This document shows positions 1 through 64,000 of a stretch of 64,000 bases of DNA, one piece after another. Position 1 is the first letter of the stretch; the number at the start of each line of letters is the position of its first letter. The notes under the pieces are model-generated. The model searched no databases and was not told where the DNA came from. It worked only from the letters and a program-made list of their open reading frames with translations. This stretch comes from an uncultured Shinella sp. (GTDB lineage Bacteria; Pseudomonadota; Alphaproteobacteria; Rhizobiales; Rhizobiaceae), in contig NZ_CAMLFY010000012.1 of NCBI RefSeq assembly GCF_946479415.1, positions 1 to 64,000 of the forward strand, given 5' to 3'. The position numbers were made by a program, and so were the translations under genes.

Positions 1-2010
1 CGGCAGCGAGCCGAACGGGATGATCGCATCGAGACGGTTGCGGAATTCCGGCGTGAACAGGCGGTTGATCGCCTCCATGTCCTCGCCCTCGCGCTTCGAC
101 GAGCCGAAGCCGATGGCGGCCTTGGCCATGTCGGATGCGCCCGCATTGGTCGTCATGATCAGGATGACGTTGCGGAAGTCGATCTTCTTGCCGTTATGGT
201 CGGTCAGCGAGCCGTGATCCATGACCTGCAACAGGATGTTGTAGAGGTCTGGATGCGCCTTCTCGATTTCGTCGAGCAGCAGCACGCAATGCGGATGCTG
301 GTCGACGCCATCGGTCAAAAGACCGCCCTGGTCGAAGCCGACATAGCCGGGAGGTGCACCGAGCAGACGCGAGACCGTATGTCGCTCCATATATTCCGAC
401 ATGTCGAAGCGCAGCAGTTCCACGCCGAGCGAGCTTGCAAGCTGCTTGGCGACTTCCGTCTTGCCGACGCCCGTGGGGCCGGAGAAGAGGTAGCTGCCGA
501 TCGGCTTGTTCGGTTCGCGAAGACCAGCCCGGGCAAGCTTGATTGCCGATGCCAGCGCTTCGATCGCCAGATCCTGGCCATAGACCACCGAGCGCAGTTC
601 CTTCTCCAGGTTGGAGAGCACCTGCTCATCATCCTTGGACACGGTCTTGGCCGGAATGCGGGCCATGGTGGCGATCGTCGCCTCGATCTCCTTTTCGGTG
701 ATCAGCTTGCGGCGCTTGCCGGCAGGCAGCAGCATCTGGGCCGCACCGGTCTCGTCGATCACGTCGATCGCCTTGTCCGGCAGCTTGCGGTCGTTGATAT
801 AGCGCGCCGACAATTCGACGGCGGTCTTGATCGCTTCGTTGGAGTATTTCAGCTTGTGATACTCTTCGAAGTAGGGCTTCAGGCCCTTCATGATCTCGAT
901 CGTGTCGTCGATGGTCGGTTCGTTGACGTCGATCTTCTGGAAGCGACGGACGAGCGCCCGGTCCTTCTCGAAGAACTGGCGGTATTCCTTGTAGGTCGTC
1001 GAACCGATGCAACGGATCGCCCCGGAAGACAGCGCCGGCTTCAGGAGGTTGGACGCATCCATCGCACCACCGGAGGTGGCGCCGGCGCCGATGACCGTGT
1101 GGATCTCGTCGATGAACAGCACCGCACCCGGATAGTCCTCGAGTTCCTTGACGACCTGCTTCAGGCGCTCTTCGAAGTCGCCGCGATAGCGCGTGCCGGC
1201 AAGCAGCGTGCCCATGTCGAGCGAGAAGATCGTGGCGTCCGCCAGCGCTTCCGGCACCTTGCCTTCGATGATGCGCTTGGCGAGGCCTTCGGCAATCGCC
1301 GTCTTGCCCACGCCCGGATCCCCCACGTAAAGCGGGTTGTTCTTGGAGCGGCGGCACAGGACCTGGATCGTGCGGTTCACCTCGGCATGGCGGCCGATCA
1401 GCGGGTCGATCTTGCCGTTGCGGGCCTTCTCGTTGAGGTTGACGCAATAGGCGGTCAGCGCGTCCTGCTTCTTGGCAGGCTCTTCCTGCTCGTTGCCTGC
1501 GCCGCGCGTCTGCTTCTGCTCGTTTTCAGACTCTTCCGAACCGCGCACCTTGCGCTCCTCGGAGGAGCCGGGGCGCTTGCCGATGCCGTGCGAGATGAAG
1601 TTGACGGCGTCGTAGCGCGTCATCTCCTGCTCCTGCAGGAAATAGGCGGCATGGCTCTCGCGCTCGGCGAAAATCGCGACAAGCACGTTGGCGCCGGTCA
1701 CTTCCTCGCGGCCGGAGGACTGGACATGGATCACCGCGCGCTGGATGACGCGCTGGAAGCCGGAGGTCGGCTTGGAATCCTCTTCGTAGCCCGTCACCAG
1801 ATTGGCGAGGTCGTGATCGACATAGTCGGTGACGGTCTTGCGCAGCACGTCGAGATTGACGTTGCAGGCGCCCATCACGGCGGCGGCATCGCCGTCGTCG
1901 ATCAGCGCGAGAAGCAGGTGTTCCAGCGTTGCATATTCGTGGTGGCGCTCGTTCGCATAGGTCAGTGCCTGGTGGAGCGCCTTTTCAAGGCTTGCAGAAA
2001 ATGTCGGCAC
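1..2010 (-). CDS. clpA: ClpA, ATP-dependent Clp protease ATP-binding subunit (3' end outside window)
   Basis: AAA+ unfoldase that feeds substrates into the ClpP peptidase; with ClpS it handles N-degron substrates in the cytoplasm. About 670 codons are visible, so roughly the last 150 residues of a rhizobial-size ClpA lie beyond position 1. The start is a GTG at 2008-2010 giving MPTFSASLEKALHQALTYAN, the typical Clp N-domain, and it sits 9 nt after the clpS stop. First- and second-module AAA+ sequence, including Walker motifs (for example a TDVVGKTAV-type stretch read from around 1300 and a second one near 480), is seen on the minus strand. The charged linker around 1480-1570 separates the N-domain from module 1. 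Co-transcription with clpS is inferred from spacing. Confidence 0.93.
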   Translation of the reverse strand, partial: MPTFSASLEKALHQALTYANERHHEYATLEHLLLALIDDGDAAAVMGACNVNLDVLRKTVTDYVDHDLANLVTGYEEDSKPTSGFQRVIQRAVIHVQSSGREEVTGANVLVAIFAERESHAAYFLQEQEMTRYDAVNFISHGIGKRPGSSEERKVRGSEESENEQKQTRGAGNEQEEPAKKQDALTAYCVNLNEKARNGKIDPLIGRHAEVNRTIQVLCRRSKNNPLYVGDPGVGKTAIAEGLAKRIIEGKVPEALADATIFSLDMGTLLAGTRYRGDFEERLKQVVKELEDYPGAVLFIDEIHTVIGAGATSGGAMDASNLLKPALSSGAIRCIGSTTYKEYRQFFEKDRALVRRFQKIDVNEPTIDDTIEIMKGLKPYFEEYHKLKYSNEAIKTAVELSARYINDRKLPDKAIDVIDETGAAQMLLPAGKRRKLITEKEIEATIATMARIPAKTVSKDDEQVLSNLEKELRSVVYGQDLAIEALASAIKLARAGLREPNKPIGSYLFSGPTGVGKTEVAKQLASSLGVELLRFDMSEYMERHTVSRLLGAPPGYVGFDQGGLLTDGVDQHPHCVLLLDEIEKAHPDLYNILLQVMDHGSLTDHNGKKIDFRNVILIMTTNAGASDMAKAAIGFGSSKREGEDMEAINRLFTPEFRNRLDAIIPFGSLP

Positions 2011-2019
2011 GGTCGTTCC

Positions 2020-2382
2020 TCATTTCTTTTCCATGACACATTGCAGCGGATGCTGGTGCTGGCGGGAGAAATCCATCACCTGTGTCACTTTGGTTTCGGC
2101 AACCTCGTAGGTAAACACGCCACACTCGCCTACGCCATGATTGTGCACATGCAACATGACCCGTGTGGCCGCTTCGCGGTCCTTCTGGAAGAAACGTTCC
2201 AGAATGTGGATCACAAACTCCATGGGCGTATAATCATCGTTGAGAAGCAGCACGCGGTACAGGCTCGGCTTCTTCGTCTTAGGCTTCGTGCGGGTGATGA
2301 CGGAGGTGCTGCGACCGGGAGTGCCGCCGCCCTCGTCACCGTCCTGCATTGTGACCCGTCTCACAGTCATATTCGTGGTCAT
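2020..2382 (-). CDS. clpS: ClpS, ATP-dependent Clp protease adaptor
   Basis: Adaptor that binds the ClpA N-domain and delivers N-end-rule substrates. The product is about 120 residues; the conserved core [20 protein letters not shown], then [20 protein letters not shown] and a C-terminal [10 protein letters not shown], is diagnostic. The reading frame is open further upstream to about 2505, but family length and a purine-rich stretch just ahead favour the ATG at 2380-2382; an ATG at 2368-2370 or 2347-2349 is also possible. The stop is 9 nt before the clpA GTG, so translation of the two is probably linked. Rhizobia often carry two clpS paralogues; this is the copy beside clpA. Confidence 0.93.
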
Positions 2383-2585
2383 TCCCTGATTACGAGTCCT
2401 GTTACGGCCGCTTCTTTCGTGGCGCGTCGTTCGGCTGAGGTAGCCTTTGGACCTGTTATCTAATGTTTCGTCACACGATTGTAAGACCCCTGCTTCGCAC
2501 TGCAATCATAATCGCCGGCTGTCCGAAGGAAATAGCGAAATTTGCGGCCGCCGCGTCAGCCCCGCGCAACCCCCGAAACGCGAAA

Positions 2586-2615
2586 CGGCCGGCCGTGGTT
2601 GCCCACGGCCGGCCG
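2586..2615 (-). terminator. Hairpin after the phasin gene
   Basis: A perfect 13-bp stem (arms 2586-2598 and 2603-2615, loop TTGC) lies 35 nt after the phasin stop. It is GC-rich and followed on the minus strand by a short mixed T stretch rather than a clean T-run, so termination is likely but could instead be an mRNA-stabilising stem. Confidence 0.6.
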
Positions 2616-2649
2616 ATAAACGTTATACGCGTACGCTGTACTGAAAACC

Positions 2650-3003
2650 TTAGGCGGCGACGGCCGACTTGGCGGCAGCAGTGGCCTTGGCGACCGGTGC
2701 TTCGTAGGGCTTGTAGGCGCCCTTGGCGAGGTCGGCATACATTTCGCTGAGCTTCGTGGCTTCGGCAACGAAACCTTCATAGGAAGACTTCACGAAAGCA
2801 GTCTGAAGTTCGACGGCAGCTTCGACGCTCTTGACGCCCGAAAGCTTCTCGAAGTGAGCAAGGCCGTTTTCGAAGGACTTCTTGTTGAAGTCGGCAGTCT
2901 CGGTGGCGATTGCCTGCCAAGCCTGCGCAGCGGTCGTGTAGCTCTTCACGAACGTGTCCACGGCTTCCTTGCTCTTCTTGTTTGCATCGTCGAAATTGAA
3001 CAT
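2650..3003 (-). CDS. Phasin family protein (PHA granule-associated)
   Basis: Small amphipathic helical protein that coats polyhydroxyalkanoate granules. The 117-residue product has the Phasin_2 pattern: MFNFDDANKKSKEAVDTFVK at the N-terminus, a helical centre rich in Ala, Lys and Glu with no cysteine, and an Ala/Lys-rich C-terminal tail (PVAKATAAAKSAVAA). The ATG at 3001-3003 is preceded by AAGGAGA at the right spacing. A PHA synthase gene lies 31 kb away in the same window. The promoter holds two TGC-N3-GCA palindromes (3047-3055, 3076-3084), as expected for control by a PhaR/AniA-type repressor; that link is inference. Confidence 0.88.
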   Translation of the reverse strand: MFNFDDANKKSKEAVDTFVKSYTTAAQAWQAIATETADFNKKSFENGLAHFEKLSGVKSVEAAVELQTAFVKSSYEGFVAEATKLSEMYADLAKGAYKPYEAPVAKATAAAKSAVAA

Positions 3004-3038
3004 CGAAGTCTCCTTTGGATCCCGGTGGTATGGTCCAA

Positions 3039-3084
3039 AATCTATATGCATTGCACAAAAAAGTCAACGAAATGGTGCAGCGCA
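3039..3084 (-). promoter_or_regulatory. Phasin promoter with two TGC-N3-GCA operator-like sites
   Basis: Reading the minus strand, TTGACT (3062-3067) and TAGATT (3039-3044) are spaced by 17 nt and fit a housekeeping promoter. TGCATTGCA at 3047-3055 lies between them and TGCAGCGCA at 3076-3084 lies just upstream; both are TGC-N3-GCA. PhaR proteins of PHA-accumulating alphaproteobacteria recognise CTGC-N3-GCAG-like sites in phasin promoters, so this is a probable repressor-controlled promoter. Confidence 0.5.
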
Positions 3085-3325
3085 ATATTTTTCAAACAAA
3101 GCAACAACTTGCGCGATAGGTATGATTATTGGCGTTGCGAAAAGCCAAGCTGTCGCAAAACAATAATAATCGGCGTCGGAACCAGAATAGCTGGAGTGAT
3201 TTGCAGCTTTTGGTGTTGACAGTGGGCCTGCCCTTCACTGTCGCGTCCGTTCGTCGCCCTTTTGCCTATCATACCTCGGCTGTCATACCTCGCCGACTGC
3301 CACCGACGCCCACCCCTCCCTCGAC

Positions 3326-3408
3326 GTCATCCTCGGCCTTGAGCCGAGGATCCAAGCGGCGAGCACAACACCTGCGGTGTGGATCCTCGGCTCAAGGCCG
3401 AGGATGAC
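3326..3408. repeat. Rhizobial mosaic palindrome (RIME/REP-like), copy 1
   Basis: Two perfect 28-nt complementary arms (3326-3353 and 3381-3408) flank a 27-nt centre. Each arm also folds on itself (CCTCGGC-CTTGA-GCCGAGG). Related copies lie at 43828-43913 and 47496-47584. It is intergenic, between the phasin promoter region and the 3' end of the DUF3126 gene. No open reading frame is expected here. Confidence 0.85.
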
Positions 3409-3440
3409 GGAGGAGAGGCTGGAAACTGCAGCCAGACACG

Positions 3441-3473
3441 AAAAAGCCCGGCGCCAAGGGCGGCCGGGCCTTT
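3441..3473 (-). terminator. Rho-independent terminator of the DUF3126 gene
   Basis: On the minus strand GCCCGGC and GCCGGGC form a stem about 25 nt after the stop codon, followed by TTTTTCG. Confidence 0.75.
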
Positions 3474-3497
3474 GAATTCCAGCGATGTCCCAGGAGA

Positions 3498-3701
3498 TCA
3501 CAGATCGATGTCGAGGATCGCCATGGAGAAGTTGTAGGAGAGTTCGCCGTCCTCGTCGTCGCGGAACACGACACCCAGGAACTCGTCAGCAAGATAGACC
3601 TCGGCCGATTCATCCTTGCGCGGGCGCGCCTTGATGACGATCTCCTTGTTGATATTGCGCTTGAAGTAGGCCTCGAGCTTTCTGATTTCTTCCGGCTTCA
3701 C
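3498..3701 (-). CDS. DUF3126 family protein
   Basis: A 67-residue protein with the DUF3126 pattern: KPEEIRKLEAYFKRNINKEI, then KARPRKDESAEVYL and a C-terminal acidic strand ending in MAILDIDL. The family is confined largely to alphaproteobacteria and has no assigned function. The start is a GTG at 3699-3701 with GGAGAC 8 nt upstream; the ATG overlapping it at 3704-3706 runs straight into a stop, so it is not the start. It lies about 100 nt downstream of cysE on the same strand, with its own terminator, and may be read through from cysE. Confidence 0.87.
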   Translation of the reverse strand: MKPEEIRKLEAYFKRNINKEIVIKARPRKDESAEVYLADEFLGVVFRDDEDGELSYNFSMAILDIDL

Positions 3702-3797
3702 GACATGTCTCCGTCAACGATTTGATGTGCCGCGCTTCTCGCACCTGCTCCCAGGCGTGTAAACCCTCGAATTCCGGTGCGAGCCGACTTTTCCCGG

Positions 3798-4631
3798 TCA
3801 GAGATCGTAGTCGAAGGCCGCCAGCAGCTGGTCCATGGCGCGCGAAGGCTCGTTGCAGCCCGCCTCGCCCACGACGCGCGCCGGCACGCCGGCAACCGTC
3901 GATTTGGGCGGCACGGGTTTCAGCACGACGGAGCCCGCGGCAATGCGCGAGCAATGGCCGATATGGATATTGCCGAGGATTTTCGCGCCGGCCCCGATCA
4001 TCACGCCATCGCCGATCTTCGGATGACGGTCGCCGCCCTCCTTGCCGGTGCCGCCAAGCGTCACGTTATGCAGGATCGACACATTGTCGCCGATCGAGGC
4101 GGTCTCACCGACGACGAGGCCCGTCGCGTGATCGAGGAAGATGCCTTTGCCGATATGGGCGGCCGGGTTGATATCCGTCTGGAACACGCTGGAGGAGCGG
4201 CTTTGCAGGTAAAGCGCAAGGTCGCGCCGGCCCTTGGTGTAGAGCCAGTGCGCGAAGCGATGCGTCTGGATGGCGTGAAACCCCTTGAAATAGAGCACGG
4301 CATCCAGAAACCGCAGGCATGCGGGGTCGCGGTCGTAGACGGCCTGGATATCGACGCGCAGGATGCTGCCCCATTCCGGCCAGTCTTCCAGCATCTCGTC
4401 GAAGATCTGATGCAGAAGGTTCGCCTGCAGGTCCGGATGATCGAGGCGCTCACAGACGCGATGGATCACGCTTTCTTCCAGCGAGCGGTGGTTCAGCACC
4501 GTCGAATAGAGAAAGGCCGCCAGCAGCGGCTCTGCCTGGGCGGCAACGCGGGCTTCCTCGCGCAGGCTGTCCCAGATCGGATCCATGGCCTTGAGCTTGT
4601 CGCCGGCCCTGAGTTCATTCGTCGCGACCAT
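3798..4631 (-). CDS. cysE: Serine O-acetyltransferase
   Basis: Transfers acetyl from acetyl-CoA to L-serine, the first committed step of cysteine synthesis in the cytoplasm. The 277-residue length is normal. The N-terminal helical SATase domain spans about residues 15-150; the left-handed beta-helix of hexapeptide repeats spans about 155-250 and contains the catalytic DHATG (His168) and the LHNVTLGGTG active-site loop (His188). The last residues, MDQLLAAFDYDL, match the C-terminal tail that in other CysE proteins ends in Ile or Leu and docks into the cysteine synthase OASS. The start at 4629-4631 has AAGGAG 7 nt upstream. The alpha/beta hydrolase gene lies 90 nt upstream on the same strand. 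Confidence 0.96.
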   Translation of the reverse strand: MVATNELRAGDKLKAMDPIWDSLREEARVAAQAEPLLAAFLYSTVLNHRSLEESVIHRVCERLDHPDLQANLLHQIFDEMLEDWPEWGSILRVDIQAVYDRDPACLRFLDAVLYFKGFHAIQTHRFAHWLYTKGRRDLALYLQSRSSSVFQTDINPAAHIGKGIFLDHATGLVVGETASIGDNVSILHNVTLGGTGKEGGDRHPKIGDGVMIGAGAKILGNIHIGHCSRIAAGSVVLKPVPPKSTVAGVPARVVGEAGCNEPSRAMDQLLAAFDYDL

Positions 4632-4721
4632 CGCCGCACTCCTTCATCATCTACAGGACCCTATATAATGCAAAGCGCGCCCAAGCGGAATGGCCGGACG
4701 CGCTTTGTCGCAAACGGGGTC

Positions 4722-5507
4722 TCAGCGCGCGCCGATCTCCGCATAGAAATCCAGCACGGCGCGCTTGAAAACCTTGTCGCCGACGGCCAGCATGTGGTCG
4801 CGGCCGGGGATATCGAGCGCGCGGGCATCCGGCATCAGCGCGGCGAGATCCTGCGGATTGCCGGCAATGTCGTCCTTCGTGCCGACGCCGATCAGGGCGG
4901 GCACGTCGATGCGGCCCATGTCCTCCACGGTCAGGAGATCCCGCGAGGTCATGATGCAGGCGGCAAGCGCCTGGCGGTCCGATTTCGTCTGGTCGGCGAA
5001 GGCGCGGAACATGCGGCCGCGCTCGTGCGTCACGACGTCGAGCGACGGCGCCAGCAGCGCATCGGCGATTGGATCCCAGTCGCCCACGCCCTCCACCATG
5101 CCGATGCCGAGCCCGCCGAAGACGACGGAGCGCACGCGATGCGGATGGGCAAGCGCCATGAAGGCGGTGATGCGCGCGCCCATGGAATAACCGAACACAT
5201 GGGCTTCGGAAATGCCGAGATGGTCGAGCAGCGCTGCCGCATCGCCCGCCATCAGCGGCGGCGTATAGAGCGCCGGATCATGCGGCTTGGCGCTGGCGCC
5301 ATGGCCGCGATTGTCGAGCGCGATCACGCGGTAGCCGGCATCGCCGAGCGTCTTCAGCCAGCCGGGAAACACCCAGTTGACGCTGGCACTGGAGGCAAAG
5401 CCGTGGATCATGAGCACCGGTTCGCCCGACGGGTCGCCCTCGTCGAAAAAAGCAAGCTCCAGGCCTTCATGCGTGAAGCGGGAAAAGGGCGGGTTGTCGA
5501 GATTCAT
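4722..5507 (-). CDS. Alpha/beta fold hydrolase
   Basis: Cytoplasmic hydrolase of the alpha/beta fold with unknown substrate. The 261-residue product has the oxyanion motif HGFASS near residue 35, the nucleophile elbow GYSMG (Ser108), an acid candidate in VGTKDDIAG (about residue 215) and the catalytic His in GRDHML near the C-terminus. No signal peptide is seen. The frame is open further upstream, but the start MNLDNPPFSR at 5505-5507 fits family alignments. It is divergent from the zinc-finger gene, with a 16-bp-arm palindrome in the shared upstream region. The CysE gene follows it, so co-transcription is possible, although a GC-rich stem lies between them around 4672-4708. Confidence 0.85.
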   Translation of the reverse strand: MNLDNPPFSRFTHEGLELAFFDEGDPSGEPVLMIHGFASSASVNWVFPGWLKTLGDAGYRVIALDNRGHGASAKPHDPALYTPPLMAGDAAALLDHLGISEAHVFGYSMGARITAFMALAHPHRVRSVVFGGLGIGMVEGVGDWDPIADALLAPSLDVVTHERGRMFRAFADQTKSDRQALAACIMTSRDLLTVEDMGRIDVPALIGVGTKDDIAGNPQDLAALMPDARALDIPGRDHMLAVGDKVFKRAVLDFYAEIGAR

Positions 5508-5602
5508 CGCAGGCCGTCTTTCGTTTTCGCAATCCTGCTCATACTGCCCTTTGCGCGCGGAGAAAACGGCAGCGGCACGGAAATCTGCCTCACCTTTAGT
5601 CG

Positions 5603-5638
5603 CCAATGATTGAAATCGATGCCGATTTCAATCATTGG
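5603..5638. promoter_or_regulatory. Perfect 16-bp inverted repeat in a divergent promoter region
   Basis: CCAATGATTGAAATCG (5603-5618) and its exact complement (5623-5638) are separated by ATGC. It lies 96 nt upstream of the hydrolase start and 85 nt upstream of the zinc-finger gene start. It is AT-balanced and has no T-run, so an operator for a dimeric regulator fits better than a terminator. The regulator is unknown. Confidence 0.5.
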
Positions 5639-5722
5639 GGCCCGCGACGGTTTTGCATCTACACATTTCACCCGAAGGCGACTATGGTCCGCGCCAGAAA
5701 ACGGACTTCCACGGAGCATGAC

Positions 5723-5971
5723 ATGGCTGGGCACAGCATTCCCCATTTCCAGAACGACGGCGGCCATGGTGTCATCGAGATCGGCGTGAAGGAATTCATG
5801 TGCGTCGGCGCCTCGGTGCCCTATGACCATCCGCATGTCTTCCTCGACATGGGCGACGACAACGAAAAGGTCTGCCCCTACTGCTCGACGCTCTACCGCT
5901 ACAATCACACCCTGAAGGCCACGCAGACGGAACCCGCCGGCTGCACCTTCACCAACCAGGCGGCGGCGTGA
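5723..5971 (+). CDS. Zinc-finger protein (zf-CHCC; NDUFS6-like)
   Basis: An 82-residue protein with the zf-CHCC pattern: a Cys near residue 26 (FMCVGASVPYDHPHVFLDMG), conserved histidines, then CPYCSTLY. In mitochondria the related subunit is NDUFS6 of complex I, and alphaproteobacterial homologues co-purify with NADH dehydrogenase; a role as a complex I accessory protein is therefore likely but not shown by the sequence. The ATG at 5723 is preferred over upstream starts because it begins the conserved region (MAGHSIPHFQ). The FAD monooxygenase gene starts 22 nt after its stop. Confidence 0.88.
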   Translation: MAGHSIPHFQNDGGHGVIEIGVKEFMCVGASVPYDHPHVFLDMGDDNEKVCPYCSTLYRYNHTLKATQTEPAGCTFTNQAAA

Positions 5972-5993
5972 CGGCCCGAAGGGCCGCGCCATC

Positions 5994-7154
5994 ATGTCTT
6001 CTGTAGCATCCACTACTATCGTCGGCGCCGGCATTGCCGGCCTGACGACGGCCCTTGCGCTCGCCCGCAAGGGCATCCCTTCTCATATTCTCGAGCAGGC
6101 CTCTGCCCTCGAAGAGGTCGGCGCCGGCCTGCAACTCTCGCCGAACGCCTCGCGCGTCCTCGCCGATCTCGGCCTGCTCGATGCGCTGAGCGCACGCTGG
6201 AACGAGCCGGATCATATTTCGCTCGCCTCGGGGCACACGCTTTCCCCCCTCACGTCCGTCCCCGCCGGCAAGACGGCCCGCAGCCGCTGGGGCTCGCCCT
6301 ACGGCGTCCTCCATCGGGCGTCGCTCCAGGCCCTCCTTGTCGATGCGGTGCGCCGAAACCCGCTCTGCACGCTGACCACAGGTCAGCGAATCGAAAACGC
6401 CCAGTCCGCTCGGGCCATTGCACCCTCGGACCTGCTGATTGCCGCCGACGGTGTCTGGTCACGCTTGCGCCAGGCCGTGCCGGGCGCCCTGCCCGCCCGC
6501 TATTCCGGCAATATCGCCTGGCGCTTCCTCGTGCCCTACGGACTGGCGCCGGCCTTCCTCAATCCGCGCACCGTGACGGCCTTTCTCGGCCCGCATGCCC
6601 ATCTCGTCGCCTATCCGCTGGCGGAGATGCAGGCCTTCAACATCGTCGCCATTCATGCGCAGGCCGATGCGCCGCCGGAAGGCTGGACGCGCAAGGGCGA
6701 TGCCTTGACGCGCGGCCGTCTTCAGGAGGCCTTCGCCGGCTGGTATGCCGGCATCCGCCGTCTCATCGAGGAGGCGCAGAACCCCATGGCATGGCCGCTC
6801 TTCGGCTGCCCGGATGGTGCCTGGACGGATGGAAAAGACATGGTGCTGATCGGCGATGCCGCCCATGCCATGACGCCCTTCGCGGCACAGGGCGCCGCCA
6901 TGGCGATCGAGGATGCCGCCCTCTTGGCAAACCGCCTCGCCGACACCACCGAGATCGGATCGGCCTTGCGCCGGTTCGAAAAGGAACGCCGGGAACGCGT
7001 CGCAAAGGTCCGCAGCCGCGGCGCCTTCAACCGCTTCGCCTATCACGCCCGCGGCCCGGTGGCGCTTGCCCGCAACCTCGTGCTTTCGCTGCGCAAGCCG
7101 GAGCAGTTGGCCGGCGATCTGGACTGGCTTTACGGCTACCGCACGCCGGATTGA
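5994..7154 (+). CDS. FAD-dependent monooxygenase (salicylate hydroxylase-like)
   Basis: Flavoprotein hydroxylase of the PHBH/UbiH superfamily, substrate unknown. The 386-residue product has the dinucleotide motif GAGIAGLTTALALARKG near residue 11, a DG-type motif IAADGVWSRLRQAV around 150, and the second FAD motif GDAAHAMTPFAAQGAAMAIE around 285. It lacks a membrane segment. The gene starts 22 nt after the zinc-finger gene, so the two probably share a transcript. Ubiquinone-pathway hydroxylases share these motifs, but the overall sequence is closer to aromatic-ring hydroxylases of the salicylate type. Confidence 0.88.
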   Translation: MSSVASTTIVGAGIAGLTTALALARKGIPSHILEQASALEEVGAGLQLSPNASRVLADLGLLDALSARWNEPDHISLASGHTLSPLTSVPAGKTARSRWGSPYGVLHRASLQALLVDAVRRNPLCTLTTGQRIENAQSARAIAPSDLLIAADGVWSRLRQAVPGALPARYSGNIAWRFLVPYGLAPAFLNPRTVTAFLGPHAHLVAYPLAEMQAFNIVAIHAQADAPPEGWTRKGDALTRGRLQEAFAGWYAGIRRLIEEAQNPMAWPLFGCPDGAWTDGKDMVLIGDAAHAMTPFAAQGAAMAIEDAALLANRLADTTEIGSALRRFEKERRERVAKVRSRGAFNRFAYHARGPVALARNLVLSLRKPEQLAGDLDWLYGYRTPD

Positions 7155-7156
7155 AA

Positions 7157-7182
7157 CCCTCACCCGGTAAACCGGATGAGGG
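7157..7182. terminator. Intergenic hairpin between convergent genes
   Basis: CCCTCACCCGGT and ACCGGATGAGGG form a 12-bp stem with a 2-nt loop between the ends of the monooxygenase gene and metC. It has no clear T-run on either strand, so it may act as a weak bidirectional terminator. Confidence 0.5.
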
Positions 7183-7193
7183 CATGTTTCGCG

Positions 7194-8384
7194 TCAGACG
7201 GCGCGTGCTGCGGCGAGCCCCCGCTCGATATCCGCCTTGATGTCCTTCACGTCCTCGAGGCCGATCTGCAGGCGCAGCACCGGACCTTCGTCCGGACCCT
7301 TGGCAACGCGGCGGTCGTTCAGGTTCACATGCACCGCGAGGCATTCAAAACCGCCCCAGGAATAGCCGAGACCGAAGATGCCGAGCGCATCGAGGAAGGC
7401 ATGCGCCTTGGCCTTGTGGCGCTCCGGCGCGCCGCCGTCGAGCACGATGGAGAAGATGCCGCTCGATCCCTTGAAGTCGCGCTTCCAAAGATCGTGGCCC
7501 GGAAAACTCGGCAAGGCCGGATGCAGCACGCGCGACACGTCCTCGATGCCTTCCAGCCAGCGCGCCAGCTCCAGCGCGCTTTCCTGATGCCGCTCCAGCC
7601 GCACGCCCATGGTGCGCAGACCGCGCAGCACCTGGTAGGAATCGTCGGGCGATGCACAGGTGCCGAGCGTGGTCTGCGTGTCGAGCAGCTGGTCCCAATG
7701 GGCGGCATTGGCCGAGACGGTGCCGAAAAGGATATCGGAATGACCGGCCGGATATTTCGTCGCCGCATGAATGGAGACGTCGACGCCGAAATCCAGCGGC
7801 TTGAAATAGAGTGGCGTCGCCCAGGTATTGTCCATGGTCACGACGGCGCCATGCTTGTGCGCGACCGCGGCGATCGCCGGGATGTCCTGCATCTCGAACG
7901 TGTTGGAGCCCGGCGCTTCCGTGTGCACGAGCTTCGTGTTCGGCTTGATCAGGGCCTCGATGCCCGCGCCTATCATCGGGTCGTAGTATTCGACGGTCAC
8001 GCCGAGCCGCTTCAGCATCGTGTCGCAGAAATGCCGCGTCGGGTGATAGACCGAATCCACGATCAGCGCGTGATCGCCCGACGAGAGATAGGCGAGGAAC
8101 GGCACGGTGACGGCGGCAAGACCGGACGGGACAAGAATGGTGCCGGCCGAACCTTCTAGTTCGTCGATGGCCGCACAGAGCGCATCCGTCGTCGGGGTGC
8201 CGCGCGTGCCGTAGGTGTATTTCTGCGCCCGGCTTTCCATCGTCGCAGCATTCGGGAAAAGCACGGTGGAAGCGTGCACGACCGGCGGATTGACGAAACC
8301 ATGATACTCAGCCGGATCGTTTCCGGCATGGGCAAGGCGGGTGTTCACGCCGGCGCCGGCGAGGATTTCGTCTCTGTTTTTCAT
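7194..8384 (-). CDS. metC: Cystathionine beta-lyase
   Basis: PLP enzyme that cleaves cystathionine to homocysteine, pyruvate and ammonia in methionine synthesis. The 396-residue product belongs to the Cys/Met metabolism PLP family: YGTRGTPTTDAL near residue 55, SGLAAVTVPFLA near 85, the PLP-phosphate contact DNTWATPLYFKP around 185, and the Schiff-base lysine in HAATKYPAGHSD (about residue 208). The start at 8382-8384 (MKNRDEILAG) was chosen because homology begins there; an in-frame ATG three codons earlier is equally close to the weak ribosome site. It is divergent from aapJ, an arrangement known from other rhizobia. Confidence 0.93.
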   Translation of the reverse strand: MKNRDEILAGAGVNTRLAHAGNDPAEYHGFVNPPVVHASTVLFPNAATMESRAQKYTYGTRGTPTTDALCAAIDELEGSAGTILVPSGLAAVTVPFLAYLSSGDHALIVDSVYHPTRHFCDTMLKRLGVTVEYYDPMIGAGIEALIKPNTKLVHTEAPGSNTFEMQDIPAIAAVAHKHGAVVTMDNTWATPLYFKPLDFGVDVSIHAATKYPAGHSDILFGTVSANAAHWDQLLDTQTTLGTCASPDDSYQVLRGLRTMGVRLERHQESALELARWLEGIEDVSRVLHPALPSFPGHDLWKRDFKGSSGIFSIVLDGGAPERHKAKAHAFLDALGIFGLGYSWGGFECLAVHVNLNDRRVAKGPDEGPVLRLQIGLEDVKDIKADIERGLAAARAV

Positions 8385-8608
8385 GGATTTCATCCGGAAA
8401 TGCGAAGGGGGTTTGAGGCGGCGACTTTTCGTCAGCCGGCGCCGCAGGTCAACCCCATCCCGGCAGTCGAGATGACGTTCAAAGCGCTTCAAATGTTAAA
8501 GAAGCGGATTTTTTGAGCGATTTACTGCACAATCCCCCGATTTTTTGCCCAAAACGGCGTCAGATGCTGACAAATTTAGGTTACCCGCCGGAAAATAGTC
8601 CCGATCAC

Positions 8609-8637
8609 TTGACCCTGCGTAATTTTGAGAATGAGAT
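8609..8637 (+). promoter_or_regulatory. Candidate aapJ promoter
   Basis: TTGACC at 8609-8614 and TGAGAT at 8632-8637 are spaced by 17 nt, about 100 nt before the aapJ start. The -10 match is weak. No sigma-54 -24/-12 element with correct spacing was found between 8516 and 8737. Confidence 0.3.
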
Positions 8638-8737
8638 AAGCAACCTCGCGCCGGGAGGGTGGCGAGTTCCGCAACGTGTTCGTTCGAATGCGTGACCAGC
8701 GGACAAAACAAAGACAACAGAAAAAGGTTGTGAAAAA

Positions 8738-9766
8738 ATGGCAAAAAAAATCGTGACAGCGCTCGTTGGCGCTGCCGTGCTGGGGCTTGGCGCAACGGCT
8801 GCTCAGGCAGATACGCTCTCTGACGTGAAGGCCAAGGGCTTCGTGCAGTGCGGCGTGAACGGCTCGAACCTCGCCGGTTTCGGTGCGCAGGATTCGGCCG
8901 GCAACTGGGCCGGTCTCGACATCGATCTTTGCAAAGCCGTGGCCGCTGCCGTCTTCGGCGATGCCACCAAGGTGAAGTTCACCCCCCTTTCGGCCAAGGA
9001 CCGCTTCCCGGCTCTTCAGTCGGGTGAAATCGACCTTCTGGCCCGCAACACCACCTGGAGCGTCAGCCGCGATTCGCAGCTCGGCTTCGATTTCCGCGCC
9101 GTGAACTACTATGACGGCCAGGGCTTCATGGTGAAGAAGGAGCTCGGCGTGAAGTCGGCGCTCGAACTTTCCGGCGCATCGGTCTGCGTGCAGTCCGGCA
9201 CGACGACGGAACTGAACCTCGCCGACTACTTCCGCTCCAACAACATGGACTTCAAGCCGGTCGTTTTCGAAGCGCAGGATGAAGCCGACGCCGCCTACAA
9301 TGCCGGCCGTTGCGATGCCTACACGACCGACGCTTCGGGCCTCTACTCGATCCGCCTGAAGATGGCCAACCCGGACGACCATATGGTTCTGCCGGAAATC
9401 ATCTCCAAGGAGCCGCTCGGCCCGGCCGTTCGCCAGAACGACTCCAAGTGGTTCGACATCGTGAGCTGGTCGCACTACGCCATGGTCGCTGCCGAAGAAT
9501 TCGGCATCACGACCGCGAATGTCGAAGAAATGAAGAAGTCCGCCAACCCGGACATCAAGCGCTTCCTCGGCGAAGAAGCTGACAGCACCATCGGCGCCGA
9601 TCTCGGCCTGCCGAAGGACTGGGCCGTGCAGATCATCAAGTCTGTGGGTAACTATGGCGAATCCTTCGAGCGCAATGTCGGCGAAGGTTCCCCGCTCAAG
9701 ATCGCCCGTGGCCTGAACGGCCTGTGGACGAAGGGCGGCCTGCAATACGCACCGCCGATCCGCTAA
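8738..9766 (+). CDS. aapJ: General L-amino acid ABC transporter, periplasmic binding protein AapJ
   Basis: Periplasmic solute-binding protein that delivers a broad range of L-amino acids to the AapQM permease. The 342-residue product has a Sec signal peptide of about 24 residues ending AAQA-DTL, and the type-3 binding-protein fold: a mature N-terminus TLSDVKAKGFVQCGVNG, then the ligand-binding stretches GLDIDLCKAVAAAVFGD and the DLLARNTTWSVSRD segment. It closely resembles AapJ of Rhizobium leguminosarum. It is the first gene of aapJQMP, and a strong terminator just after it should make it more abundant than the downstream genes, as is common for binding proteins. Confidence 0.95.
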   Translation: MAKKIVTALVGAAVLGLGATAAQADTLSDVKAKGFVQCGVNGSNLAGFGAQDSAGNWAGLDIDLCKAVAAAVFGDATKVKFTPLSAKDRFPALQSGEIDLLARNTTWSVSRDSQLGFDFRAVNYYDGQGFMVKKELGVKSALELSGASVCVQSGTTTELNLADYFRSNNMDFKPVVFEAQDEADAAYNAGRCDAYTTDASGLYSIRLKMANPDDHMVLPEIISKEPLGPAVRQNDSKWFDIVSWSHYAMVAAEEFGITTANVEEMKKSANPDIKRFLGEEADSTIGADLGLPKDWAVQIIKSVGNYGESFERNVGEGSPLKIARGLNGLWTKGGLQYAPPIR

Positions 9767-9788
9767 GCCGCGGTTGGACGTGACGATC

Positions 9789-9816
9789 GGGAGGGCGCAT
9801 AAACGCCCTCCCCTTT
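9789..9816 (+). terminator. Intra-operon terminator/attenuator between aapJ and aapQ
   Basis: GGGAGGGCG (9789-9797) and CGCCCTCCC (9804-9812) form a 9-bp stem with a 6-nt loop, followed by CTTT. It sits in the 97-nt gap before aapQ and probably stops part of the transcription or protects the aapJ mRNA 3' end. Confidence 0.7.
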
Positions 9817-9863
9817 AAAACAAACGCCCGGAAAACAGGGCGAACCAACGTCAGGGGAAATGC

Positions 9864-11072
9864 ATGGCTCTTGCGGATGCCCGAACAGGGTCCGGCGAAC
9901 CGCCGAAGGTTTCGCTTCTCTACAATCCGGCGCTCAGAAGCGTCGTCTATCAGGTCGTCACGCTGGTCGTGATCATCGGCGCCGTCTGGTACGCCTGGAA
10001 CAACGTGGTCCAGAACCTCGCCCGCGCCAATATGACGGCGGGCTTCGGCTTCCTGAACAGCCGCGCCGGTTTCGACCTTGCGCAGGCACTGATTTCCTAC
10101 TCCAGCGACTCGACCTATTTCCGCGCGCTGCAGGTCGGTCTTCTCAACACGCTCGTGGTCGCCGCCGTCGGCATCGTCACCGCGACGATCGTCGGCCTGC
10201 TGGTCGGCGTCGGGCGCCTGTCGCACAACTGGCTGATCGCACGGCTCTGCACGGTCTATGTGGAAATCTTCCGCAATATCCCGCCGCTGCTCGTCATCTT
10301 CTTCTGGTATCTCGGCGTTCTCGCCCTCTTGCCCTCCATCCGCACGATCTTCCAGCACCTGAAGGATGATCCGGACGCGGTTTTCTTCATCTCCAACCGC
10401 GGTATCTACATGCCGGCCCCGGTTTTCGGTGAAGGGTTCGGCATGGTGCTGGTCGCCCTGCTGATCGGCATTGTCGCGGCCGTCGCCTTCACGATCTGGG
10501 CCAATGCCCGCCAGCGCGCCACGGGCCAGCGCCCGCCGGTTCTCTGGGTCAATCTCGCCCTCCTCGTGCTGTTGCCGCTTGCCGTCTTCATCGTCATGGG
10601 CCAGCCCCTGACGCTCGATTACGCGGTGCCCGGCTCCTTCAACATGAAGGGCGGCATGGTCATCGGACCGGAATTCCTGGCGCTCTATCTCGCGCTGTCG
10701 CTCTACACGGCCTCCTTCATCGCCGAGATCGTTCGCGCCGGTATCCGCGGTGTCTCGCACGGCCAGTCGGAAGCCTCCTATGCTCTCGGTCTGCGGCCCG
10801 GCCAGGCGACCCGCCTCGTCGTCTTGCCGCAGGCGCTGCGCATCATCATTCCGCCGCTCACCTCGCAATATCTCAACCTCATCAAGAACTCCTCGCTCGC
10901 GGTGGCCGTCGGTTATGCCGATCTCGTCGCGGTCGGCGGCACCATTCTCAACCAGTCCGGCAAGTCGATCGAGATCATCTCGATCTGGATGCTGATCTAT
11001 GTCTCGATCAGCCTCATCACGTCGCTGTTCATGAACTGGTTCAATGCCAAGATGGCCCTGGTGGAGCGCTGA
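9864..11072 (+). CDS. aapQ: General L-amino acid ABC transporter permease AapQ
   Basis: Inner-membrane permease subunit that pairs with AapM. The 402-residue product has about eight hydrophobic segments; the typical His/Glu/Gln-family permease core is in two parts, the first around 85-170 ([21 protein letters not shown]) and the second from about 270. The EAA loop that docks on the ATPase is [20 protein letters not shown] near residue 303. The long insert between core parts is characteristic of AapQ/BztB proteins. The stop codon is 1 nt before the aapM start, so translation is probably coupled. Confidence 0.95.
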
Positions 11073-11073
11073 G

Positions 11074-12228
11074 ATGACCGAGACCCTTACCTATGTCCGC
11101 GACCGGTTCATCGAGCAGGAAAAGCCGCCGGCTTCCGAAAAATCGGCCTTCGCCTGGGTTCACCACAACCTCTTCGCCTCCTGGAAAGACAGCATCCTGA
11201 CGCTCATCGCCATCGCGGCGATCGCCATCTATGTGCCGAAAGCCCTGAACTGGCTGTTCTTCTCGGCCGTCTGGACGGGCTCCGACCGCATGGCCTGCCT
11301 CACTGTCGAACAGGGCGGTCAGCTTCCGGCCGGCTGGAACGGCGCCTGCTGGGCCTATGTGAACGACCGCTTCGTCCAGTTCATGTTCGGCTCCTATCCG
11401 CGTGACGAGCTGTGGCGGCCCCTTCTGGTCGCCGCGATGTTCGTGGCGCTGCTCGTGCCGTTCCTGATGCCGAAAATGCCGCGCAAGGGGCTGAACGCGC
11501 TCCTGCTGCTCGTCGTCTTCCCGGTCGTCTCGTTCTTCCTGCTGCTCGGCGGCGTCTTCGGGCTGCGCCATGTGGAAACGTCCCTCTGGGGCGGGCTGAT
11601 GGTGACGCTCATCCTGTCTTTCGTCGGCATCGTCGTGTCGTTGCCGGCAGGCATTCTGCTGGCGCTTGGCCGCCGCTCCAGCATGCCGATCCTGAAAACG
11701 GCCTGCATCACCTTCATCGAACTGATCCGCGGCGTGCCGCTGATCACCGTTCTGTTCATGGCGAGCGTGCTCTTGCCGCTCTTCCTGGAGCCGGGCAACA
11801 ATATCGACAAGTTCCTGCGCGCGCTCATCGGCGTGTCGATCTTCGCATCCGCCTATATGGCGGAGGTCATTCGCGGCGGTCTTCAAGCCATTCCGAAAGG
11901 ACAATATGAAGCGGCCGATGCTCTTGGTCTAAACTACTTCCACAAAATGACCTTCATCGTGCTACCGCAGGCCATCAAACTCGTGATCCCCGGCATCGTG
12001 AACACCTTCATCGGCATGTTCAAGGATACGTCCCTCGTCACGATCATTTCGATGTACGACCTGCTGGGCATCGTGAAGGCGAGCTTTGGGGATTCGGGCT
12101 GGATCACGCCGGTCACGCCGCTGACGGGCCTGATCTTCGCCGGCTTCACATTCTGGATTTTCTGCTTCGGCATGTCGCGCTACTCGGCCTTCATCGAACG
12201 CCGCCTCGACAAGAGCCACAAGAGATAA
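11074..12228 (+). CDS. aapM: General L-amino acid ABC transporter permease AapM
   Basis: Second permease subunit of the broad-range amino acid transporter, in the inner membrane. The 384-residue product begins [12 protein letters not shown] and has a cytoplasmic N-terminal arm, about eight membrane segments and the EAA loop [20 protein letters not shown] near residue 280. The start one nucleotide after the aapQ stop was chosen over an earlier in-frame codon because it matches the family N-terminus. It resembles AapM/BztC of rhizobia and Rhodobacter. Confidence 0.95.
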
Positions 12229-12246
12229 GTGAGAGGAAACACACAT

Positions 12247-13023
<777 letters not shown>

Positions 13024-13045
13024 GCGAAGCGGCACGGAGATACGC

Positions 13046-13075
13046 AAAGGCGGGCCGCAAGGCCCGCCTTTTTCA
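13046..13075. terminator. Rho-independent terminator of aapJQMP
   Basis: AAAGGCGGGCC-GCAA-GGCCCGCCTTTTT forms an 11-bp stem with a T-run. It overlaps the stop codon of the convergent regulator gene and could also act on the minus strand. Confidence 0.85.
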
Positions 13076-14047
13076 TTTCGCCCGCAGTTCGGCCCTTAGT
13101 TTCAATGGACTTGCGCCAAAATGATTGCGGAAGGCGCGCGAAAACGCCGAGAGACTGTCGAAGCCGCTGCGCAGCGCCACCTCCTGCATGGAAAGCGGTG
13201 TGTCGCGCACCATGCGCTGTGCCGCCGTCAGCCTGAGCCGCAGATAATACTTTCCCGGTGCGGTCCCGATCCCGTTGGTGAACAGCGTTTCCAGCTTGCG
13301 CGTCGAAAAGCCGAGCCGGCGGGCAAGCGCCGCGATGGTCAGCGGCCGGTCGATCGTGCGCTCCATCAGGCGGATGGCGGAGGCAAGCTCCGGCTGGTGC
13401 TCGCCCAGACGCCCAAGCGAAACGAGCGGCTGCGCATCCGTCGCCGCATGGGTCTGGTCGTAGACGAAGACGCTCGCCACATCGAGCGCCACGGCCGAAC
13501 CGAAGCGCTCCCGCACCAGATGCAGCATCATGTCGAAGGTCGGCGACGCTCCGCCGGAGGTCCAGAGCGGCCCGTCCGTGACGAACCGGTCGGCACGCAC
13601 ATTGAGCGCCGGAAAGGCCGCGGCGAAATCCTCCAGTTCCTCCCAGTGCGCCGTCGCATCCCGCCCGTCGAGCAGGCCGGAGCGCGCCAGAAGCCAGCAG
13701 CCCGATTCGATGCCGGCAACGACGCCGAACCGGCGTGCGATCTTTTTCAGCCGGGCAACGAAGTTGCGGTCCGCGTGGCGATCCTGGTTGAAGCCGGCGA
13801 TCAGCAGCAGCGCGTCACCACTCGTCACATCGGCGAAATCGCCGTCGACCCGGATTTCCACGCCGCAGGTCAGAAGCACCGGCTGCCCGTGCGGCGAAAG
13901 AATCTGCCAGCGGAACACGGGTTCCGGCACGACGCGGTTCGCCGCCCGCATCGGGTCGAGCACCGAGGCCAGCGACATGATCGACGATTCCGGCAGGAGC
14001 ACGATCGTGACGTCGAGCGGCCCCTGTTGCTGTGCATGGTTTCTCAT
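13073..14047 (-). CDS. GlxA family transcriptional regulator (DJ-1/PfpI-like plus AraC DNA-binding domain)
   Basis: A 324-residue regulator. Residues 10-185 form a DJ-1/PfpI-like domain with the conserved elbow cysteine ([15 protein letters not shown], about Cys118) and [16 protein letters not shown]. Residues about 220-320 are an AraC/XylS double helix-turn-helix ([20 protein letters not shown] and [20 protein letters not shown]). Relatives such as GbdR and CdhR control quaternary-amine catabolism, but many others are unassigned, so the ligand is unknown. It is convergent with aapP, and its start is divergent from a short terminated transcript candidate. Confidence 0.9.
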
Positions 14048-14103
14048 GTGAAAATAGTCAAAAAAGATGCGTCTTATGTCAATCGGGAAAACGCCATTCG
14101 GGC

Positions 14104-14236
14104 ATGATCGGCCTCACAGGAGATCTGGAGATGCAGCCGGATCATGGTGAGAACCCCTGTACCCCGAATACCCTGATCCGCAATTTTACCGGAACGGGTT
14201 GGCGAGCCGACAAGGCGGACCAACCCGTTTTTTTTT
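14104..14236 (+). ncRNA. Candidate small RNA or attenuator ending in a strong terminator
   Basis: The 284-nt gap between the divergent regulator gene and the BA14K gene contains AACGGGTTGG (14193-14202) and its complement (14220-14229) followed by nine T residues. No gene ends just upstream on this strand, so the terminator must belong to a short RNA started around 14050-14110 or to an attenuated leader of the BA14K gene. I cannot match it to a known RNA family. The 5' limit given is arbitrary. Confidence 0.4.
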
Positions 14237-14331
14237 GCCTTTTCCACTTTGAAATCAAACCTTTTGCGAAGGTGCGGGAACAGAGTTCCCTCTCGGGCGT
14301 TCTGGCCCTGAACAACACGAAAGGTTCTCCC

Positions 14332-14757
14332 ATGTTGAAGCTCAAGACAGGCCTCGTCGCCGGCGCCCTCTCCCTGATGATGGCCGTGACGTCGGCGATC
14401 CCGGCACAGGCGATCACCTTTGCCCGCGTGCCGGTGCCGGAGGCCACTGCCGTCGAGAAGGTGCAGTATCGCTATGAACGCCGTGAGCGTCGCGAACGCC
14501 GCGCCGAACGCCGCTGGCATGGTCACCATGGCTATCGCTACGCCCGTCCCGGCTATCGCCGCCACTCGGATGGCTTCTGGTATCCGCTGGCCGCCTTCGG
14601 CCTGGGTGCTGCAATCGGCGGCGCCATCGCCAACCAGCCTTCGGCCGGCGGTTCGCATGCGCAGTGGTGCGCAAACCGCTATCGTTCGTACCGCGCATAC
14701 GACAACACGTTCCAGCCGAACTACGGCCCGCGCAAACAGTGCGTCTCGCCTTATTGA
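14332..14757 (+). CDS. BA14K family secreted protein
   Basis: A 141-residue exported protein of the BA14K family, named for a Brucella immunoreactive antigen. It has a signal peptide of about 29 residues ([14 protein letters not shown]), an Arg/Glu/His-rich segment ([16 protein letters not shown]), a Gly/Ala hydrophobic stretch ([16 protein letters not shown]) and the C-terminal BA14K signature with cysteines ([16 protein letters not shown] and RKQCVSPY). The ATG at 14332 follows GAAAGG and starts the signal peptide. The function is unknown; a lectin-like or envelope role has been proposed for the family. A terminator follows directly. Confidence 0.9.
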
Positions 14758-14781
14758 GGCTGAGCACATCGTGGAAACGAC

Positions 14782-14809
14782 AAAGGGCAGCCAACCGGCT
14801 GCCCTTTTC
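14782..14809. terminator. Bidirectional terminator
   Basis: AAAGGGCAGCC-AACC-GGCTGCCCTTTT is a perfect 11-bp stem between the BA14K gene and the convergent tRNA-Arg gene; it has T-runs on both strands. Confidence 0.85.
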
Positions 14810-14816
14810 TATGCCA

Positions 14817-14893
14817 TGGCGACCCCTGCAGGGCTCGAACCTGCGACATTCTGCTTAGAAGGCAGATGCTCTATCCAGCTGAGCTAAGGGGCC
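14817..14893 (-). tRNA. tRNA-Arg(UCU)
   Basis: A 77-nt cloverleaf on the minus strand beginning GGCCCCUUAGCUCAGC, with a 7-bp acceptor stem, the anticodon loop UUCUAAG (anticodon UCU) and an encoded CCA end at 14817-14819. Confidence 0.95.
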
Positions 14894-14902
14894 GGATGGA
14901 CC

Positions 14903-15208
14903 TCAGTGGGTCCAGGGCTGCATGCGGTTGAAGCGGAAATTGTCGGGATAGGCGCAACGCTTGCGGGTCGCGTCCTTGGGCTCGATCAGGCGGAATTCGA
15001 TGCCGTTGCGCTCCGCATAGGCGATCGCCTCTTCGCTGGTCTCGAAGGACAGCTTGACCTGCTGATACATGTCGCCGGAGCTCGTATAGCCCATGATCGG
15101 GTCGATCGTGCGCGGCTTTTCGGCGTCGAACTCCAGAACCCATAGGTTGGACTTGGCCTTGCCGGACTGCATGGCGGTCTTGGCGGGACGATAGATCTTC
15201 GCGGTCAT
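14903..15208 (-). CDS. NADH dehydrogenase accessory subunit, NDUFS4-like (ETC complex I subunit conserved region)
   Basis: A 101-residue homologue of the 18-kDa accessory subunit of mitochondrial complex I. It has MTAKIYRPAKTAMQSGKAKS at the start, WVLEFDAEKPRTIDPIMGYTSS in the centre and a YAERNGIEFRLIEP strand near the C-terminus. In alphaproteobacteria this protein is usually encoded alone and joins the complex at the periphery. The start ATG at 15206-15208 opens the conserved region. The tRNA-Arg gene lies 10 nt after the stop. The left att copy of the integrated element lies 126 nt upstream. Confidence 0.9.
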   Translation of the reverse strand: MTAKIYRPAKTAMQSGKAKSNLWVLEFDAEKPRTIDPIMGYTSSGDMYQQVKLSFETSEEAIAYAERNGIEFRLIEPKDATRKRCAYPDNFRFNRMQPWTH

Positions 15209-15334
15209 CGAAGCGGCTCCAGAATTCTCGCATAAAGGCACGCCGTTTCGCCGGCGCGCGTCCGAGAATGCATAACCCAGATTCCGTAAAGGGGGAATGA
15301 CCGGAACAGCATTTGGCATCGAAACGCCCGCCGA

Positions 15335-15357
15335 TGGTCGGAGTGGAGAGATTCGAA
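15335..15357. repeat. Left attachment site copy (attL core)
   Basis: A 23-nt copy of the tRNA-Pro 3' end starting TGGTCGGAGTGGAGAGATTC; it covers CCA, the acceptor strand and part of the T-arm. It is a fragment without the rest of a tRNA, as expected for the displaced original 3' end. Confidence 0.9.
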
Positions 15358-15405
15358 ATCGTATATGTCATTGTTTTTCAATGACAATTTCCACTCTTTG
15401 TGACC

Positions 15406-15431
15406 TTGTAACGGCTCGTCTTTTGTTACAA
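15406..15431. promoter_or_regulatory. Candidate integrase arm sites, left end
   Basis: TTGTAAC at 15406-15412 and its inverted form GTTACAA at 15425-15431 lie 48-74 nt inside the left att copy. The same heptamer occurs twice inside the right end (23155-23161, 23167-23173). A short hairpin (TGTCATTG and CAATGACA, 15366-15386) lies between att and these sites. Confidence 0.5.
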
Positions 15432-15505
15432 ATTTCGATGGTTCCTATAGCCGGACAGGTGCCGTGACGCAACCACGAATCGGCGTGTCAACTTGTCATG
15501 AGAAC

Positions 15506-16186
15506 CTATTCCTCTGAACCGGCCTGAACTACCGTCTCGGCAGCAGCGATAATTTCCTCGAATACGGCATTGCGGTAGTAATAATGACCGCCAATGGTTT
15601 TAGGATTGCTACCCGTCGTTAAAAGTCCACGGGTGGAAAGCTCATGAAGATGCTCTTGCGCCTGCATGTATGTATAATCGCGTCCCTGTTCGCCGAACGC
15701 GTCAACCATGATCAAGGGCTCTAGGCAGCCGGGTGTCGCACTTTCTCGTTTAGAGATGTGGGTCAGTTCGAAGCCTCGCTTACACATTCCGAGGAATGCC
15801 AACTGCTCGAACGATAGCATTTCAAGTTTGCGCGCTGCACGACCGATCTTACCTGCATCTGCAACAGCGGCACTATCAAGCTCGCCTGCGATCAACCTTC
15901 CAAGAACATGGAGATTGTGATGGTATTCGCCTATGCGAACCTGTTCGAAGAATCGATACGCCGCAGGCAGATAAAACTGAGATTGCTCCTCAGAAAGCAC
16001 TTCAATCCCCCTCTCAGAAACGAGAGAAATAAGCTTCTTCTGATATTTCTCAATTTTCAGTTCGAGAGTGATCTGCATCAGCTCTTTTAACGTGGCGAGG
16101 CCGGGAAGGCTCGCACATATAGCGCCTGTCACCTTGACGACGGTTTCGGCGTTTCGTGCCGGCTGAGGGAGAGATTCTAGCGTCAT
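15506..16186 (-). CDS. Unknown protein, second gene of the island cargo cassette
   Basis: I do not recognise a family. The 226-residue product is soluble and mostly helical. Residues 40-100 are rich in Lys, Glu and Leu and could form a coiled coil. The C-terminal third (QEHLHELSTRGLLTTG, then YYYRNAVFEEIIAAAETVV) resembles a winged-helix with a wing-like YYYRN strand, but this is weak. The gene starts 8 nt after the DUF2971 stop, with AGGGTGA upstream, so the two are one operon. GC content is visibly lower than in the flanking chromosome. Position near the attachment site of a phage element suggests a cargo (for example anti-phage) function, which is only inference. Confidence 0.75.
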   Translation of the reverse strand: MTLESLPQPARNAETVVKVTGAICASLPGLATLKELMQITLELKIEKYQKKLISLVSERGIEVLSEEQSQFYLPAAYRFFEQVRIGEYHHNLHVLGRLIAGELDSAAVADAGKIGRAARKLEMLSFEQLAFLGMCKRGFELTHISKRESATPGCLEPLIMVDAFGEQGRDYTYMQAQEHLHELSTRGLLTTGSNPKTIGGHYYYRNAVFEEIIAAAETVVQAGSEE

Positions 16187-16194
16187 AGATCACC

Positions 16195-17172
16195 CTAAGT
16201 TCGCAGCGGTATATCTGAGCAAACTACCATCTTTTCCGGCTCTTTCACGCCCACGCCGGCAAGCACTTCACAAAATGCTTCGCGCACCGCATCAGGATAT
16301 TCGGTCGGACCAATTATAACTCGCTTCAAAAGCTGCGGGACCGATATCCCGGTCATGCCGAGGTCTGGGCGATCCTCGAACGATAGCTTGAAAACTCTCT
16401 GCGGGACGCCAGCGATGCTTTGAATGTCGCACTTGAGGGCCCCCTGATCATCCAACCCTTTGGTATGCATTATCCGCCATTCTCGTTCTTCACTGAATCC
16501 TTTGTGTTTAGAGCAGATCGAGAGCGAGCGTAGCAGTTGGAACAGATAGCCTTTGATCTCATCCGCCCCTGACGCCCGCAGGAAGTCGCTTTCTCTTCCA
16601 ATGTTTTCTGCGATTTCGATAAAGAGGTTCATCACATCCTCTTGATCGCAGTAGTAAACGGGACTGCTGAAAGCACCGAAATTTTCGGCGACTAGATAAA
16701 GCGGCAGTGGATTAATGACTAAGCCGACATTAACGCGGCTGTTTCCGTATGCACGCCACATCGAAAGGCGCCCATAATCGTTTTCCGCTTTTTCATGTTC
16801 TGACAGGCAGACAATATGCGTCTGCTCCCGCATCGTATCAAACCATCCCTCGAACAAAGAAATGGCATCGTCCATCAGCCCAGGAAATACTTTGTTGAGA
16901 GCTGTGCGTATCGCATTTAGCCCGACTTCCGGCGCATCGTCCGCAGGAGGAGTGTATGCCTTCCGAAGCAAGTCGAACCCATGATCTACCTCTCGGAAAT
17001 CGTTCATGAGCCTGATATTTTTCATCCATATTTCATTCCCACGAATGATAGATATGGCGTTATCAGCCGACGTATAATGTATTAGCTTATGATCATTCTG
17101 TAGTAGGTTGTTCCTGATGCGAGCTTCATGTGGTGCGAAAATGTCTCGCAGTTTAAACATTGCTTCCAGCAT
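16195..17172 (-). CDS. DUF2971 domain-containing protein, first gene of the island cargo cassette
   Basis: A 325-residue soluble protein. It has the DUF2971 pattern: HYTSADNAISIIRGNEIWM near residues 32-50, LMNDFREVDHG at 55-65, a CLSEHEKAENDYGRLSMWRA segment around 120 (the family Cys-x-Ser and Met-Trp motif), YYCDQEDV around 165 and a late EEREWRIMH. The biochemical role of DUF2971 is not established. The start at 17170-17172 has AGAAGGGTGA upstream; an ATG four codons later is possible. It is the first gene of the two-gene cassette. AT-rich codon use differs from the neighbouring phage genes, which suggests a separate origin. Confidence 0.85.
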   Translation of the reverse strand: MLEAMFKLRDIFAPHEARIRNNLLQNDHKLIHYTSADNAISIIRGNEIWMKNIRLMNDFREVDHGFDLLRKAYTPPADDAPEVGLNAIRTALNKVFPGLMDDAISLFEGWFDTMREQTHIVCLSEHEKAENDYGRLSMWRAYGNSRVNVGLVINPLPLYLVAENFGAFSSPVYYCDQEDVMNLFIEIAENIGRESDFLRASGADEIKGYLFQLLRSLSICSKHKGFSEEREWRIMHTKGLDDQGALKCDIQSIAGVPQRVFKLSFEDRPDLGMTGISVPQLLKRVIIGPTEYPDAVREAFCEVLAGVGVKEPEKMVVCSDIPLRT

Positions 17173-17331
17173 CGCGAATCACCCTTCTGGCGCTAAGGAT
17201 AACGTCGCAGAATTCGTGAAATTTTCACTCCCATCGAGCGAGTTATCCTCTGAATACTATCCACCATAGAATTACGACTGGCGAGGCCAAAGCCCCGCCA
17301 GTCGTGCGCCGTGTCCCGACGATGGATGGCG

Positions 17332-17712
17332 TTATGCGGCTTCCCCCTCTCCCGGCTTCCGATACCGGACTTCATTGTCATCACTTTCGACAATAAGGGC
17401 ATCCTTGACGCGCTCGAACAGGTCACGCACCCGCTTGAGGTTCGCGACGTAGTTCTCAATATCCTCAATGAAGCAGTCCAGCTCGGCGACCGGCTCATCC
17501 ACTTCTTCCACGGCGTCCGCGACCAACTGCGAGAGCTCCCCGGTGTGACCATACATACCCGGATCGCGGAGCAAATCGTCCGGCTTGCAGCGTTCGACGG
17601 TCGGCCCCATGCTAAAGGTGGTCTGCCAGCCGGCGCTGACGAAAGTTGCCCAGAGCTCCTTCTCGGTGAGCGTTGCGGACGGTGCCTGAGGCGTGGTATT
17701 TTCATTCGACAT
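17332..17712 (-). CDS. Hypothetical protein of the phage element
   Basis: A 126-residue acidic protein, not recognised. The middle region (ELSQLVADAVEEVDEPVAEL followed by DIENYVANLKRVRDLFERV) is likely a helical hairpin. The ATG at 17710-17712 has AAGGAAA 6 nt upstream, which decides the start. No signal peptide or membrane segment is seen. It is followed by 159 nt without a gene. Confidence 0.7.
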   Translation of the reverse strand: MSNENTTPQAPSATLTEKELWATFVSAGWQTTFSMGPTVERCKPDDLLRDPGMYGHTGELSQLVADAVEEVDEPVAELDCFIEDIENYVANLKRVRDLFERVKDALIVESDDNEVRYRKPGEGEAA

Positions 17713-17805
17713 AGCGATTTCCTTGGTTGTTATCGTGGTGTGAGATTGCGGGACGGCCAAGCGGTGCCTGAGAAACGTTGCTTGGCTGTTCCCATTCTTG
17801 AGGGG

Positions 17806-18315
17806 CTATTCGCCCGTTGCATCGACGGCGAGCAGCGTGTGCCGCGTCGGCTTCCGAAGCTCTGTTCGAATGCCCTTCAGGCGCTCGATCTCGGCGAAGG
17901 ATTTCTTCAAAGCTTCAACGTCGCCGCGAGGTAAGTTCGCGCTAACCTCACATGCCGCGTCGATCGCGGCCTCAACTTCCTGAAGCTTGTATTGGTTGAT
18001 GAGCGCAGCAAGTTCCTTTGCAGCGTCAAGGAAGACGCCCATCATTCCCCTTGCCCTTTCGAGCGAGGAAAATTGCTTCTCCCACGGCGCTTCGGTGTCG
18101 AACTTCTGCACTTCTTCGCCGAGGTCCGTCCCACTGATATGCACGCCATAGGCATCGAGGTTTTCTTCTAGGTCCAAATGCCGGCCATCCATGTAAGCGT
18201 GAAATGGCGTGACGACGTATTTGGGTGTCGGCACCGGCTCGAGCAGCGCCTTACGGGCGGCCTTTTTCTGCCGGTCTCTAAATTCCTTGACTCGTTCAGC
18301 TGAGGTCTTAGCCAT
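17806..18315 (-). CDS. Hypothetical protein of the phage element
   Basis: A 169-residue protein, not recognised. It begins with a very basic stretch (MAKTSAERVKEFRDRQKKAARKAL) that resembles short basic N-termini of phage small DNA-binding or accessory proteins, then turns acidic and helical. The ATG at 18313-18315 is preceded by AAGGAG, whereas the two-codon longer TTG start is not. It lies in a run of same-strand small genes. Confidence 0.7.
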   Translation of the reverse strand: MAKTSAERVKEFRDRQKKAARKALLEPVPTPKYVVTPFHAYMDGRHLDLEENLDAYGVHISGTDLGEEVQKFDTEAPWEKQFSSLERARGMMGVFLDAAKELAALINQYKLQEVEAAIDAACEVSANLPRGDVEALKKSFAEIERLKGIRTELRKPTRHTLLAVDATGE

Positions 18316-18363
18316 TGGCAACTCCTTCGTTACCGATACATGTAACGGAAACAGTGGGCCAGG

Positions 18364-18567
18364 TCAAGCGACTACGAGAGCCTTTTCCTCATCGGCACCC
18401 GTGAAGGCTGTCATCGGCCAAACGCCGAGATCGCCTAGGGCTTCAATAATGCGGGTGCGCAGGTCGTCGGGTGCGGCCGGATCGAAGGTGCGGGCGACGT
18501 TCTCGACGATATCGATGGCGTGGTGGTAGGCGTCGGCGTGAAAGTATGCGGCGGACTGCATTTCCAT
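18364..18567 (-). CDS. Small hypothetical protein of the phage element
   Basis: A 67-residue protein, not recognised (MEMQSAAYFHADAYHHAIDI at the start). It has a His/Asp-rich first helix. The start at 18565-18567 has a purine-rich CAGGGGA upstream. Its spacing to the next gene (48 nt) fits a common transcript. Being short, it is less certain than its neighbours. Confidence 0.5.
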   Translation of the reverse strand: MEMQSAAYFHADAYHHAIDIVENVARTFDPAAPDDLRTRIIEALGDLGVWPMTAFTGADEEKALVVA

Positions 18568-18695
18568 TGAATCCCCTGCCCGTGATTAGGCGAGACACAT
18601 GTGATTCATGTCGAGCGATTTGGCAAGTGTAGTCACGAGAAATTTGTCAATAAAAACAATAAGTAAGCACTTACTTATCTCGCAAGACGCGCAAG

Positions 18696-18735
18696 CAAAA
18701 AGCCCTTCACGACCCGCAAGGCATGAAGGGCTTAA
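18696..18735 (-). terminator. Rho-independent terminator inside the island
   Basis: AAGCCCTTCA (18700-18709) and TGAAGGGCTT (18724-18733) form a stem followed on the minus strand by TTTTTGC. A second stem (GCCGGACGCAA with its complement, about 18740-18777) sits just upstream of it. Together they separate the 18861-19798 genes from the 17332-18567 genes. Confidence 0.7.
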
Positions 18736-18860
18736 GGGTGCCGGACGCAATGAATGGAAGCCCTTGCGTCCGGCGTTCTCGGTTCCCAATCGGACGACAG
18801 GTCAACGTCCGACAATTCACTTATAGCGGGATCGCCGAGCGAGCGCGGCGTGCGCGAATG

Positions 18861-19283
18861 TTAGAACTTTCCGAAGTTCTCTTTCGCCTCTAGGTCGCGC
18901 TGTCCTGCCGCCTTCTTTTCCATAACCTTCGCACGCTTGCGCAGCTTGTCGGCTTCACGGTCCTTCTCGATCTGCGCCGGACTGCGGTTGTCCTTTGATG
19001 CCTTCTTCTGTGCCTTCCGCCGTTCCGGGGTGGCCTTTTCGTAGGACCGGACGGCGCGGCCTTCGGTCGCGAGTATATCGGCTGCGTAGGCGGCGCGCTG
19101 ATCGGCCTTACGCTTGGTCGCACCACGGCCGTTGCGATAAGCCTCATCCTTCAGCTTCGCTACCGTGTCAGTGATGAGAGTCTTTAGTGCAGCCGACATA
19201 CGGCTAGACGAAATGTCCCCGGACGCGGCAGGCGCTTCATCGTTAATATTTTGTTGACTATCTTGATTGAATTGTTTATTCAT
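18861..19283 (-). CDS. Hypothetical basic protein of the phage element
   Basis: A 140-residue, highly charged protein with many Lys, Arg, Ala and Glu, not recognised. Residues 60-140 (for example ATPERRKAQKKASKDNRSPA) should be a long basic helix, as in nucleic-acid-binding proteins. The ATG at 19281-19283 is chosen over a TTG three codons earlier; neither has a strong ribosome site. Confidence 0.6.
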   Translation of the reverse strand: MNKQFNQDSQQNINDEAPAASGDISSSRMSAALKTLITDTVAKLKDEAYRNGRGATKRKADQRAAYAADILATEGRAVRSYEKATPERRKAQKKASKDNRSPAQIEKDREADKLRKRAKVMEKKAAGQRDLEAKENFGKF

Positions 19284-19351
19284 TGTGAACAATCATTTGA
19301 GGCGATTGTGGTCTTCGAACCCCGGCTGACGAGTAATCGGCCGGGGTTTTC

Positions 19352-19798
19352 TTATGCTGCGGCCTTTTCAAGCAGGTCAGCGAGGTCGAGCGCAAGGTCG
19401 GGCGGGAAAGAAACAGCGTCGGCAAGCGGCGTCTTGCCGAACGGCAGAGCGATCTTCAGACCAGTGCCCTGCTTCTGCACGGCGAAGTCGTGGCCCACGT
19501 TGACAGCAGTCGGGGATGCGTTACCGGCGATCACTTCCCGAACCGTGCTCGCAAGGGCCTGCGCGCCGGCCGTCTTCAAGATAATCTCTTCGTCCTCGCG
19601 AAGGCTGACAGCGATACCGTCGCCCTGCTTGCGGATTGACGTGCCGGGAATGTCGGCGGGGATGATCCCGGCCGCGATCTTCTCGCGAATGAAGGCGGCG
19701 ATTGCGCCAGCATTGCTGAGGTTCATTGCGGATGCGATTGCCTTGAGCTGGTCGAGGCGGCGAGGATCAAGACGGACGGTTACGGGCGGGTGAGCCAT
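19352..19798 (-). CDS. Hypothetical protein with a ribbon-helix-helix-like N-terminus
   Basis: A 148-residue protein. The first 45 residues (PPVTVRLDPRRLDQLKAIAS then MNLSNAGAIAAFIREKI) resemble a ribbon-helix-helix DNA-binding fold, with a strand carrying Thr-x-Arg. The remainder is unrecognised. The ATG at 19796-19798 is preceded by GGAG at 6 nt, which favours it over the ATG at 19808-19810. It lies next to a 500-nt noncoding region with inverted repeats that could be its operator; that is inference. Confidence 0.6.
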   Translation of the reverse strand: MAHPPVTVRLDPRRLDQLKAIASAMNLSNAGAIAAFIREKIAAGIIPADIPGTSIRKQGDGIAVSLREDEEIILKTAGAQALASTVREVIAGNASPTAVNVGHDFAVQKQGTGLKIALPFGKTPLADAVSFPPDLALDLADLLEKAAA

Positions 19799-20314
19799 GG
19801 GATACTCCATTAATCATCCATCATATATACATGTGTATTAGTAGCAGATCAACAGTGTCATCCATTTTCCGGGGACTATTTCTTACCCGCGTCCAATGTC
19901 ACTTTCCGGGGACATTTTCGCCTATAGTATATGTGTAGATACGTATTTGTAAGAAAGAGAAGATAGCGAGAAAATGTCCCCGGAAAGTTGATGACACTCG
20001 GTCGCCTGCGGCTCCCTCCCTGCGCGGCCTATCGGCCTTGCCCGCGCCTTGCGGCGCGAACGCTTAAAGCGAATGACCGGAAGGTCTCTTTCTGGGAGTC
20101 GCCGGTCATTCGTTACCGCGTCCGGGCGGAACGTATCCGAGCCGAATAGATAGGCTCCCGGCCGGTCGCTCCGCTCCCCGGCGCGGAAGCAGTATCATGT
20201 CGGACAGGGACCGCTCCCTGCTTCCGCCATAGCGAGTCACTGAGAGGCGTCACGGGTGCCGGATGAGCAATGACGCACCCAACATCACAACGCGCGCCAG
20301 CGACTCGCTATGAG
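19799..20314. other. Noncoding, hairpin-rich region of the phage element
   Basis: No gene is seen in these 516 nt. CTTTCCGGGGACATTTT occurs at 19902-19918 and inverted near 19971-19987, and a partial third copy (TTTTCCGGGGAC) lies at 19865-19876. Further stems are CGAATGACCGG with CCGGTCATTCG (20070-20080, 20102-20112), GCGGAAGCAG with CTGCTTCCGC (20183-20192, 20218-20227) and ATAGCGAGTC with GACTCGCTAT (20229-20238, 20302-20311). It may hold an operator, a replication signal or a structured RNA. Confidence 0.5.
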
Positions 20315-20665
20315 TCAAACTGCAAGCGTGAAGCTTTGGACTAACTCAGCAGTGACATGCCACGGCGCTTCGGCCGAATAGGTCCAGTCCTTGCAAGTCC
20401 ACTTGCAGGTGGCCGTCTCGCCATAGGGCTTGAAATAGAACGGCTCGTATCCACCCCTCGCCTCGAAGAAATCCACGATGGCGCGCATGTCGGCATAAGT
20501 GAGCGCGCCCCACGACAAGGACACGCTCTTGCGGATATGGTTCAAGCCCTTCGGCGTCGGCTGGCTGTAGCCGTCGCCGAATTCGGTCTCCCAAAGGTTC
20601 ACGGTCGGCTTGTGCATCGTTCCCGGTGACGGACCAACGGGCGGGGTGAAGGTCGGCAAGGCCAT
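20315..20665 (-). CDS. Phage minor tail protein (lambda gpM-like)
   Basis: A 116-residue protein of the phage-related tail family exemplified by lambda gpM. It has the expected opening (LPTFTPPVGPSPGTMHKPTV), a central VETEFGDGYSQ-type segment here read as ETEFGDGYSQPTPKGLN, and the WGALTYADMRAIVDFFEARG helix, followed by a C-terminal strand region with EAPWHVTAELVQSF. In complete phages the gene follows the tape-measure gene, as here, with only one nucleotide between stop and start. The gene looks intact. Confidence 0.85.
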   Translation of the reverse strand: MALPTFTPPVGPSPGTMHKPTVNLWETEFGDGYSQPTPKGLNHIRKSVSLSWGALTYADMRAIVDFFEARGGYEPFYFKPYGETATCKWTCKDWTYSAEAPWHVTAELVQSFTLAV

Positions 20666-20666
20666 A

Positions 20667-21854
20667 TTAGCGCCCCCTATTATTCAAGGTGTTTCCGGGC
20701 CGCGCCTGCCTGCGGATTTCGTCCGCGACCACGCCGCGCATGGTCTGCTCCATCTGCTTCGCCATGCGGGCGGCAAGGTCGGCGTTCTGTTCCGGCGTGC
20801 CGGAACTGCCGTTGATAGTGACGGGCGCATTGATGGAAATGGCCTGCACCGGGGCGGCGTTGCTGTTCGCAGCCGTGAGGTCAGGGCGACGGATGGCCGG
20901 GGCATTGCCGACATACCCGCCTTCCGCAAACCCGGCGAGCGCGCCACGGTGAAGGGTTTCGAGGTTGCCGACGCCGATCCGGCTGGTTGCCTTCTTCGAC
21001 ATGACATACTCGCCACGGTGGACGACGCCTGCGGGCTGATACTTCCCGCCGTCGCCGGTATAGCCGCCCTCGCTGAAGCCGAACAGCGCGCCGAAGATGC
21101 CACCGCCCATCCCGCCGAACAGGCCGGAGAGCGGTCCCTTGCCGAGAAGCGCGGCCTGCAAGGTCGCATCGATCAACGAATTAAGCAGGCTCTGCACCGC
21201 GCCCTCAAGGGTCTGGGTGCCGGTGAGAAGGCCGGACAGCGACGACGTGAAGCTTTCCGCGAAATACTCCTGCGCGTTCTTCAGGCTATCGGCCGATGCA
21301 GCAACCTGCTGGTTGGTGCCGTCAAGCTGCTGCGTGAGCGTGATCTTCTCGCGAAGCTTGGCAAGCTCCTGATCGGACAGGGTGATGCCCGCGCGCTTCG
21401 CCTCCTGCTGCGCCTGATAGACGGCAAGCTCAATCCGCTGCTGTGATGCCGACATGCCGGAAATCGACTGTTCGAACCGTGCGAGGTCCAGTCCCTCCTG
21501 CACTGACTGGTTCAAGCTCTTGCGCGCCGTGTCCTGCTGCTTCAGCAATTCGGTGCGCTGGCGCTCGCTGTCGGTCGGTGCAAGCGGCTGCGCCCCCGTA
21601 GGCGTGCCAGCATAGGCGTTGCGGATGGTGCTATCGTCCACGCGCTTGAGGCCGGTCCATTCCTCGCGAAGCTCTGCCGGGTCATTGCCGCGACGACGCA
21701 ACAGGGCGCGCGCAAGCTCGTCCTGGGTGGCCTCATCATAGAGGCGATCACCCGACAGGCCGAGTTCCTTCATAAGACCTTCAAGAGTCCGGCCGGTGAT
21801 CTGGTAGCGGCCGAGCGCCGAAGACCCCTTGCCGTCGCCGTAGAGGGCGCGGTT
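20667..21854 (-). pseudogene. Phage tail tape-measure protein, C-terminal fragment
   Basis: Only the last 396 codons remain. The first in-frame ATG is at 21771-21773, but homology-like sequence runs upstream to about 21854: YGDGKGSSALGRYQIT followed by GRTLEGLMKELGLSGDRLYD, which resembles a lysozyme-like domain. Then come helical Gln/Ala-rich repeats, the hydrophobic Gly-rich stretch (GLFGGMGGGIFGALFGFSEG) and the terminal GEYVMSKKATSRIGVGNLE segment typical of tape-measure C-termini. The upstream part is lost where it joins the integrase gene. It is followed by the gpM-like gene. Confidence 0.85.
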
Positions 21855-23139
21855 TCACGAATTCGATAAAGCCTTCGCTGACGAGTGCTTGATGAATAGG
21901 AACCTTGCGACCTTTCCGGGTCTTTGTCGTGCGCCCCTCGCCGACGCGGATATGGACGAACCAGTTCCCCTGAAGCTCGAATAGGTCGGCCTTCTCCAAT
22001 TGCAGCGCCTCACCGACGCGCATTCCGCTATAGGCGAGCAACCACGGTATCCAGCGGAAGTTCGGCCGGTCCTTCTGCTGCCGTGCAGCCTCAAGGACCT
22101 TCTTCGCCTGCTCAAGGGTATAGGTGCGGGTGGCGCTGTCGGTGACTTCAGCAACGGGCAATTCGATGTAGTCGAACGGCGTGCCCTTCGGTATGTCGGG
22201 AAAGAGCTTGCCCCGGCATTGCTCTTGCCCCCATGTCAGGATCGCCCGGATAGCGGCGAGCTTGTCACGGATGGTCTTGCGGGAGAGCTTCCCGGCCTCA
22301 AGCATGGCGTTGCGCCACGCCTCACCCTCTTCGAGGGTAACGGTCGCTATTTTCTTGCTGCGGCGATGATGCTCGAAATCGTGGACCGTGTTGCGATACT
22401 TCTCCAAGGTCGCCGACGACTTCTTATTGCCGCCTAACCCCATGCCGGTTAGGCGCTCCTTCTCCTGTATGACGGCTTCGAAGGTGAGGCTGTTGAACTC
22501 GCTCGCGGATACCTCTTCGGCAACAGGGTCGGTCTCGACGGCATTAGCGAGCAACGGGTCTTCGGGCTTGCCGCTGAAATCGCCCTCATCGCGTTCGGCG
22601 ACACGGGCGAGCGCTTCAAGCTCTGAGACACACATAGCGCGGGCGAGCGTGCGCCATTCCGGCGAGCCTTTCACCACGGTCGTGTTGCCGAGGCGTCGAA
22701 AGCGCTCGATCCGGTTTCCCACCAATGTCTCAAGGGTATCGTCATCAAGCCCTCCGGCGATACCGGCCCGAAGCAGTTCCACAAGACGGTCGTCTATCAG
22801 GCCCATGGCATGACGGTTGTCCATGTTCCGAAGCTCGGTGTCGAAGGCGATGCGGTCATTGTAGTTCCGCAGGGCGATCTGATCGACGGGTAGCGGATAG
22901 CGGCCCGGTGTGATGGCCTCGCCGTGCGCCAGTGCCTTGCGGCGTTCAGCAACGGCCATGCGTGCCTGAAGCTCTGCGACGGCCGTATGAAGCCGTGCCA
23001 GTGCCGTGCGGCGGTCAGCGCCGAGCGGTGCGCGAAGTTCGGTCTTGTTGTCGAGGAAAGGCCGAAGCTCGGCGGGAATCACGATGCGGGCGAAATAGCG
23101 TCCGTCGCGATTGAGGAGATATCTGGTGTTCTTGGCCAT
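21781..23139 (-). pseudogene. Tyrosine recombinase (phage integrase), truncated at the catalytic end
   Basis: A 452-codon frame. It starts MAKNTRYLLNRDGRYFARIV (DUF6538-like N-terminal arm-binding region), has a SAM-like core-binding domain around residues 225-320 and the first catalytic Arg in AYSGMRVGEALQL near residue 375. After KVPIHQALVSEGFIEFVKPR the protein ends in 22 residues (PLRRRQGVFGARPLP...) that are the tape-measure sequence read in another frame. The HxLRH box, the second His/Trp and the Tyr nucleophile are all missing. It faces inward from the tRNA-Pro. Confidence 0.92.
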
Positions 23140-23154
23140 CTGTTAGCACCCGTT

Positions 23155-23174
23155 TTGTAACAAGGTTTGTAACA
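23155..23174. promoter_or_regulatory. Candidate integrase arm sites, right end
   Basis: Two direct copies of TTGTAACA (23155-23162 and 23167-23174), 12 bp apart, lie between the integrase start and the tRNA-Pro 3' end. The same motif lies inside the left end of the element. Confidence 0.5.
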
Positions 23175-23233
23175 GAAAGCTGGCCTGAACCCACTGGAAA
23201 CCCTGAGTTTCCGGGCTTTTCAGCCCGCCGGAC

Positions 23234-23310
<77 letters not shown>

Positions 23311-23404
23311 TCCGTCCCGGCGATGGGGAGATACACGCATCCGCCCCACGCCGCAACAGCAAAGCATGGATTTTACCAGCTTCTTGAGAGAATTGCGTGG
23401 CGTC

Positions 23405-23902
23405 TCACTGCGCCTTGCGCAGCTTGTCCATCAGTTCGTTCTCGACGCGGTTGCCGGCGCGGATGCCGAGGCGCTTCGCCGTACCGCCGTTCAGCTCGAG
23501 CACATAGTCGATCGGTCCCTGCGAATCGATGATCGCTTCGGAAAGCGGCTCGGCGTTTTCCTTGATCGCGCGCACCTTGCCGTCTTTGGCGATGAACAGC
23601 ATGTCCAGCGGGATATAGGTGTTCTTCATCCACATGAAGACCTGGCGCGTTTCGCCGAAAGCAAACAGCATGCCCTTGTCATCCGCCATTTCCCGGCGGT
23701 TCATCAGCCCCTGCTCGCGCTGGCGCGGCGTCACGGCAAGTTCCACCGTGAAGGCATGGCTTTTGCCGCCCTTGGTGATGATGGAGAGCGGCTGCGTATC
23801 GAATTTTTCGTCGGCGGCTGCGCTGAGCGACAGGCAAAGAAAAAGCGCCAGAACGGCGCTTGCAAAGCGCGCGATACCAAAATCCCGCGCGAAACGCCGC
23901 AT
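23405..23902 (-). CDS. DUF192 domain-containing exported protein
   Basis: A 165-residue protein with a signal peptide of about 30 residues (SAVLALFLCLSLSAAA) and a DUF192 domain: FTVELAVTPRQREQGLMNRR, then MADDKGMLFAFGETRQVFMW, MKNTYIPLDMLFI and a final LELNGGTAKRLGIRAGNRVE. The function of the family is not known; it acts outside the cytoplasm. Its ATG overlaps the TGA of the cold-shock gene (ATGA), so translation is coupled. The same pairing is common in rhizobia. Confidence 0.9.
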   Translation of the reverse strand: MRRFARDFGIARFASAVLALFLCLSLSAAADEKFDTQPLSIITKGGKSHAFTVELAVTPRQREQGLMNRREMADDKGMLFAFGETRQVFMWMKNTYIPLDMLFIAKDGKVRAIKENAEPLSEAIIDSQGPIDYVLELNGGTAKRLGIRAGNRVENELMDKLRKAQ

Positions 23903-24480
23903 CAGTGCGCCCTGTTGCCGGGAAGCGGCATGTCGGGATGGATTTCGGCAGCCATCAGGCCTTTGTCGCCATCGCCGAAGCGCACGAGAACGACCTGCCC
24001 GGGGCGAAGCTCCGTCAGACCGAAGCGGCGCAGCGTCTCCATATGAATGAAGATGTCCTCGGTGCCCTCGCCGCGCGTCAGGAAGCCGAACCCCTTGGTG
24101 CGGTTGAACCACTTGACGAGAACGCGCTCGAGCCCGCTGGAGGGCGTTACCTGTACATGGGTCTTGACCGGCGGCATCTGCGAGGGATGCACGGCCGTCG
24201 ACTGGTCCATGGAAAGGATGCGGAAGGCCTGGTAACCGCGGTCGCGCTTCTGGATGAGGGCAACGACACGCGTTCCCTCCAGAACCGTCTGGTAGCCATC
24301 GCGGCGCAGGCAGGTGACATGCACCAGAACGTCCTGCATGCCATTGTCGGGAACGATGAAACCGAACCCTTTGGCCACGTCGAACCATTTGATGACGCCG
24401 GTGATCTCGATCAGATCGACGGCGTCATTGCTCTGGTCATCACGCTCTGTGATTTCCTTTGAAGACACCCTGTCCACCAT
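23902..24480 (-). CDS. Cold-shock protein with two cold-shock domains
   Basis: A 192-residue cytoplasmic protein with two CSDs. The first (about residues 25-90) has the RNP1-like GVIKWFDVAKGFGFIVPDNG and an RNP2-like DVLVHVTCL; the second (about 120-180) has VLVKWFNRTKGFGFLTRGEG and DIFIHMETLRRFG. Such proteins bind single-stranded RNA or DNA. The ATG at 24478-24480 (MVDRVSSKE) was chosen because the upstream extension is of unlike composition. The gene overlaps the DUF192 start by 1 nt. Confidence 0.9.
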   Translation of the reverse strand: MVDRVSSKEITERDDQSNDAVDLIEITGVIKWFDVAKGFGFIVPDNGMQDVLVHVTCLRRDGYQTVLEGTRVVALIQKRDRGYQAFRILSMDQSTAVHPSQMPPVKTHVQVTPSSGLERVLVKWFNRTKGFGFLTRGEGTEDIFIHMETLRRFGLTELRPGQVVLVRFGDGDKGLMAAEIHPDMPLPGNRAH

Positions 24481-24676
24481 GACCTGCCAGCCCCCTCGAT
24501 TACGCGTCACATGAGTTACGGTTAACTGATTCTTGAGGATCAGAATAACATTGTCCCGATGCGGATGCGCAAGCCCCTTTGAAAGTTTTGCTGGCTCCAT
24601 TGGTAGGCTGCAAGGCTTGCCTCAAGCTGACAAAAACCTCATCTTTCCGACGATTCCACATTTAGAGGATATTCCA

Positions 24677-25117
24677 ATGCGTTATCTCCACACGATGGTC
24701 CGCGTGAAAGACGTCGACCAGTCGCTGCATTTCTACTGCACGCTTTTCGGACTTGAAGAAGTCAGACGCTACGAGAACGAAAAGGGCCGGTTCACGCTGA
24801 TCTTCCTCGCCGCCGCCGAGGATGTCGCGACGGCCCGCGAGAAGGCCACGCCCTGCCTGGAACTCACCTATAACTGGGACAGCGAGGACTATGCGGGCGG
24901 GCGCAATTTCGGCCACCTCGCCTATGAGGTCGATGATATCTATGCGCTGTGCCAGAAGCTGATGGACAATGGCGTGACGATCAACCGTCCGCCACGCGAC
25001 GGCCACATGGCCTTCGTGCGTTCGCCGGATGGCATCTCCATCGAAATCCTTCAGAAGGGCGACAACCTGCCATCGGCCGAGCCCTGGGCTTCCATGGGCA
25101 ATACCGGCGTCTGGTAA
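24677..25117 (+). CDS. gloA: Lactoylglutathione lyase (glyoxalase I)
   Basis: Converts the hemithioacetal of methylglyoxal and glutathione to S-lactoylglutathione. The 146-residue length is normal. Two beta-alpha-beta-beta-beta units are visible: RYLHTMVRVKDVDQSLHFYC with the metal-binding His, then PCLELTYNWDSEDY (metal Glu), GHLAYEVDDIYALCQKL (second His) and SPDGISIEILQKGD (second Glu). The ATG at 24677 has GAGGATA upstream. It is divergent from the cold-shock gene and followed by a hairpin. Confidence 0.93.
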   Translation: MRYLHTMVRVKDVDQSLHFYCTLFGLEEVRRYENEKGRFTLIFLAAAEDVATAREKATPCLELTYNWDSEDYAGGRNFGHLAYEVDDIYALCQKLMDNGVTINRPPRDGHMAFVRSPDGISIEILQKGDNLPSAEPWASMGNTGVW

Positions 25118-25125
25118 GCGGCTGC

Positions 25126-25155
25126 GGACGCAAGCTCCGGGCAAAGCTTGCGTCC
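25126..25155 (+). terminator. Hairpin after gloA
   Basis: GGACGCAAGCT (25126-25136) and AGCTTGCGTCC (25145-25155) form an 11-bp stem 8 nt after the gloA stop, without a T-run. The next 300 nt up to the lipoprotein gene hold no gene; another stem (TTCGGCCT and AGGCCGAA) lies near 25299-25323. Confidence 0.5.
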
Positions 25156-25467
25156 TATGTTCAGCCCCACGAACCATCGTTTCGCCGTATTTGACCGGGA
25201 TTTTCTTGCCATTCCGGTCAAATCGCCAGCGTGAGGGGGCGTTCTGGCCGTTTTCAGAGCCGGATTGTCTTCCGTTTTGCGTTTCACGGCTTCATTCGCT
25301 TCGGCCTTTACATGGGAGGCCGAAACGATAACATCGCGGCAACCGCGGCCAGGCCCCAGGTTTTTCCGGGCCTTTCCGTTGCGGTTGCGACTGTTTGAAG
25401 AAATGGCCCGACCGGCGGCAAGACCGGGGGCCCGAACGTCGAAAGCGGGGGAAAGCCTTTGCAGGAC

Positions 25468-26811
25468 ATGCAGGGAAAGTGGCTCGGCCTGAAAACGCTG
25501 CGGTATGGATTGCTGCTGGCCGTTTCGGTTGCCACGCTCTCGGGCTGCGTTTCCGCAGTCTCCAATGATATGCGCGCGGATATCAAGCCTGCGCAGGAAA
25601 GTGATGAAACCGTCGCGGATGCCGACACGGACGAGACCACGACGCCGGTCACGACCGCCTCGGCTGCCCGCGGCATGGGCCAGGATGCCTATGCGACGGC
25701 GAATGCCGGCGATGCCGCCGCCATGAACGGCCAGCAGGCCGAAATGACCGGCGATCGCGCGGGCCTCGTCATGCAGTCGACGACGCTGAATGCCGGCCGG
25801 TCGAGCATCTATTCCAACGGCACGCAGGCCGTTGCCACCAGCAACGCCTATTCGACGACGGGCAGCACGAATGCCGCCGTCAACAGCCTCTATGCCGGTG
25901 GCGCGCAGCAGACGGTCGATCAGGGTGACGGCCAGTCCGGCCGCCTGCCCGTCGAGGACATGCCGCCGGTCGGCTCGTCCACGCAGCAACAGAACCTCGA
26001 AACGCTGGGCGACGAACAGTCCGCCTTGCTGCCGGAAAACATACCGATCCCCAAGACCGCGCGCATGGCGCTCGTCAACGAGGCAGCAAGCGGCAATGCG
26101 GCGGATATTGCCCTTGCCGCAGACGGGCAGGACGACGCGACGGGCTCACTGCCGGAAACCACCACCCAGGCCTCGCTTGGCGAAACGCAGACGAAGACCC
26201 AGCCGCGCAAGACGCTGACGCTCGCCTCGCTGTTCAGCGGCAAGCGTGACGCCAAGGCGCAGTTCGATGGGGATCGCTTCTCCGAGCAACCGCGCCGGGT
26301 TCTCAACCGCGACACGGCGGGCATGACCCAGAAGGCATCGCTCGGCACCCTGCCCGGCGTCTCCACCGCCAATGCGATGTTCTCGACCCATCATTCCGAG
26401 GCCGACGAGGTCGAGGACGACGCGCCGCAGTTCAAGGAGGTCGCCTCGCTTGCCGGTCTCGCGCGCCTGGCGCCGAACGGCCTGTGGCTGCAGACCGAGA
26501 AGGTGAAGACGGGCTGTTTCAAGCCGGAACTGCTGCAGGTGCTCAAGACGATCGAGAAACACTACGACAAGCCGATCATCGTCACATCGGGCCTGCGCGA
26601 CGTGAAGGTCAACCGGGCCAAGCAGTCGCTGCACACGCGCTGCGAAGCAGCCGACATCCAGATTGCCGGCGTCTCGAAATGGGAGCTGGCGGAATATCTG
26701 CGCAGCATGCCCGGCCGCGGCGGCGTCGGCACCTATTGCCATACCGAATCCGTGCATATCGATATCGGCGAGGAGCGCGACTGGAACTGGCGCTGCCGCA
26801 GGCGCAAGTGA
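25468..26811 (+). CDS. Lipoprotein with a C-terminal M15-type (DUF882-like) peptidase domain
   Basis: A 447-residue envelope protein. The N-terminus has a lipobox, LSGC, near residue 30. Residues about 40-330 are low in complexity (Ala, Thr, Ser, Gln, Asp) and should be an unfolded spacer. The last 110 residues form a Peptidase_M15-type domain: GCFKPELLQVLKTIEKHYDK, then SGLRDVKVNRAKQSLHTRCE, AADIQIAG (metal His and Asp) and TYCHTESVHIDIGE (late His pair). It is probably a D-Ala-D-Ala-type peptidoglycan hydrolase. The ATG at 25468 is chosen; a TTG three codons earlier has a better-placed GGGGGAAAG and cannot be excluded. A terminator follows. Confidence 0.85.
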   Translation: MQGKWLGLKTLRYGLLLAVSVATLSGCVSAVSNDMRADIKPAQESDETVADADTDETTTPVTTASAARGMGQDAYATANAGDAAAMNGQQAEMTGDRAGLVMQSTTLNAGRSSIYSNGTQAVATSNAYSTTGSTNAAVNSLYAGGAQQTVDQGDGQSGRLPVEDMPPVGSSTQQQNLETLGDEQSALLPENIPIPKTARMALVNEAASGNAADIALAADGQDDATGSLPETTTQASLGETQTKTQPRKTLTLASLFSGKRDAKAQFDGDRFSEQPRRVLNRDTAGMTQKASLGTLPGVSTANAMFSTHHSEADEVEDDAPQFKEVASLAGLARLAPNGLWLQTEKVKTGCFKPELLQVLKTIEKHYDKPIIVTSGLRDVKVNRAKQSLHTRCEAADIQIAGVSKWELAEYLRSMPGRGGVGTYCHTESVHIDIGEERDWNWRCRRRK

Positions 26812-26855
26812 TCCACAGGATCACAAGCCTTTGAATTCGAAAGATTTTCCAGATC

Positions 26856-26889
26856 GAAAAGACCGCCTCCGGGCGGCTTTTCATTTTTT
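26856..26889 (+). terminator. Rho-independent terminator
   Basis: AAAAGACCGCC-TCCG-GGCGGCTTTTC, followed by a further T-run, 45 nt after the lipoprotein gene. Confidence 0.8.
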
Positions 26890-26954
26890 TGTCACAACGG
26901 CGTTTTTCCCGCTTGCGGAAGGAAAAACGCCCTTCTATAAGACGCCCACCGCAC

Positions 26955-27029
26955 GCGCCCTTCGTCTATCGGTTAGGACGCCAGGTTTTCATCCTGGAAA
27001 GAGGGGTTCGACTCCCCTAGGGCGTGCCA
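26955..27029 (+). tRNA. tRNA-Glu(UUC), copy 1
   Basis: A 75-nt cloverleaf including CCA: GCGCCCUUCGUCUAUCGG at the 5' end, anticodon loop UUUUCAU (anticodon UUC), T-arm GGGG-UUCGACU-CCCC. The first acceptor pair is a G-U. Two identical copies follow. Confidence 0.95.
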
Positions 27030-27161
27030 CGGTTCCCTCCCCCGAAACCCTTGTTTTTCACGGAAAAAGCGCTCGGCTTTCCGCTGTTGAAAAAGTTGCG
27101 TCCAACGCGATTTTTCGGCTTGCGCATCCGCCCGCGCCCGACTAGAAGACGCCCACCGCAC

Positions 27162-27236
27162 GCGCCCTTCGTCTATCGGTTAGGACGCCAGGTTTTCATC
27201 CTGGAAAGAGGGGTTCGACTCCCCTAGGGCGTGCCA
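27162..27236 (+). tRNA. tRNA-Glu(UUC), copy 2
   Basis: Identical in its 75 nt to copy 1. The 15 nt before it (AGACGCCCACCGCAC) also match copy 1; the sequence after it differs. Confidence 0.95.
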
Positions 27237-27585
27237 CTTCTCTCCCCTCCCGTACATGATATCTGTAGGCATCGACCCGTCGTCGTCCGTGGTTTGATAC
27301 CGGGTGATGGGCATGATCCAGCCCGTCGAATGCCCTGTCCGACGGATAACGGTTCGCGGCCGCGAAGGTCTACCTCTCCGGTACTAGTACCATCATCCCT
27401 TTACCCCATCCGATCTAGTCTTTCCTGCAAAATCAGAGGAGCCTCTCCCCTTTCAGACGACCGTCTACACCGGATTTCTCATGGAACAACGAGGACAACC
27501 CACAATTCTTGTCAGTCGCCAGTGCGCGCAAATTGCGGTTTATTGAACGTTCCAAATGAGGGGGCAACGGCAGCAGGAGGTAGCC
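27237..27585. other. Intergenic region without a recognisable gene
   Basis: These 349 nt between tRNA-Glu copy 2 and the Hint-domain gene hold no convincing frame. GGTACTAGTACC near 27379-27390 is a short palindrome of unknown meaning. The promoter of the Hint gene must lie here or the tRNA transcript must extend through. Confidence 0.5.
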
Positions 27586-28410
27586 ATGTCGTTAGATCGG
27601 AAGCCTGATATGCGCATCAATCGAGCGAGACGACACTTCCTGGGCTTGTCGGCAGCCACGGGGGCCCGTTTCATCGCCATGGGGTCCATCGCGGCAACGC
27701 TGCTTCCCTCGTCCGCCCGGGCCATGGGATGGAAATGGTGGCGCAAGGGTGACGGCGATGGTCACGGCGGAATGTGCTTCCTGGCCGGGACTTCGATCCG
27801 CACGGTGGACGGCGCGGTATGCGTCGAAGACCTTCGCATCGGCGATCTGGTCGAAACCGTGAATGGCGAAGCCAAACCCGTCAAATGGATCGGCCATCAC
27901 ACCTTCAGGCGGAGCGCCCGTTCCTGGAGCAGGAGCGTGATGCCCGTTTGCATCGCCCGCCATGCCCTCGACGAACAATCGCCCAGCCGCAACCTCTATG
28001 TCTCGCCCGGTCACGCGCTGTATATCGACGGGGTCCTCATTCAGGCGGCCGATCTCGTGAATGGAACCTCGATCACGCAGGCCGTGCCGGAAGGTGTCGA
28101 AAGGCTCGACTACTTTCATATCGCCTTCGAGACGCACGAGGGCATATTCGCGGAAGGCGCCGCCGCCGAATCGCTGCTGCTCAGGGATGGCAATCACGAG
28201 ATATTCGCGAATTTCGCGGATTATGCCCGCCTCTATCCGAACGATCCCCAGACCGCCATGGTGCCCTTCGCGCCGACCGTCAGCTATGGCGGCAGCGAAC
28301 ATCTGAAGGCCTTGATCCGTCTGGCGATACCGCGATTTGCCCCGCAACGCGGGCGGGCACGACGGATCTATGACCGGATCGCCGCGCGTGCAGACAATTC
28401 GATGGCATAG
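27586..28410 (+). CDS. Hint-domain protein with a Tat-type signal peptide
   Basis: A 274-residue protein. The N-terminus has RARRHFLGLSAATGARFIAM, a twin-arginine-like motif with a hydrophobic stretch ending around LPSSARA, so export folded is likely. From about residue 63 it has a Hint (hedgehog/intein) domain: MCFLAGTSIRTVDGAVCVED, then LRIGDLVETVNGEAKPVKWI (block A-like), YVSPGHALYIDGVLIQAADL (block B/F-like). Many alphaproteobacteria have such Hint_2 proteins with unknown roles. RBS AGGAGG precedes the ATG. It lies between tRNA-Glu copies 2 and 3 and ends at its own terminator. Confidence 0.87.
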   Translation: MSLDRKPDMRINRARRHFLGLSAATGARFIAMGSIAATLLPSSARAMGWKWWRKGDGDGHGGMCFLAGTSIRTVDGAVCVEDLRIGDLVETVNGEAKPVKWIGHHTFRRSARSWSRSVMPVCIARHALDEQSPSRNLYVSPGHALYIDGVLIQAADLVNGTSITQAVPEGVERLDYFHIAFETHEGIFAEGAAAESLLLRDGNHEIFANFADYARLYPNDPQTAMVPFAPTVSYGGSEHLKALIRLAIPRFAPQRGRARRIYDRIAARADNSMA

Positions 28411-28437
28411 CCTGCGAAAGCCGCGATTCAATTTAAA

Positions 28438-28475
28438 CACCGCCGGGCATCCCTGTACCCGGCGGTGTTCCTTTG
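28438..28475 (+). terminator. Terminator of the Hint-domain gene
   Basis: CACCGCCGGG and CCCGGCGGTG form a 10-bp stem with a 10-nt loop, followed by TTCCTTTG. Confidence 0.7.
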
Positions 28476-28639
28476 TATCGCGGATCCGGCGGCGAAAGCC
28501 GTTCGGCAACGGCCCGCCACCGTTGCCGCCCGTTTACAGGCGTCAGAAACGCCGGCATATGCGAGCGGAAAAAACTGAAAATTCCTGCATTTAGGGCTTG
28601 CGCGAATCCATCCGCCCGACTAGATAACGCCCACCGCAC

Positions 28640-28714
28640 GCGCCCTTCGTCTATCGGTTAGGACGCCAGGTTTTCATCCTGGAAAGAGGGGTTCGACTCC
28701 CCTAGGGCGTGCCA
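28640..28714 (+). tRNA. tRNA-Glu(UUC), copy 3
   Basis: Identical 75 nt to copies 1 and 2. The upstream sequence resembles that of copy 2 (GACTAGA then ACGCCCACCGCAC) and the downstream sequence that of copy 1 (CGGTTCCCTCC). Confidence 0.95.
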
Positions 28715-28749
28715 CGGTTCCCTCCGCTTCATCGCTGAAATTGCCCCGC

Positions 28750-30558
28750 TCAGAACGCCTTTGCCGCGTCCAGCATGCGGAACTGTATGCGCCGGCTGCC
28801 CTGCCAGCTGTCGGCGGAAAGCGTGCCGGCGACGTGCACGGCCTGACCGCGCTCCTTCATCAGGAAGATGCCGAGATCCGCATCGGCGGCGCGAAACGCC
28901 ATGGCGTCGATGCGCCCGCCATCGGGGCCTTCCAGGCTGACGCGCAGGTGATTGACGCCGACGGGGCGCACATCGCGGATACGGTGCGCCGGCAGCGCGA
29001 AGATCGGCTGCGGATGGCCCGAGCCGTAGGGGCCGGCATGCTCGAGCTGGTCGGCAAGCGCGAGCGTCGCGCCGGTGGCGCTGAGCGCGCCGTCGATCTT
29101 CAGCGTCTCCACCGCCACGAGATCGCGCACCGTGCGCTCCGCCTTCTCCTCGAAGAAGCCGCGCAGGCGCCCGAGCTTTTCCCGCTCCACCGTCAGGCCC
29201 GCCGCCATGGCATGGCCGCCGCCCTTGACCAGAATGCCCTCGTCCACCGCCGCGCGCACCATACGGCCCATATCGAAGCCGCTGATCGAGCGGCCGGAGC
29301 CGGTGCCCTTGCCCGAGGGGTCGAAGGCAATCGCAAAGGCCGGGCGGCGAAAACGATCTTTCAGGCGCGAGGCGAGCAGACCCACCACACCGGGATGCCA
29401 GCCTTCACGCGCCGTCAGGATGACCGAAGCGCCCTCGCCCGTGCCATATTCCGCCTGCGCCTCGGCTTCGGCCTCCGCCAGCATGGCGGCCTCCATGGCC
29501 TGGCGCTCGCGGTTGAGATCGTCGAGCTGTTTTGCGATCCGCTCGGCCTCGCCGGGCTCGTCGATGGTCAGCAACCGGCTCCCGAGTGCGGCATCGCCGA
29601 TACGTCCGCCGGCATTGATGCGCGGGCCGACAAGGAAGCCGAGATGATAGGGCGTCACCGGCCCACCGATGCCCGCCTGCTTCAACAGCGCGGTCAGCCC
29701 GGCATTCCCCAGATGGCGCGCGGCGACGAGGCCCTTCACCACATAGGCGCGGTTCAGCCCCTTCAGCGGAACCACATCGCAGACCGTGGAGAGCGCCACG
29801 AGATCGAGCATGGAAAGCAGGTCGAGGGTTTTCGCCCTGCCATCACCGCGCTCGCGCAAAAGCCGCTGCAACGCCACCAGAACGAGGAAGACGACTCCGG
29901 CGGCGGAGAGATGGCCCTGCCCCGACAGATCGTCCTCACGGTTCGGATTGACCAGCGCATGCGCCGGCGGCAGGTTCTCGCCGACCTGATGGTGGTCGAT
30001 GACGACGACATCGATGCCGCGGTCGCGGGCAACGGCGAGCGATTCGTGACTCGTCGAGCCGCAATCCACCGTGACGATCAGCTGCGCACCACGCTCGATC
30101 AGCTGCCCAATGGCATTGGGGTTCGGCCCGTAGCCCTCAAAGATGCGGTCGGGAATGTAGATTTCGGCCTCGATGCCGAAGTGCGTGAGAAACCGGTAGA
30201 GCAGCGCCGAGGAGGACGCGCCGTCCACGTCGTAATCGCCAAAAATCGCCACGCGCTCGCGCCGCTCGATGGCGCGCGCCAGCCGCTCCGTCGCAGCCTC
30301 GCAATCCATCAAACTATAGGGTTCCGGCATGAGCCGGCGCAGCGTCGGGTCGAGGAATTCGAGCGCATTGTCGAACGGCACGCCGCGGCCGGCCAGCACG
30401 CGGGAAATCAGGTCCGGCAGGCCATGGTTCTGGCTCATTGCCAAGGCGCGGTTTTCCCCCGCCTGGTCAAGCCGCGCCACCCAGCGCTGCCCGGTCGCGG
30501 AGCGCTCGACATTCAGGAAGGCGCGGCTGACGGGGTCGGCGTTTTCCAGCATGCTCAT
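28750..30558 (-). CDS. recJ: Single-stranded-DNA-specific exonuclease RecJ
   Basis: 5'-3' single-strand exonuclease of the RecF pathway and mismatch repair. The 602-residue product has the DHH phosphoesterase motifs: AIFGDYDVDGASSSALLYRF near residue 105, VTVDCGSTSHES, VVVIDHHQVGENLPPA (DHH) near 190, SAAGVVFLV and the DLVALSTVCDVVPL block. The DHHA1 domain follows with GPRINAGGRIGDAALG and GSGRSISGFDMG, and an OB-fold lies at the C-terminus. The start is ATG at 30556-30558 with AGGAG upstream. A large palindrome lies immediately upstream, between recJ and hom. Confidence 0.95.
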   Translation of the reverse strand: MSMLENADPVSRAFLNVERSATGQRWVARLDQAGENRALAMSQNHGLPDLISRVLAGRGVPFDNALEFLDPTLRRLMPEPYSLMDCEAATERLARAIERRERVAIFGDYDVDGASSSALLYRFLTHFGIEAEIYIPDRIFEGYGPNPNAIGQLIERGAQLIVTVDCGSTSHESLAVARDRGIDVVVIDHHQVGENLPPAHALVNPNREDDLSGQGHLSAAGVVFLVLVALQRLLRERGDGRAKTLDLLSMLDLVALSTVCDVVPLKGLNRAYVVKGLVAARHLGNAGLTALLKQAGIGGPVTPYHLGFLVGPRINAGGRIGDAALGSRLLTIDEPGEAERIAKQLDDLNRERQAMEAAMLAEAEAEAQAEYGTGEGASVILTAREGWHPGVVGLLASRLKDRFRRPAFAIAFDPSGKGTGSGRSISGFDMGRMVRAAVDEGILVKGGGHAMAAGLTVEREKLGRLRGFFEEKAERTVRDLVAVETLKIDGALSATGATLALADQLEHAGPYGSGHPQPIFALPAHRIRDVRPVGVNHLRVSLEGPDGGRIDAMAFRAADADLGIFLMKERGQAVHVAGTLSADSWQGSRRIQFRMLDAAKAF

Positions 30559-30577
30559 AAGTCGCTCCTGCCGTTAT

Positions 30578-30731
30578 ACCCCCCTCTGCCCTGCCGGGCA
30601 TCTCCCCCACAAGGGGGGAGATTGGATGGAGCAGCGTTTCGCCCCGCTTCACGTCGCGGATTGAGCAAAGGTCCCGCCTCTTGCCGATCTCCCCCCTTGT
30701 GGGGGAGATGCCCGGCAGGGCAGAGGGGGGT
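30578..30731. repeat. Palindromic element with 45-bp perfect arms
   Basis: Arms at 30578-30622 and 30687-30731 are exact complements; the 64-nt centre is unique. Each arm also contains its own hairpin (ATCTCCCCC with GGGGGAGAT). It is a rhizobial interspersed repeat type, distinct from the CCTCGGG family. Confidence 0.85.
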
Positions 30732-30756
30732 GCTCAGGCCGCGACAATGCCCGAAA

Positions 30757-32079
<1,323 letters not shown>

Positions 32080-32135
32080 GGTCATGTCCTATGTTTGGAA
32101 GAAGGCCCTGCGCTGAACGCGCAGGGCGGATGGTT

Positions 32136-33356
32136 TTAGCGATGGGCGTTCAGCGAGATGACGTTGTGCATCGTCTCGTCGGCCGTGGAAAGGAACTTCT
32201 TGATATTGCGCGCCGCCTGGCGGATGCGATGTTCGTTCTCGACGAGCGCGAGGCGGACGTAATCGTCGCCCATCTCACCGAAGCCGATGCCGGGCGCAAC
32301 CGCCACGTCCGCCTTCTCGACGAGCAGCTTGGAAAATTCCAGCGAGCCGAGGTGACGGAACTTTTCCGGGATCTTGGCCCAGGCGAACATGGTGGCGGCC
32401 GGCGGCGGAACTTCGAAGCCGGCCTTGCCGAACGTATCGACCATCACGTCGCGGCGGCGCTTGTAGACATTGCGCACTTCCGCGATGTCGGAGCCGTCGC
32501 CGTTCAGCGCATGCGTCGCCGCCACCTGGATCGGCGTGAAGGCGCCGTAGTCCAGATAGGATTTCACGCGCGTCAGCGCGGCGATCAGGCGCTCGTTGCC
32601 GACGGCAAAGCCCATGCGCCAGCCGGGCATGGAGAAGGTTTTCGACATGGAGGTGAATTCCACCGCCACGTCGATGGCGCCGGGCACTTCCAGCACGGAT
32701 GGCGGCGGATTGCCTTCGTCGAAGTAGATTTCCGAATAGGCAAGGTCTGACAGCACGATGATGTCATGCTTCTTCGCAAACGCGATGACGTCCTTGTAGA
32801 AATCGAGCGAGGCGACATGCGCCGTCGGGTTCGACGGATAGTTGATGATCAGCGCGAGCGGCTTCGGGATCGAGTGTCGCACGGCGCGCTCGAGCGGCGG
32901 GAAGAAGCTCTCATCGGGCTCGACCGACATGGAGCGGATCACGCCGCCCGCCATCAGGAAGCCGAAGGCATGGATCGGATAGGTCGGGTTCGGGCAGAGA
33001 ATGACGTCACCCGGCGCGGTGATCGCCTGCGCCATGTTGGCAAAGCCTTCCTTGGAGCCGAGCGTCGCGACGATCTGCGTCTCCGGGTTCAGTTTCACGC
33101 CGAAACGGCGAGCATAATAGGCTGCCTGGGCGCGGCGCAGGCCCGGAATGCCCTTGGAGGAGGAATAACGGTGCGTGCGCGGGTCCTGCACCACTTCGCA
33201 CAGCTTGTCGACGATCGCCTTGGGCGTCGGCAGATCGGGGTTGCCCATGCCAAGGTCGATGATATCGGCACCACCCGCTCGCGCGCTTGCTTTCAAACGG
33301 TTGACCTGTTCGAAAACATACGGCGGCAGACGCCGGACCTTGTGAAACTCTTCCAT
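32136..33356 (-). CDS. Pyridoxal-phosphate aminotransferase (AlaC/LL-DAP aminotransferase-like)
   Basis: Class I/II aminotransferase. The 406-residue product has IDLGMGNPDLPTPKAIVDKL, RYSSSKGIPGLRRA, NYPSNPTAHVAS (substrate Asn), the DLAYSEIYFDEG segment and the PLP lysine in SMSKTFSMPGWRMGF (around residue 240). Family members of this type act as glutamate-pyruvate or LL-diaminopimelate aminotransferases; the sequence alone does not decide. It is upstream of hom and may supply or drain the aspartate family. The leader contains a hairpin (GCGTGAAG with CTTCACGC, 33372-33419). Confidence 0.9.
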   Translation of the reverse strand: MEEFHKVRRLPPYVFEQVNRLKASARAGGADIIDLGMGNPDLPTPKAIVDKLCEVVQDPRTHRYSSSKGIPGLRRAQAAYYARRFGVKLNPETQIVATLGSKEGFANMAQAITAPGDVILCPNPTYPIHAFGFLMAGGVIRSMSVEPDESFFPPLERAVRHSIPKPLALIINYPSNPTAHVASLDFYKDVIAFAKKHDIIVLSDLAYSEIYFDEGNPPPSVLEVPGAIDVAVEFTSMSKTFSMPGWRMGFAVGNERLIAALTRVKSYLDYGAFTPIQVAATHALNGDGSDIAEVRNVYKRRRDVMVDTFGKAGFEVPPPAATMFAWAKIPEKFRHLGSLEFSKLLVEKADVAVAPGIGFGEMGDDYVRLALVENEHRIRQAARNIKKFLSTADETMHNVISLNAHR

Positions 33357-33531
33357 CTTTAACCCCGTTAGGCGTGAAGCCCCTTCGGCAGCCCTGCCGG
33401 AGGACGCAAAACTTCACGCGACTCAAGTAGTCGATTAAGGGCGAAAGCGTTCAAAATGAAGGCGCTCCGCCCTTGACCGGCGGCCATCGGCCGCCTTCCG
33501 CTTTGCTGCCAAACGGCAAGAAAGGCAAGCG

Positions 33532-33879
33532 CTAATTCGTCTTCTGGATTTCCGAAAGCGTCTCTCGGCCGTGACCGTCGCGCAAGGCCTGCAATTCGGC
33601 GAGCTGGCGGCGGTATTCGGCCTCGGAAATCGCACCGGAACGGCGGCGATTCGTCAGAGAGGTCAGGCGGCCGCTGATGGCGGATGCCTCCTCGTCGCCC
33701 ATCTGCTGCGTCTCGGCGCTGACGATGGCGGTAATATCCGGATAGGCTTCGGAACGGTTCGCACCGGCGTTCACCGTCGCGGCCGACTGCGTCGAGGTCG
33801 AGGAGGCGCAGGCCGAGAGAACGGCCGGCACGGCGGCCATGAGAAGGACGGCGCTCAAGCGCCTGATTTCGAACGCCAT
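33532..33879 (-). CDS. Small lipoprotein with a SHOCT-like C-terminus
   Basis: A 115-residue protein with a lipoprotein signal peptide (LLMAAVPAVLSAC, lipid Cys near residue 23), a Ser/Thr/Ala-rich spacer and a C-terminal helix pair (RRRSGAISEAEYRRQLAELQ) that resembles a SHOCT motif. The ATG at 33877-33879 starts the signal peptide, which settles it against the longer open frame. It is divergent from phaC with a 125-nt shared promoter region. The function is unknown. Confidence 0.75.
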   Translation of the reverse strand: MAFEIRRLSAVLLMAAVPAVLSACASSTSTQSAATVNAGANRSEAYPDITAIVSAETQQMGDEEASAISGRLTSLTNRRRSGAISEAEYRRQLAELQALRDGHGRETLSEIQKTN

Positions 33880-34004
33880 GTGGCTGTATGCTCCTGTCGA
33901 AACGACCGGTTCCGGATATTGCCGGGAAAGGCTGTCAGGCCCTTGTAATCTGTTTCGGACAGAATGTAAAAATACAAAAGGAACAATAAAATCGGGAGGA
34001 AGAG

Positions 34005-35861
34005 ATGGCCGAGAACAGCAAAGCGGGCGAACGCGATGCGACGACGGACAAGCCCGGTTTTCAGGCCTTCGATCCGGGCGCAATCGAGCCCTATATCGTC
34101 AAGGATCCCGAGGCGCTGACGGTCAACATGGCGCGCACCGTCGAGCAGCTCGGCAAGGCCGCCTCCGCCTGGCTCGCCCCGCGCGAAAGCGGCGAGAAGG
34201 TCGACACCGTCGCCGAGCCGATGGTCGACATGGTCAAGACCCTCTCCAAGGTCTCCGAATATTGGCTGGCCGATCCGCGCCGCACGCTCGAAGCCCAGAC
34301 CATGCTGCTCGGCAGCTATTTCAACATCTGGTCGCGCACGCTGAACAAGCTCGGCGGCCAGGAGGTCGACAACCCGCCGGATCCGCACGCCAAGGACAAG
34401 CGCTTCGCCGACGAGGACTGGGTGAAGAACCCGTTCTTCGATTTCCTGCGCCAGGCCTACTTTGTAACGTCCGACTGGGCCGAAAAGCTCGTCGCCGATG
34501 CCGACGGGCTCGACGAGCACACCCGCCACAAGGCCGGCTTCTATGTAAAGCAGATCGCCAGCGCGATCTCCCCGACCAATTTCGTCACCACCAATCCACA
34601 GCTCTACCGCGAGACGGTCGCCTCGAACGGCGCCAATCTCGTGCGCGGCATGAAGATGCTGGCCGAGGATATCGCAGCCGGCAAGGGCGATCTGAAGCTG
34701 CGCCAGACCGACACCAGCAAGTTCGCCATCGGCGAGAACATGGCGCTGACGCCGGGCAAGGTGCTGGCCCAGAGCGATGTCTGCCAGGTCCTCCAATATG
34801 ACGCGACGACGGAAAAGGTGCTCAAGCGCCCGCTCCTCATCTGCCCGCCCTGGATCAACAAGTTCTACATCCTCGATCTCAACCCGGCGAAGTCCTTCAT
34901 CAAATGGGCGGTCGATCAGGGTCACACCGTCTTCGTCATCTCCTGGGTGAACCCGGATGAACGCCATGCCGACAAGGACTGGGAATCCTACGCCCGCGAA
35001 GGCATCGGTTTCGCGCTCGACACGATCAAGCAGGCGACCGGCGAGGAAGAGGTCAATGCCATCGGCTATTGCGTCGGCGGCACGCTGCTCGCCGCCACAC
35101 TCGCCTTGCACGGCCAGGAGGGCGACAAGCGCATCCGCACCGCGACGCTCTTCACCACGCAGGTCGATTTCACCCATGCCGGCGACCTCAAGGTCTTTGC
35201 CGACGAGGACCAGATCGACGTGATCGAGCGCGGCATGAAGGCGACCGGCTATCTCGACGGCTCCAAGATGGCGACCGCCTTCAACATGCTGCGCGCCTCC
35301 GAGCTGATCTGGCCCTATTTCGTCAACAACTACCTGAAGGGCCAGGATCCGATGCCCTTCGACCTGCTCTACTGGAATTCAGATTCCACACGAATGCCCG
35401 CCGCCAACCACTCGTTTTACCTCAGAAATTGTTATCTGAAGAACACGCTCACAAAGGGCGAGATGAAGCTTGCGGGCAAGACGCTGTCGCTGAAGGACGT
35501 AAAAATCCCGATCTACAATCTCGCCACCAAGGAAGACCATATCGCGCCGGCGAAATCGGTCTTCGTCGGCAGCAAGTTCTTCGGCGGCAAGGTCACCTAT
35601 GTCATGGCCGGATCCGGCCATATCGCCGGCGTCGTCAACCCGCCGGACAAGAAGAAGTACCAGTACTGGACCGGCGGCCCGGTGAAGGGCGAGTTCGAGG
35701 ACTGGGCGGCGAAGGCGACGGAAACCGCCGGCTCCTGGTGGCCGAACTGGCATGAGTGGATCAAGGCCGAGGACGACCGCATGGTGCCCGCCCGCAAGAC
35801 CGGCGGCACGATGAATTCCATCGAGGAAGCCCCCGGCTCCTATGTGCGCGTGCGTGCCTGA
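34005..35861 (+). CDS. phaC: Class I poly(3-hydroxyalkanoate) polymerase
   Basis: Polymerises (R)-3-hydroxyacyl-CoA into PHA at the granule surface. The 618-residue product has the PhaC N-terminal domain (about 100-270) and alpha/beta hydrolase core. The lipase-like box is GYCVGGTLL, giving the catalytic Cys near residue 353; the Asp is in YNLATKEDHIAPA and the general-base His in GSGHIAGVVNPP near 540, all in class I positions. RBS GGGAGGA precedes the ATG. sfsA follows after 6 nt. The phasin at 2650-3003 is a likely granule partner. Confidence 0.96.
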   Translation: MAENSKAGERDATTDKPGFQAFDPGAIEPYIVKDPEALTVNMARTVEQLGKAASAWLAPRESGEKVDTVAEPMVDMVKTLSKVSEYWLADPRRTLEAQTMLLGSYFNIWSRTLNKLGGQEVDNPPDPHAKDKRFADEDWVKNPFFDFLRQAYFVTSDWAEKLVADADGLDEHTRHKAGFYVKQIASAISPTNFVTTNPQLYRETVASNGANLVRGMKMLAEDIAAGKGDLKLRQTDTSKFAIGENMALTPGKVLAQSDVCQVLQYDATTEKVLKRPLLICPPWINKFYILDLNPAKSFIKWAVDQGHTVFVISWVNPDERHADKDWESYAREGIGFALDTIKQATGEEEVNAIGYCVGGTLLAATLALHGQEGDKRIRTATLFTTQVDFTHAGDLKVFADEDQIDVIERGMKATGYLDGSKMATAFNMLRASELIWPYFVNNYLKGQDPMPFDLLYWNSDSTRMPAANHSFYLRNCYLKNTLTKGEMKLAGKTLSLKDVKIPIYNLATKEDHIAPAKSVFVGSKFFGGKVTYVMAGSGHIAGVVNPPDKKKYQYWTGGPVKGEFEDWAAKATETAGSWWPNWHEWIKAEDDRMVPARKTGGTMNSIEEAPGSYVRVRA

Positions 35862-35867
35862 CGCCAG

Positions 35868-36587
35868 ATGATCTTCGATCCGCCGCTCGTCTCCGGCACC
35901 CTCGTGCAGCGCTACAAGCGCTTCCTGTTCGACGCCGTCCTCGACGACGGCTCGGCGATCACGGGCTCCTGCCCCAATACCGGCTCGATGCGCGGCCTGA
36001 CCGCGCCGGGCTCGCGCATCTGGATGTCGGAAAGCGACAGCCCGACCCGCAAGCACCGCCACCGCCTGGAACTGGTCGAGGCCGACGACACGGTGGTCGG
36101 CATCAATACCGGCCTGCCGAACCGGCTGGCGGAGGAAGCGATCCTCGCCGGGCTCGTTGCCGATCTTGGAACCTACCCCGTGCTCGAGCGCGAGAAGAAA
36201 TACGGCCGCAACTCCCGTATCGACATCCTGCTGTCCGGCGACACGCGCCCACCCGCCTATATCGAGGTCAAGAACGTGCATTTCCGCCGCACGCCTGATC
36301 TCGCCGAATTTCCCGATACGGTGACGGAGCGCGGCGCAAAACATCTGGAAGAGTTGGGCGACATGGCCGAGGCCGGTTTTCGCGCCGTCATGCTCTACCT
36401 GATCCAGCGCGAGGATTGCGCGCGGTTCCGCATCTGCGCCGATCTCGACCCCGCCTATGCGAAGGGCTTTCAGCGTGCGATGGCGCGCGGCGTCGAGGCC
36501 TATGCGGTGAAATGTGCCGTTACTTCGCAGCAAATCCGCCCCGTGGCCGCGATCGCCATGGACGAACCCGGTGCCGCTGTTTTATGA
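35868..36587 (+). CDS. sfsA: SfsA family protein (sugar fermentation stimulation protein homologue)
   Basis: A 239-residue protein with the full SfsA pattern: [44 protein letters not shown] and the nuclease-like core [11 protein letters not shown] near residue 125, followed by [16 protein letters not shown]. The fold is related to restriction-type nucleases and the protein binds DNA nonspecifically in E. coli; the physiological role is unsettled. It begins 6 nt after phaC and is followed by map after 30 nt. Confidence 0.93.
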
Positions 36588-36617
36588 CGGTCAGCAAAGA
36601 CGAGTGAAAGTTGGACC

Positions 36618-37445
36618 ATGGTGACCTATATCGACGCGACCTCCGCGCCGCTGAAGAACACGGGCGTGATCCGCCTCTACGACGCGGACGCCTTCGACGG
36701 CATGCGCAAGGCCTGCCAGCTCACGGCGCGCTGCCTCGATGAACTCTACCCGCTGGTCAAGCCGGGCGTCGCGACCGACGTCATCGACCGCTTCGTCTTC
36801 GAATTCGGCATGGATCACGGCGCGCTGCCCGCGACGCTGAATTATCGCGGCTACACCAAGTCGAGCTGCACCTCGATCAACCATGTCGTCTGTCACGGCA
36901 TCCCCAACGACAAGCCGCTGCGCGAGGGCGATGTCGTCAATATCGACGTCACCTTCATCCTCGATGGCTGGCACGGCGATTCGAGCCGCATGTATCCGGT
37001 CGGCGAGATCAAGCGCGCCGCCGAGCGCCTGCTCGAAGTCACGCACGAATGCCTGATGCGCGGCATCGCCGCCGTCAGGCCCGGTGCGCGCACCGGCGCC
37101 ATCGGCGAAGCGATCCAGGCCTATGCGGAAGCCGAGCGCTGCTCGGTCGTGCGCGACTTCTGCGGCCACGGCGTCGGCCGGCTGTTCCACGATGCGCCGA
37201 ACATCCTGCATTACGGCCGTGCCAACGAAGGCCCGGAAATGAAGGAAGGCATGATCTTCACCATCGAGCCGATGATCAATCTCGGCCGTCCGCATGTGAA
37301 GGTGCTGTCCGACGGCTGGACCGCCGTCACCCGCGACCGCTCGCTTTCAGCACAGTATGAGCACACGGTCGGCGTCACGGTCGATGGCTGCGAGATCTTC
37401 ACCCTGTCGCCCGGCGGCCTCGACCGCCCCGGCCTCTCGTCCTAG
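36618..37445 (+). CDS. map: Methionine aminopeptidase, type I
   Basis: Removes the initiator Met from nascent proteins. The 275-residue product has the five metal ligands: Asp in [18 protein letters not shown] (two Asp), His in [17 protein letters not shown], Glu in [10 protein letters not shown] and the late Glu in YEHTVGVT. The substrate His is in [10 protein letters not shown]. The N-terminal extension has no zinc finger. It lies between sfsA and radC, with 7 nt to radC, so the three probably share a transcript. Confidence 0.95.
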
Positions 37446-37452
37446 GCCGCCC

Positions 37453-38283
37453 ATGACGGGATCGCGCGGCCCTTCCGACAAGTCTTCCCTCTCCGCCATG
37501 GAGGACGGCGCGTTGCCCGCAGACGATCTCTTCGACAAGGATGACGAGCGCGGCCATTTCTTCGAGCGCCCCGCCCGCACGTCGCCCGCCAAGGCGGTTT
37601 CCGCTCCGGAAGACAAACACTATCACGGCCACCGCGAGCGCCTGCGCACCCGCTTCCGCGACAATGGCGATACGGCGCTCGCCGATTACGAAATCCTCGA
37701 ACTCCTGCTGTTCCGTCTCATCCCCCGTCGCGATACCAAGCCGGTGGCAAAGGCGCTGCTCGACCGCTTCGGCACGTTGTCGGGCGTCTTCGGCGCCACC
37801 CCGGCGCTTCTACAGGAGGTGAAAGGGATCGGCGAAGCCGTCGCGCTCGACCTGAAGCTCATCTCCGCCGTCGCCCAGCGCACGCTGAAAAGCGAGATCC
37901 GCAACAAGACCGTGCTCGCCTCCTGGTCCTCGGTCATTCAATATTGCCACGCCGCCATGGCGCATGAACCGCGCGAACAGTTCCGCATCCTTTTCCTCGA
38001 CAAGCGCAACGCGCTGATCGCCGATGAGATCCAGGGCCATGGCACGGTGGATCATACGCCGGTCTATCCGCGCGAAGTCGTCCGCCGCGCGCTCGAACTC
38101 TCCTCCACGGCCATCATATTGGTCCACAATCATCCGTCGGGAGACCCCACCCCGTCGCGGGCGGACATCGAGATGACGAAGACGATCGTGGAAACCGCCC
38201 GCCCGCTTGGTATCACGGTGCATGACCATATCATCATCGGCAAGGACGGGCATGCCAGTCTCAAGGGACTGAGACTTATGTGA
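37453..38283 (+). CDS. radC: RadC family protein (JAB/MPN domain)
   Basis: A 276-residue protein with a helix-hairpin-helix region ([20 protein letters not shown] near residue 120) and a JAMM metalloprotease-like motif in [20 protein letters not shown] near residue 220, as in RadC. RadC proteins are common and their function in DNA repair is disputed. The ATG at 37453 ([10 protein letters not shown]) is taken because the next gene upstream ends at 37445; the frame is open further back only inside map. The first 60 residues are variable and acidic. Confidence 0.9.
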
Positions 38284-38420
38284 ATTTCCAAGATCGGATG
38301 ATTGATCCTTCATCCGATTGAAACGGTTTTCTGCCACATTCGGTTGACGAAATTTGCCCGGCGAAGACAATTGCTGCGACGCAATATGATTCTTCCCGCA
38401 CAGGACTGGGGCCATCTCAC

Positions 38421-39827
38421 ATGCAGGAATATGATCTCGTCGTCGTGGGCAGCGGCCCCGCAGGCCGCCGCGGCGCCATTCAGGCCGCCAAGCTCGGGCG
38501 CAAGGTTCTGGTCATCGAGCAGGGCAAACGCGTCGGCGGCGTTTCGGTGCATACCGGCACCATCCCGTCGAAGACGCTGCGCGAGACCGCGCTGAACCTT
38601 TCCGGCTGGCGCGAGCGCGGTTTCTACGGCCGCGCCTACCGCGTGAAGCAGGAAATCAGCGCCGATGACCTGCGCCGCCGCCTGCTCATCACGCTCGATC
38701 ATGAAGTGGAGGTGCTGGAGCACCAGTTCGCCCGCAACCGCGTGCAGCACATTCGCGGCAAGGCGAAGTTCGTGACGCCGGATACGATGGAGATCGCCAA
38801 GGACGACGGCGAAACCATCCATGTCCAGGCGAAAAGCATCATGCTTGCCGTCGGCACGAAACCCTATCGCCCGGAAAGCATTCCCTTCGACGGCGTCAGC
38901 GTGCTCGACAGCGATGAACTGCTCGACATCAAGGAATTGCCGCGCTCCATGGCGGTCATCGGCGCCGGCGTCATCGGCATCGAATACGCCACGATCTTCT
39001 CGGCGCTCGATACGCAGGTCACCGTCATCGATCCCAAGTCGACCATTCTCGACTTCATCGACAAGGAGATCATCGAGGAATTCATCCACGATCTGCGCGA
39101 TCGCAACATGAAGCTGATCCTCGGCCAGAAGGCCGACAAGGTGGAGAAGCTCGAAAACGGCAAGTGCGAGATCACGCTCGACAACGGCCGCCATGTCACC
39201 TGCGATATGGTGCTCTATGCTGCCGGCCGCGTTGGCGCGACTGACAGCCTCAACCTTCCCGCCGCCGGCCTCACCGCAGATTCGCGCGGCCGCCTCAGCG
39301 TGAACCCGGAAACCTTCCAGACGGAAGTGCCGCATATCTACGCCGCCGGTGACGTCGTCGGCTTCCCCGCACTTGCCTCCACCTCCATGGAACAGGGCCG
39401 CATCGCCGCGCGCGTCGCGGTCGGCGCCATCGCCAAGGAGCCGCCGAAATACTTCCCCTACGGCATTTATGCGGTGCCGGAAATTTCCACCTGCGGCCTG
39501 ACCGAAGAAGAGGTCAAGGAGCGCGGCATTCCCTATGAATGCGGCATGGCGCGCTTCCGCGAGACGTCGCGCGGCCACATCATGGGCCTCAATTCCGGCC
39601 TTTTGAAAATGATCTTCTCGCTGAAGACCCGCCGCCTGCTCGGCGTGCACATCGTCGGCGAAGGCGCGACCGAACTCGTGCATATCGGCCAGGCAGTGCT
39701 GAACCTGAAGGGCACCGTCGAATATTTCGTCGAAAACACCTTCAACTACCCGACGCTTGCCGAAGCCTACAAGATCGCCGGCCTCGACGCCTGGAACCGC
39801 ATGGGCGACCTCTCGCAGGCGGGGTGA
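38421..39827 (+). CDS. sthA: Soluble NAD(P)+ transhydrogenase
   Basis: Flavoprotein that moves hydride between NADPH and NAD+. The 468-residue product has the FAD motif VVVGSGPAGRRGAIQAAKLG, a VHTGTIPSKTLRE segment that lacks the redox-active Cys pair of lipoamide dehydrogenases (which marks SthA), the NAD motif VIGAGVIGIEYATIFSALD near residue 180, and a C-terminal dimer domain (VENTFNYPTLAEAYK). The start at 38421 follows a 137-nt gap after radC, which contains no other gene. Confidence 0.93.
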   Translation: MQEYDLVVVGSGPAGRRGAIQAAKLGRKVLVIEQGKRVGGVSVHTGTIPSKTLRETALNLSGWRERGFYGRAYRVKQEISADDLRRRLLITLDHEVEVLEHQFARNRVQHIRGKAKFVTPDTMEIAKDDGETIHVQAKSIMLAVGTKPYRPESIPFDGVSVLDSDELLDIKELPRSMAVIGAGVIGIEYATIFSALDTQVTVIDPKSTILDFIDKEIIEEFIHDLRDRNMKLILGQKADKVEKLENGKCEITLDNGRHVTCDMVLYAAGRVGATDSLNLPAAGLTADSRGRLSVNPETFQTEVPHIYAAGDVVGFPALASTSMEQGRIAARVAVGAIAKEPPKYFPYGIYAVPEISTCGLTEEEVKERGIPYECGMARFRETSRGHIMGLNSGLLKMIFSLKTRRLLGVHIVGEGATELVHIGQAVLNLKGTVEYFVENTFNYPTLAEAYKIAGLDAWNRMGDLSQAG

Positions 39828-39851
39828 GTCCGTCCATCTAAGGAGCCGCGC

Positions 39852-40655
39852 ATGAAAATCCTGTCGCTGAATGTCTGGGGCGGCATGCTGCACGCGCCGC
39901 TTCTCGATTATCTCGCCACGGCCGATGCAGACGTCTACTGCCTGCAGGAAGTGCCGCGCGCCGTCGGTGCGCGGTCGGATTGGCTGACCTACCGCGATGG
40001 CGCGGTCGAGCTTCAACAGCGCGCCAATCTCTATCGCGAAATTGCTGAGGCTCTACCCGGTCACGACGGCTTTTTCGCCCCGACCGCTCGCGGTGAACTG
40101 ATGGATGGCGACCGCCCCTGCCATCAGGAATTCGGCCTAGCCACATTCGTCCGGCAGGACATCGCCATCATCGGCCAGGCGCTGGATTTCGTGCACGGCA
40201 CGTTTTCCCCACACGGTTTCGGCGCCCATCCGCGCGCCCGAAACGCCCATGTCCTGCGCCTCTACGACTACAAAGCGGACCGCGCCCTCACGGTCGCGCA
40301 GTTCCACGGCCTGCGTGAACTCGACGGCAAGGGCGACACGCCGACGCGAGAGAATCAGGCCGAAGCCCTCGCCACACTCATCGGCGGCATGCACCGCGAC
40401 GGTGAAGGCCTCGTCCTCTGTGGTGATTTCAACGTGTTGCCCGACAGCGCCACCTTCAACACGCTTGGTCGGCTCGGGCTGACCGACCTCGTCACCACGC
40501 GCGGCTTCACGGACACGCGGACCTCGCTCTATACGAAGCCGGGGCGGTATGCCGATTACATGCTGGTGAACGACGCCGTGGGCGTCGAGACCTTCAGCGT
40601 CGTCGAGACGCCGGAGGTTTCCGACCATCGGCCGCTGATTCTGACCACCGGATAA
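39852..40655 (+). CDS. Endonuclease/exonuclease/phosphatase family protein
   Basis: A 267-residue soluble protein of the EEP fold. It has the opening SLNVWGGMLHAPLLDYL, the metal Glu in VYCLQEVPRA near residue 37, LCGDFNVLPDSATFNTL (catalytic Asp and Asn) near 195, and SDHRPLILTTG at the C-terminus with the catalytic His. The substrate (nucleic acid, lipid or nucleotide phosphate) is unknown. RBS AAGGAG precedes the ATG. It ends 8 nt before the convergent flavin reductase gene. Confidence 0.88.
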   Translation: MKILSLNVWGGMLHAPLLDYLATADADVYCLQEVPRAVGARSDWLTYRDGAVELQQRANLYREIAEALPGHDGFFAPTARGELMDGDRPCHQEFGLATFVRQDIAIIGQALDFVHGTFSPHGFGAHPRARNAHVLRLYDYKADRALTVAQFHGLRELDGKGDTPTRENQAEALATLIGGMHRDGEGLVLCGDFNVLPDSATFNTLGRLGLTDLVTTRGFTDTRTSLYTKPGRYADYMLVNDAVGVETFSVVETPEVSDHRPLILTTG

Positions 40656-40662
40656 ACAGTCT

Positions 40663-41286
40663 TCAACCGGCCTTCGGCCGCGTCATGGCAAAGACCTCCG
40701 CCCCGCCATCGGCATAGTCCATATAGCCCATGCGCCCGAGCGGACGCGCGACGGCCATGTCGATCCTGCCGTCACGAAGAATTTCCGGGCTGATGTGAAT
40801 GCCGAGCACCTGGCCGAACACGACCCAATTGTCGGATTCCCGCCCGTCAATATCCACCGGCCGCAGGATTTGCGTGGCACGGCATTCAAGCACCGCATAG
40901 GCCTCGCCGACATAGGGCGCATCGACAAGCCGCCCCGTCACCGGCGTCAGCCCGGCAAGCTCGAACTCGTCCACGCCGCGCGGCACGGCGATCGAGCTTG
41001 CATTCATCTGTTCGGCAAGATGGCGGCTGGCCAGCGAGCAGGTGAAGACACCCGTCTCCTCGATATTCGTCACGCTGTCCTTGTGGCCGCTGGAGGAAAA
41101 CATCACCAGCTTGGGCGTATCGCTCACCGCGTTGAAGAACGAATAGGGCGAGAGATTGCGCCGCCCATCGGCCGCCCGCGTGCCGATCCAGCCGATCGGC
41201 CGGGGCGCGACGATGGCCTTGAAGGGATCGTACTTCAGGCCATGCGCGTTTGCCGCCGTCTCGTAGAACAGCGCGTCAGGCGTCAT
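40663..41286 (-). CDS. Flavin reductase family protein
   Basis: A 207-residue FMN-binding split-barrel protein: [20 protein letters not shown], then [20 protein letters not shown] (FMN-phosphate contacts), [20 protein letters not shown], and [12 protein letters not shown]. Members reduce flavin or act as flavin oxidoreductases; the substrate is unknown. Its first 11 nt overlap the end of the nitroreductase gene, so the two are one operon and translation is coupled. Confidence 0.88.
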
Positions 41287-41860
41287 CGCCGACCCATGTG
41301 ACGATCTCGGAAAGCTCCGGACGTGGACGTTCGGTCGGCGGCACGGTGGGCGTGCCGATATGGATGAAGCCCGCGACCTTCTCGCCCTCGTTGACGCCGA
41401 GGATGGGATAGGCGCGGCTGTCGAAGGCGTACCATTCCGTCAGCCAGTTCGAGGCAAAGCCGTGCGCATTGGCGGCCATGACCAGGTTCAGGCAGACGGC
41501 GCCGGCCGACATGACCTGCTCCCATTCCGGGATCTTGAAATGCGGCGCGGCCTTGCTGACGACGGCGACGACGACGGGTGCCCGCGTCAGCCGCGTGTTC
41601 TCCACCTTCACCATTTCCTCGGAAAGATCCGGCTTGTCGCCCATCGCGATGACGGCCAGTTCCTCGCTGATGCGACGGCGCTCCTCGCCGCGATAGACGA
41701 TGAAGCGCCAGGGCGCGAGCTTGCCGTGATCGGGCACGCGCGAGGCGAGCGTCAGCATCTCCTCCACCTCGCCCCTGGACGGGCCTGGCTCGCTCATCTG
41801 GAAGGCAGGAATGGACCGGCGGGTCGAAAGATAATCGATCAGCTTGATTTCGGTTTTCAT
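41276..41860 (-). CDS. Nitroreductase family protein
   Basis: A 194-residue FMN-dependent oxidoreductase. It shows [20 protein letters not shown] (FMN-phosphate Arg), [40 protein letters not shown] and WLTEWYAFD near residue 140. The electron acceptor is unknown. The ATG at 41858-41860 lacks a good Shine-Dalgarno sequence. It overlaps the flavin reductase gene, which lies downstream in the same operon. Confidence 0.88.
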
Positions 41861-41959
41861 CGGGGAGGAGTTCCAATATCGTGCCGGCTGGCCGGCCTTG
41901 AAAATGCCATTAGACGCGTCTTCAAGTGGAGCCTTACAGTCAGGAAGTCAACCACATCC

Positions 41960-42955
41960 ATGCGCATGCCCTTCCATCCCGTCGTCGCCGTGGGCCTTAG
42001 TGTCGCGAGCCTTGTCGCGTCGCTCGTTCCCGTGCGCGCGCAGGATTCGGTCGAGAGCTTTTCGCAGATCACCACGCCGCCGGTGAAGGGCGGCAAGCTC
42101 ACCTCCTTCAACCCGATCATCACGGGTGAAGCCACCCCGAAGAACCTGCGCGACATCACCTGCGAGGCGCTGCTGACCAAGGATGGCAGCCCCATGCAGC
42201 ACGGCCTGACCTGGCGCGTCTTCTCGCCCATCCCCGGCGCCGACGGCAAGCTGCCGCTGCTCGCGACCTCGGAGGGCGGCACGGCAGGGTTCCAGCTCGT
42301 GCCCGGCGAATATTTCGTCAATGTCGCCTTCGGCCGCGCCGGCGCCACCAAGAAGCTCGTCGTTCCAGACGCGGGCGAGGTCGACAAGCAGGTCATGGTG
42401 CTCGATGCCGGCGGCATCATGCTGAACGCCGTTTCCGGCTCCGATGTGCGCATTCCGCCGAAGGAGCTGAGCTTTGCCATCTACGCCGCCGATGTGCGCG
42501 AAGATGGCGAGCGCAACCTCGTCGTCGATCATGTGAAGCCGAATTCCGTCGTCCGCCTCAATGCCGGCACCTACCACGTCGTCTCCGATTACGGCGCGGT
42601 CAATGCCGTCATCCGCGCCGATATCCAGGTGGAAGCGGGAAAACTGACGCGCGCCACCATCCAGCACCGCGCCGCGAAACTCACGCTGAAGCTCGTCTCG
42701 GAAGCCGGCGGCGAGGCGATCGCCGATACCGCCTGGTCGATCCTCACCTCCTCGGGCGACACGGTCTCCGAAAGCGTCGGCGCCTTCCCAACCGTCGTGC
42801 TGGCAGAAGGCAGCTACATCGCGGTCGCCCGGAACAAGAACAAGATCTACCAGCGCGATTTCACCGTGCAGGCCGGCGTCAACACGGATGTCGAGGTGTT
42901 GCTCGACGAGAAGGCGAACGACCAGAAGGCCGCCGCCGAGGATGTCGTGGATTAA
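41960..42955 (+). CDS. Exported protein of unknown function (rhizobial conserved)
   Basis: A 331-residue protein with a signal peptide of about 28 residues (VVAVGLSVASLVASLVPVRA-QDS). The mature part is rich in beta strands, with repeated strand patterns such as GEYFVNVAFGRAGATKKLVV, GTYHVVSDYGAVNAVIRADI and GSYIAVARNKNKIYQRDFTV, each following a Gly/Glu-x-Tyr motif; three repeated Ig-like or carbohydrate-binding-like beta units are likely. I do not recognise a named family. The start is settled by the signal peptide, though MRMPFHP has no strong ribosome site. Its stop overlaps the stop of the convergent acyltransferase gene. Confidence 0.8.
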   Translation: MRMPFHPVVAVGLSVASLVASLVPVRAQDSVESFSQITTPPVKGGKLTSFNPIITGEATPKNLRDITCEALLTKDGSPMQHGLTWRVFSPIPGADGKLPLLATSEGGTAGFQLVPGEYFVNVAFGRAGATKKLVVPDAGEVDKQVMVLDAGGIMLNAVSGSDVRIPPKELSFAIYAADVREDGERNLVVDHVKPNSVVRLNAGTYHVVSDYGAVNAVIRADIQVEAGKLTRATIQHRAAKLTLKLVSEAGGEAIADTAWSILTSSGDTVSESVGAFPTVVLAEGSYIAVARNKNKIYQRDFTVQAGVNTDVEVLLDEKANDQKAAAEDVVD

Positions 42956-43788
42956 CCTGCCCGGCGCAGGAAAGGTTTAGGCCGCGGTGCCATGGCGAAT
43001 ACCGCATCATAGAGCCGGGCCGTCAGCGTCTTGCGATCGCCCGAATCAAGCTCCGCCCAGGACAGCACACCGCCGATGCGCGCGCCGATCGTCGAGCCCG
43101 AGAGCCGGCGGAATTCGCGGATGAGCAGCGACAGGCGCAGCGTCAGCGAGACCTTGCTGGCGAGATGGAAGAGCCGCCCGTTCTGCCCTTCGAAATAGAC
43201 CGGAATGACATTGGCCTGTGCGGCCTGGATGAGCTTTGCCGGAAACATCTTCCACGGCAGGTCTTCCGCCCGCCCGAAAACCTTCTTGGCCGTCGCCACA
43301 CCGCCCGCCGGAAACACGATGACCGTCGTGCCCTCCTTCAGGAGACGCACGGCCTCCGCCCGCGTCTTCATGTTGAGCGCCAGCGCTTCCTTCGTCTCCT
43401 CGAAGGACACCGGCAGCGCATAGGGCTGCATTTCCGGCACTTTCAAGAGATCGTTATGGATCATGACCTTGAAGGGACGCCCGAGCTGCTCGGCCAGCGC
43501 CAGAACGGCAATACCGTCGCCGATCCCGAACGGATGGTTCGCCACGATGACAACAGGCCCCTCCGGCAGGTTCGCCGGCGGCCAGGCGCCCTGCACACTG
43601 AGCCGCACATTGATCAGCTCCAGCATGTCGCCGAAGACGCGCGCGCTCGTGCCGACGATGGAATTGCGCCAGGTATCGTAGATCCGCGCATAGCGGTTAC
43701 GCCCGGCCAGACCTTCCATGGAGCGGATAAACCATCTTTTGAGGCGCGGATCGTTCTCGTTGGCGTAGGACAGTTCTTTGAACCGCAC
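42952..43788 (-). CDS. Lysophospholipid acyltransferase family protein (PlsC-like)
   Basis: A 278-residue membrane-associated acyltransferase. The acyltransferase motif is NHPFGIGDGIAVLALAEQLG (His-x4-Asp form, residues about 83-90), with FPAGGVATAKKVFG as block III and VIPVYFEGQNGRLFH as block IV. It resembles ornithine lipid/1-acylglycerol-3-phosphate acyltransferases and could be OlsA-like, but this is not certain. The start is taken as GTG at 43786-43788 because GGGGA precedes it; the TTG four codons earlier is the alternative. Confidence 0.85.
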   Translation of the reverse strand: MRFKELSYANENDPRLKRWFIRSMEGLAGRNRYARIYDTWRNSIVGTSARVFGDMLELINVRLSVQGAWPPANLPEGPVVIVANHPFGIGDGIAVLALAEQLGRPFKVMIHNDLLKVPEMQPYALPVSFEETKEALALNMKTRAEAVRLLKEGTTVIVFPAGGVATAKKVFGRAEDLPWKMFPAKLIQAAQANVIPVYFEGQNGRLFHLASKVSLTLRLSLLIREFRRLSGSTIGARIGGVLSWAELDSGDRKTLTARLYDAVFAMAPRPKPFLRRAG

Positions 43789-43827
43789 GGTATTCCCCAA
43801 TAATCCCCGGCCTCTCCTCCGTCATGG

Positions 43828-43913
43828 TCGTCCTCGGCCTTGAGCCGAGGGATGACCCGACCATCCATACCTCTCGGCCGGAGGTGGATCCTCGGGTCAA
43901 GCCCGAGGATGAC
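43828..43913. repeat. Rhizobial mosaic palindrome, copy 2 (degenerate)
   Basis: A right arm (43886-43913) of the same family as the elements near 3326 and 47496, with a left arm (TCCTCGGCCTTGAGCCGAGG, near 43831-43850) that has lost exact pairing. It is intergenic between two minus-strand genes. Confidence 0.75.
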
Positions 43914-43925
43914 GAGGGGTGGATA

Positions 43926-43959
43926 TAAAAATGATCCCGCACCATTAGCACGGGATCAT
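43926..43959 (-). terminator. Rho-independent terminator of thrS
   Basis: On the minus strand ATGATCCCG and CGGGATCAT form a 9-bp stem with an 11-nt loop, followed by TTTTTAT, about 30 nt after the thrS stop. Confidence 0.8.
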
Positions 43960-43987
43960 GAACCTTTTCAGACAGGCCTTTTCGCCA

Positions 43988-45961
43988 TCACGCCTTGCCA
44001 AGCTTGCGCTTGACATCCGGCGGCGTGGCTTCCAGCGACAGCGAGGCGATCGCCTCGTCGAGCGTCATCGACGTCTGGTTCTGCGAACCGAGACGGCGGA
44101 TGTTGACGGTCCGTTCTTCCGCCTCCCGCTTGCCACAGACGACGATGACCGGAACCTTGGTCACGGAATGCTCGCGGACCTTGTAGTTGATCTTCTCGTT
44201 GCGGAAGTCGGTCTCGACGGTCATGCCGGCGTCGCGCAGCTTCTCCGCCACCTCGCGACCGTAGTCGTCGGCCTCGGAGGTGATGGTCGCCACCACCACC
44301 TGCTGCGGCGCGATCCACAGCGGCATATGGCCGGCAAAATTCTCGATCAGGATGCCGAGGAAACGTTCCATCGAGCCGCAGATGGCGCGATGGATCATGA
44401 CCGGCTGCTTCTTGTCGGAATTCTGGTCGATATAGAAGGCGCCGAAGCGTTCCGGCAGGTTGAAGTCGACCTGCGTCGTGCCGCACTGCCATTCGCGGCC
44501 GATGGCGTCCTTCAGCGTATATTCGAACTTCGGCCCGTAGAACGCGCCCTCGCCCGGCAGGATGCCGGTCTTGATGCGCCCGCCGGACTGCGCCTCGATC
44601 TGCTTCAGCACATCCATCATGACGCTTTCCGCCCGGTCCCAAAGCGCGTCGGAACCGACGCGCTTTTCCGGACGGGTCGAGAGCTTCACGACGACCTCGT
44701 CGAACCCGAAGTCCTTGTAGACCGAGAGGATGAGGTCGTTGATGCGCAGGCATTCCGCCGCCATCTGCTCGTCGGTGCAGAAGACATGCGCATCGTCCTG
44801 CGTGAAGCCGCGCACGCGCATCAGCCCGTGCAGCGCGCCCGAAGGCTCATAGCGATGCACATTTCCGAATTCCGCAAGGCGAACAGGTAGTTCGCGATAA
44901 GACTTCAAGCCATGCTTGAAGATCTGCACATGGCCCGGGCAGTTCATCGGCTTCAGCGCGAAGACGCGCTCGTCGTCGGTCTCGTCGCCGGCAACGGTCA
45001 CCTTGAACATGTTGTCGCGATACCAGCCCCAGTGGCCGGAGGTTTCCCACAGCGACTTGTCGAGCACCTGCGGCGCGTTCACCTCTTCATAGGTGCCGGA
45101 AAGACGACGGCGCATATAGGCGACGAGCGTCTGGAACATGCGCCAGCCCTTGCCGTGCCAGAACACGACGCCCGGACCTTCCTCCTGGAAATGGAACAGG
45201 TCCATTTCGCGGCCGAGCCGACGGTGGTCGCGCTTCTCCGCCTCGGCGAGGATGTTGAGATAGGTGTCGAGCTCTTCCTGCGTGCGCCAGGCCGTGCCGT
45301 AGATGCGCGTCAGCATCGGATTGTTCGAGTCGCCACGCCAATAGGCGCCCGCGACCTTCATCAGCTTGAAGGCCGTGCCGATCTGGCCGGTCGAGGCCAT
45401 GTGCGGGCCCCGACACAGGTCGAACCAGTCGCCCTGGTAATAGATCTTCAGGTCCTGCCCCGCCGGGATCGCATCGACCAGCTCGACCTTGTAGGCCTCG
45501 CCCTTGCCAGAAAACACTTCCTTCGCCTTGTCGCGCGACCAGATTTCCCGCGTGAACGGCTTGTTGCGCTGGATGATCTCCTTCATGCGCTTTTCGATCT
45601 TGGGCAGATCGTCCGGCGTGAAGGGCTCGTTCTTGGCAAAGTCGTAATAGAAGCCGTTGTCGATGACCGGGCCGATGGTCACTTGCGTGCCGGGCCAAAG
45701 CTCCTGCACGGCCTCGGCCATCACATGCGCGGCATCGTGACGGATCAGCTCCAGCGCCCGATCGTCCTCGCGGGTAACGATCTCGATCCGGCCGTTGGAA
45801 ACGGTCTCGGAGAGATCGCGCAGCTCGCCATCGAGCGCAATCGCAATCGCCTTCTTGGCCAACGACTTGGAAATCGCCTCGGCCACATCACGCCCCGTCG
45901 AGCCCGCGGGATATTCGCGGACGGAGCCATCAGGAAAAGTCAGGGAAACGGGTGCAGACAT
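43988..45961 (-). CDS. thrS: Threonine-tRNA ligase
   Basis: Charges tRNA-Thr; cytoplasmic class II synthetase. The 657-residue product has an N-terminal TGS domain (1-60), the editing domain with [12 protein letters not shown] (HxxxH) and CRGPHM, the catalytic core with MNCPGH near residue 343, motif 2 in [20 protein letters not shown], motif 3 in [14 protein letters not shown] and the C-terminal anticodon-binding domain ([20 protein letters not shown]). RBS AGGAGA precedes the ATG at 45959-45961. A terminator follows. Confidence 0.97.
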
Positions 45962-46131
45962 CTAAAAATCTCCTATCCAGTCCCGCCAACGAATGCGGGT
46001 GGTATGCGAGGGTAAAAGGCCGGATGCGCCGGCGCGTGCGTCGCGCGGTATACGGGGATTTTGGGGGGATTGGAAGGGGTGGAATAAACTGCGAAACTTA
46101 ACGTAGGGATTCAAACGAGCGGGAAAAACAA

Positions 46132-47253
46132 ATGCGGGGGCAATGGCAGGGTAATTATACCGGCTACTCAACCGGTGAAATCACAATACAGATCGATGAA
46201 TACGATAGTTATTTTTCTGGTAGGGCGTGCATATTTGAAACAGGCAACAACTATGGAATATACATTTGTGAGTTTCAGACTTCAAACAAAGCCGACCATC
46301 AAAATTTCAGGGTGCCGATCAAGATTCAGCGCTTCGCCGAGGCAATAGACATATCGCGATCCGAGCTATCTTCGGTGCTTCCGAACGTTGAATCTCCCAC
46401 ACACGCAGACATCGATCTGAAAGTTCTTAGGAAAGGACTGCGGGTATCTGCAACTACGCACCGGGACAACATACGCATGGGAATGATTTCCTCGCTTTTG
46501 AACAGAGGAGCTGCGGAAAAAAAGAGTAAATTGATTGCCGATAAAAAAGTACATGGATGGGAAAAATTCAAGCAAATGATCGGCGGAATGGAGCGGGATA
46601 GATATATTTTCCGAGGCCAACCTGTGGTCAACAGGCTAAGAACTTCCTTCCACCGGACCAACAGGAAAGATTTACATCGATTTTCGACATTTGACATTCC
46701 TCAGTTGCACGGGATGGTTACCTCGAAGACGAACCATTACTTTGATTTACGAGACAATATCCAGAACGCAGCCTTCTGGAATCTGCTACAGCACCACGGC
46801 TATCCGACGCCTCTGCTCGACTGGACACATTCACCATATGTGGCTGCCTACTTCGCCTTTCGAGAGAAGAATCGGAACGACCTAGCGCCGAAGCAAAAGA
46901 TCAGAATTTTCATGCTCGATCGTTTGGCTTGGCAAAATGACTTCCCGCAGCTTTACAGCGTCGTGAATGTCCGGCCCCACTTCTCTCTTCTCAATCCTGT
47001 CGCTCTTGAAAATCCTCGTGCGCTTCCACAACAAGCTATATGTTCAATTACCACAGTTGACGACGTTGAAGAATATCTCATGCAATGCGGCAAGCTAGCC
47101 GGTAAAATATACTCGCGCGTCTTCGAATTACCATATCATGAACGGGATTCCGTATTGTCGGAACTACGTCTCATGGGAGTGGCTGCGGGTTCTCTATTCC
47201 CTGAAATTGACGGCGCTTGTGAGGAGATGAGGCTAAGGAATTTCCAATATTGA
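46132..47253 (+). CDS. FRG domain-containing protein
   Basis: A 373-residue soluble protein. Residues 1-110 are an N-terminal beta-rich region not recognised. The FRG domain starts at about 140: YIFRGQPVVNRLRTSFHR (residues 158-175) then LLQHHGYPTPLLDWTHSPYV with AAYFAF (218-243). The role of FRG is unestablished; FRG proteins are often found in accessory and defence-linked loci. GC content is lower than in thrS upstream, and the gene stands alone in the patch 46-48 kb. RBS is weak (GCGGGAAAAACAA). It is probably horizontally acquired. Confidence 0.85.
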   Translation: MRGQWQGNYTGYSTGEITIQIDEYDSYFSGRACIFETGNNYGIYICEFQTSNKADHQNFRVPIKIQRFAEAIDISRSELSSVLPNVESPTHADIDLKVLRKGLRVSATTHRDNIRMGMISSLLNRGAAEKKSKLIADKKVHGWEKFKQMIGGMERDRYIFRGQPVVNRLRTSFHRTNRKDLHRFSTFDIPQLHGMVTSKTNHYFDLRDNIQNAAFWNLLQHHGYPTPLLDWTHSPYVAAYFAFREKNRNDLAPKQKIRIFMLDRLAWQNDFPQLYSVVNVRPHFSLLNPVALENPRALPQQAICSITTVDDVEEYLMQCGKLAGKIYSRVFELPYHERDSVLSELRLMGVAAGSLFPEIDGACEEMRLRNFQY

Positions 47254-47305
47254 GCTCGCACTCCATCCATAAATAGAAGTGATCCGAGAGGCCGATGATC
47301 GCTTT

Positions 47306-47440
47306 CATTTTCCCCGCTCCAAAACCCGCCCTATCCTAAACCTCCCTTCCGCCGCCGGACGGATGGCGTAACGTGTCGATGCGAGCGGGAGGAGGCGCTT
47401 TCGTGGTTTGCCGAAACATACGGCAGGAGCGCAAGAGGCG
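47306..47440. repeat. Direct duplication, copy 1 (135 nt)
   Basis: Nearly identical to 47656-47790 (for example shared CTTTCGTGGTTTGCCGAAAC). It is noncoding. The two copies are 350 nt apart and enclose a palindromic element. Confidence 0.8.
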
Positions 47441-47495
47441 TAAAGCAGCCGCCTCACCTGCAAAGGCCAGCACCACAAGCCATGCCCTCTCCTCC

Positions 47496-47584
47496 GTCAT
47501 CCTCGGGCTTGACCCGAGGATCCACGACCCCACGGCACCACCATGTTTTGTGGCATAGATCCTCGGGTCAAGCCCGAGGATGAC
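47496..47584. repeat. Rhizobial mosaic palindrome, copy 3
   Basis: Arms 47496-47522 and 47558-47584 are exact complements (27 nt) and each arm folds as CCTCGGG-CTTGA-CCCGAGG. Compared with copy 1 the C-G pair next to the loop is swapped for G-C. Confidence 0.85.
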
Positions 47585-47655
47585 GTCGGCGGGTGGGACC
47601 ACGGCTTCCCATAAAAGCGCCCCGCCTCGCCATCTCGTCCCTTTTTTCAATCCCG

Positions 47656-47790
47656 CATTTTCCCCGCCCCCAAAACCTCCCTTATCCTAAACCTCCTTCC
47701 GCCGCCGGACGGATCGCGTAACGTGTCGATGCGGGCGGGAGGAGGCGCTTTCGTGGTTTGCCGAAACGTACGGCAGGGGCGAAAGAGGCG
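47656..47790. repeat. Direct duplication, copy 2 (135 nt)
   Basis: Second copy of 47306-47440, differing at roughly a tenth of positions. Confidence 0.8.
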
Positions 47791-48184
47791 TGGAGCGCCG
47801 TGGTGACCAAAAGCCTTGTCCCCAAGTCTTCATGGGATCGGGCCGACGGGACCTGCGGCGGGCGAGGCTTCCCCCTTCCCCGGGTCGCGGGGTCGGCTTG
47901 GGTCCGCCATGCAAGCATTGCCGCGCATGCCCCCGAAAAGTGCGCAAGCGGTTTTCGGACAAGGCGCATGCGAAGACGATGCGCAGCGAAGCCTTGCCAT
48001 GCCTGAAGGAGGAACAGACCGCCTCCGAAGAACGCCTGGGCCGCGCGAAAGCGAAGCCACCCATACCACCCATTCCAGAGGCAACGCTTTCGCGCGGTTC
48101 TCCGGTTTCACAGGCCTTCAACCCGATGGGATACCCTGCGGGCCGTTTCCGGCTGCGCGCAATTTTTTTGAGGGGAACGCTTCG
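47791..48184. other. Intergenic region without a recognisable gene
   Basis: These 394 nt hold long frames on several strands, but none has family-like composition. It contains the likely promoter of the next gene and otherwise nothing I can identify. Confidence 0.4.
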
Positions 48185-48781
48185 ATGACATCCGAAAGAG
48201 AGGGCATGGTTTTACCGGCAAAACGCGGCGATGACGATGATGGCGGCACCCTGCTTTTCGTCGCCCAGTGGGCGGCAAGCGAGGCGCGCTTCTTCGACAC
48301 CTGCCCCCTGCCGCGCTGCCGGCGGGCGCGCCGCTGCTCGGGATGCAGACGGTCGGGCAGCGGTTCCGCCGCGAAGGCCGATCCGAAAAGCCATCCGCCC
48401 TGCATCCTGACCGATGAAGACGTGCAGCGCCTGCGCACGGGCCTCGCCATCGTGCGCCGCCACGTCACCGAAATCATCGCCCGGCCGATGCCGGACGATG
48501 ATGAAAGCGACGGTTTGGAGGACAAGCCGATCGCCTGGCCGCAGCCGAGAGGACTGCCGCGCCTTTGCCGGCGCGGGCGTCATGGCGGCCGGCGGGCAAA
48601 GGCCGGCAAGGCTCCTTCTCGGGTTCAGGAAACGCCGAGCGATTCCGCCGAAATCCAGAACACCGCATCCTGCGATTCGGCCGTTTCCAGCCACACGAAA
48701 TCGAGATGCGGGAATTCCTCTTCCAGGATTTCCCGGCCCGAGCCGATCTCGCAGATCATGCCGCCCTCGGGATTGAGATAG
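48185..48781 (+). CDS. Hypothetical Cys-rich protein, 3' end uncertain
   Basis: A frame of 198 residues. The first 100 residues look real: MTSEREGMVLPAKRGDDDDG, a Trp-containing helix, then CPLPRCRRARRCSGCRR, a cysteine cluster that might bind metal, and LTDEDVQRLRTGLAIVRRHV. RBS GAGGGGAACG fits. The last 52 codons run antisense into prmB, and their composition (Ser/Arg-rich) is that of a shadow frame, so a frameshift or a lost stop around 48580-48620 is likely. No family is recognised. Confidence 0.5.
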   Translation: MTSEREGMVLPAKRGDDDDGGTLLFVAQWAASEARFFDTCPLPRCRRARRCSGCRRSGSGSAAKADPKSHPPCILTDEDVQRLRTGLAIVRRHVTEIIARPMPDDDESDGLEDKPIAWPQPRGLPRLCRRGRHGGRRAKAGKAPSRVQETPSDSAEIQNTASCDSAVSSHTKSRCGNSSSRISRPEPISQIMPPSGLR

Positions 48782-49542
48782 GCCGGCGCCTCTTCGAGAA
48801 TGCGGCGCACCAGATCGAGCCCGTCGATGCCGCCGTCATGGGCCATTTCCGGCTCCGCGCGGAATTCCGGCGGATAGCCCTCCAGCGCCTCGTGGTCGAC
48901 ATAGGGCGGGTTGGTGATGATGAGGTCGTAGGTGCGTCCCTCAAGCGGGGCGAAGAGATCGCCCTGAAACAGCGTCACCTGGTCCTCGACATCGTGTTCG
49001 TCGAGATTGATCCTGGCCACTTCCAGCGCATCGGACGAGAGGTCCACCGCATCCACCGTCGCCTGCGGGAAGAATTTTGCAGCGATCACGGCAAGGCAGC
49101 CGGAGCCGGTGCAGATATCGACGGCGCTTTCCACCGTCATCGGGTCCGGCAGGAAGGACGAGCCGTTTTCGCCGAGATATTCGGCAAACAGGATTTCGCC
49201 GATATGCGAGCGCGGCACGATCACCCGCTCATCGACATGGAAGCGCACGCCCTGAATGTAAGCGCGGCCGGTGATGTAGGACGAGGGCTTGCGGGTCGTA
49301 ACACGCGTCTCGATGCGCTCGGCCAGCATGCGCCGCTCCTCCGGCAAAAGGCGGGCATCGAGGAAGGGATCGAGCGCGTCGATCGGCAGTTCCAGACTGT
49401 CGAGCAGCAGATAGGCCGCATCGTCGCTCGCCGTGGTCGTGCCGTGGCCGTAGCTCAAGTCGGCGGCGTTGAAGCGCGAGATCGCATAGCGCCAGTAGTC
49501 GCGCAGCGTCACGAGTTCGGTTGTGATGTCTTGCTGTGTCAA
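48625..49542 (-). CDS. prmB: 50S ribosomal protein L3 N5-glutamine methyltransferase
   Basis: SAM-dependent glutamine methyltransferase. The 305-residue product has the HemK/PrmB features: an N-terminal helical domain, a PRSHIGEILF segment, AVDICTGSGCLAVIAAKFF (SAM motif I) near 142 and the catalytic NPPYVDHEAL (NPPY) near 212. The start is a TTG at 49540-49542 with GAGG at 6 nt; the next candidate (GTG, 49510-49512) would remove the first 10 residues. It is divergent from the pseudouridine synthase gene. Confidence 0.92.
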   Translation of the reverse strand: MTQQDITTELVTLRDYWRYAISRFNAADLSYGHGTTTASDDAAYLLLDSLELPIDALDPFLDARLLPEERRMLAERIETRVTTRKPSSYITGRAYIQGVRFHVDERVIVPRSHIGEILFAEYLGENGSSFLPDPMTVESAVDICTGSGCLAVIAAKFFPQATVDAVDLSSDALEVARINLDEHDVEDQVTLFQGDLFAPLEGRTYDLIITNPPYVDHEALEGYPPEFRAEPEMAHDGGIDGLDLVRRILEEAPAYLNPEGGMICEIGSGREILEEEFPHLDFVWLETAESQDAVFWISAESLGVS

Positions 49543-49643
49543 CGGCGGCCTCGTGTGCGCTATAGTATTTGCTGGACTGACCCGGCTTTAGAATGGCAAG
49601 GGCGGAGCGGTCAATCATAACCATAGAGGCTTTCCGCGACAGC

Positions 49644-50486
49644 ATGGCGAAGGATACGCGCAACAGGCAGAAACCGGCTCCCGCCCGCAAGGCAGGCGCG
49701 GCATCGCGTGCCCCCGCCGCCACCAAGCCGCGCCCGACGGCCAAGCCGAAGCCGGACGGCAAGCGCGTCACCCTGCCCCGCGCGCTTTCCAAACTCGGTT
49801 TCTGCTCGCGCACACAGGCAGAGGCGCTGATCGCAGAAGGCCGCGTCGCACTCTCCGGCCGCACCGTCACCGATCCGGAAACCTGGATCGACCTCACCGA
49901 GGCCGTCATCACCGTTGACGGCAAGCCGGTCGTCGCCGAGGCCCGCCTCTACCTGATGCTGAACAAGCCGCGCGGTCTCGTCACCACCCGCCACGACCCG
50001 GAGGGCCGCCCGACGGTGTTCGACTGCCTCAAGGAGTTTGCCGACGCCCATCTCTCCCCCGTCGGCCGTCTCGACAAGGCCAGCGAAGGCCTGCTGCTCT
50101 TCACCAACGACACGGACTTCGCCAACGCCCTGCTCGACCCCGCGACCCATGTGGCAAAAACCTACCACGTCCAGATGCACCGCATCGCCGACGACGCCGT
50201 GCTCGCGGCGCTTGAAGCGGGCGTGCATCACGACGGCGAATTCCTGCGCGCCAGGGCGGTACGCAAGCTGCGCGAGGGCGAGAAGAGTTCCTGGCTGGAA
50301 ATCACCCTCGACGAGGGCCGCAACCGCCAGATCCGCCGCATGCTGGAAGCGCTCGGCATCGAATGCCTGCGCCTGCTGCGCGTCTCGATCGGCAATCTCC
50401 AGCTCGGCGATCTGGAAAAGAGCGCGGTGCGCGCCCTCACCGAGGCGGAAATGAAGGATCTCCGCCGCCTCATCCGCCGCGGCTAG
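49644..50486 (+). CDS. RNA pseudouridine synthase (RsuA/RluB family)
   Basis: Isomerises uridine in rRNA. The 280-residue product has a basic, Lys/Ala/Pro-rich N-terminus, an S4 domain (LPRALSKLGFCSRTQAEALI) near 45-90, LMLNKPRGLVTTRHDPEGRP, the catalytic SPVGRLDKASEGLLLFTND with the Asp in RLD, and EGRNRQIRRMLEALG. Which uridine is modified is not evident. An earlier ATG at 49593 is also in frame; neither has a good ribosome site. Its stop overlaps the stop of the convergent diguanylate cyclase gene. Confidence 0.9.
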   Translation: MAKDTRNRQKPAPARKAGAASRAPAATKPRPTAKPKPDGKRVTLPRALSKLGFCSRTQAEALIAEGRVALSGRTVTDPETWIDLTEAVITVDGKPVVAEARLYLMLNKPRGLVTTRHDPEGRPTVFDCLKEFADAHLSPVGRLDKASEGLLLFTNDTDFANALLDPATHVAKTYHVQMHRIADDAVLAALEAGVHHDGEFLRARAVRKLREGEKSSWLEITLDEGRNRQIRRMLEALGIECLRLLRVSIGNLQLGDLEKSAVRALTEAEMKDLRRLIRRG

Positions 50487-51733
50487 CGAAAGGCGACCTC
50501 GAGGTTCTGCCGGTCGCGCGAAATGACCGAGCAGTTCGTCTCGAACCCGTCCGCCTTGATGGCCAGCATGAATTCCGGCGGAATGCCGGCCGTGTTGCTG
50601 ACCATGATGCCGGCACCGTCCACGCCCAGGCTTTTCACGGTACAATCGATCGTCGAGCGGCGGTCGTTGAAGACGATGTTGCCGGCCTTGAGCACGCGGC
50701 GGCGCGCGCTCATGCCATCAGCGCCCTGCATGGAGGCGAAGGAGATGCAACGATTCCGCCCGGACCCCTTCGCCTGGTACATGGCCGCATCCGCCTGCGC
50801 GAGCAGCGTCTCGATATCGCGCCCGACAATGGAGAGCGCCGAGGCGCCGAAGCTTGCGGTGATATGGATCGTGCCGAACTCGCCGGAAATCGCCCGCGCC
50901 GCAATTTCCGCCCGAAGCTTTTCGGCGGCGATCATCGCGTCTTCGGCACCGACATGCGGCAGCAGGATCGCGAATTCCTCGCCGCCGAGACGCCCGAACA
51001 GATCGCTGGTGCGCAGTTTCGACCGGCAGGTGGCGGCCACGGCCTTCAACACTTCGTCGCCCGCAGCATGGCCATAGGTATCGTTGACCTTCTTGAAGTG
51101 GTCGACATCGAGCACGAGGCAGGCAAGGTCGTGCTTGTGGCGCAGCGCCGCCGCGATCAGCTGCTCGGCCTCGCGCTTGAAGGCCCGCCGCGTCAGCGCT
51201 TCGGTGAGGCTGTCGGTGGATGCGGTCTGCATCAGGTCGATGCGGTCCATCGCCGCCCCGGCAAGCTCCTGCAGGATGCCCAGATCCCGGCGGCCGAAGG
51301 AGCGCGGCGTGCGGTCGATCGCGCAGACGGTGCCGACCGTATGGCCGGCCTTCGTCTTCAGCGGCACGCCGGCATAGAAGCGCACGTGATCGGGACCGGT
51401 GACGGCCGGGTGCGCGGCGAACCGCGGATCCTTCGTCGCGTCCTGCACGACCATCGGCTGTTCGTCGTCGAGCACATAGCGGCAGAACGTATCCTCGACC
51501 GGCACCTCGTCGGCGGAAAGGCCCGAGCAGGACTGATACCACTGCCGGTGACCATCGATGAGCGAAACGAGCCCGATCTCGACGGTGAAGACTTGCTGGA
51601 TCAGCCGCACGATGCGATCAAACCCGTCGTCGCGCGGACTGTTGAGAAGATCCAGATTATCAAGTGCGGCAAGGCGATCCCGCTCGCGTTTGATGGCCTC
51701 TACTGACGACTTGCCGAATGTTCTGGCGTTCAC
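50483..51733 (-). CDS. Diguanylate cyclase with GAF, GGDEF and PilZ domains
   Basis: Synthesises cyclic di-GMP. The 416-residue product has a GAF domain (about 35-165), a GGDEF domain (about 175-330) with the A-site RLGGEEFAILLP and the TDSLTEALTRRAF and DVDHFKKVNDTYGHAAGDEV segments, and a C-terminal PilZ-like domain (about 340-415: RRRVLKAGNIVFNDRRSTID). The A-site is active-type GGEEF. An I-site RxxD lies about five residues before it (RTSDLFGRLGG). The PilZ part could bind the product. No transmembrane segment is seen. Confidence 0.9.
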   Translation of the reverse strand: MNARTFGKSSVEAIKRERDRLAALDNLDLLNSPRDDGFDRIVRLIQQVFTVEIGLVSLIDGHRQWYQSCSGLSADEVPVEDTFCRYVLDDEQPMVVQDATKDPRFAAHPAVTGPDHVRFYAGVPLKTKAGHTVGTVCAIDRTPRSFGRRDLGILQELAGAAMDRIDLMQTASTDSLTEALTRRAFKREAEQLIAAALRHKHDLACLVLDVDHFKKVNDTYGHAAGDEVLKAVAATCRSKLRTSDLFGRLGGEEFAILLPHVGAEDAMIAAEKLRAEIAARAISGEFGTIHITASFGASALSIVGRDIETLLAQADAAMYQAKGSGRNRCISFASMQGADGMSARRRVLKAGNIVFNDRRSTIDCTVKSLGVDGAGIMVSNTAGIPPEFMLAIKADGFETNCSVISRDRQNLEVAFR

Positions 51734-51957
51734 GCTCGAACTCCTCCCTCAAGCTTCCGAGCCTGCCACTGGACAAAACCGGTATGTCTTTTTGAACATG
51801 ATGATGCCTTGCAGGCAACGGCCACAAATAGGAGCAGGCAGCGTTTTCCCCGCCGAAGAAACAGGCCGCATACTGGCGACAAAGCCGGTGAGAGAGCACT
51901 TGACCCTCAAGCAACTAGAGGAAGTAGCCTTCCGGCAGATCGACACGGAGACTGCCC

Positions 51958-52530
51958 ATGCCCCTTCTTTCCGCCGCCATCATGGGTTTGTACCTTGCGG
52001 CATTCCTCGTTCTCACGGCCCGGTCGGCCCATGCCGCCGGACGCCCCGTCTGGCTGTTTTCTCTCGGCAAGCGGCAGGATCTGCCGGCCCTCTTGTTTCG
52101 CGTCTGCTTCGCGGGCGGGTTGCTGTATCCGCTGATGCTGGCGGCGGGGATCGAACCGGTCGGGGAAACGTTCACCCCCGCAACAGCGGTGCGAATCGCC
52201 GGGCTCGCCATAGCGTCCGCTGGCGCCCTCTTCGCCATCAACGCCCAGCATTTCATGGGTGCTTCCTGGCGCATAGGCTCGGTGGCGGGACATTCCGGCG
52301 CCATCGTCGATAGCGGGCCGTTCAGGCTTTCCCGCAATCCGGTCTTCGTCGGGCAGGTTGTGCTGTTTGCCGGCTTTGTCCTCGTGCGGCCGGATGCAGT
52401 GCAGGCCGCTCTTGCGGCAGCAATCGCGCTGGCGGTCTGGCTTCAGGTCCGGATCGAGGAGGCGGTTCTGGTGCGCGATCTCGGCGCGCCCTATGAAGAC
52501 TATCGGCAGCGGGTTCGGCGATGGCTGTGA
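51958..52530 (+). CDS. Isoprenylcysteine carboxyl methyltransferase-family membrane protein
   Basis: A 190-residue integral membrane protein with about four to five membrane segments and the ICMT-type C-terminal motif: GPFRLSRNPVFVGQVVLFAG near residue 122, and RIEEAVLVRDLGAPYEDYRQ RVRRW near the C-terminus (split here). In bacteria such proteins methylate isoprenoid, sterol-like or other lipid targets; the substrate is unknown. RBS GGAGACTGCC precedes the ATG. It ends 2 nt before the convergent DUF1697 gene. Confidence 0.85.
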   Translation: MPLLSAAIMGLYLAAFLVLTARSAHAAGRPVWLFSLGKRQDLPALLFRVCFAGGLLYPLMLAAGIEPVGETFTPATAVRIAGLAIASAGALFAINAQHFMGASWRIGSVAGHSGAIVDSGPFRLSRNPVFVGQVVLFAGFVLVRPDAVQAALAAAIALAVWLQVRIEEAVLVRDLGAPYEDYRQRVRRWL

Positions 52531-52532
52531 GA

Positions 52533-53060
52533 TCAGCCCAGCATCTTCGCAAGGCCATTCACGGTATTGGCGTTGCGCAGCGTGCCGATGCCGAGCTTTT
52601 TCGTCGTCAGATGCGACAGCAGCCTGGTCTCGCTCGGCTTGCCGCTGAAATCGACCCAAAGGTCGCCGTCGACGATATCGAGCCTGATGTCGGGCGTGGT
52701 GAGCGCCTTGAGCTTTTCCAGAACGCCCCGATCCAGCGGTTTGCGCATGACGCGGATGCCAACATTCTGCCCGTCACCCTGCGGAAACGGATTGCGCGCA
52801 GCGACACGCCTCCATTCCTCCGCCGTGCGCAGGACAATATCGACATGTTTGCCGAAGCGGTCGCGAAACGCCGCCTCCAGCCGCTCCTCTATTTCAAGAA
52901 GCGGCGCCGCATCGGCCTCGAAGATCAGGTTGCCGGTCGCGACAAGCGTGCGCGGCTCGCGAAAGCCGAGCGCTTCGGCCATGCCGCGCAGATCGGCCAT
53001 GAGGAGACGCTTCCCGGGGCCGAGGACGATCGAATGCAGGAGAGCGACATAGGTCGTCAC
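52533..53060 (-). CDS. DUF1697 domain-containing protein
   Basis: A 175-residue soluble protein with the DUF1697 pattern: TTYVALLHSIVLGPGKRLLM (family usually VALLRGINVGG), LMADLRGMAEALGFREPRTL and TVATGNLIFEADA-type sequence here read as LVATGNLIFEADAAPLLEIE, and a C-terminal VNGLAKMLG. Function is unknown. The start is GTG at 53058-53060. The yidD gene ends 3 nt upstream and the iscU-like gene further up, all on one strand. Confidence 0.88.
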   Translation of the reverse strand: MTTYVALLHSIVLGPGKRLLMADLRGMAEALGFREPRTLVATGNLIFEADAAPLLEIEERLEAAFRDRFGKHVDIVLRTAEEWRRVAARNPFPQGDGQNVGIRVMRKPLDRGVLEKLKALTTPDIRLDIVDGDLWVDFSGKPSETRLLSHLTTKKLGIGTLRNANTVNGLAKMLG

Positions 53061-53063
53061 GGT

Positions 53064-53432
53064 TCAGCCTTTTCCGGCGCGCGAAACACGCCACAGCCGC
53101 CACGGCGCCCATGGGGAAAAACGGCTCTCCAGCATCTCGGGCACCGGATCGAACCCATGCGTGCCGCCGGGGCCGCAGCGCACGACGCGAAACAGCGTCA
53201 TGAAACCGCCTTGCCACAGCCCGTGCCGGGCCACGGCCTCGTAGCCGTATTCGGAACAGGTCGGCAGATGGCGGCAGGAATTGCCGATGAAACCGGAGAG
53301 CGTCAGCTGGTAGAGGCGGATGAAGCCCATGCCGAGAAGCCGGCCCGGCGTCTTGCGGAACGGTCCGCGCCAGTTGCGGCCCTTGTCGGCAAGGCGCGGG
53401 GTATCATGCCGGCAGTCCGGTGCATTGCACAT
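53064..53432 (-). CDS. yidD: Membrane protein insertion efficiency factor YidD
   Basis: A 122-residue peripheral membrane protein of the YidD family that assists YidC. Diagnostic features are GFIRLYQLTLSGFIGNSCRH, the CRHLPTCSEYGYEAV cysteine motif and RCGPGGTHGFDPVPEM. In most genomes it lies near rnpA and yidC; here it is between the NifU-like and DUF1697 genes, as is common in rhizobia. The stop and the DUF1697 start are 3 nt apart. Confidence 0.92.
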   Translation of the reverse strand: MCNAPDCRHDTPRLADKGRNWRGPFRKTPGRLLGMGFIRLYQLTLSGFIGNSCRHLPTCSEYGYEAVARHGLWQGGFMTLFRVVRCGPGGTHGFDPVPEMLESRFSPWAPWRLWRVSRAGKG

Positions 53433-53438
53433 CGCCCC

Positions 53439-53885
53439 TCACCCGGCCGTTTCAAGCCGTTTGGCCTCGATCTGGCCGATGGCGTCCACCACGGCATCGA
53501 AGGTCAGCATGGTCGAAGCGTGGCGAGCCTTGTAGTCCTTGACGGGCTTGAGAAAGCGCATGTCCTCGAAACGCCCGCCCGGCCCCTCGCCGTCCGCCTT
53601 CAGCATGGCGAGCATGTCTTCCCGCGCCTGGCGGATTTCCGAAACCGTCGCGCCGATCACATGGCGCGCCATGACGGAGGACGAGGCCTGGCCCAGCGCA
53701 CAGGCCTTCACCTCATGGGCAAAGTCGCTGACCGTGTCGCCATCGAGCTTCAGATACACCTTCACCCGCGAGCCGCAGAGCTTGGAATGGGCGTTCGCCT
53801 CGGCGTCCGCGTCCGGCAGCGTGCCGATGCGGGGAATGTTGCCGGCGAATTCCAGGATACGGCTGTTATAAATATCGTCCATCAT
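53439..53885 (-). CDS. NifU-like iron-sulfur cluster scaffold protein
   Basis: A 148-residue IscU/NifU N-terminal-type protein. Cys37 (KLCGSRVKVYLKL) and Cys62 (KACALGQASSSVMARHV) are present, but the third cluster Cys of canonical IscU is replaced in MRFLKPVKDYKARHASTML, where the Arg-His pair stands at the equivalent place. The subfamily is common in alphaproteobacteria beside folE and yidD. It may be a scaffold or a related carrier. Its start is divergent from folE. Confidence 0.88.
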   Translation of the reverse strand: MMDDIYNSRILEFAGNIPRIGTLPDADAEANAHSKLCGSRVKVYLKLDGDTVSDFAHEVKACALGQASSSVMARHVIGATVSEIRQAREDMLAMLKADGEGPGGRFEDMRFLKPVKDYKARHASTMLTFDAVVDAIGQIEAKRLETAG

Positions 53886-54230
53886 GGCCCTGTTTTCCGC
53901 GTTTTTTGCGGAATCTTCAATGATCCGAGGAGATTATTCCGGTCACGTCGGGAAAAAAGCATGGCGTGTCGCCTCCCGCCTCTTTCGCATACCGCGATCG
54001 ATACTATATGATAACTCGTATTGGGGTGAGCGTTTTGCAAGAAGCCGGAGAGCTGAAAGCGGACATCACCTGTTGTTTGGGAAACCGTGCCGGACGGTCG
54101 AGCGCACTGATAAGCCGAGACCCGAAAGCCCCGGAGCCCGCCAACGGAACCCAAGCCTGCAGGGTTAGGCGAATGGCCAGTGGCGAGTCCGATAAACACG
54201 TCAGGTAACCTGCAGAAAGGTCATGGGTCC
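53886..54230. other. Divergent intergenic region with a structured folE leader
   Basis: No gene is seen in these 345 nt. On the plus strand CTGCAGGGTTA (about 54158-54168) can pair with TAACCTGCAG (about 54207-54216), enclosing a GC-rich stretch and ending just before the AAAGG ribosome site of folE. CCGT-GCCGG-ACGG (near 54084-54097) is another stem. A folate-type riboswitch is possible but I could not match a consensus. Confidence 0.4.
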
Positions 54231-54842
54231 ATGGACGCCATAGTCACCAATTTTCCGCGTGTCGACGACCAGTCGGACCGTCCTTCGCAGAAGGAAGCCG
54301 AGGATGCCGTTCGCGTGCTGTTGCGCTGGGCAGGCGATGACCCGCAGCGCGAAGGACTGCTCGACACGCCCAAGCGTGTTGCAAAAGCCTATCGCGAACT
54401 GTTTTCCGGTTATGACCTCGCCGCCGAAGATGTGCTTGGCCGCACCTTCGAGGAAGTCGCCGGCTATGACGACATGGTGCTGGTGAAGGACATTCCGTTC
54501 TTCTCGCATTGCGAACACCATATGGTGCCGATCATCGGCAAGGCGCATGTCGCCTATCTGCCGAACGGTCGCGTTCTCGGTCTCTCCAAGATCGCCCGCG
54601 TCGTCGAGATCTTCGGCCGCCGCCTGCAGACGCAGGAAACCATGACGGCGCAGATCGCGAAATCGATCGACGAGACGCTGAACCCGCGTGGCGTGGCCGT
54701 GATGATCGAGGCCGAGCATATGTGCATGGCGATGCGCGGCATCCAGAAACAGGGCTCGACAACGCTCACCACCACCTTTACCGGTGCCTTCAAGACCGAA
54801 CCGACCGAACAGGTGCGGTTCATGACGATGATCCGGAGCTAG
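54231..54842 (+). CDS. folE: GTP cyclohydrolase I
   Basis: Converts GTP to dihydroneopterin triphosphate for folate. The 203-residue product has [20 protein letters not shown], the zinc site [20 protein letters not shown] (Cys and His), the second Cys in [16 protein letters not shown], and [20 protein letters not shown]. The ATG at 54231 ([10 protein letters not shown]) is preferred by family length. hisI follows after 35 nt and is probably co-transcribed. The upstream region may carry a regulatory RNA. Confidence 0.95.
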
Positions 54843-54877
54843 GCGAAAAGCGGCTCCGCAGGACGGAGCCGACCGCC

Positions 54878-55330
54878 ATGACGATCACCTTCGACGCCCC
54901 CTCCAAGGACAAGGCCGAACTCGAAACGGGTCCGGCCTTTACACCGCGTTTCGACGAGCACGGCCTGGTGACGGCCGTGGTGACGGATGCGAAGGATGGC
55001 GAGCTGCTGATGGTCGCGCATATGAACGCCCAGTCGCTCGCGCTGACCATCGAGACCGGCATCGCCCATTACTGGAGCCGCTCGCGCCAATCGCTGTGGA
55101 AGAAGGGCGAGACCTCCGGCAATCTCCAGACCGTCGTGGAAATGCGCACCGACTGCGACCAGGATGCCGTCTGGCTGAAGGTTTCCGTCGCCGGCCATGA
55201 CGCGACCTGCCACACCGGCCGCCGCTCCTGCTTCTATCGCACCGTTACCAATGGAGAAGGCGGCGCGGTGCTGACCATTACCGGCGGCGCCCCGCAATTC
55301 GACCCGGCGTCCGTCTACAACAAAAATTAA
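54878..55330 (+). CDS. hisI: Phosphoribosyl-AMP cyclohydrolase
   Basis: Opens the ring of phosphoribosyl-AMP in histidine synthesis. The 150-residue monofunctional form lacks the pyrophosphohydrolase (HisE) part. Motifs are [39 protein letters not shown], and the metal-binding [12 protein letters not shown] with Cys and two Asp, then [11 protein letters not shown]. The folE gene lies 35 nt upstream. The pairing of folE and hisI is seen in several rhizobia. Confidence 0.95.
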
Positions 55331-55694
55331 GCATCTGCATAAGTTCTGGACCGTTCCGGCACGGATTCACCCTTTGGCAACCGGTTCGGACGCCTAATCC
55401 CTCCCATGGCGGCTGCTATCCCCGCCATGCGGATCAGGACATGGAACACCATCGCTCGTATGCGTCACGACCGGTTTCCACAGACACCCCGAAAGGGGTA
55501 ACGATCCCGCGGGCATCCGCCCTCCTCCAGCCTCGACCGGACGCAAACCGCAGCGCTTTCACGCCTGTTTTGGCCGTGAAAGTTCCCCGCGTCACAGACT
55601 GCATATATCCTGTCACTTATTGTGTTCCCAAGGACGCCGAGGCGCTGGAACTGATTGCCTCGCCGCGTGTTCCTTTTGGGTACGGAGGTCCGGA
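55331..55694. other. Intergenic region without a recognisable gene
   Basis: These 364 nt hold no convincing frame. TTTCACG...CGTGAAA (55557-55579) is a short palindrome. The promoter of the patatin gene must lie here. Confidence 0.5.
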
Positions 55695-56657
55695 ATGTTG
55701 AACTGGAGTTTTAATCGTAGTCTCGTAACGGCGGATGCTTCAGATCCGGGCGGCCCTTCCATGAACAATATGCCCATCATTCCCGTGCCGGCCCCGCCGC
55801 GCAAACCCAAGATCGCGCTTGCCCTCGGCGGCGGCGCTGCCCGAGGCTGGGCCCATATCGGCGTGCTCAGGGCGCTGGAAGAGGAAGGCATCGAGATCGG
55901 CATGATCGCGGGCACCTCCATCGGCGCTCTCGTCGGCGGCTGTTATCTCGCCGGCAAGCTGGACGAGCTGGAGGCTTTCGCCCGCTCGCTCACCATGCGC
56001 CGCATCGCCAGCCTGCTCGATTTCACCATTCGCGGCTCCGGCCTGTTCGGCGGCATGCGGCTGACGAGGCGCATGCAGGAGCATCTGGAACATCTTTCGA
56101 TCGAGGATCTCGACCGCCCCTTCGTCGCCGTCGCAACGGAAGTCAACAGCGGCCATGAAGTCTGGATCAACAGCGGCTCGCTGATCACGGCGCTGCGAGC
56201 CTCCTATGCCCTGCCGGGGATTTTCGAGCCGATCAAGTGCAACAACCGCACGCTGGTCGATGGCGCGCTCGTCAATCCCGTTCCGGTCTCGGTCTGCCGG
56301 GCACACGAGGAGCCGCTGGTCGTCGCCGTCAACCTCAACTACGATCTCTACGGTCGCTCCGCCGTCATCAAGCACAGCGCAAGCCCGCAGAAGATCGACG
56401 AAAACAGGCAGGAAGACAGCGCCGCGCGCCTCGGCCTCACCGGCGTCATGGTGCAGTCCTTCAACATCATCCAGGACCGCATTTCCCGCGCCCGCCTTGC
56501 CGGCGATCCGCCGGATCTCTCGCTGCATCCGAAACTGTCGGATATCGGCCTGTCGGAATTCCACCGTGCCGGCGAATCGATCGACCGCGGCTACCTCGAA
56601 GCCAAGGCCCGCATTTTCGAAATAAAGCGTATGCAGGAAGTCGTCATGGCGCGCTGA
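55695..56657 (+). CDS. Patatin-like phospholipase family protein
   Basis: A 320-residue serine acylhydrolase. The patatin fold is clear: oxyanion motif ALGGGAARGWAHIGVLRAL near residue 42, nucleophile GTSIGALVGGCYLAG (Ser about 77), and the dyad Asp in LVDGALVNPVPV near 195. It resembles RssA/YchK-type proteins. The ATG at 55695 follows GGAGG. It is probably cytoplasmic or peripheral on the membrane; its lipid substrate is unknown. Confidence 0.9.
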   Translation: MLNWSFNRSLVTADASDPGGPSMNNMPIIPVPAPPRKPKIALALGGGAARGWAHIGVLRALEEEGIEIGMIAGTSIGALVGGCYLAGKLDELEAFARSLTMRRIASLLDFTIRGSGLFGGMRLTRRMQEHLEHLSIEDLDRPFVAVATEVNSGHEVWINSGSLITALRASYALPGIFEPIKCNNRTLVDGALVNPVPVSVCRAHEEPLVVAVNLNYDLYGRSAVIKHSASPQKIDENRQEDSAARLGLTGVMVQSFNIIQDRISRARLAGDPPDLSLHPKLSDIGLSEFHRAGESIDRGYLEAKARIFEIKRMQEVVMAR

Positions 56658-56741
56658 CGCTGAGGGGCGACCTGCTTCGCAAGACTCGGCGGGCGGGACG
56701 ATCAAAAAATCGTTCCGCCCGAAACCGTTCCGGAGACAGCT

Positions 56742-57170
56742 TTAGCTGGCGATATAGGCCTTGATGGCATCCGCTTCGTGCTTGATCGCGCGGATATGGG
56801 ATTTCACCACGTCGCCGATCGAGATGATGCCGACGAGCCGCCCGTCCTTCTCCACCGGGATATGACGCGCACGCAGCTTGCTCATCCGTTCCATGAGCTC
56901 GTCGACGGTCTCGGTTTCGCCGCAACGATAAACGTTGCCCCACATGATGGAGGAAATGGGCTTGTCCATGCATTCCGCGCCGTTGCGCGCAACTGCCGCC
57001 ACGATGTCGCGCTCGGTCACAATGCCCGCGATGCGGTCGTTGCGATCGACGATGACAATGGCGCCGATATGGTTTTCATGAAGATAGACGGCAGCTTGCC
57101 TGACAGTGAGCTGCGGGCCGCCGGTGACGACGTTGCGGCCTTTTTCGTCCAGTATCGTCTTTACATACAT
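56742..57170 (-). CDS. CBS domain-containing protein
   Basis: A 142-residue protein made of two CBS domains (about 10-65 and 75-135), with TVRQAAVYLHENHIGAIVIV, GIVTERDIVAAVA and HIPVEKDGRLVGIISIGDVV. CBS pairs bind adenosine nucleotides and regulate other proteins; no partner domain is fused here. RBS GGGAGG precedes the ATG. Paired hairpins (GGAACATCC and GTTCCGGT stems, 57240-57297) lie in the gap upstream, between this gene and the rhomboid gene. Confidence 0.88.
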   Translation of the reverse strand: MYVKTILDEKGRNVVTGGPQLTVRQAAVYLHENHIGAIVIVDRNDRIAGIVTERDIVAAVARNGAECMDKPISSIMWGNVYRCGETETVDELMERMSKLRARHIPVEKDGRLVGIISIGDVVKSHIRAIKHEADAIKAYIAS

Positions 57171-57351
57171 GCGTACCTCCCGTGTGCATCATGACGCAGA
57201 GAGGCGGGACACCCGCGCAGGGATGCCCTGCCTGTACCAGGAACATCCTTTCCTCCTTGGATGTTCCCCGTTCCGGTGTGCATGTGCGAACCGGAACAAT
57301 CTCATGGTGCGCCACGATAGAGGCGATTGCAAGACCGCTAATGGAGTATCG

Positions 57352-58092
57352 TTAATCCCGGCGGGGCTCAGCCGTCGCTACGTCGAAAAGGGGAAAGAAG
57401 AAGAAACCGAACAGGAAGCCGCCGATATGCGCTTCCCAGGCCACCGCGCCGCCGGCGACCGAGCCGAAGATCTGGCCGAAGCCGATCAGGAAATTGGTGA
57501 GAAACCAGATGCCGGAAAAGACGAGTACCGAGCGGTTGGATAACGCCTCGGAAATCGTCAGGCGTCGGTTCAGATGGGCGAACTGCCGGCTGATCCGGCC
57601 GCTTGGCGAAAAGACGAAGCGCGCGGCCGCCCCCATCAGGCCCGAGACGACGCCCGAGGCGCCGACGACGAGAATCATCGCACCCCAATGCAGCGCCGTG
57701 TGAAATGCGACGGCGGCGATGGCCGAAAGGCACCAGAAGACGAAGAAGCGCGCAAGCCCGATGCGCCGCACGACGGGCGCACCGAAGGCGACCATCCAGA
57801 AGGCGTTGAAGATCAGGTGCTCCCAGCTGCCATGCAGCAGCGAATAGGTGACCGGGCTCCACAGCCAGCCGAGATCCTGCTCCGAGAAGGGGATCGTGTA
57901 GCGGCCGGGAATGAAGGCGAACTGCAGGAGGACGTTTTCATCGGTCACCGACGACAGCAGATAGGTGCGCACGACGTGGATGACGATCAGCACCGTCAGC
58001 ATGAAGACGAGCCCGCCGGGCAGGTTGAATGCGGGCTCCCGCTTGCGGATATCCACCCCATCACCCTGCATCTCTACGCCGTCACTGCTCAT
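57352..58092 (-). CDS. Rhomboid family intramembrane serine protease
   Basis: A 246-residue membrane protein with six hydrophobic segments. Rhomboid features are YSLLHGSWEHLIFNAFWMVA (His-x5-His-x3-Asn type), the catalytic GASGVVSGLMG (Ser near residue 149) and the second catalytic His in AWEAHIGGFLFGF. The ATG at 58090-58092 (MSSDGVEMQG) is chosen by family length. Substrate is unknown. It is divergent from the PAS gene. Confidence 0.9.
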   Translation of the reverse strand: MSSDGVEMQGDGVDIRKREPAFNLPGGLVFMLTVLIVIHVVRTYLLSSVTDENVLLQFAFIPGRYTIPFSEQDLGWLWSPVTYSLLHGSWEHLIFNAFWMVAFGAPVVRRIGLARFFVFWCLSAIAAVAFHTALHWGAMILVVGASGVVSGLMGAAARFVFSPSGRISRQFAHLNRRLTISEALSNRSVLVFSGIWFLTNFLIGFGQIFGSVAGGAVAWEAHIGGFLFGFFFFPLFDVATAEPRRD

Positions 58093-58372
58093 GGCCGATC
58101 CACCAAACTCACAAATACGAATCGCGCTTATATAGACAAAAGAAAGGCCGTGCAGCTTTCGCCGACGGCCGGTGCCCCCAATCCCCGGGGCTGAAATCGA
58201 TGTGCAGTAAACCATTCCCTCGTGAGGGATGACCGGATGTTTGGCCAAAACCGGGCGGCCACGCAATCGAAACCAATCGTTAACCTTAATATCGAGGTGG
58301 CACGAAACTCGCACCGCTCTTCCTGAATGCCCGTTTTGCCCGCTTTGGCGTGTCGGAACGGAACAGAATCGA

Positions 58373-59029
58373 ATGGATATGAGCATGCAGACGAAAGCCG
58401 TGACGGCGCTTTACGATTACTGGACACGCCAGCGCGGCGACCGCATTCTTCCGCTGCGCAGCGCAATCGAGCCTGCGGATATCGCCGCCATCCTGCCCGA
58501 CGTCTTCATCCTCGAACACATAAGGCTGCACGATCCGCGCTTTCGGCTGGCCGGCACCCGCTTCTGCGCCCAGTTCGGCCGCGAGCTGAAGGGCACGGCC
58601 TTCGACACGATCTTTGCACCCGACCAGCGCAACCGGGTCGCTCGTATCACTGAGAATGTCATGGCGCACGGGGCGCCCGCCATCATGCAGGTTCAACTCG
58701 TCGACGGCACGCTCGAAACGACCGAGGCGGAAATCGTGCTTCTGCCGCTCGCCTCCAAGGGGCGCGTGGCGGATCGGATCATTGGTGCTTTCGCCCCCCT
58801 GCCCGGCCAGCGCCAGCCGCTCGCCGCCTTCCGCTATGCCACGCTCGGCTCCCTCTCGGTGATCGACCCGAGCCGCACGAAATCTGCCGCCGGCAACCGC
58901 CCGGCGATCCCCATGCCGGCCTCGATCATGGCCATGCGTCCCCCCGCACTGGGTCAGACGGTCAGCCGCGTTCTGCACCTGAGGATCTTCGAAGGCGGGC
59001 GGCAAGCCGAAGATTTGCGCGAGCGCTAG
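58373..59029 (+). CDS. PAS domain-containing protein
   Basis: A 218-residue protein with a PAS_5-type domain (about 10-150): ALYDYWTRQRGDRILPLRSA, ILPDVFILEHIRLHDPRFRL, AGTRFCAQFGRELKGTAFDT. The C-terminal 70 residues are probably unstructured. No output domain is attached. Such proteins are found in rhizobia upstream of PilZ genes. The first of three closely spaced ATGs is annotated; MQTKAVTAL at 58385 would also serve. Confidence 0.82.
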   Translation: MDMSMQTKAVTALYDYWTRQRGDRILPLRSAIEPADIAAILPDVFILEHIRLHDPRFRLAGTRFCAQFGRELKGTAFDTIFAPDQRNRVARITENVMAHGAPAIMQVQLVDGTLETTEAEIVLLPLASKGRVADRIIGAFAPLPGQRQPLAAFRYATLGSLSVIDPSRTKSAAGNRPAIPMPASIMAMRPPALGQTVSRVLHLRIFEGGRQAEDLRER

Positions 59030-59166
59030 GTGCTCCCACAACTCAAGGCACTTTAAAATTGCCGTTACGTGAGGAACCCGTCACTTTTCAAAGTCGCGGC
59101 AAACCTTCTGTTAACCGCGAAAGCTTAAGACTTGGAAACACATAAGTTCATCAGGCCCGCGCGCAC

Positions 59167-59778
59167 ATGTATTCATTCCAGCAAGCATCGCCCGCCGCCC
59201 GCAAACCGCAGCCCGACCAGCGGAGCTTCCAGCGCGTTTCGGTGAACCTGCCCGGTCGGCTGATGCTGCCCAATCACGATGAATACGATTGCTCCGTCAT
59301 CGACATGTCGCCGGGCGACGCCAGCTTCATCTGCTCCGCCCGCCCGCGTGTCGGCGAACGCATCATCGCCTATGTCGATCATCTCGGCCGCATCGAGGGC
59401 AATGTCGCCGTTCTCAACGAAGACGGTTTCGCAATCACCCTGACGGCCACGGACCGCAAGCGCGAGAAGCTCGCGGCACAGCTGACCTGGATCGCTAACA
59501 AGCACGAACTCGGCCTGCCGGAAGACCGTCGTCACAACCGTCTGACACCGCGCAACACGCGCACCGAAATCACCCTCGACGATGGCCGGCGCTATCCCTG
59601 CCGCATCATCGACCTTTCGCTGTCCGGTGCGGCCGTGGATATCGACGTGCGCCCGGCACTCGGCACGCCCGTCCAGCTCGGCAACATGAAGGGCCGCGTC
59701 GTGCGCCACTTCCAGGAAGGCGTGGCCATCGAGTTCTCCTCGGTTCAATCCAAGGAAGCGCTCACCTCGTTCCTGTAG
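59167..59778 (+). CDS. Protein with two PilZ domains
   Basis: A 203-residue protein; PilZ domains bind cyclic di-GMP. The first (about 18-110) has RSFQRVSVNLPGRLMLPNHD and DCSVIDMSPGDASFIC; the second (about 120-200) has DRRHNRLTPRNTRTEITLDD and CRIIDLSLSGAAVDI. The RxxxR motif is QRVSV-type in the first domain and RHNRL-type in the second, and D/NxSxxG is present in both. It follows the PAS gene by 137 nt and ends at a terminator. Confidence 0.87.
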   Translation: MYSFQQASPAARKPQPDQRSFQRVSVNLPGRLMLPNHDEYDCSVIDMSPGDASFICSARPRVGERIIAYVDHLGRIEGNVAVLNEDGFAITLTATDRKREKLAAQLTWIANKHELGLPEDRRHNRLTPRNTRTEITLDDGRRYPCRIIDLSLSGAAVDIDVRPALGTPVQLGNMKGRVVRHFQEGVAIEFSSVQSKEALTSFL

Positions 59779-59815
59779 CATTTCGAGACGGGGCAAACGC
59801 CAAAACTGTTTCACG

Positions 59816-59836
59816 AGGGCCCTGCGGGGCCCTTTT
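59816..59836 (+). terminator. Terminator of the PilZ gene
   Basis: AGGGCCC-TGCG-GGGCCCTTTT, 37 nt after the stop codon. The remainder up to 60090 holds no gene and is AT-rich. Confidence 0.7.
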
Positions 59837-60094
59837 GCTGTTTCAGGATGGCACACCGAAAATTCGGCAGAATATTTTTGATTTTTTTTGGCCGCCAAAA
59901 ATCTTTCAGGCATATCGATTCAACCGAAATCCCTCGTCTCAAGATCATCCCGACATCCCCCAATCGGCCGACCGGCCGCTGGAATCAGCACCGGCATATG
60001 ACCGCGCGCATCCTGATGCGCCCGTTAAATTCGATAGATCCACACAAAATCAGTGACTTATACTTTCCAGCCCGCATTCGCGAGGGGCCGAACT

Positions 60095-60166
60095 CGTTCA
60101 AATTTTAATCAAAAACAACTCAAATACAGTTCAAATTCAGTTCAAGTTTTGTTTTTATTTTATACT
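60095..60166 (+). promoter_or_regulatory. Five tandem 11-bp units followed by a -10 element
   Basis: Units begin at 60095, 60106, 60117, 60128 and 60139 and all share the core TCAA (for example AGTTCAAATTC). They end 11 nt before TATACT (60161-60166). An inverted unit (ATTTGAACT, 60179-60187) and a second TATACT (60192-60197) lie downstream. Phased 11-bp direct repeats replacing the -35 are the layout of PhoB/OmpR-family activator boxes. The gene starts 96 nt downstream of the first TATACT. Confidence 0.55.
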
Positions 60167-60261
60167 TATGCGATCTTGATTTGAACTAAGTTATACTTCC
60201 GACTTTCGCGTAAGATCAAAAACTCCGTGTCATTGTCCCATCATCAAACGGGGACAGAACA

Positions 60262-60861
60262 ATGACAAAAACAATCAAGACAGGGGCATTCGCGTTTCTC
60301 TTTTCTCTGGCCGCCGCGCAGGCCGCCATGGCGCTGCCGGCCAATATTCCGCTCGCCGGCGCCACCAACCAGCCGATCGGCCACTACGAATTCTGCAAGC
60401 AATATGCCGATGAATGCCGCTCGAACGGCAAGGATGCCGGGCCGCTCGTCCTGACGCAGGAAAACTGGAAGACGATCCTCAACGTCAACTATGCCGCCAA
60501 CACGGACGTGCAGCCGATGACCGACATGGAAATCTACGGCGTCGAGGAAAAATGGGCCTATCCGGATGCGGTGGGCGACTGCGAAGACTATGTGCTGCTC
60601 AAGCGCAAGCGGTTGATCGAGGCCGGCATTTCGCCCTCGAACCTGCTGATTACCGTCGTGCTCCAGCCGAACGGCGAAGGCCACGCCGTGCTGACCGTGC
60701 GCACCGATCGCGGCGACTTCGTGCTCGACAACATGCGCAACAAGGTCCTGCTCTGGTCCGAAACGGAATACCGCTACCTCAAGCGTCAGTCCTCGGCCAA
60801 TGCCGGCAAATGGGTCAAGCTTCAGGACGGTCGTGCCGACGCCGTCGGTAGCGTCAAGTAA
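60262..60861 (+). CDS. Transglutaminase-like cysteine peptidase (BTLCP/DUF920)
   Basis: A 199-residue exported protein with a signal peptide of about 24 residues (AFLFSLAAAQAAMA-LPA). The catalytic triad of the family is visible: the Cys in VGDCEDYVLLKRKRL (Asp-Cys-Glu-Asp), the His in GEGHAVLTVRTDRG and the Asp in FVLDNMRNKV. LapG-type proteases, which cleave adhesins under c-di-GMP control, belong here, but rhizobial paralogues of this size are mostly unassigned. The upstream 11-bp repeat array is probably its activator site. Confidence 0.9.
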   Translation: MTKTIKTGAFAFLFSLAAAQAAMALPANIPLAGATNQPIGHYEFCKQYADECRSNGKDAGPLVLTQENWKTILNVNYAANTDVQPMTDMEIYGVEEKWAYPDAVGDCEDYVLLKRKRLIEAGISPSNLLITVVLQPNGEGHAVLTVRTDRGDFVLDNMRNKVLLWSETEYRYLKRQSSANAGKWVKLQDGRADAVGSVK

Positions 60862-60897
60862 CAAGGCTGGCGCTGATCGCAGCGCCGCGTGACGAAA

Positions 60898-60921
60898 TTG
60901 CCCGGCAGCCCCGCCGGGCAA
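60898..60921 (+). terminator. Terminator after the BTLCP gene
   Basis: TTGCCCGGC-AGCCCC-GCCGGGCAA, 37 nt after the stop, with only a short weak T content after it. Confidence 0.6.
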
Positions 60922-60968
60922 TAAAAGGGCCCGGTCAGTCCCCCAATCCCCGTCCCGACCATGGCCCT

Positions 60969-61009
60969 GCGGCCGGTTCTGCTGTCCCGGAACCGGCCGC
61001 TCCCTTTTT
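60969..61009 (+). terminator. Second terminator in tandem
   Basis: GCGGCCGGTTC and GAACCGGCCGC form an 11-bp stem followed by TCCCTTTTT, 50 nt beyond the first terminator. Confidence 0.75.
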
Positions 61010-61124
61010 CGGGACCTGCCAAACCCCGCTAATTCATTCAAAATTAACCACGTTCACGGAACCTCGCCTCAAGAGATTCAGGCAGGCCTGAGTCCCGATC
61101 TTTTTTTGGCGGGCGAGGAACGCG

Positions 61125-61886
61125 ATGACCATTGCGACGACAGGTGACGACGGCCACGCGCCGCTCCTCTCCAACCGCCTGCTGACGCGGCTGACCATCG
61201 GCGTCGCCGTTCTCGCAAGCCTCACCATCGGCATCAGCGTCGCCGGGCGCATGCTCGGAGAGCGCATCGCGCTCGCCGGTCATACGGAAAATGCCGCCCC
61301 CGTCGATGTCGTGATCGGCCAGGACCAGATCCGCCTTCCCGCCAATGTGATCCGCTTCGAAGACCAGCGCCATACGGGTCTTGCGGAACGCGTCGATCTC
61401 TACCTGACATGGCCGGAAATGCGAGGCTACAGCAATGCCGAGCGCAGTCGCTTCAACGATGCCAACCGGCCGGAAAGCCTGATTTTCATCAATCTTTCGC
61501 AAAGCACCATGTCGAAGGACATGTCCGGGCGTCTGGAGCCGATCTACAGCCACCTCTTCGATGGCCATACGGAACTCGGCCCGGCGGCGCTGACCTTGCG
61601 CCACCTCAAGGACAATTCCGGTTACGGCAACGAGGTTTTCTTCACCGGAACGCTGCCCGACGGCTCCGATTATGCCGTGCGCTGCATGATGCCGGCAGAC
61701 GACGCGCCATCGACCAGTGCCGATTGCCAGCGCGATATCCACATCGGCCGCGACCTTTCGGTGCTTTATCGCTTTTCGAGCAGACTTTTGCCGCAGTGGC
61801 AGGCCATGGAGGCGCGCGTACGCGACTATCTCGGCCAGTCTCTCATTCAGAACGGCCGCCCGCTCGCCGCCGCCAACAGCCAATAA
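61125..61886 (+). CDS. Membrane-anchored protein of unknown function
   Basis: A 253-residue protein with a short cytoplasmic N-terminus, one membrane segment (about 22-42: LTIGVAVLASLTIGISVAG) and a periplasmic domain that contains two Cys (CMMP and DCQRDI) that may form a disulfide. The motif YLTWPEMRGY and the last 30 residues (VRDYLGQSLIQN) are conserved in rhizobial relatives, as I recall, but no family function is known. RBS GAGGAACGCG precedes the ATG. Confidence 0.78.
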   Translation: MTIATTGDDGHAPLLSNRLLTRLTIGVAVLASLTIGISVAGRMLGERIALAGHTENAAPVDVVIGQDQIRLPANVIRFEDQRHTGLAERVDLYLTWPEMRGYSNAERSRFNDANRPESLIFINLSQSTMSKDMSGRLEPIYSHLFDGHTELGPAALTLRHLKDNSGYGNEVFFTGTLPDGSDYAVRCMMPADDAPSTSADCQRDIHIGRDLSVLYRFSSRLLPQWQAMEARVRDYLGQSLIQNGRPLAAANSQ

Positions 61887-62006
61887 AATAGCGTCGATCT
61901 GAGAAACCAATGATTCATCATAAACCGATTGGTAACGCTGTCTCGCTACTGTGCTGCCAACGGTCGTTCCGGAACCTCCCATCCGAACGCCATCTGCAAT
62001 CCGAGA

Positions 62007-63485
62007 ATGAAGAGTAACGTAGTGTCCCGTTCGGTATTCCTCGATTTCCTCCCCCGCTCCTGTCAGGCAGTTGCCACCGTGGCGCAAGGTCTGGTGATGG
62101 TCGGAATGGTCACCACCGTCGCCTTTGCGGCACCTGCGGAAGCCTCTCCGAAATATGCCGGCATCGTCATCGACGCCAAGACCGGCAAGGTGCTCTACAG
62201 CGAAGACGCCGACGAACTGCGTTTTCCGGCGTCTCTCACGAAGATGATGACGCTGTACCTGACCTTCGAAGCGCTCGAAGCCGGCAAGATCCGTCTTGAT
62301 ACTCGCGTGCCCTTCTCCAAGAACGCCTCGAGCGAGCCGCCGACCAAGCTTGGTGTGCGCGCCGGCAATTCGATCACCGTCGAACAGGCCATGCTCGGCC
62401 TGATCACCCGCTCGGCAAACGACGCCTCTACGGCGCTTGCCGAAATGCTCGGCGGCTCGGAAGAGCGTTTTGCCCGCATCATGACGCAGAAGGCCCGTGC
62501 GCTCGGCATGACGCGCACCACCTATCGCAATGCCAACGGTCTTCCCAACACGGCGCAGGTTACCACCGCCCGTGATCAGGCTCGCCTCGGCATCGCGCTG
62601 CGCCAGCATTTCCCGCAGTATTACGACTATTTCTCGGTCCGCAGCTTCCGCTTCGGCAAGCAGACCATCAATGGCCACAACCGCCTGCTCGGCAGCGTGC
62701 GCGGCGTCGATGGCATCAAGACCGGCTATACCCGCGCTTCCGGCTACAACCTCGTGACCTCGGCCGTTGCCGATGGCCGCAGCGTCGTCGGCGTCGTGCT
62801 CGGTGGCCGTTCGGGCGGTGCCCGCGACCAGCAGATGCGCAAGCTCATCGCGGCCTATATGCCGAAGGCCTCGCGCCGCGGCGGTGGCGACCTGATCGCC
62901 GAAACCAAGGACGCGCCGACGCTGACGGCAGATGTTGCAAGCGAAGCCGTCACCGCTTCGGCGAGCGGCACGCTCAGCAACCGCGGCATGGAACTGCCGG
63001 AAAACGGCCCGATCCCGACCTATCGCTACAACGAAGCCCGCATCGAAACGGCCTATGCCGCAACGACGAGCGAAAACGAGATCGTCGGCAAGCGTGCGCT
63101 TGCCGCAACGCTCAAGCTTCAGCGTGAAAGTGCCGTTCCAGCGGAAGAACTGACGGAACAGGGCGACACCGGCGATACGCTCGACAAGCTGACCACCTCT
63201 TCGACCACGACCGCCACCATGGCTTCGGAATCCACGCCCTCGGGCTGGGTGATCCAGATCGGTGCGACGCCGGACAAGGGCCAGGCGCAGGAACTGCTTT
63301 CCAAGGCGAAGAATTCGGGCGGCAAGGTGCTTTCCAGCGCAATGCCCTTCACGGTCGCCGTCAACAGTGGCAGCGGTGAACTCTATCGCGCGCGCTTCGG
63401 CGGCTTCGACAACCAGAACGGCGCAGCCGCAGCCTGCAAGGTGCTGAAGCGCAAGGGTTTTGCCTGCTGGGCCAGCCAGCAGTAA
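62007..63485 (+). CDS. D-alanyl-D-alanine carboxypeptidase (peptidase S11) with a SPOR domain
   Basis: Penicillin-binding protein of the DacA/DacD type, acting in the periplasm. The 492-residue product has a signal region of about 55 residues ending AAPAEA-SPK, the S11 motifs SLTKMM (SxxK), SANDAS (SxN) and IKTGYT (KTG), then a low-complexity linker (about 325-410), and a C-terminal SPOR domain (about 415-490: SGWVIQIGATPDKGQAQELL) that binds denuded septal peptidoglycan. The ATG at 62007 (MKSNVVSRSV) fits the signal peptide; the upstream extension is unlikely. Confidence 0.92.
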   Translation: MKSNVVSRSVFLDFLPRSCQAVATVAQGLVMVGMVTTVAFAAPAEASPKYAGIVIDAKTGKVLYSEDADELRFPASLTKMMTLYLTFEALEAGKIRLDTRVPFSKNASSEPPTKLGVRAGNSITVEQAMLGLITRSANDASTALAEMLGGSEERFARIMTQKARALGMTRTTYRNANGLPNTAQVTTARDQARLGIALRQHFPQYYDYFSVRSFRFGKQTINGHNRLLGSVRGVDGIKTGYTRASGYNLVTSAVADGRSVVGVVLGGRSGGARDQQMRKLIAAYMPKASRRGGGDLIAETKDAPTLTADVASEAVTASASGTLSNRGMELPENGPIPTYRYNEARIETAYAATTSENEIVGKRALAATLKLQRESAVPAEELTEQGDTGDTLDKLTTSSTTTATMASESTPSGWVIQIGATPDKGQAQELLSKAKNSGGKVLSSAMPFTVAVNSGSGELYRARFGGFDNQNGAAAACKVLKRKGFACWASQQ

Positions 63486-63551
63486 CGAGATTGGACCGCG
63501 CTTGACGGCGCGGTCTCAGGACTACCGTCTTCAACCCGCAACGGCATCGGC

Positions 63552-63634
63552 AGGTATTGCGTACCGATGGCTGCGGGGGAAGACAGGCGGACGCCGTGTA
63601 ACGGCTCTGTCACCCTCGGTTAGGTATTGCGTAC
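63552..63634. repeat. 13-bp direct repeat AGGTATTGCGTAC
   Basis: Copies at 63552-63564 and 63622-63634, 70 nt apart, upstream of the next gene. The second copy ends 10 nt before its start codon, so it may be an operator or promoter part. Confidence 0.45.
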
Positions 63635-63644
63635 GAGGCAGATC

Positions 63645-63917
63645 ATGGCGATGAACGAAAACCTTTTCGATGTTCCCACCACAGCGCGCGACGAAAAGCG
63701 CCGGCCGCTGAAGGGCACGCTCCACCCGCTGCACGAAGCAGCGATGCGGATCGCGGATATCGGATTGGGTCGTTCGCGCAACAAGACGAAGGATCTCGTC
63801 GGCATGCTTTTGGCGCACGGCGCCCGCGCCTGGCGCTCCGGCCAGCCGGCCGCCGGGATCCATCTGCATGTGGACGTCAGCGAACGACGCTATCCGGTGC
63901 GCATGCGCCTGCGCTGA
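63645..63917 (+). CDS. Small hypothetical protein
   Basis: A 90-residue protein, not recognised (MAMNENLFDVPTTARDEKRR at the start). It is basic near the C-terminus (HVDVSERRYPVRMRLR) and contains a helical RSRNKTKDLVGMLLAHGARA segment. RBS GAGGCAGATC precedes the ATG at 63645. It lies between the carboxypeptidase and a convergent gene, with a 13-bp repeat in front. Confidence 0.6.
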   Translation: MAMNENLFDVPTTARDEKRRPLKGTLHPLHEAAMRIADIGLGRSRNKTKDLVGMLLAHGARAWRSGQPAAGIHLHVDVSERRYPVRMRLR

Positions 63918-63926
63918 CTGTAACGC

Positions 63927-64000
63927 CTAGAGAAGGCCGAGTTCGGCGAGCTCGCGCCGAAGCTCCAGCGGCAGATCCGCTAAACCCTCACCCATATTCT
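63927..64000 (-). CDS. Partial gene, C-terminal end only
   Basis: The frame on the minus strand is open from the window edge to a TAG at 63927-63929 and ends in NMGEGLADLPLELRRELAEL then GLL. This helical tail looks like real protein but the family cannot be told from 24 residues. Confidence 0.45.
   Translation of the reverse strand, partial: NMGEGLADLPLELRRELAELGLL

What the first reader, a model, noticed from the sequence alone, without database searches (positions are those of the whole stretch)
15335..23256. A 7.9-kb decayed phage element in tRNA-Pro(UGG) with exact 23-bp ends
The last 23 nt of the tRNA-Pro gene recur exactly at 15335-15357, on the far side of an integrase gene and phage tail genes. 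This fixes both ends of an integrated element and predicts the ancestral order NDUFS4-like, tRNA-Pro, DUF192.
Basis: seen in the sequence. Interest (0 to 1): 0.75.

Follow-up and report, generated by a model that had tools for sequence, protein, structure and literature searches.

The report
Stranded satellite-like phage element in tRNA-Pro
A 7.9-kb stretch in a Shinella-like soil bacterium is the remainder of a phage-derived mobile element of about 18 kb that entered a tRNA gene and then lost the active end of its integrase and its capsid genes; its intact relatives in rhizobia make their own capsids but appear to lack much of a tail, so they may be a little-described group of phage satellites.

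Summary
The last 23 nt of tRNA-Pro(UGG) recur exactly at 15335-15357. In 7 of 12 fetched Shinella loci the predicted empty site exists, with the NDUFS4-like start codon 107-129 bp after the tRNA. Five of 26 integrase relatives fetched from viral contigs carry the same 23-mer beside the integrase. Four probable integrase arm sites (GTTACAA) sit only at the two ends.

'Decayed phage' needs refining. Integrase residues 1-431 of about 525 (HxxR box and tyrosine gone) are joined to tape-measure residues 484-875; portal, capsid and terminase are missing. Adding the missing ~10.2 kb gives ~18.2 kb; two complete relatives measure 18,077 and 17,346 bp. They encode integrase, head, packaging and a tape measure. 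No tail tip, fibre or holin was recognised; whether they have a tail tube is open, because one small protein carries that label in two libraries. They resemble capsid-forming satellites (cf-PICIs) with differences. A second Shinella genome holds an independent integrase/tape-measure fusion in the same tRNA gene.

Dependence on a helper is inferred, not shown. The window copy probably cannot excise by itself. Verdict: real and well bounded; an immobilised member of a little-described Rhizobiales family.

The parts
23234..23310 (-). tRNA-Pro(UGG), the target gene, intact at the element's left end
23234..23256 (-). 23-bp repeat, tRNA side (attL core)
15335..15357 (-). 23-bp repeat, far side (attR core)
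23155..23173 (.). two GTTACAA repeats at element positions 84 and 96, probable integrase arm sites; GTTACAA at 83 and GTAACAA at 95 in five relatives
15406..15431 (.). two GTTACAA repeats (opposite orientations) near the right end, probable integrase arm sites
21781..23139 (-). truncated tyrosine integrase: residues 1-431 match 524-525-aa relatives, then 21 unrelated residues; HxxR box and nucleophile tyrosine missing
21849..21855 (.). deletion junction between integrase and tape-measure gene
20667..21855 (-). C-terminal part of the tape-measure gene (residues 484-875 of 875 in L068), not in the integrase's frame; an ATG lies at 21773
20315..20665 (-). minor tail protein M family gene, relatives in 7 of 65 loci
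19854..19998 (.). inverted repeats around TTTCCGGGGACA, possible operator or origin; the 11-mer TTCCGGGGACA found in 2 of 72 related loci
19352..19810 (-). c6, small protein (ribbon-helix-helix by eye), relatives in 10 of 65 loci
18861..19292 (-). c5, small protein, relatives in 6 of 65 loci
18364..18567 (-). 67-aa protein, relatives in 22 of 65 loci
17806..18321 (-). c4, 86% identical to a protein of L068, relatives in 16 of 65 loci
17332..17760 (-). c3, 72% identical to a protein of L068, relatives in 5 of 65 loci
16195..17172 (-). DUF2971 protein, probable cargo; 54% identical protein in related element L099
15506..16186 (-). 226-aa cargo protein of unknown function; relatives in 3 of 394 Rhizobiaceae genomes
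14903..15319 (-). NDUFS4-like host gene (ORF; likely start 15208), far flank of the empty site

Best explanation
An integrative element of about 18 kb, of a Rhizobiales family that looks satellite-like, entered the 3' end of tRNA-Pro(UGG) by tyrosine-integrase recombination at a 23-bp core (shown by repeats, arm-like sites and empty sites). Its intact relatives encode integrase, portal, protease-fused HK97-type capsid protein, head-tail connectors, terminases and a tape measure, then accessory and cargo genes (shown). They probably make their own filled heads and take at least the tail tip, perhaps the tube as well, from a helper phage (inferred). In the window lineage a deletion of about 10.2 kb joined codon ~431 of the integrase to codon ~484 of the tape-measure gene (junction shown; single event inferred). 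That removed the catalytic end of the integrase and the head and packaging module, so this copy probably cannot excise or package by itself, and its cargo (DUF2971 and a neighbour) is stranded in the chromosome (inferred).
For: Ends: exact 23-mer pair; empty sites in 7 of 12 loci; GTTACAA at 4 places in the element, all within about 105 bp of the ends, with one more in the 64 kb, and 0 of 2000 base shuffles gave four at the ends. The places are kept in relatives: 84 and 96 in the G018 copy, 83 (GTTACAA) and 95 (GTAACAA) in L021, L023, L024, L025 and L031, while L067, with a more distant integrase (51%), has GTCACAA at 84 and 96 and at its right end. Same target: 5 of 26 viral-contig loci found with the integrase hold the exact core. 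Truncation: intact relatives continue about 94 residues further, with HGFRH and YGG motifs that the window lacks. Junction: tape-measure similarity begins at 21854-21855, integrase similarity ends at 21849-21854 in the closest matches. Size: 7,922 + about 10,235 = about 18.16 kb against 18,077 (L101) and 17,346 (L067). Family: of 65 loci, terminase in 65, tape measure in 57, capsid in 56, portal in 53. No tail tip, fibre or holin recognised among proteins annotated or scanned. No record among 50,697 phage records has a terminase or capsid match of 60% identity; the best listed are 33.0% (25 of 2287 listed) and 36.1% (15 of 620 listed). Cargo GC 49.5% against about 61% in the flanks.
Against: Helper dependence is not demonstrated. 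One small conserved protein (46 of 65 loci) is labelled tail tube protein by PHROGs (phrog_8985) and in the description of PF11836, although the Pfam short name is a tail-chaperone one; I take it for a chaperone from memory, and NCBIfam and PDB searches did not settle it. Not every ORF of the complete elements was scanned, and a divergent tail gene could be missed. A tape measure and a tail terminator are unexpected for a tail thief. No AlpA, Stl or primase was recognised. The genome of the window is not held, so an integrase acting in trans cannot be excluded. The attL flank shares GTCCGGCGGGC with empty sites of relatives, which a simple 23-bp core does not explain.
Confidence: 0.65

Rival explanations
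1. Ordinary decayed tailed prophage: the ancestor was a complete small siphovirus, and the relatives either have an unrecognised tail module or are themselves truncated.
For: Tape measure, minor tail protein M, tail terminator, and a small conserved protein that two libraries label tail tube protein; contig-based predictions can cut prophages short.
Against: Two elements bounded by both 23-mers are only 17.3 and 18.1 kb, with the same gene order; the head genes recur together in most of 65 loci, many of which are cut by contig ends; the other unassigned conserved protein of the head region is predicted almost all-helical, and 7 accessory proteins of the two complete elements match no tail or lysis family.
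Confidence: 0.26
2. Non-autonomous but still mobile derivative: the deleted copy keeps core and arm sites and is moved in trans by the integrase of an intact relative, like a MITE of a satellite.
For: Both cores and all four arm sites are kept; a second integrase/tape-measure fusion with both ends kept exists in G018, with a 92% identical right end.
Against: The exact junction was not found in any viral contig, and the two fusions have different breakpoints, so no deleted form is seen to have spread. In 21 Shinella genomes, 18 have no integrase match at E<=1e-30, two have only 34-35% matches and G018 has only a fragment.
Confidence: 0.07
3. Gene transfer agent remnant: a domesticated head-tail cluster that packages host DNA.
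For: One protein matches PF11836 (GTA-gp10), another weakly Phage_TAC_6, and the source record calls the first 'gene transfer agent family protein'.
Against: Integrase, attachment sites, patchy presence and cargo are those of a mobile element.
Confidence: 0.02

Closest known systems
[quoted passage not shown] Read: passages of PMC10803314 and PMC11389934, section 10 of PMC13230959. The two founding papers (Alqurainy 2023, de Sousa 2023) were not read
   Same: [quoted passage not shown] integrase in the chromosomal ones
   Different: Relatives here carry a tape measure and tail terminator; no AlpA, Stl-like regulator or primase recognised; protease fused to the capsid protein; the groups in which PMC10803314 says cf-PICIs are primarily found include no Alphaproteobacteria
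Mulch and Flayer satellites of Streptomyces (PMC10690885; abstract and section 17 read)
   Same: Satellite with its own encapsidation genes and no recognised replication genes
   Different: Different hosts, virulent helpers; sequence relation not tested here
phiLM21-like prophages of Sinorhizobium meliloti (PMC12429752; passages read)
   Same: Tyrosine integrase; phiLM21 uses a tRNA-Pro gene of a rhizobium
   Different: phiLM21 is 50.8 kb, with tail and lysis genes, in tRNA-Pro(GGG)
Rhodobacter capsulatus gene transfer agent (recalled; not compared here)
   Same: Shares protein families such as PF11836
   Different: No integrase or attachment sites (recalled)

Membership tests
Tyrosine-integrase integrative element | Direct repeats derived from the target tRNA at both ends | tested here: met
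Tyrosine-integrase integrative element | Empty site in relatives | tested here: met
   7 of 12 loci
Tyrosine-integrase integrative element | Complete catalytic set in the element's own integrase | tested here: not met
   about 94 C-terminal residues with HxxR and Tyr missing
cf-PICI | Own capsid, portal, protease, connectors, HNH and terminases | tested here: not met
   present in intact relatives, absent from the window element
cf-PICI | AlpA or Stl-like regulator and primase | tested here: inconclusive
   none recognised among the proteins scanned; not every ORF was scanned, and one variable head-region protein gives weak HTH matches below cut-off
cf-PICI | No tail genes | tested here: not met
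   tape measure in 57 of 65 loci; tail terminator
cf-PICI | Moved by a helper phage in chimeric particles | not testable with these tools
   needs induction experiments
cf-PICI | Capsid falls in known cf-PICI clades | not tested
   no cf-PICI sequences were fetched
Complete tailed prophage | Tail tube, tip or baseplate, fibre and lysis genes in the intact relatives | tested here: inconclusive
   tip, fibre and holin not recognised; one small protein is labelled tail tube protein, and the tape measure contains a VanY peptidase domain with weak endolysin-family matches
Gene transfer agent | No integrase or attachment sites (recalled) | tested here: not met
   both present
Gene transfer agent | Packages host DNA | not testable with these tools
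   needs particles

The most novel reading that the evidence does not exclude
Rhizobia carry a widespread, unnamed family of 15-19 kb satellites that build their own heads and also supply their own tape measure, taking the tail tip and perhaps the tube from a helper phage, so that the satellite rather than the helper would set tail length. In Shinella such satellites become stranded at tRNA-Pro by repeated, independent deletions between the integrase and tape-measure genes, leaving foreign, perhaps defensive, cargo fixed in the host.
Probability: 0.3. Interest if true: 0.75.

Novelty: new variant of a known kind. Interest (0 to 1): 0.5.

Why it matters
If the relatives are satellites, capsid-encoding satellites would extend into Alphaproteobacteria, including nitrogen-fixing symbionts, in a form that combines its own tape measure with a helper's tail parts; that makes control of tail length in chimeric particles testable. 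The window copy and the G018 copy show a concrete way in which a mobile element is immobilised: one deletion that removes the active end of the integrase and the packaging module and keeps the cargo. If they are only small phages, the finding is an ordinary, well-bounded defective prophage.

Tried and rejected
Chance repeat: rejected. Exchange between two tRNA genes: rejected, the far copy holds only the last 23 nt and 7 relatives show the joined site. Frequent fusion as a general rule: the tape-measure survey gave 24 places in 23 of 394 Rhizobiaceae genomes; 21 places have a terminase within a few kb, G018 is an integrase/tape-measure fusion, G322 is a remnant beside unrelated genes, and G081 is cut by a contig end. 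At most four candidates per genome were scored and three, so the counts are lower bounds. Two fusions (window, G018) are known. Spread of the window's exact junction in viral contigs: none. DUF2971 and the 226-aa protein as a linked pair: no relative of the window's DUF2971 gene found in the 12-17 kb fetched around 3 of 3 homologues. PADLOC: only weak matches, DUF2971 to a candidate-defence profile at E 7e-4. TTTCCGGGGACA as a conserved feature: its 11-mer was found in 2 of 72 loci. PDB fold searches for the helical protein and the cargo protein: no match at E<=0.001. Settling the tail-tube label by NCBIfam and PDB sequence search: no informative match. Rep-like motifs (HxHG, in most with YxxK) were seen in some relatives; Pfam and PHROGs do not recognise the two that were scanned.

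Full report
Check of the observation. The window holds tRNA-Pro(UGG) at 23234-23310 on the minus strand. Its last 23 nt recur exactly once more in the window, at 15335-15357. A query with the neighbouring DUF192 protein found 12 loci, all titled Shinella, the best at 92% identity, so the host is Shinella-like; its genome is not held. In 7 of the 12 loci tRNA-Pro passes directly into the NDUFS4-like side, start codon 107-129 bp after the tRNA, against 126 bp after the far repeat in the window. Of the other five, L001, L005 and L010 have other DNA there and L011 and L012 a different neighbour. In the 21 genomes returned as this genus, 19 have one copy of the 26-nt tRNA end and two have two.

Attachment sites. 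GTTACAA, in either orientation, occurs five times in the 64-kb window; four of these lie in the element, two at each end, within about 105 bp of the element's limits. None of 2000 base shuffles gave four at the ends. Counted from the first base of the core, the left pair stands at 84 and 96 in the window and in the G018 copy, and at 83 and 95 in L021, L023, L024, L025 and L031, where the second is GTAACAA. L067, whose integrase is only 51% identical, has GTCACAA at 84 and 96, two more at its right end and one inside. L101 has fewer exact copies (83 and one at the right end, with GTAACAA at 95). These look like arm-type sites of the integrase; that is an inference from place, conservation and co-variation.

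The integrase is cut. The nearest relatives align with residues 1 to about 431 and continue for about 94 residues that hold the HxxR box and the tyrosine region. In the window the frame instead runs 21 unrelated residues and stops. At 21849-21855 integrase similarity ends and tape-measure similarity begins. The joined parts are integrase residues 1-431 and tape-measure residues 484-875 on the scale of L068.

What was lost. L068 is the closest full-length relative seen (integrase 79%, tape measure 81%, c4 86%, c3 72% identical). It has about 10.2 kb between the two points: portal, a PF11836 protein, capsid protein, a helical protein, HNH, connectors, head closure, both terminase subunits and the first part of the tape measure (domain names from the S. 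meliloti homologues in L047, where the capsid protein also carries an S78 protease domain). Adding this to 7,922 bp gives about 18.16 kb. The two relatives with the exact core at both ends measure 18,077 bp (L101) and 17,346 bp (L067). One deletion is therefore enough to explain the size; that there was only one is an inference.

The family. A terminase query returned 66 viral-contig loci, one of them already held; of the 65 others, terminase is found in 65, tape measure in 57, capsid in 56, portal in 53. Many loci are cut by contig ends, so absences are not informative. Among 394 Rhizobiaceae genomes, 57 have a terminase match at E<=1e-100, 23 a tape-measure match at E<=1e-40 and 19 an integrase match at E<=1e-60; these limits may also admit relatives outside the family. 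An annotated copy lies in S. meliloti Ak57 pSymB and an unannotated one in USDA1021, and G005 has the head module and tape measure with a different integrase. No record among 50,697 phage records has a terminase or capsid match of 60% identity; the best of the listed rows are 33.0% and 36.1%.

Satellite or phage. In L067 and L101 no tail tip, fibre or holin was recognised; 7 of their accessory proteins were scanned against PHROGs and Pfam with no such match, and their other small ORFs were not scanned. Against this stands one point: a small conserved protein (46 of 65 loci) matches phrog_8985 and PF11836, both described as tail tube protein, although the Pfam short name is Phage_TAC_11. I take it for a tail chaperone from memory; NCBIfam and a PDB sequence search gave nothing that decides. 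The other unassigned conserved protein is predicted almost all-helical with a short N-terminal hairpin (pLDDT 80), unlike a tail tube, and matches no solved fold. The gene set is close to that of cf-PICIs, with a tape measure and a tail terminator added and without a recognised AlpA, Stl or primase. I read passages on cf-PICIs in PMC10803314, PMC11389934 and PMC12846349, section 10 of PMC13230959 and section 17 of PMC10690885. The founding papers were not read: one is not held, the other was only seen cited. None of the papers listed in searches had a title or abstract start that reports such satellites in Rhizobiales; several of these lists were cut to the best 8-20, and most subscription papers and preprints are not covered.

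A second stranded copy. In G018 the same tRNA-Pro holds a 10.8-kb element with both cores. Integrase residues 1-129 are joined in frame to tape-measure residues 437-902, making one 596-aa open frame; two transposase-like stretches (IS256- and IS66-like, my reading) sit in its cargo. Neither deletion can have come from the other, because the window keeps more integrase and less tape measure. So this kind of loss happened at least twice.

Cargo. The last two genes before the far repeat are a DUF2971 protein and a 226-aa protein; that end has 49.5% GC against about 61% in the host flanks. A 54% identical DUF2971 protein lies in related element L099. The 226-aa protein has 10 relatives besides itself in the protein search and a model of low confidence overall (pLDDT 66), whose better C-terminal part weakly resembles winged-helix regulators. 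Their function is not known; a defence role is a guess.

Limits. No experiment shows that the relatives need a helper or that the window copy is immobile. The window genome is not held. The attL flank shares GTCCGGCGGGC with the empty sites of L006, L008 and L009, so the exchanged region may be longer than 23 bp or was altered later.

Noticed in passing
L001 (G001:C11:5602-57344): This Shinella genome has two copies of the 26-nt tRNA-Pro end 51.7 kb apart, so a larger element, with no integrase match to the window's at E<=1e-3, appears to use the same site.
   Followed up: partly
L010:10634-19100: S. granuli has about 8.4 kb, by appearance with metE- and nrd-like genes, between tRNA-Pro and the NDUFS4-like gene; the bases after its tRNA resemble the window element's left end, and a stretch 88% like part of the tRNA lies at the far side, as if an older element left a scar.
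   Followed up: partly
window 23223-23233 and 15326-15334: Beyond the 23-bp core the attL side carries GTCCGGCGGGC as in the empty sites L006, L008 and L009, while the attR side has TCGGCGGGC as in L002.
   Followed up: partly
L062, L063, L067, L083, L090, L138, L189, L190: Some related loci have an ORF with an HxHG motif, in 7 of 8 followed by YxxK, like rolling-circle Rep proteins; the two scanned match no Pfam or PHROGs family.
   Followed up: partly
L197:93-1075: A relative of the 226-aa cargo protein lies beside what reads like an integrase N-terminus, near other phage-like genes.
   Followed up: no
window 26955-28714: Three tRNA-Glu(UUC) genes lie within 1.8 kb.
   Followed up: no
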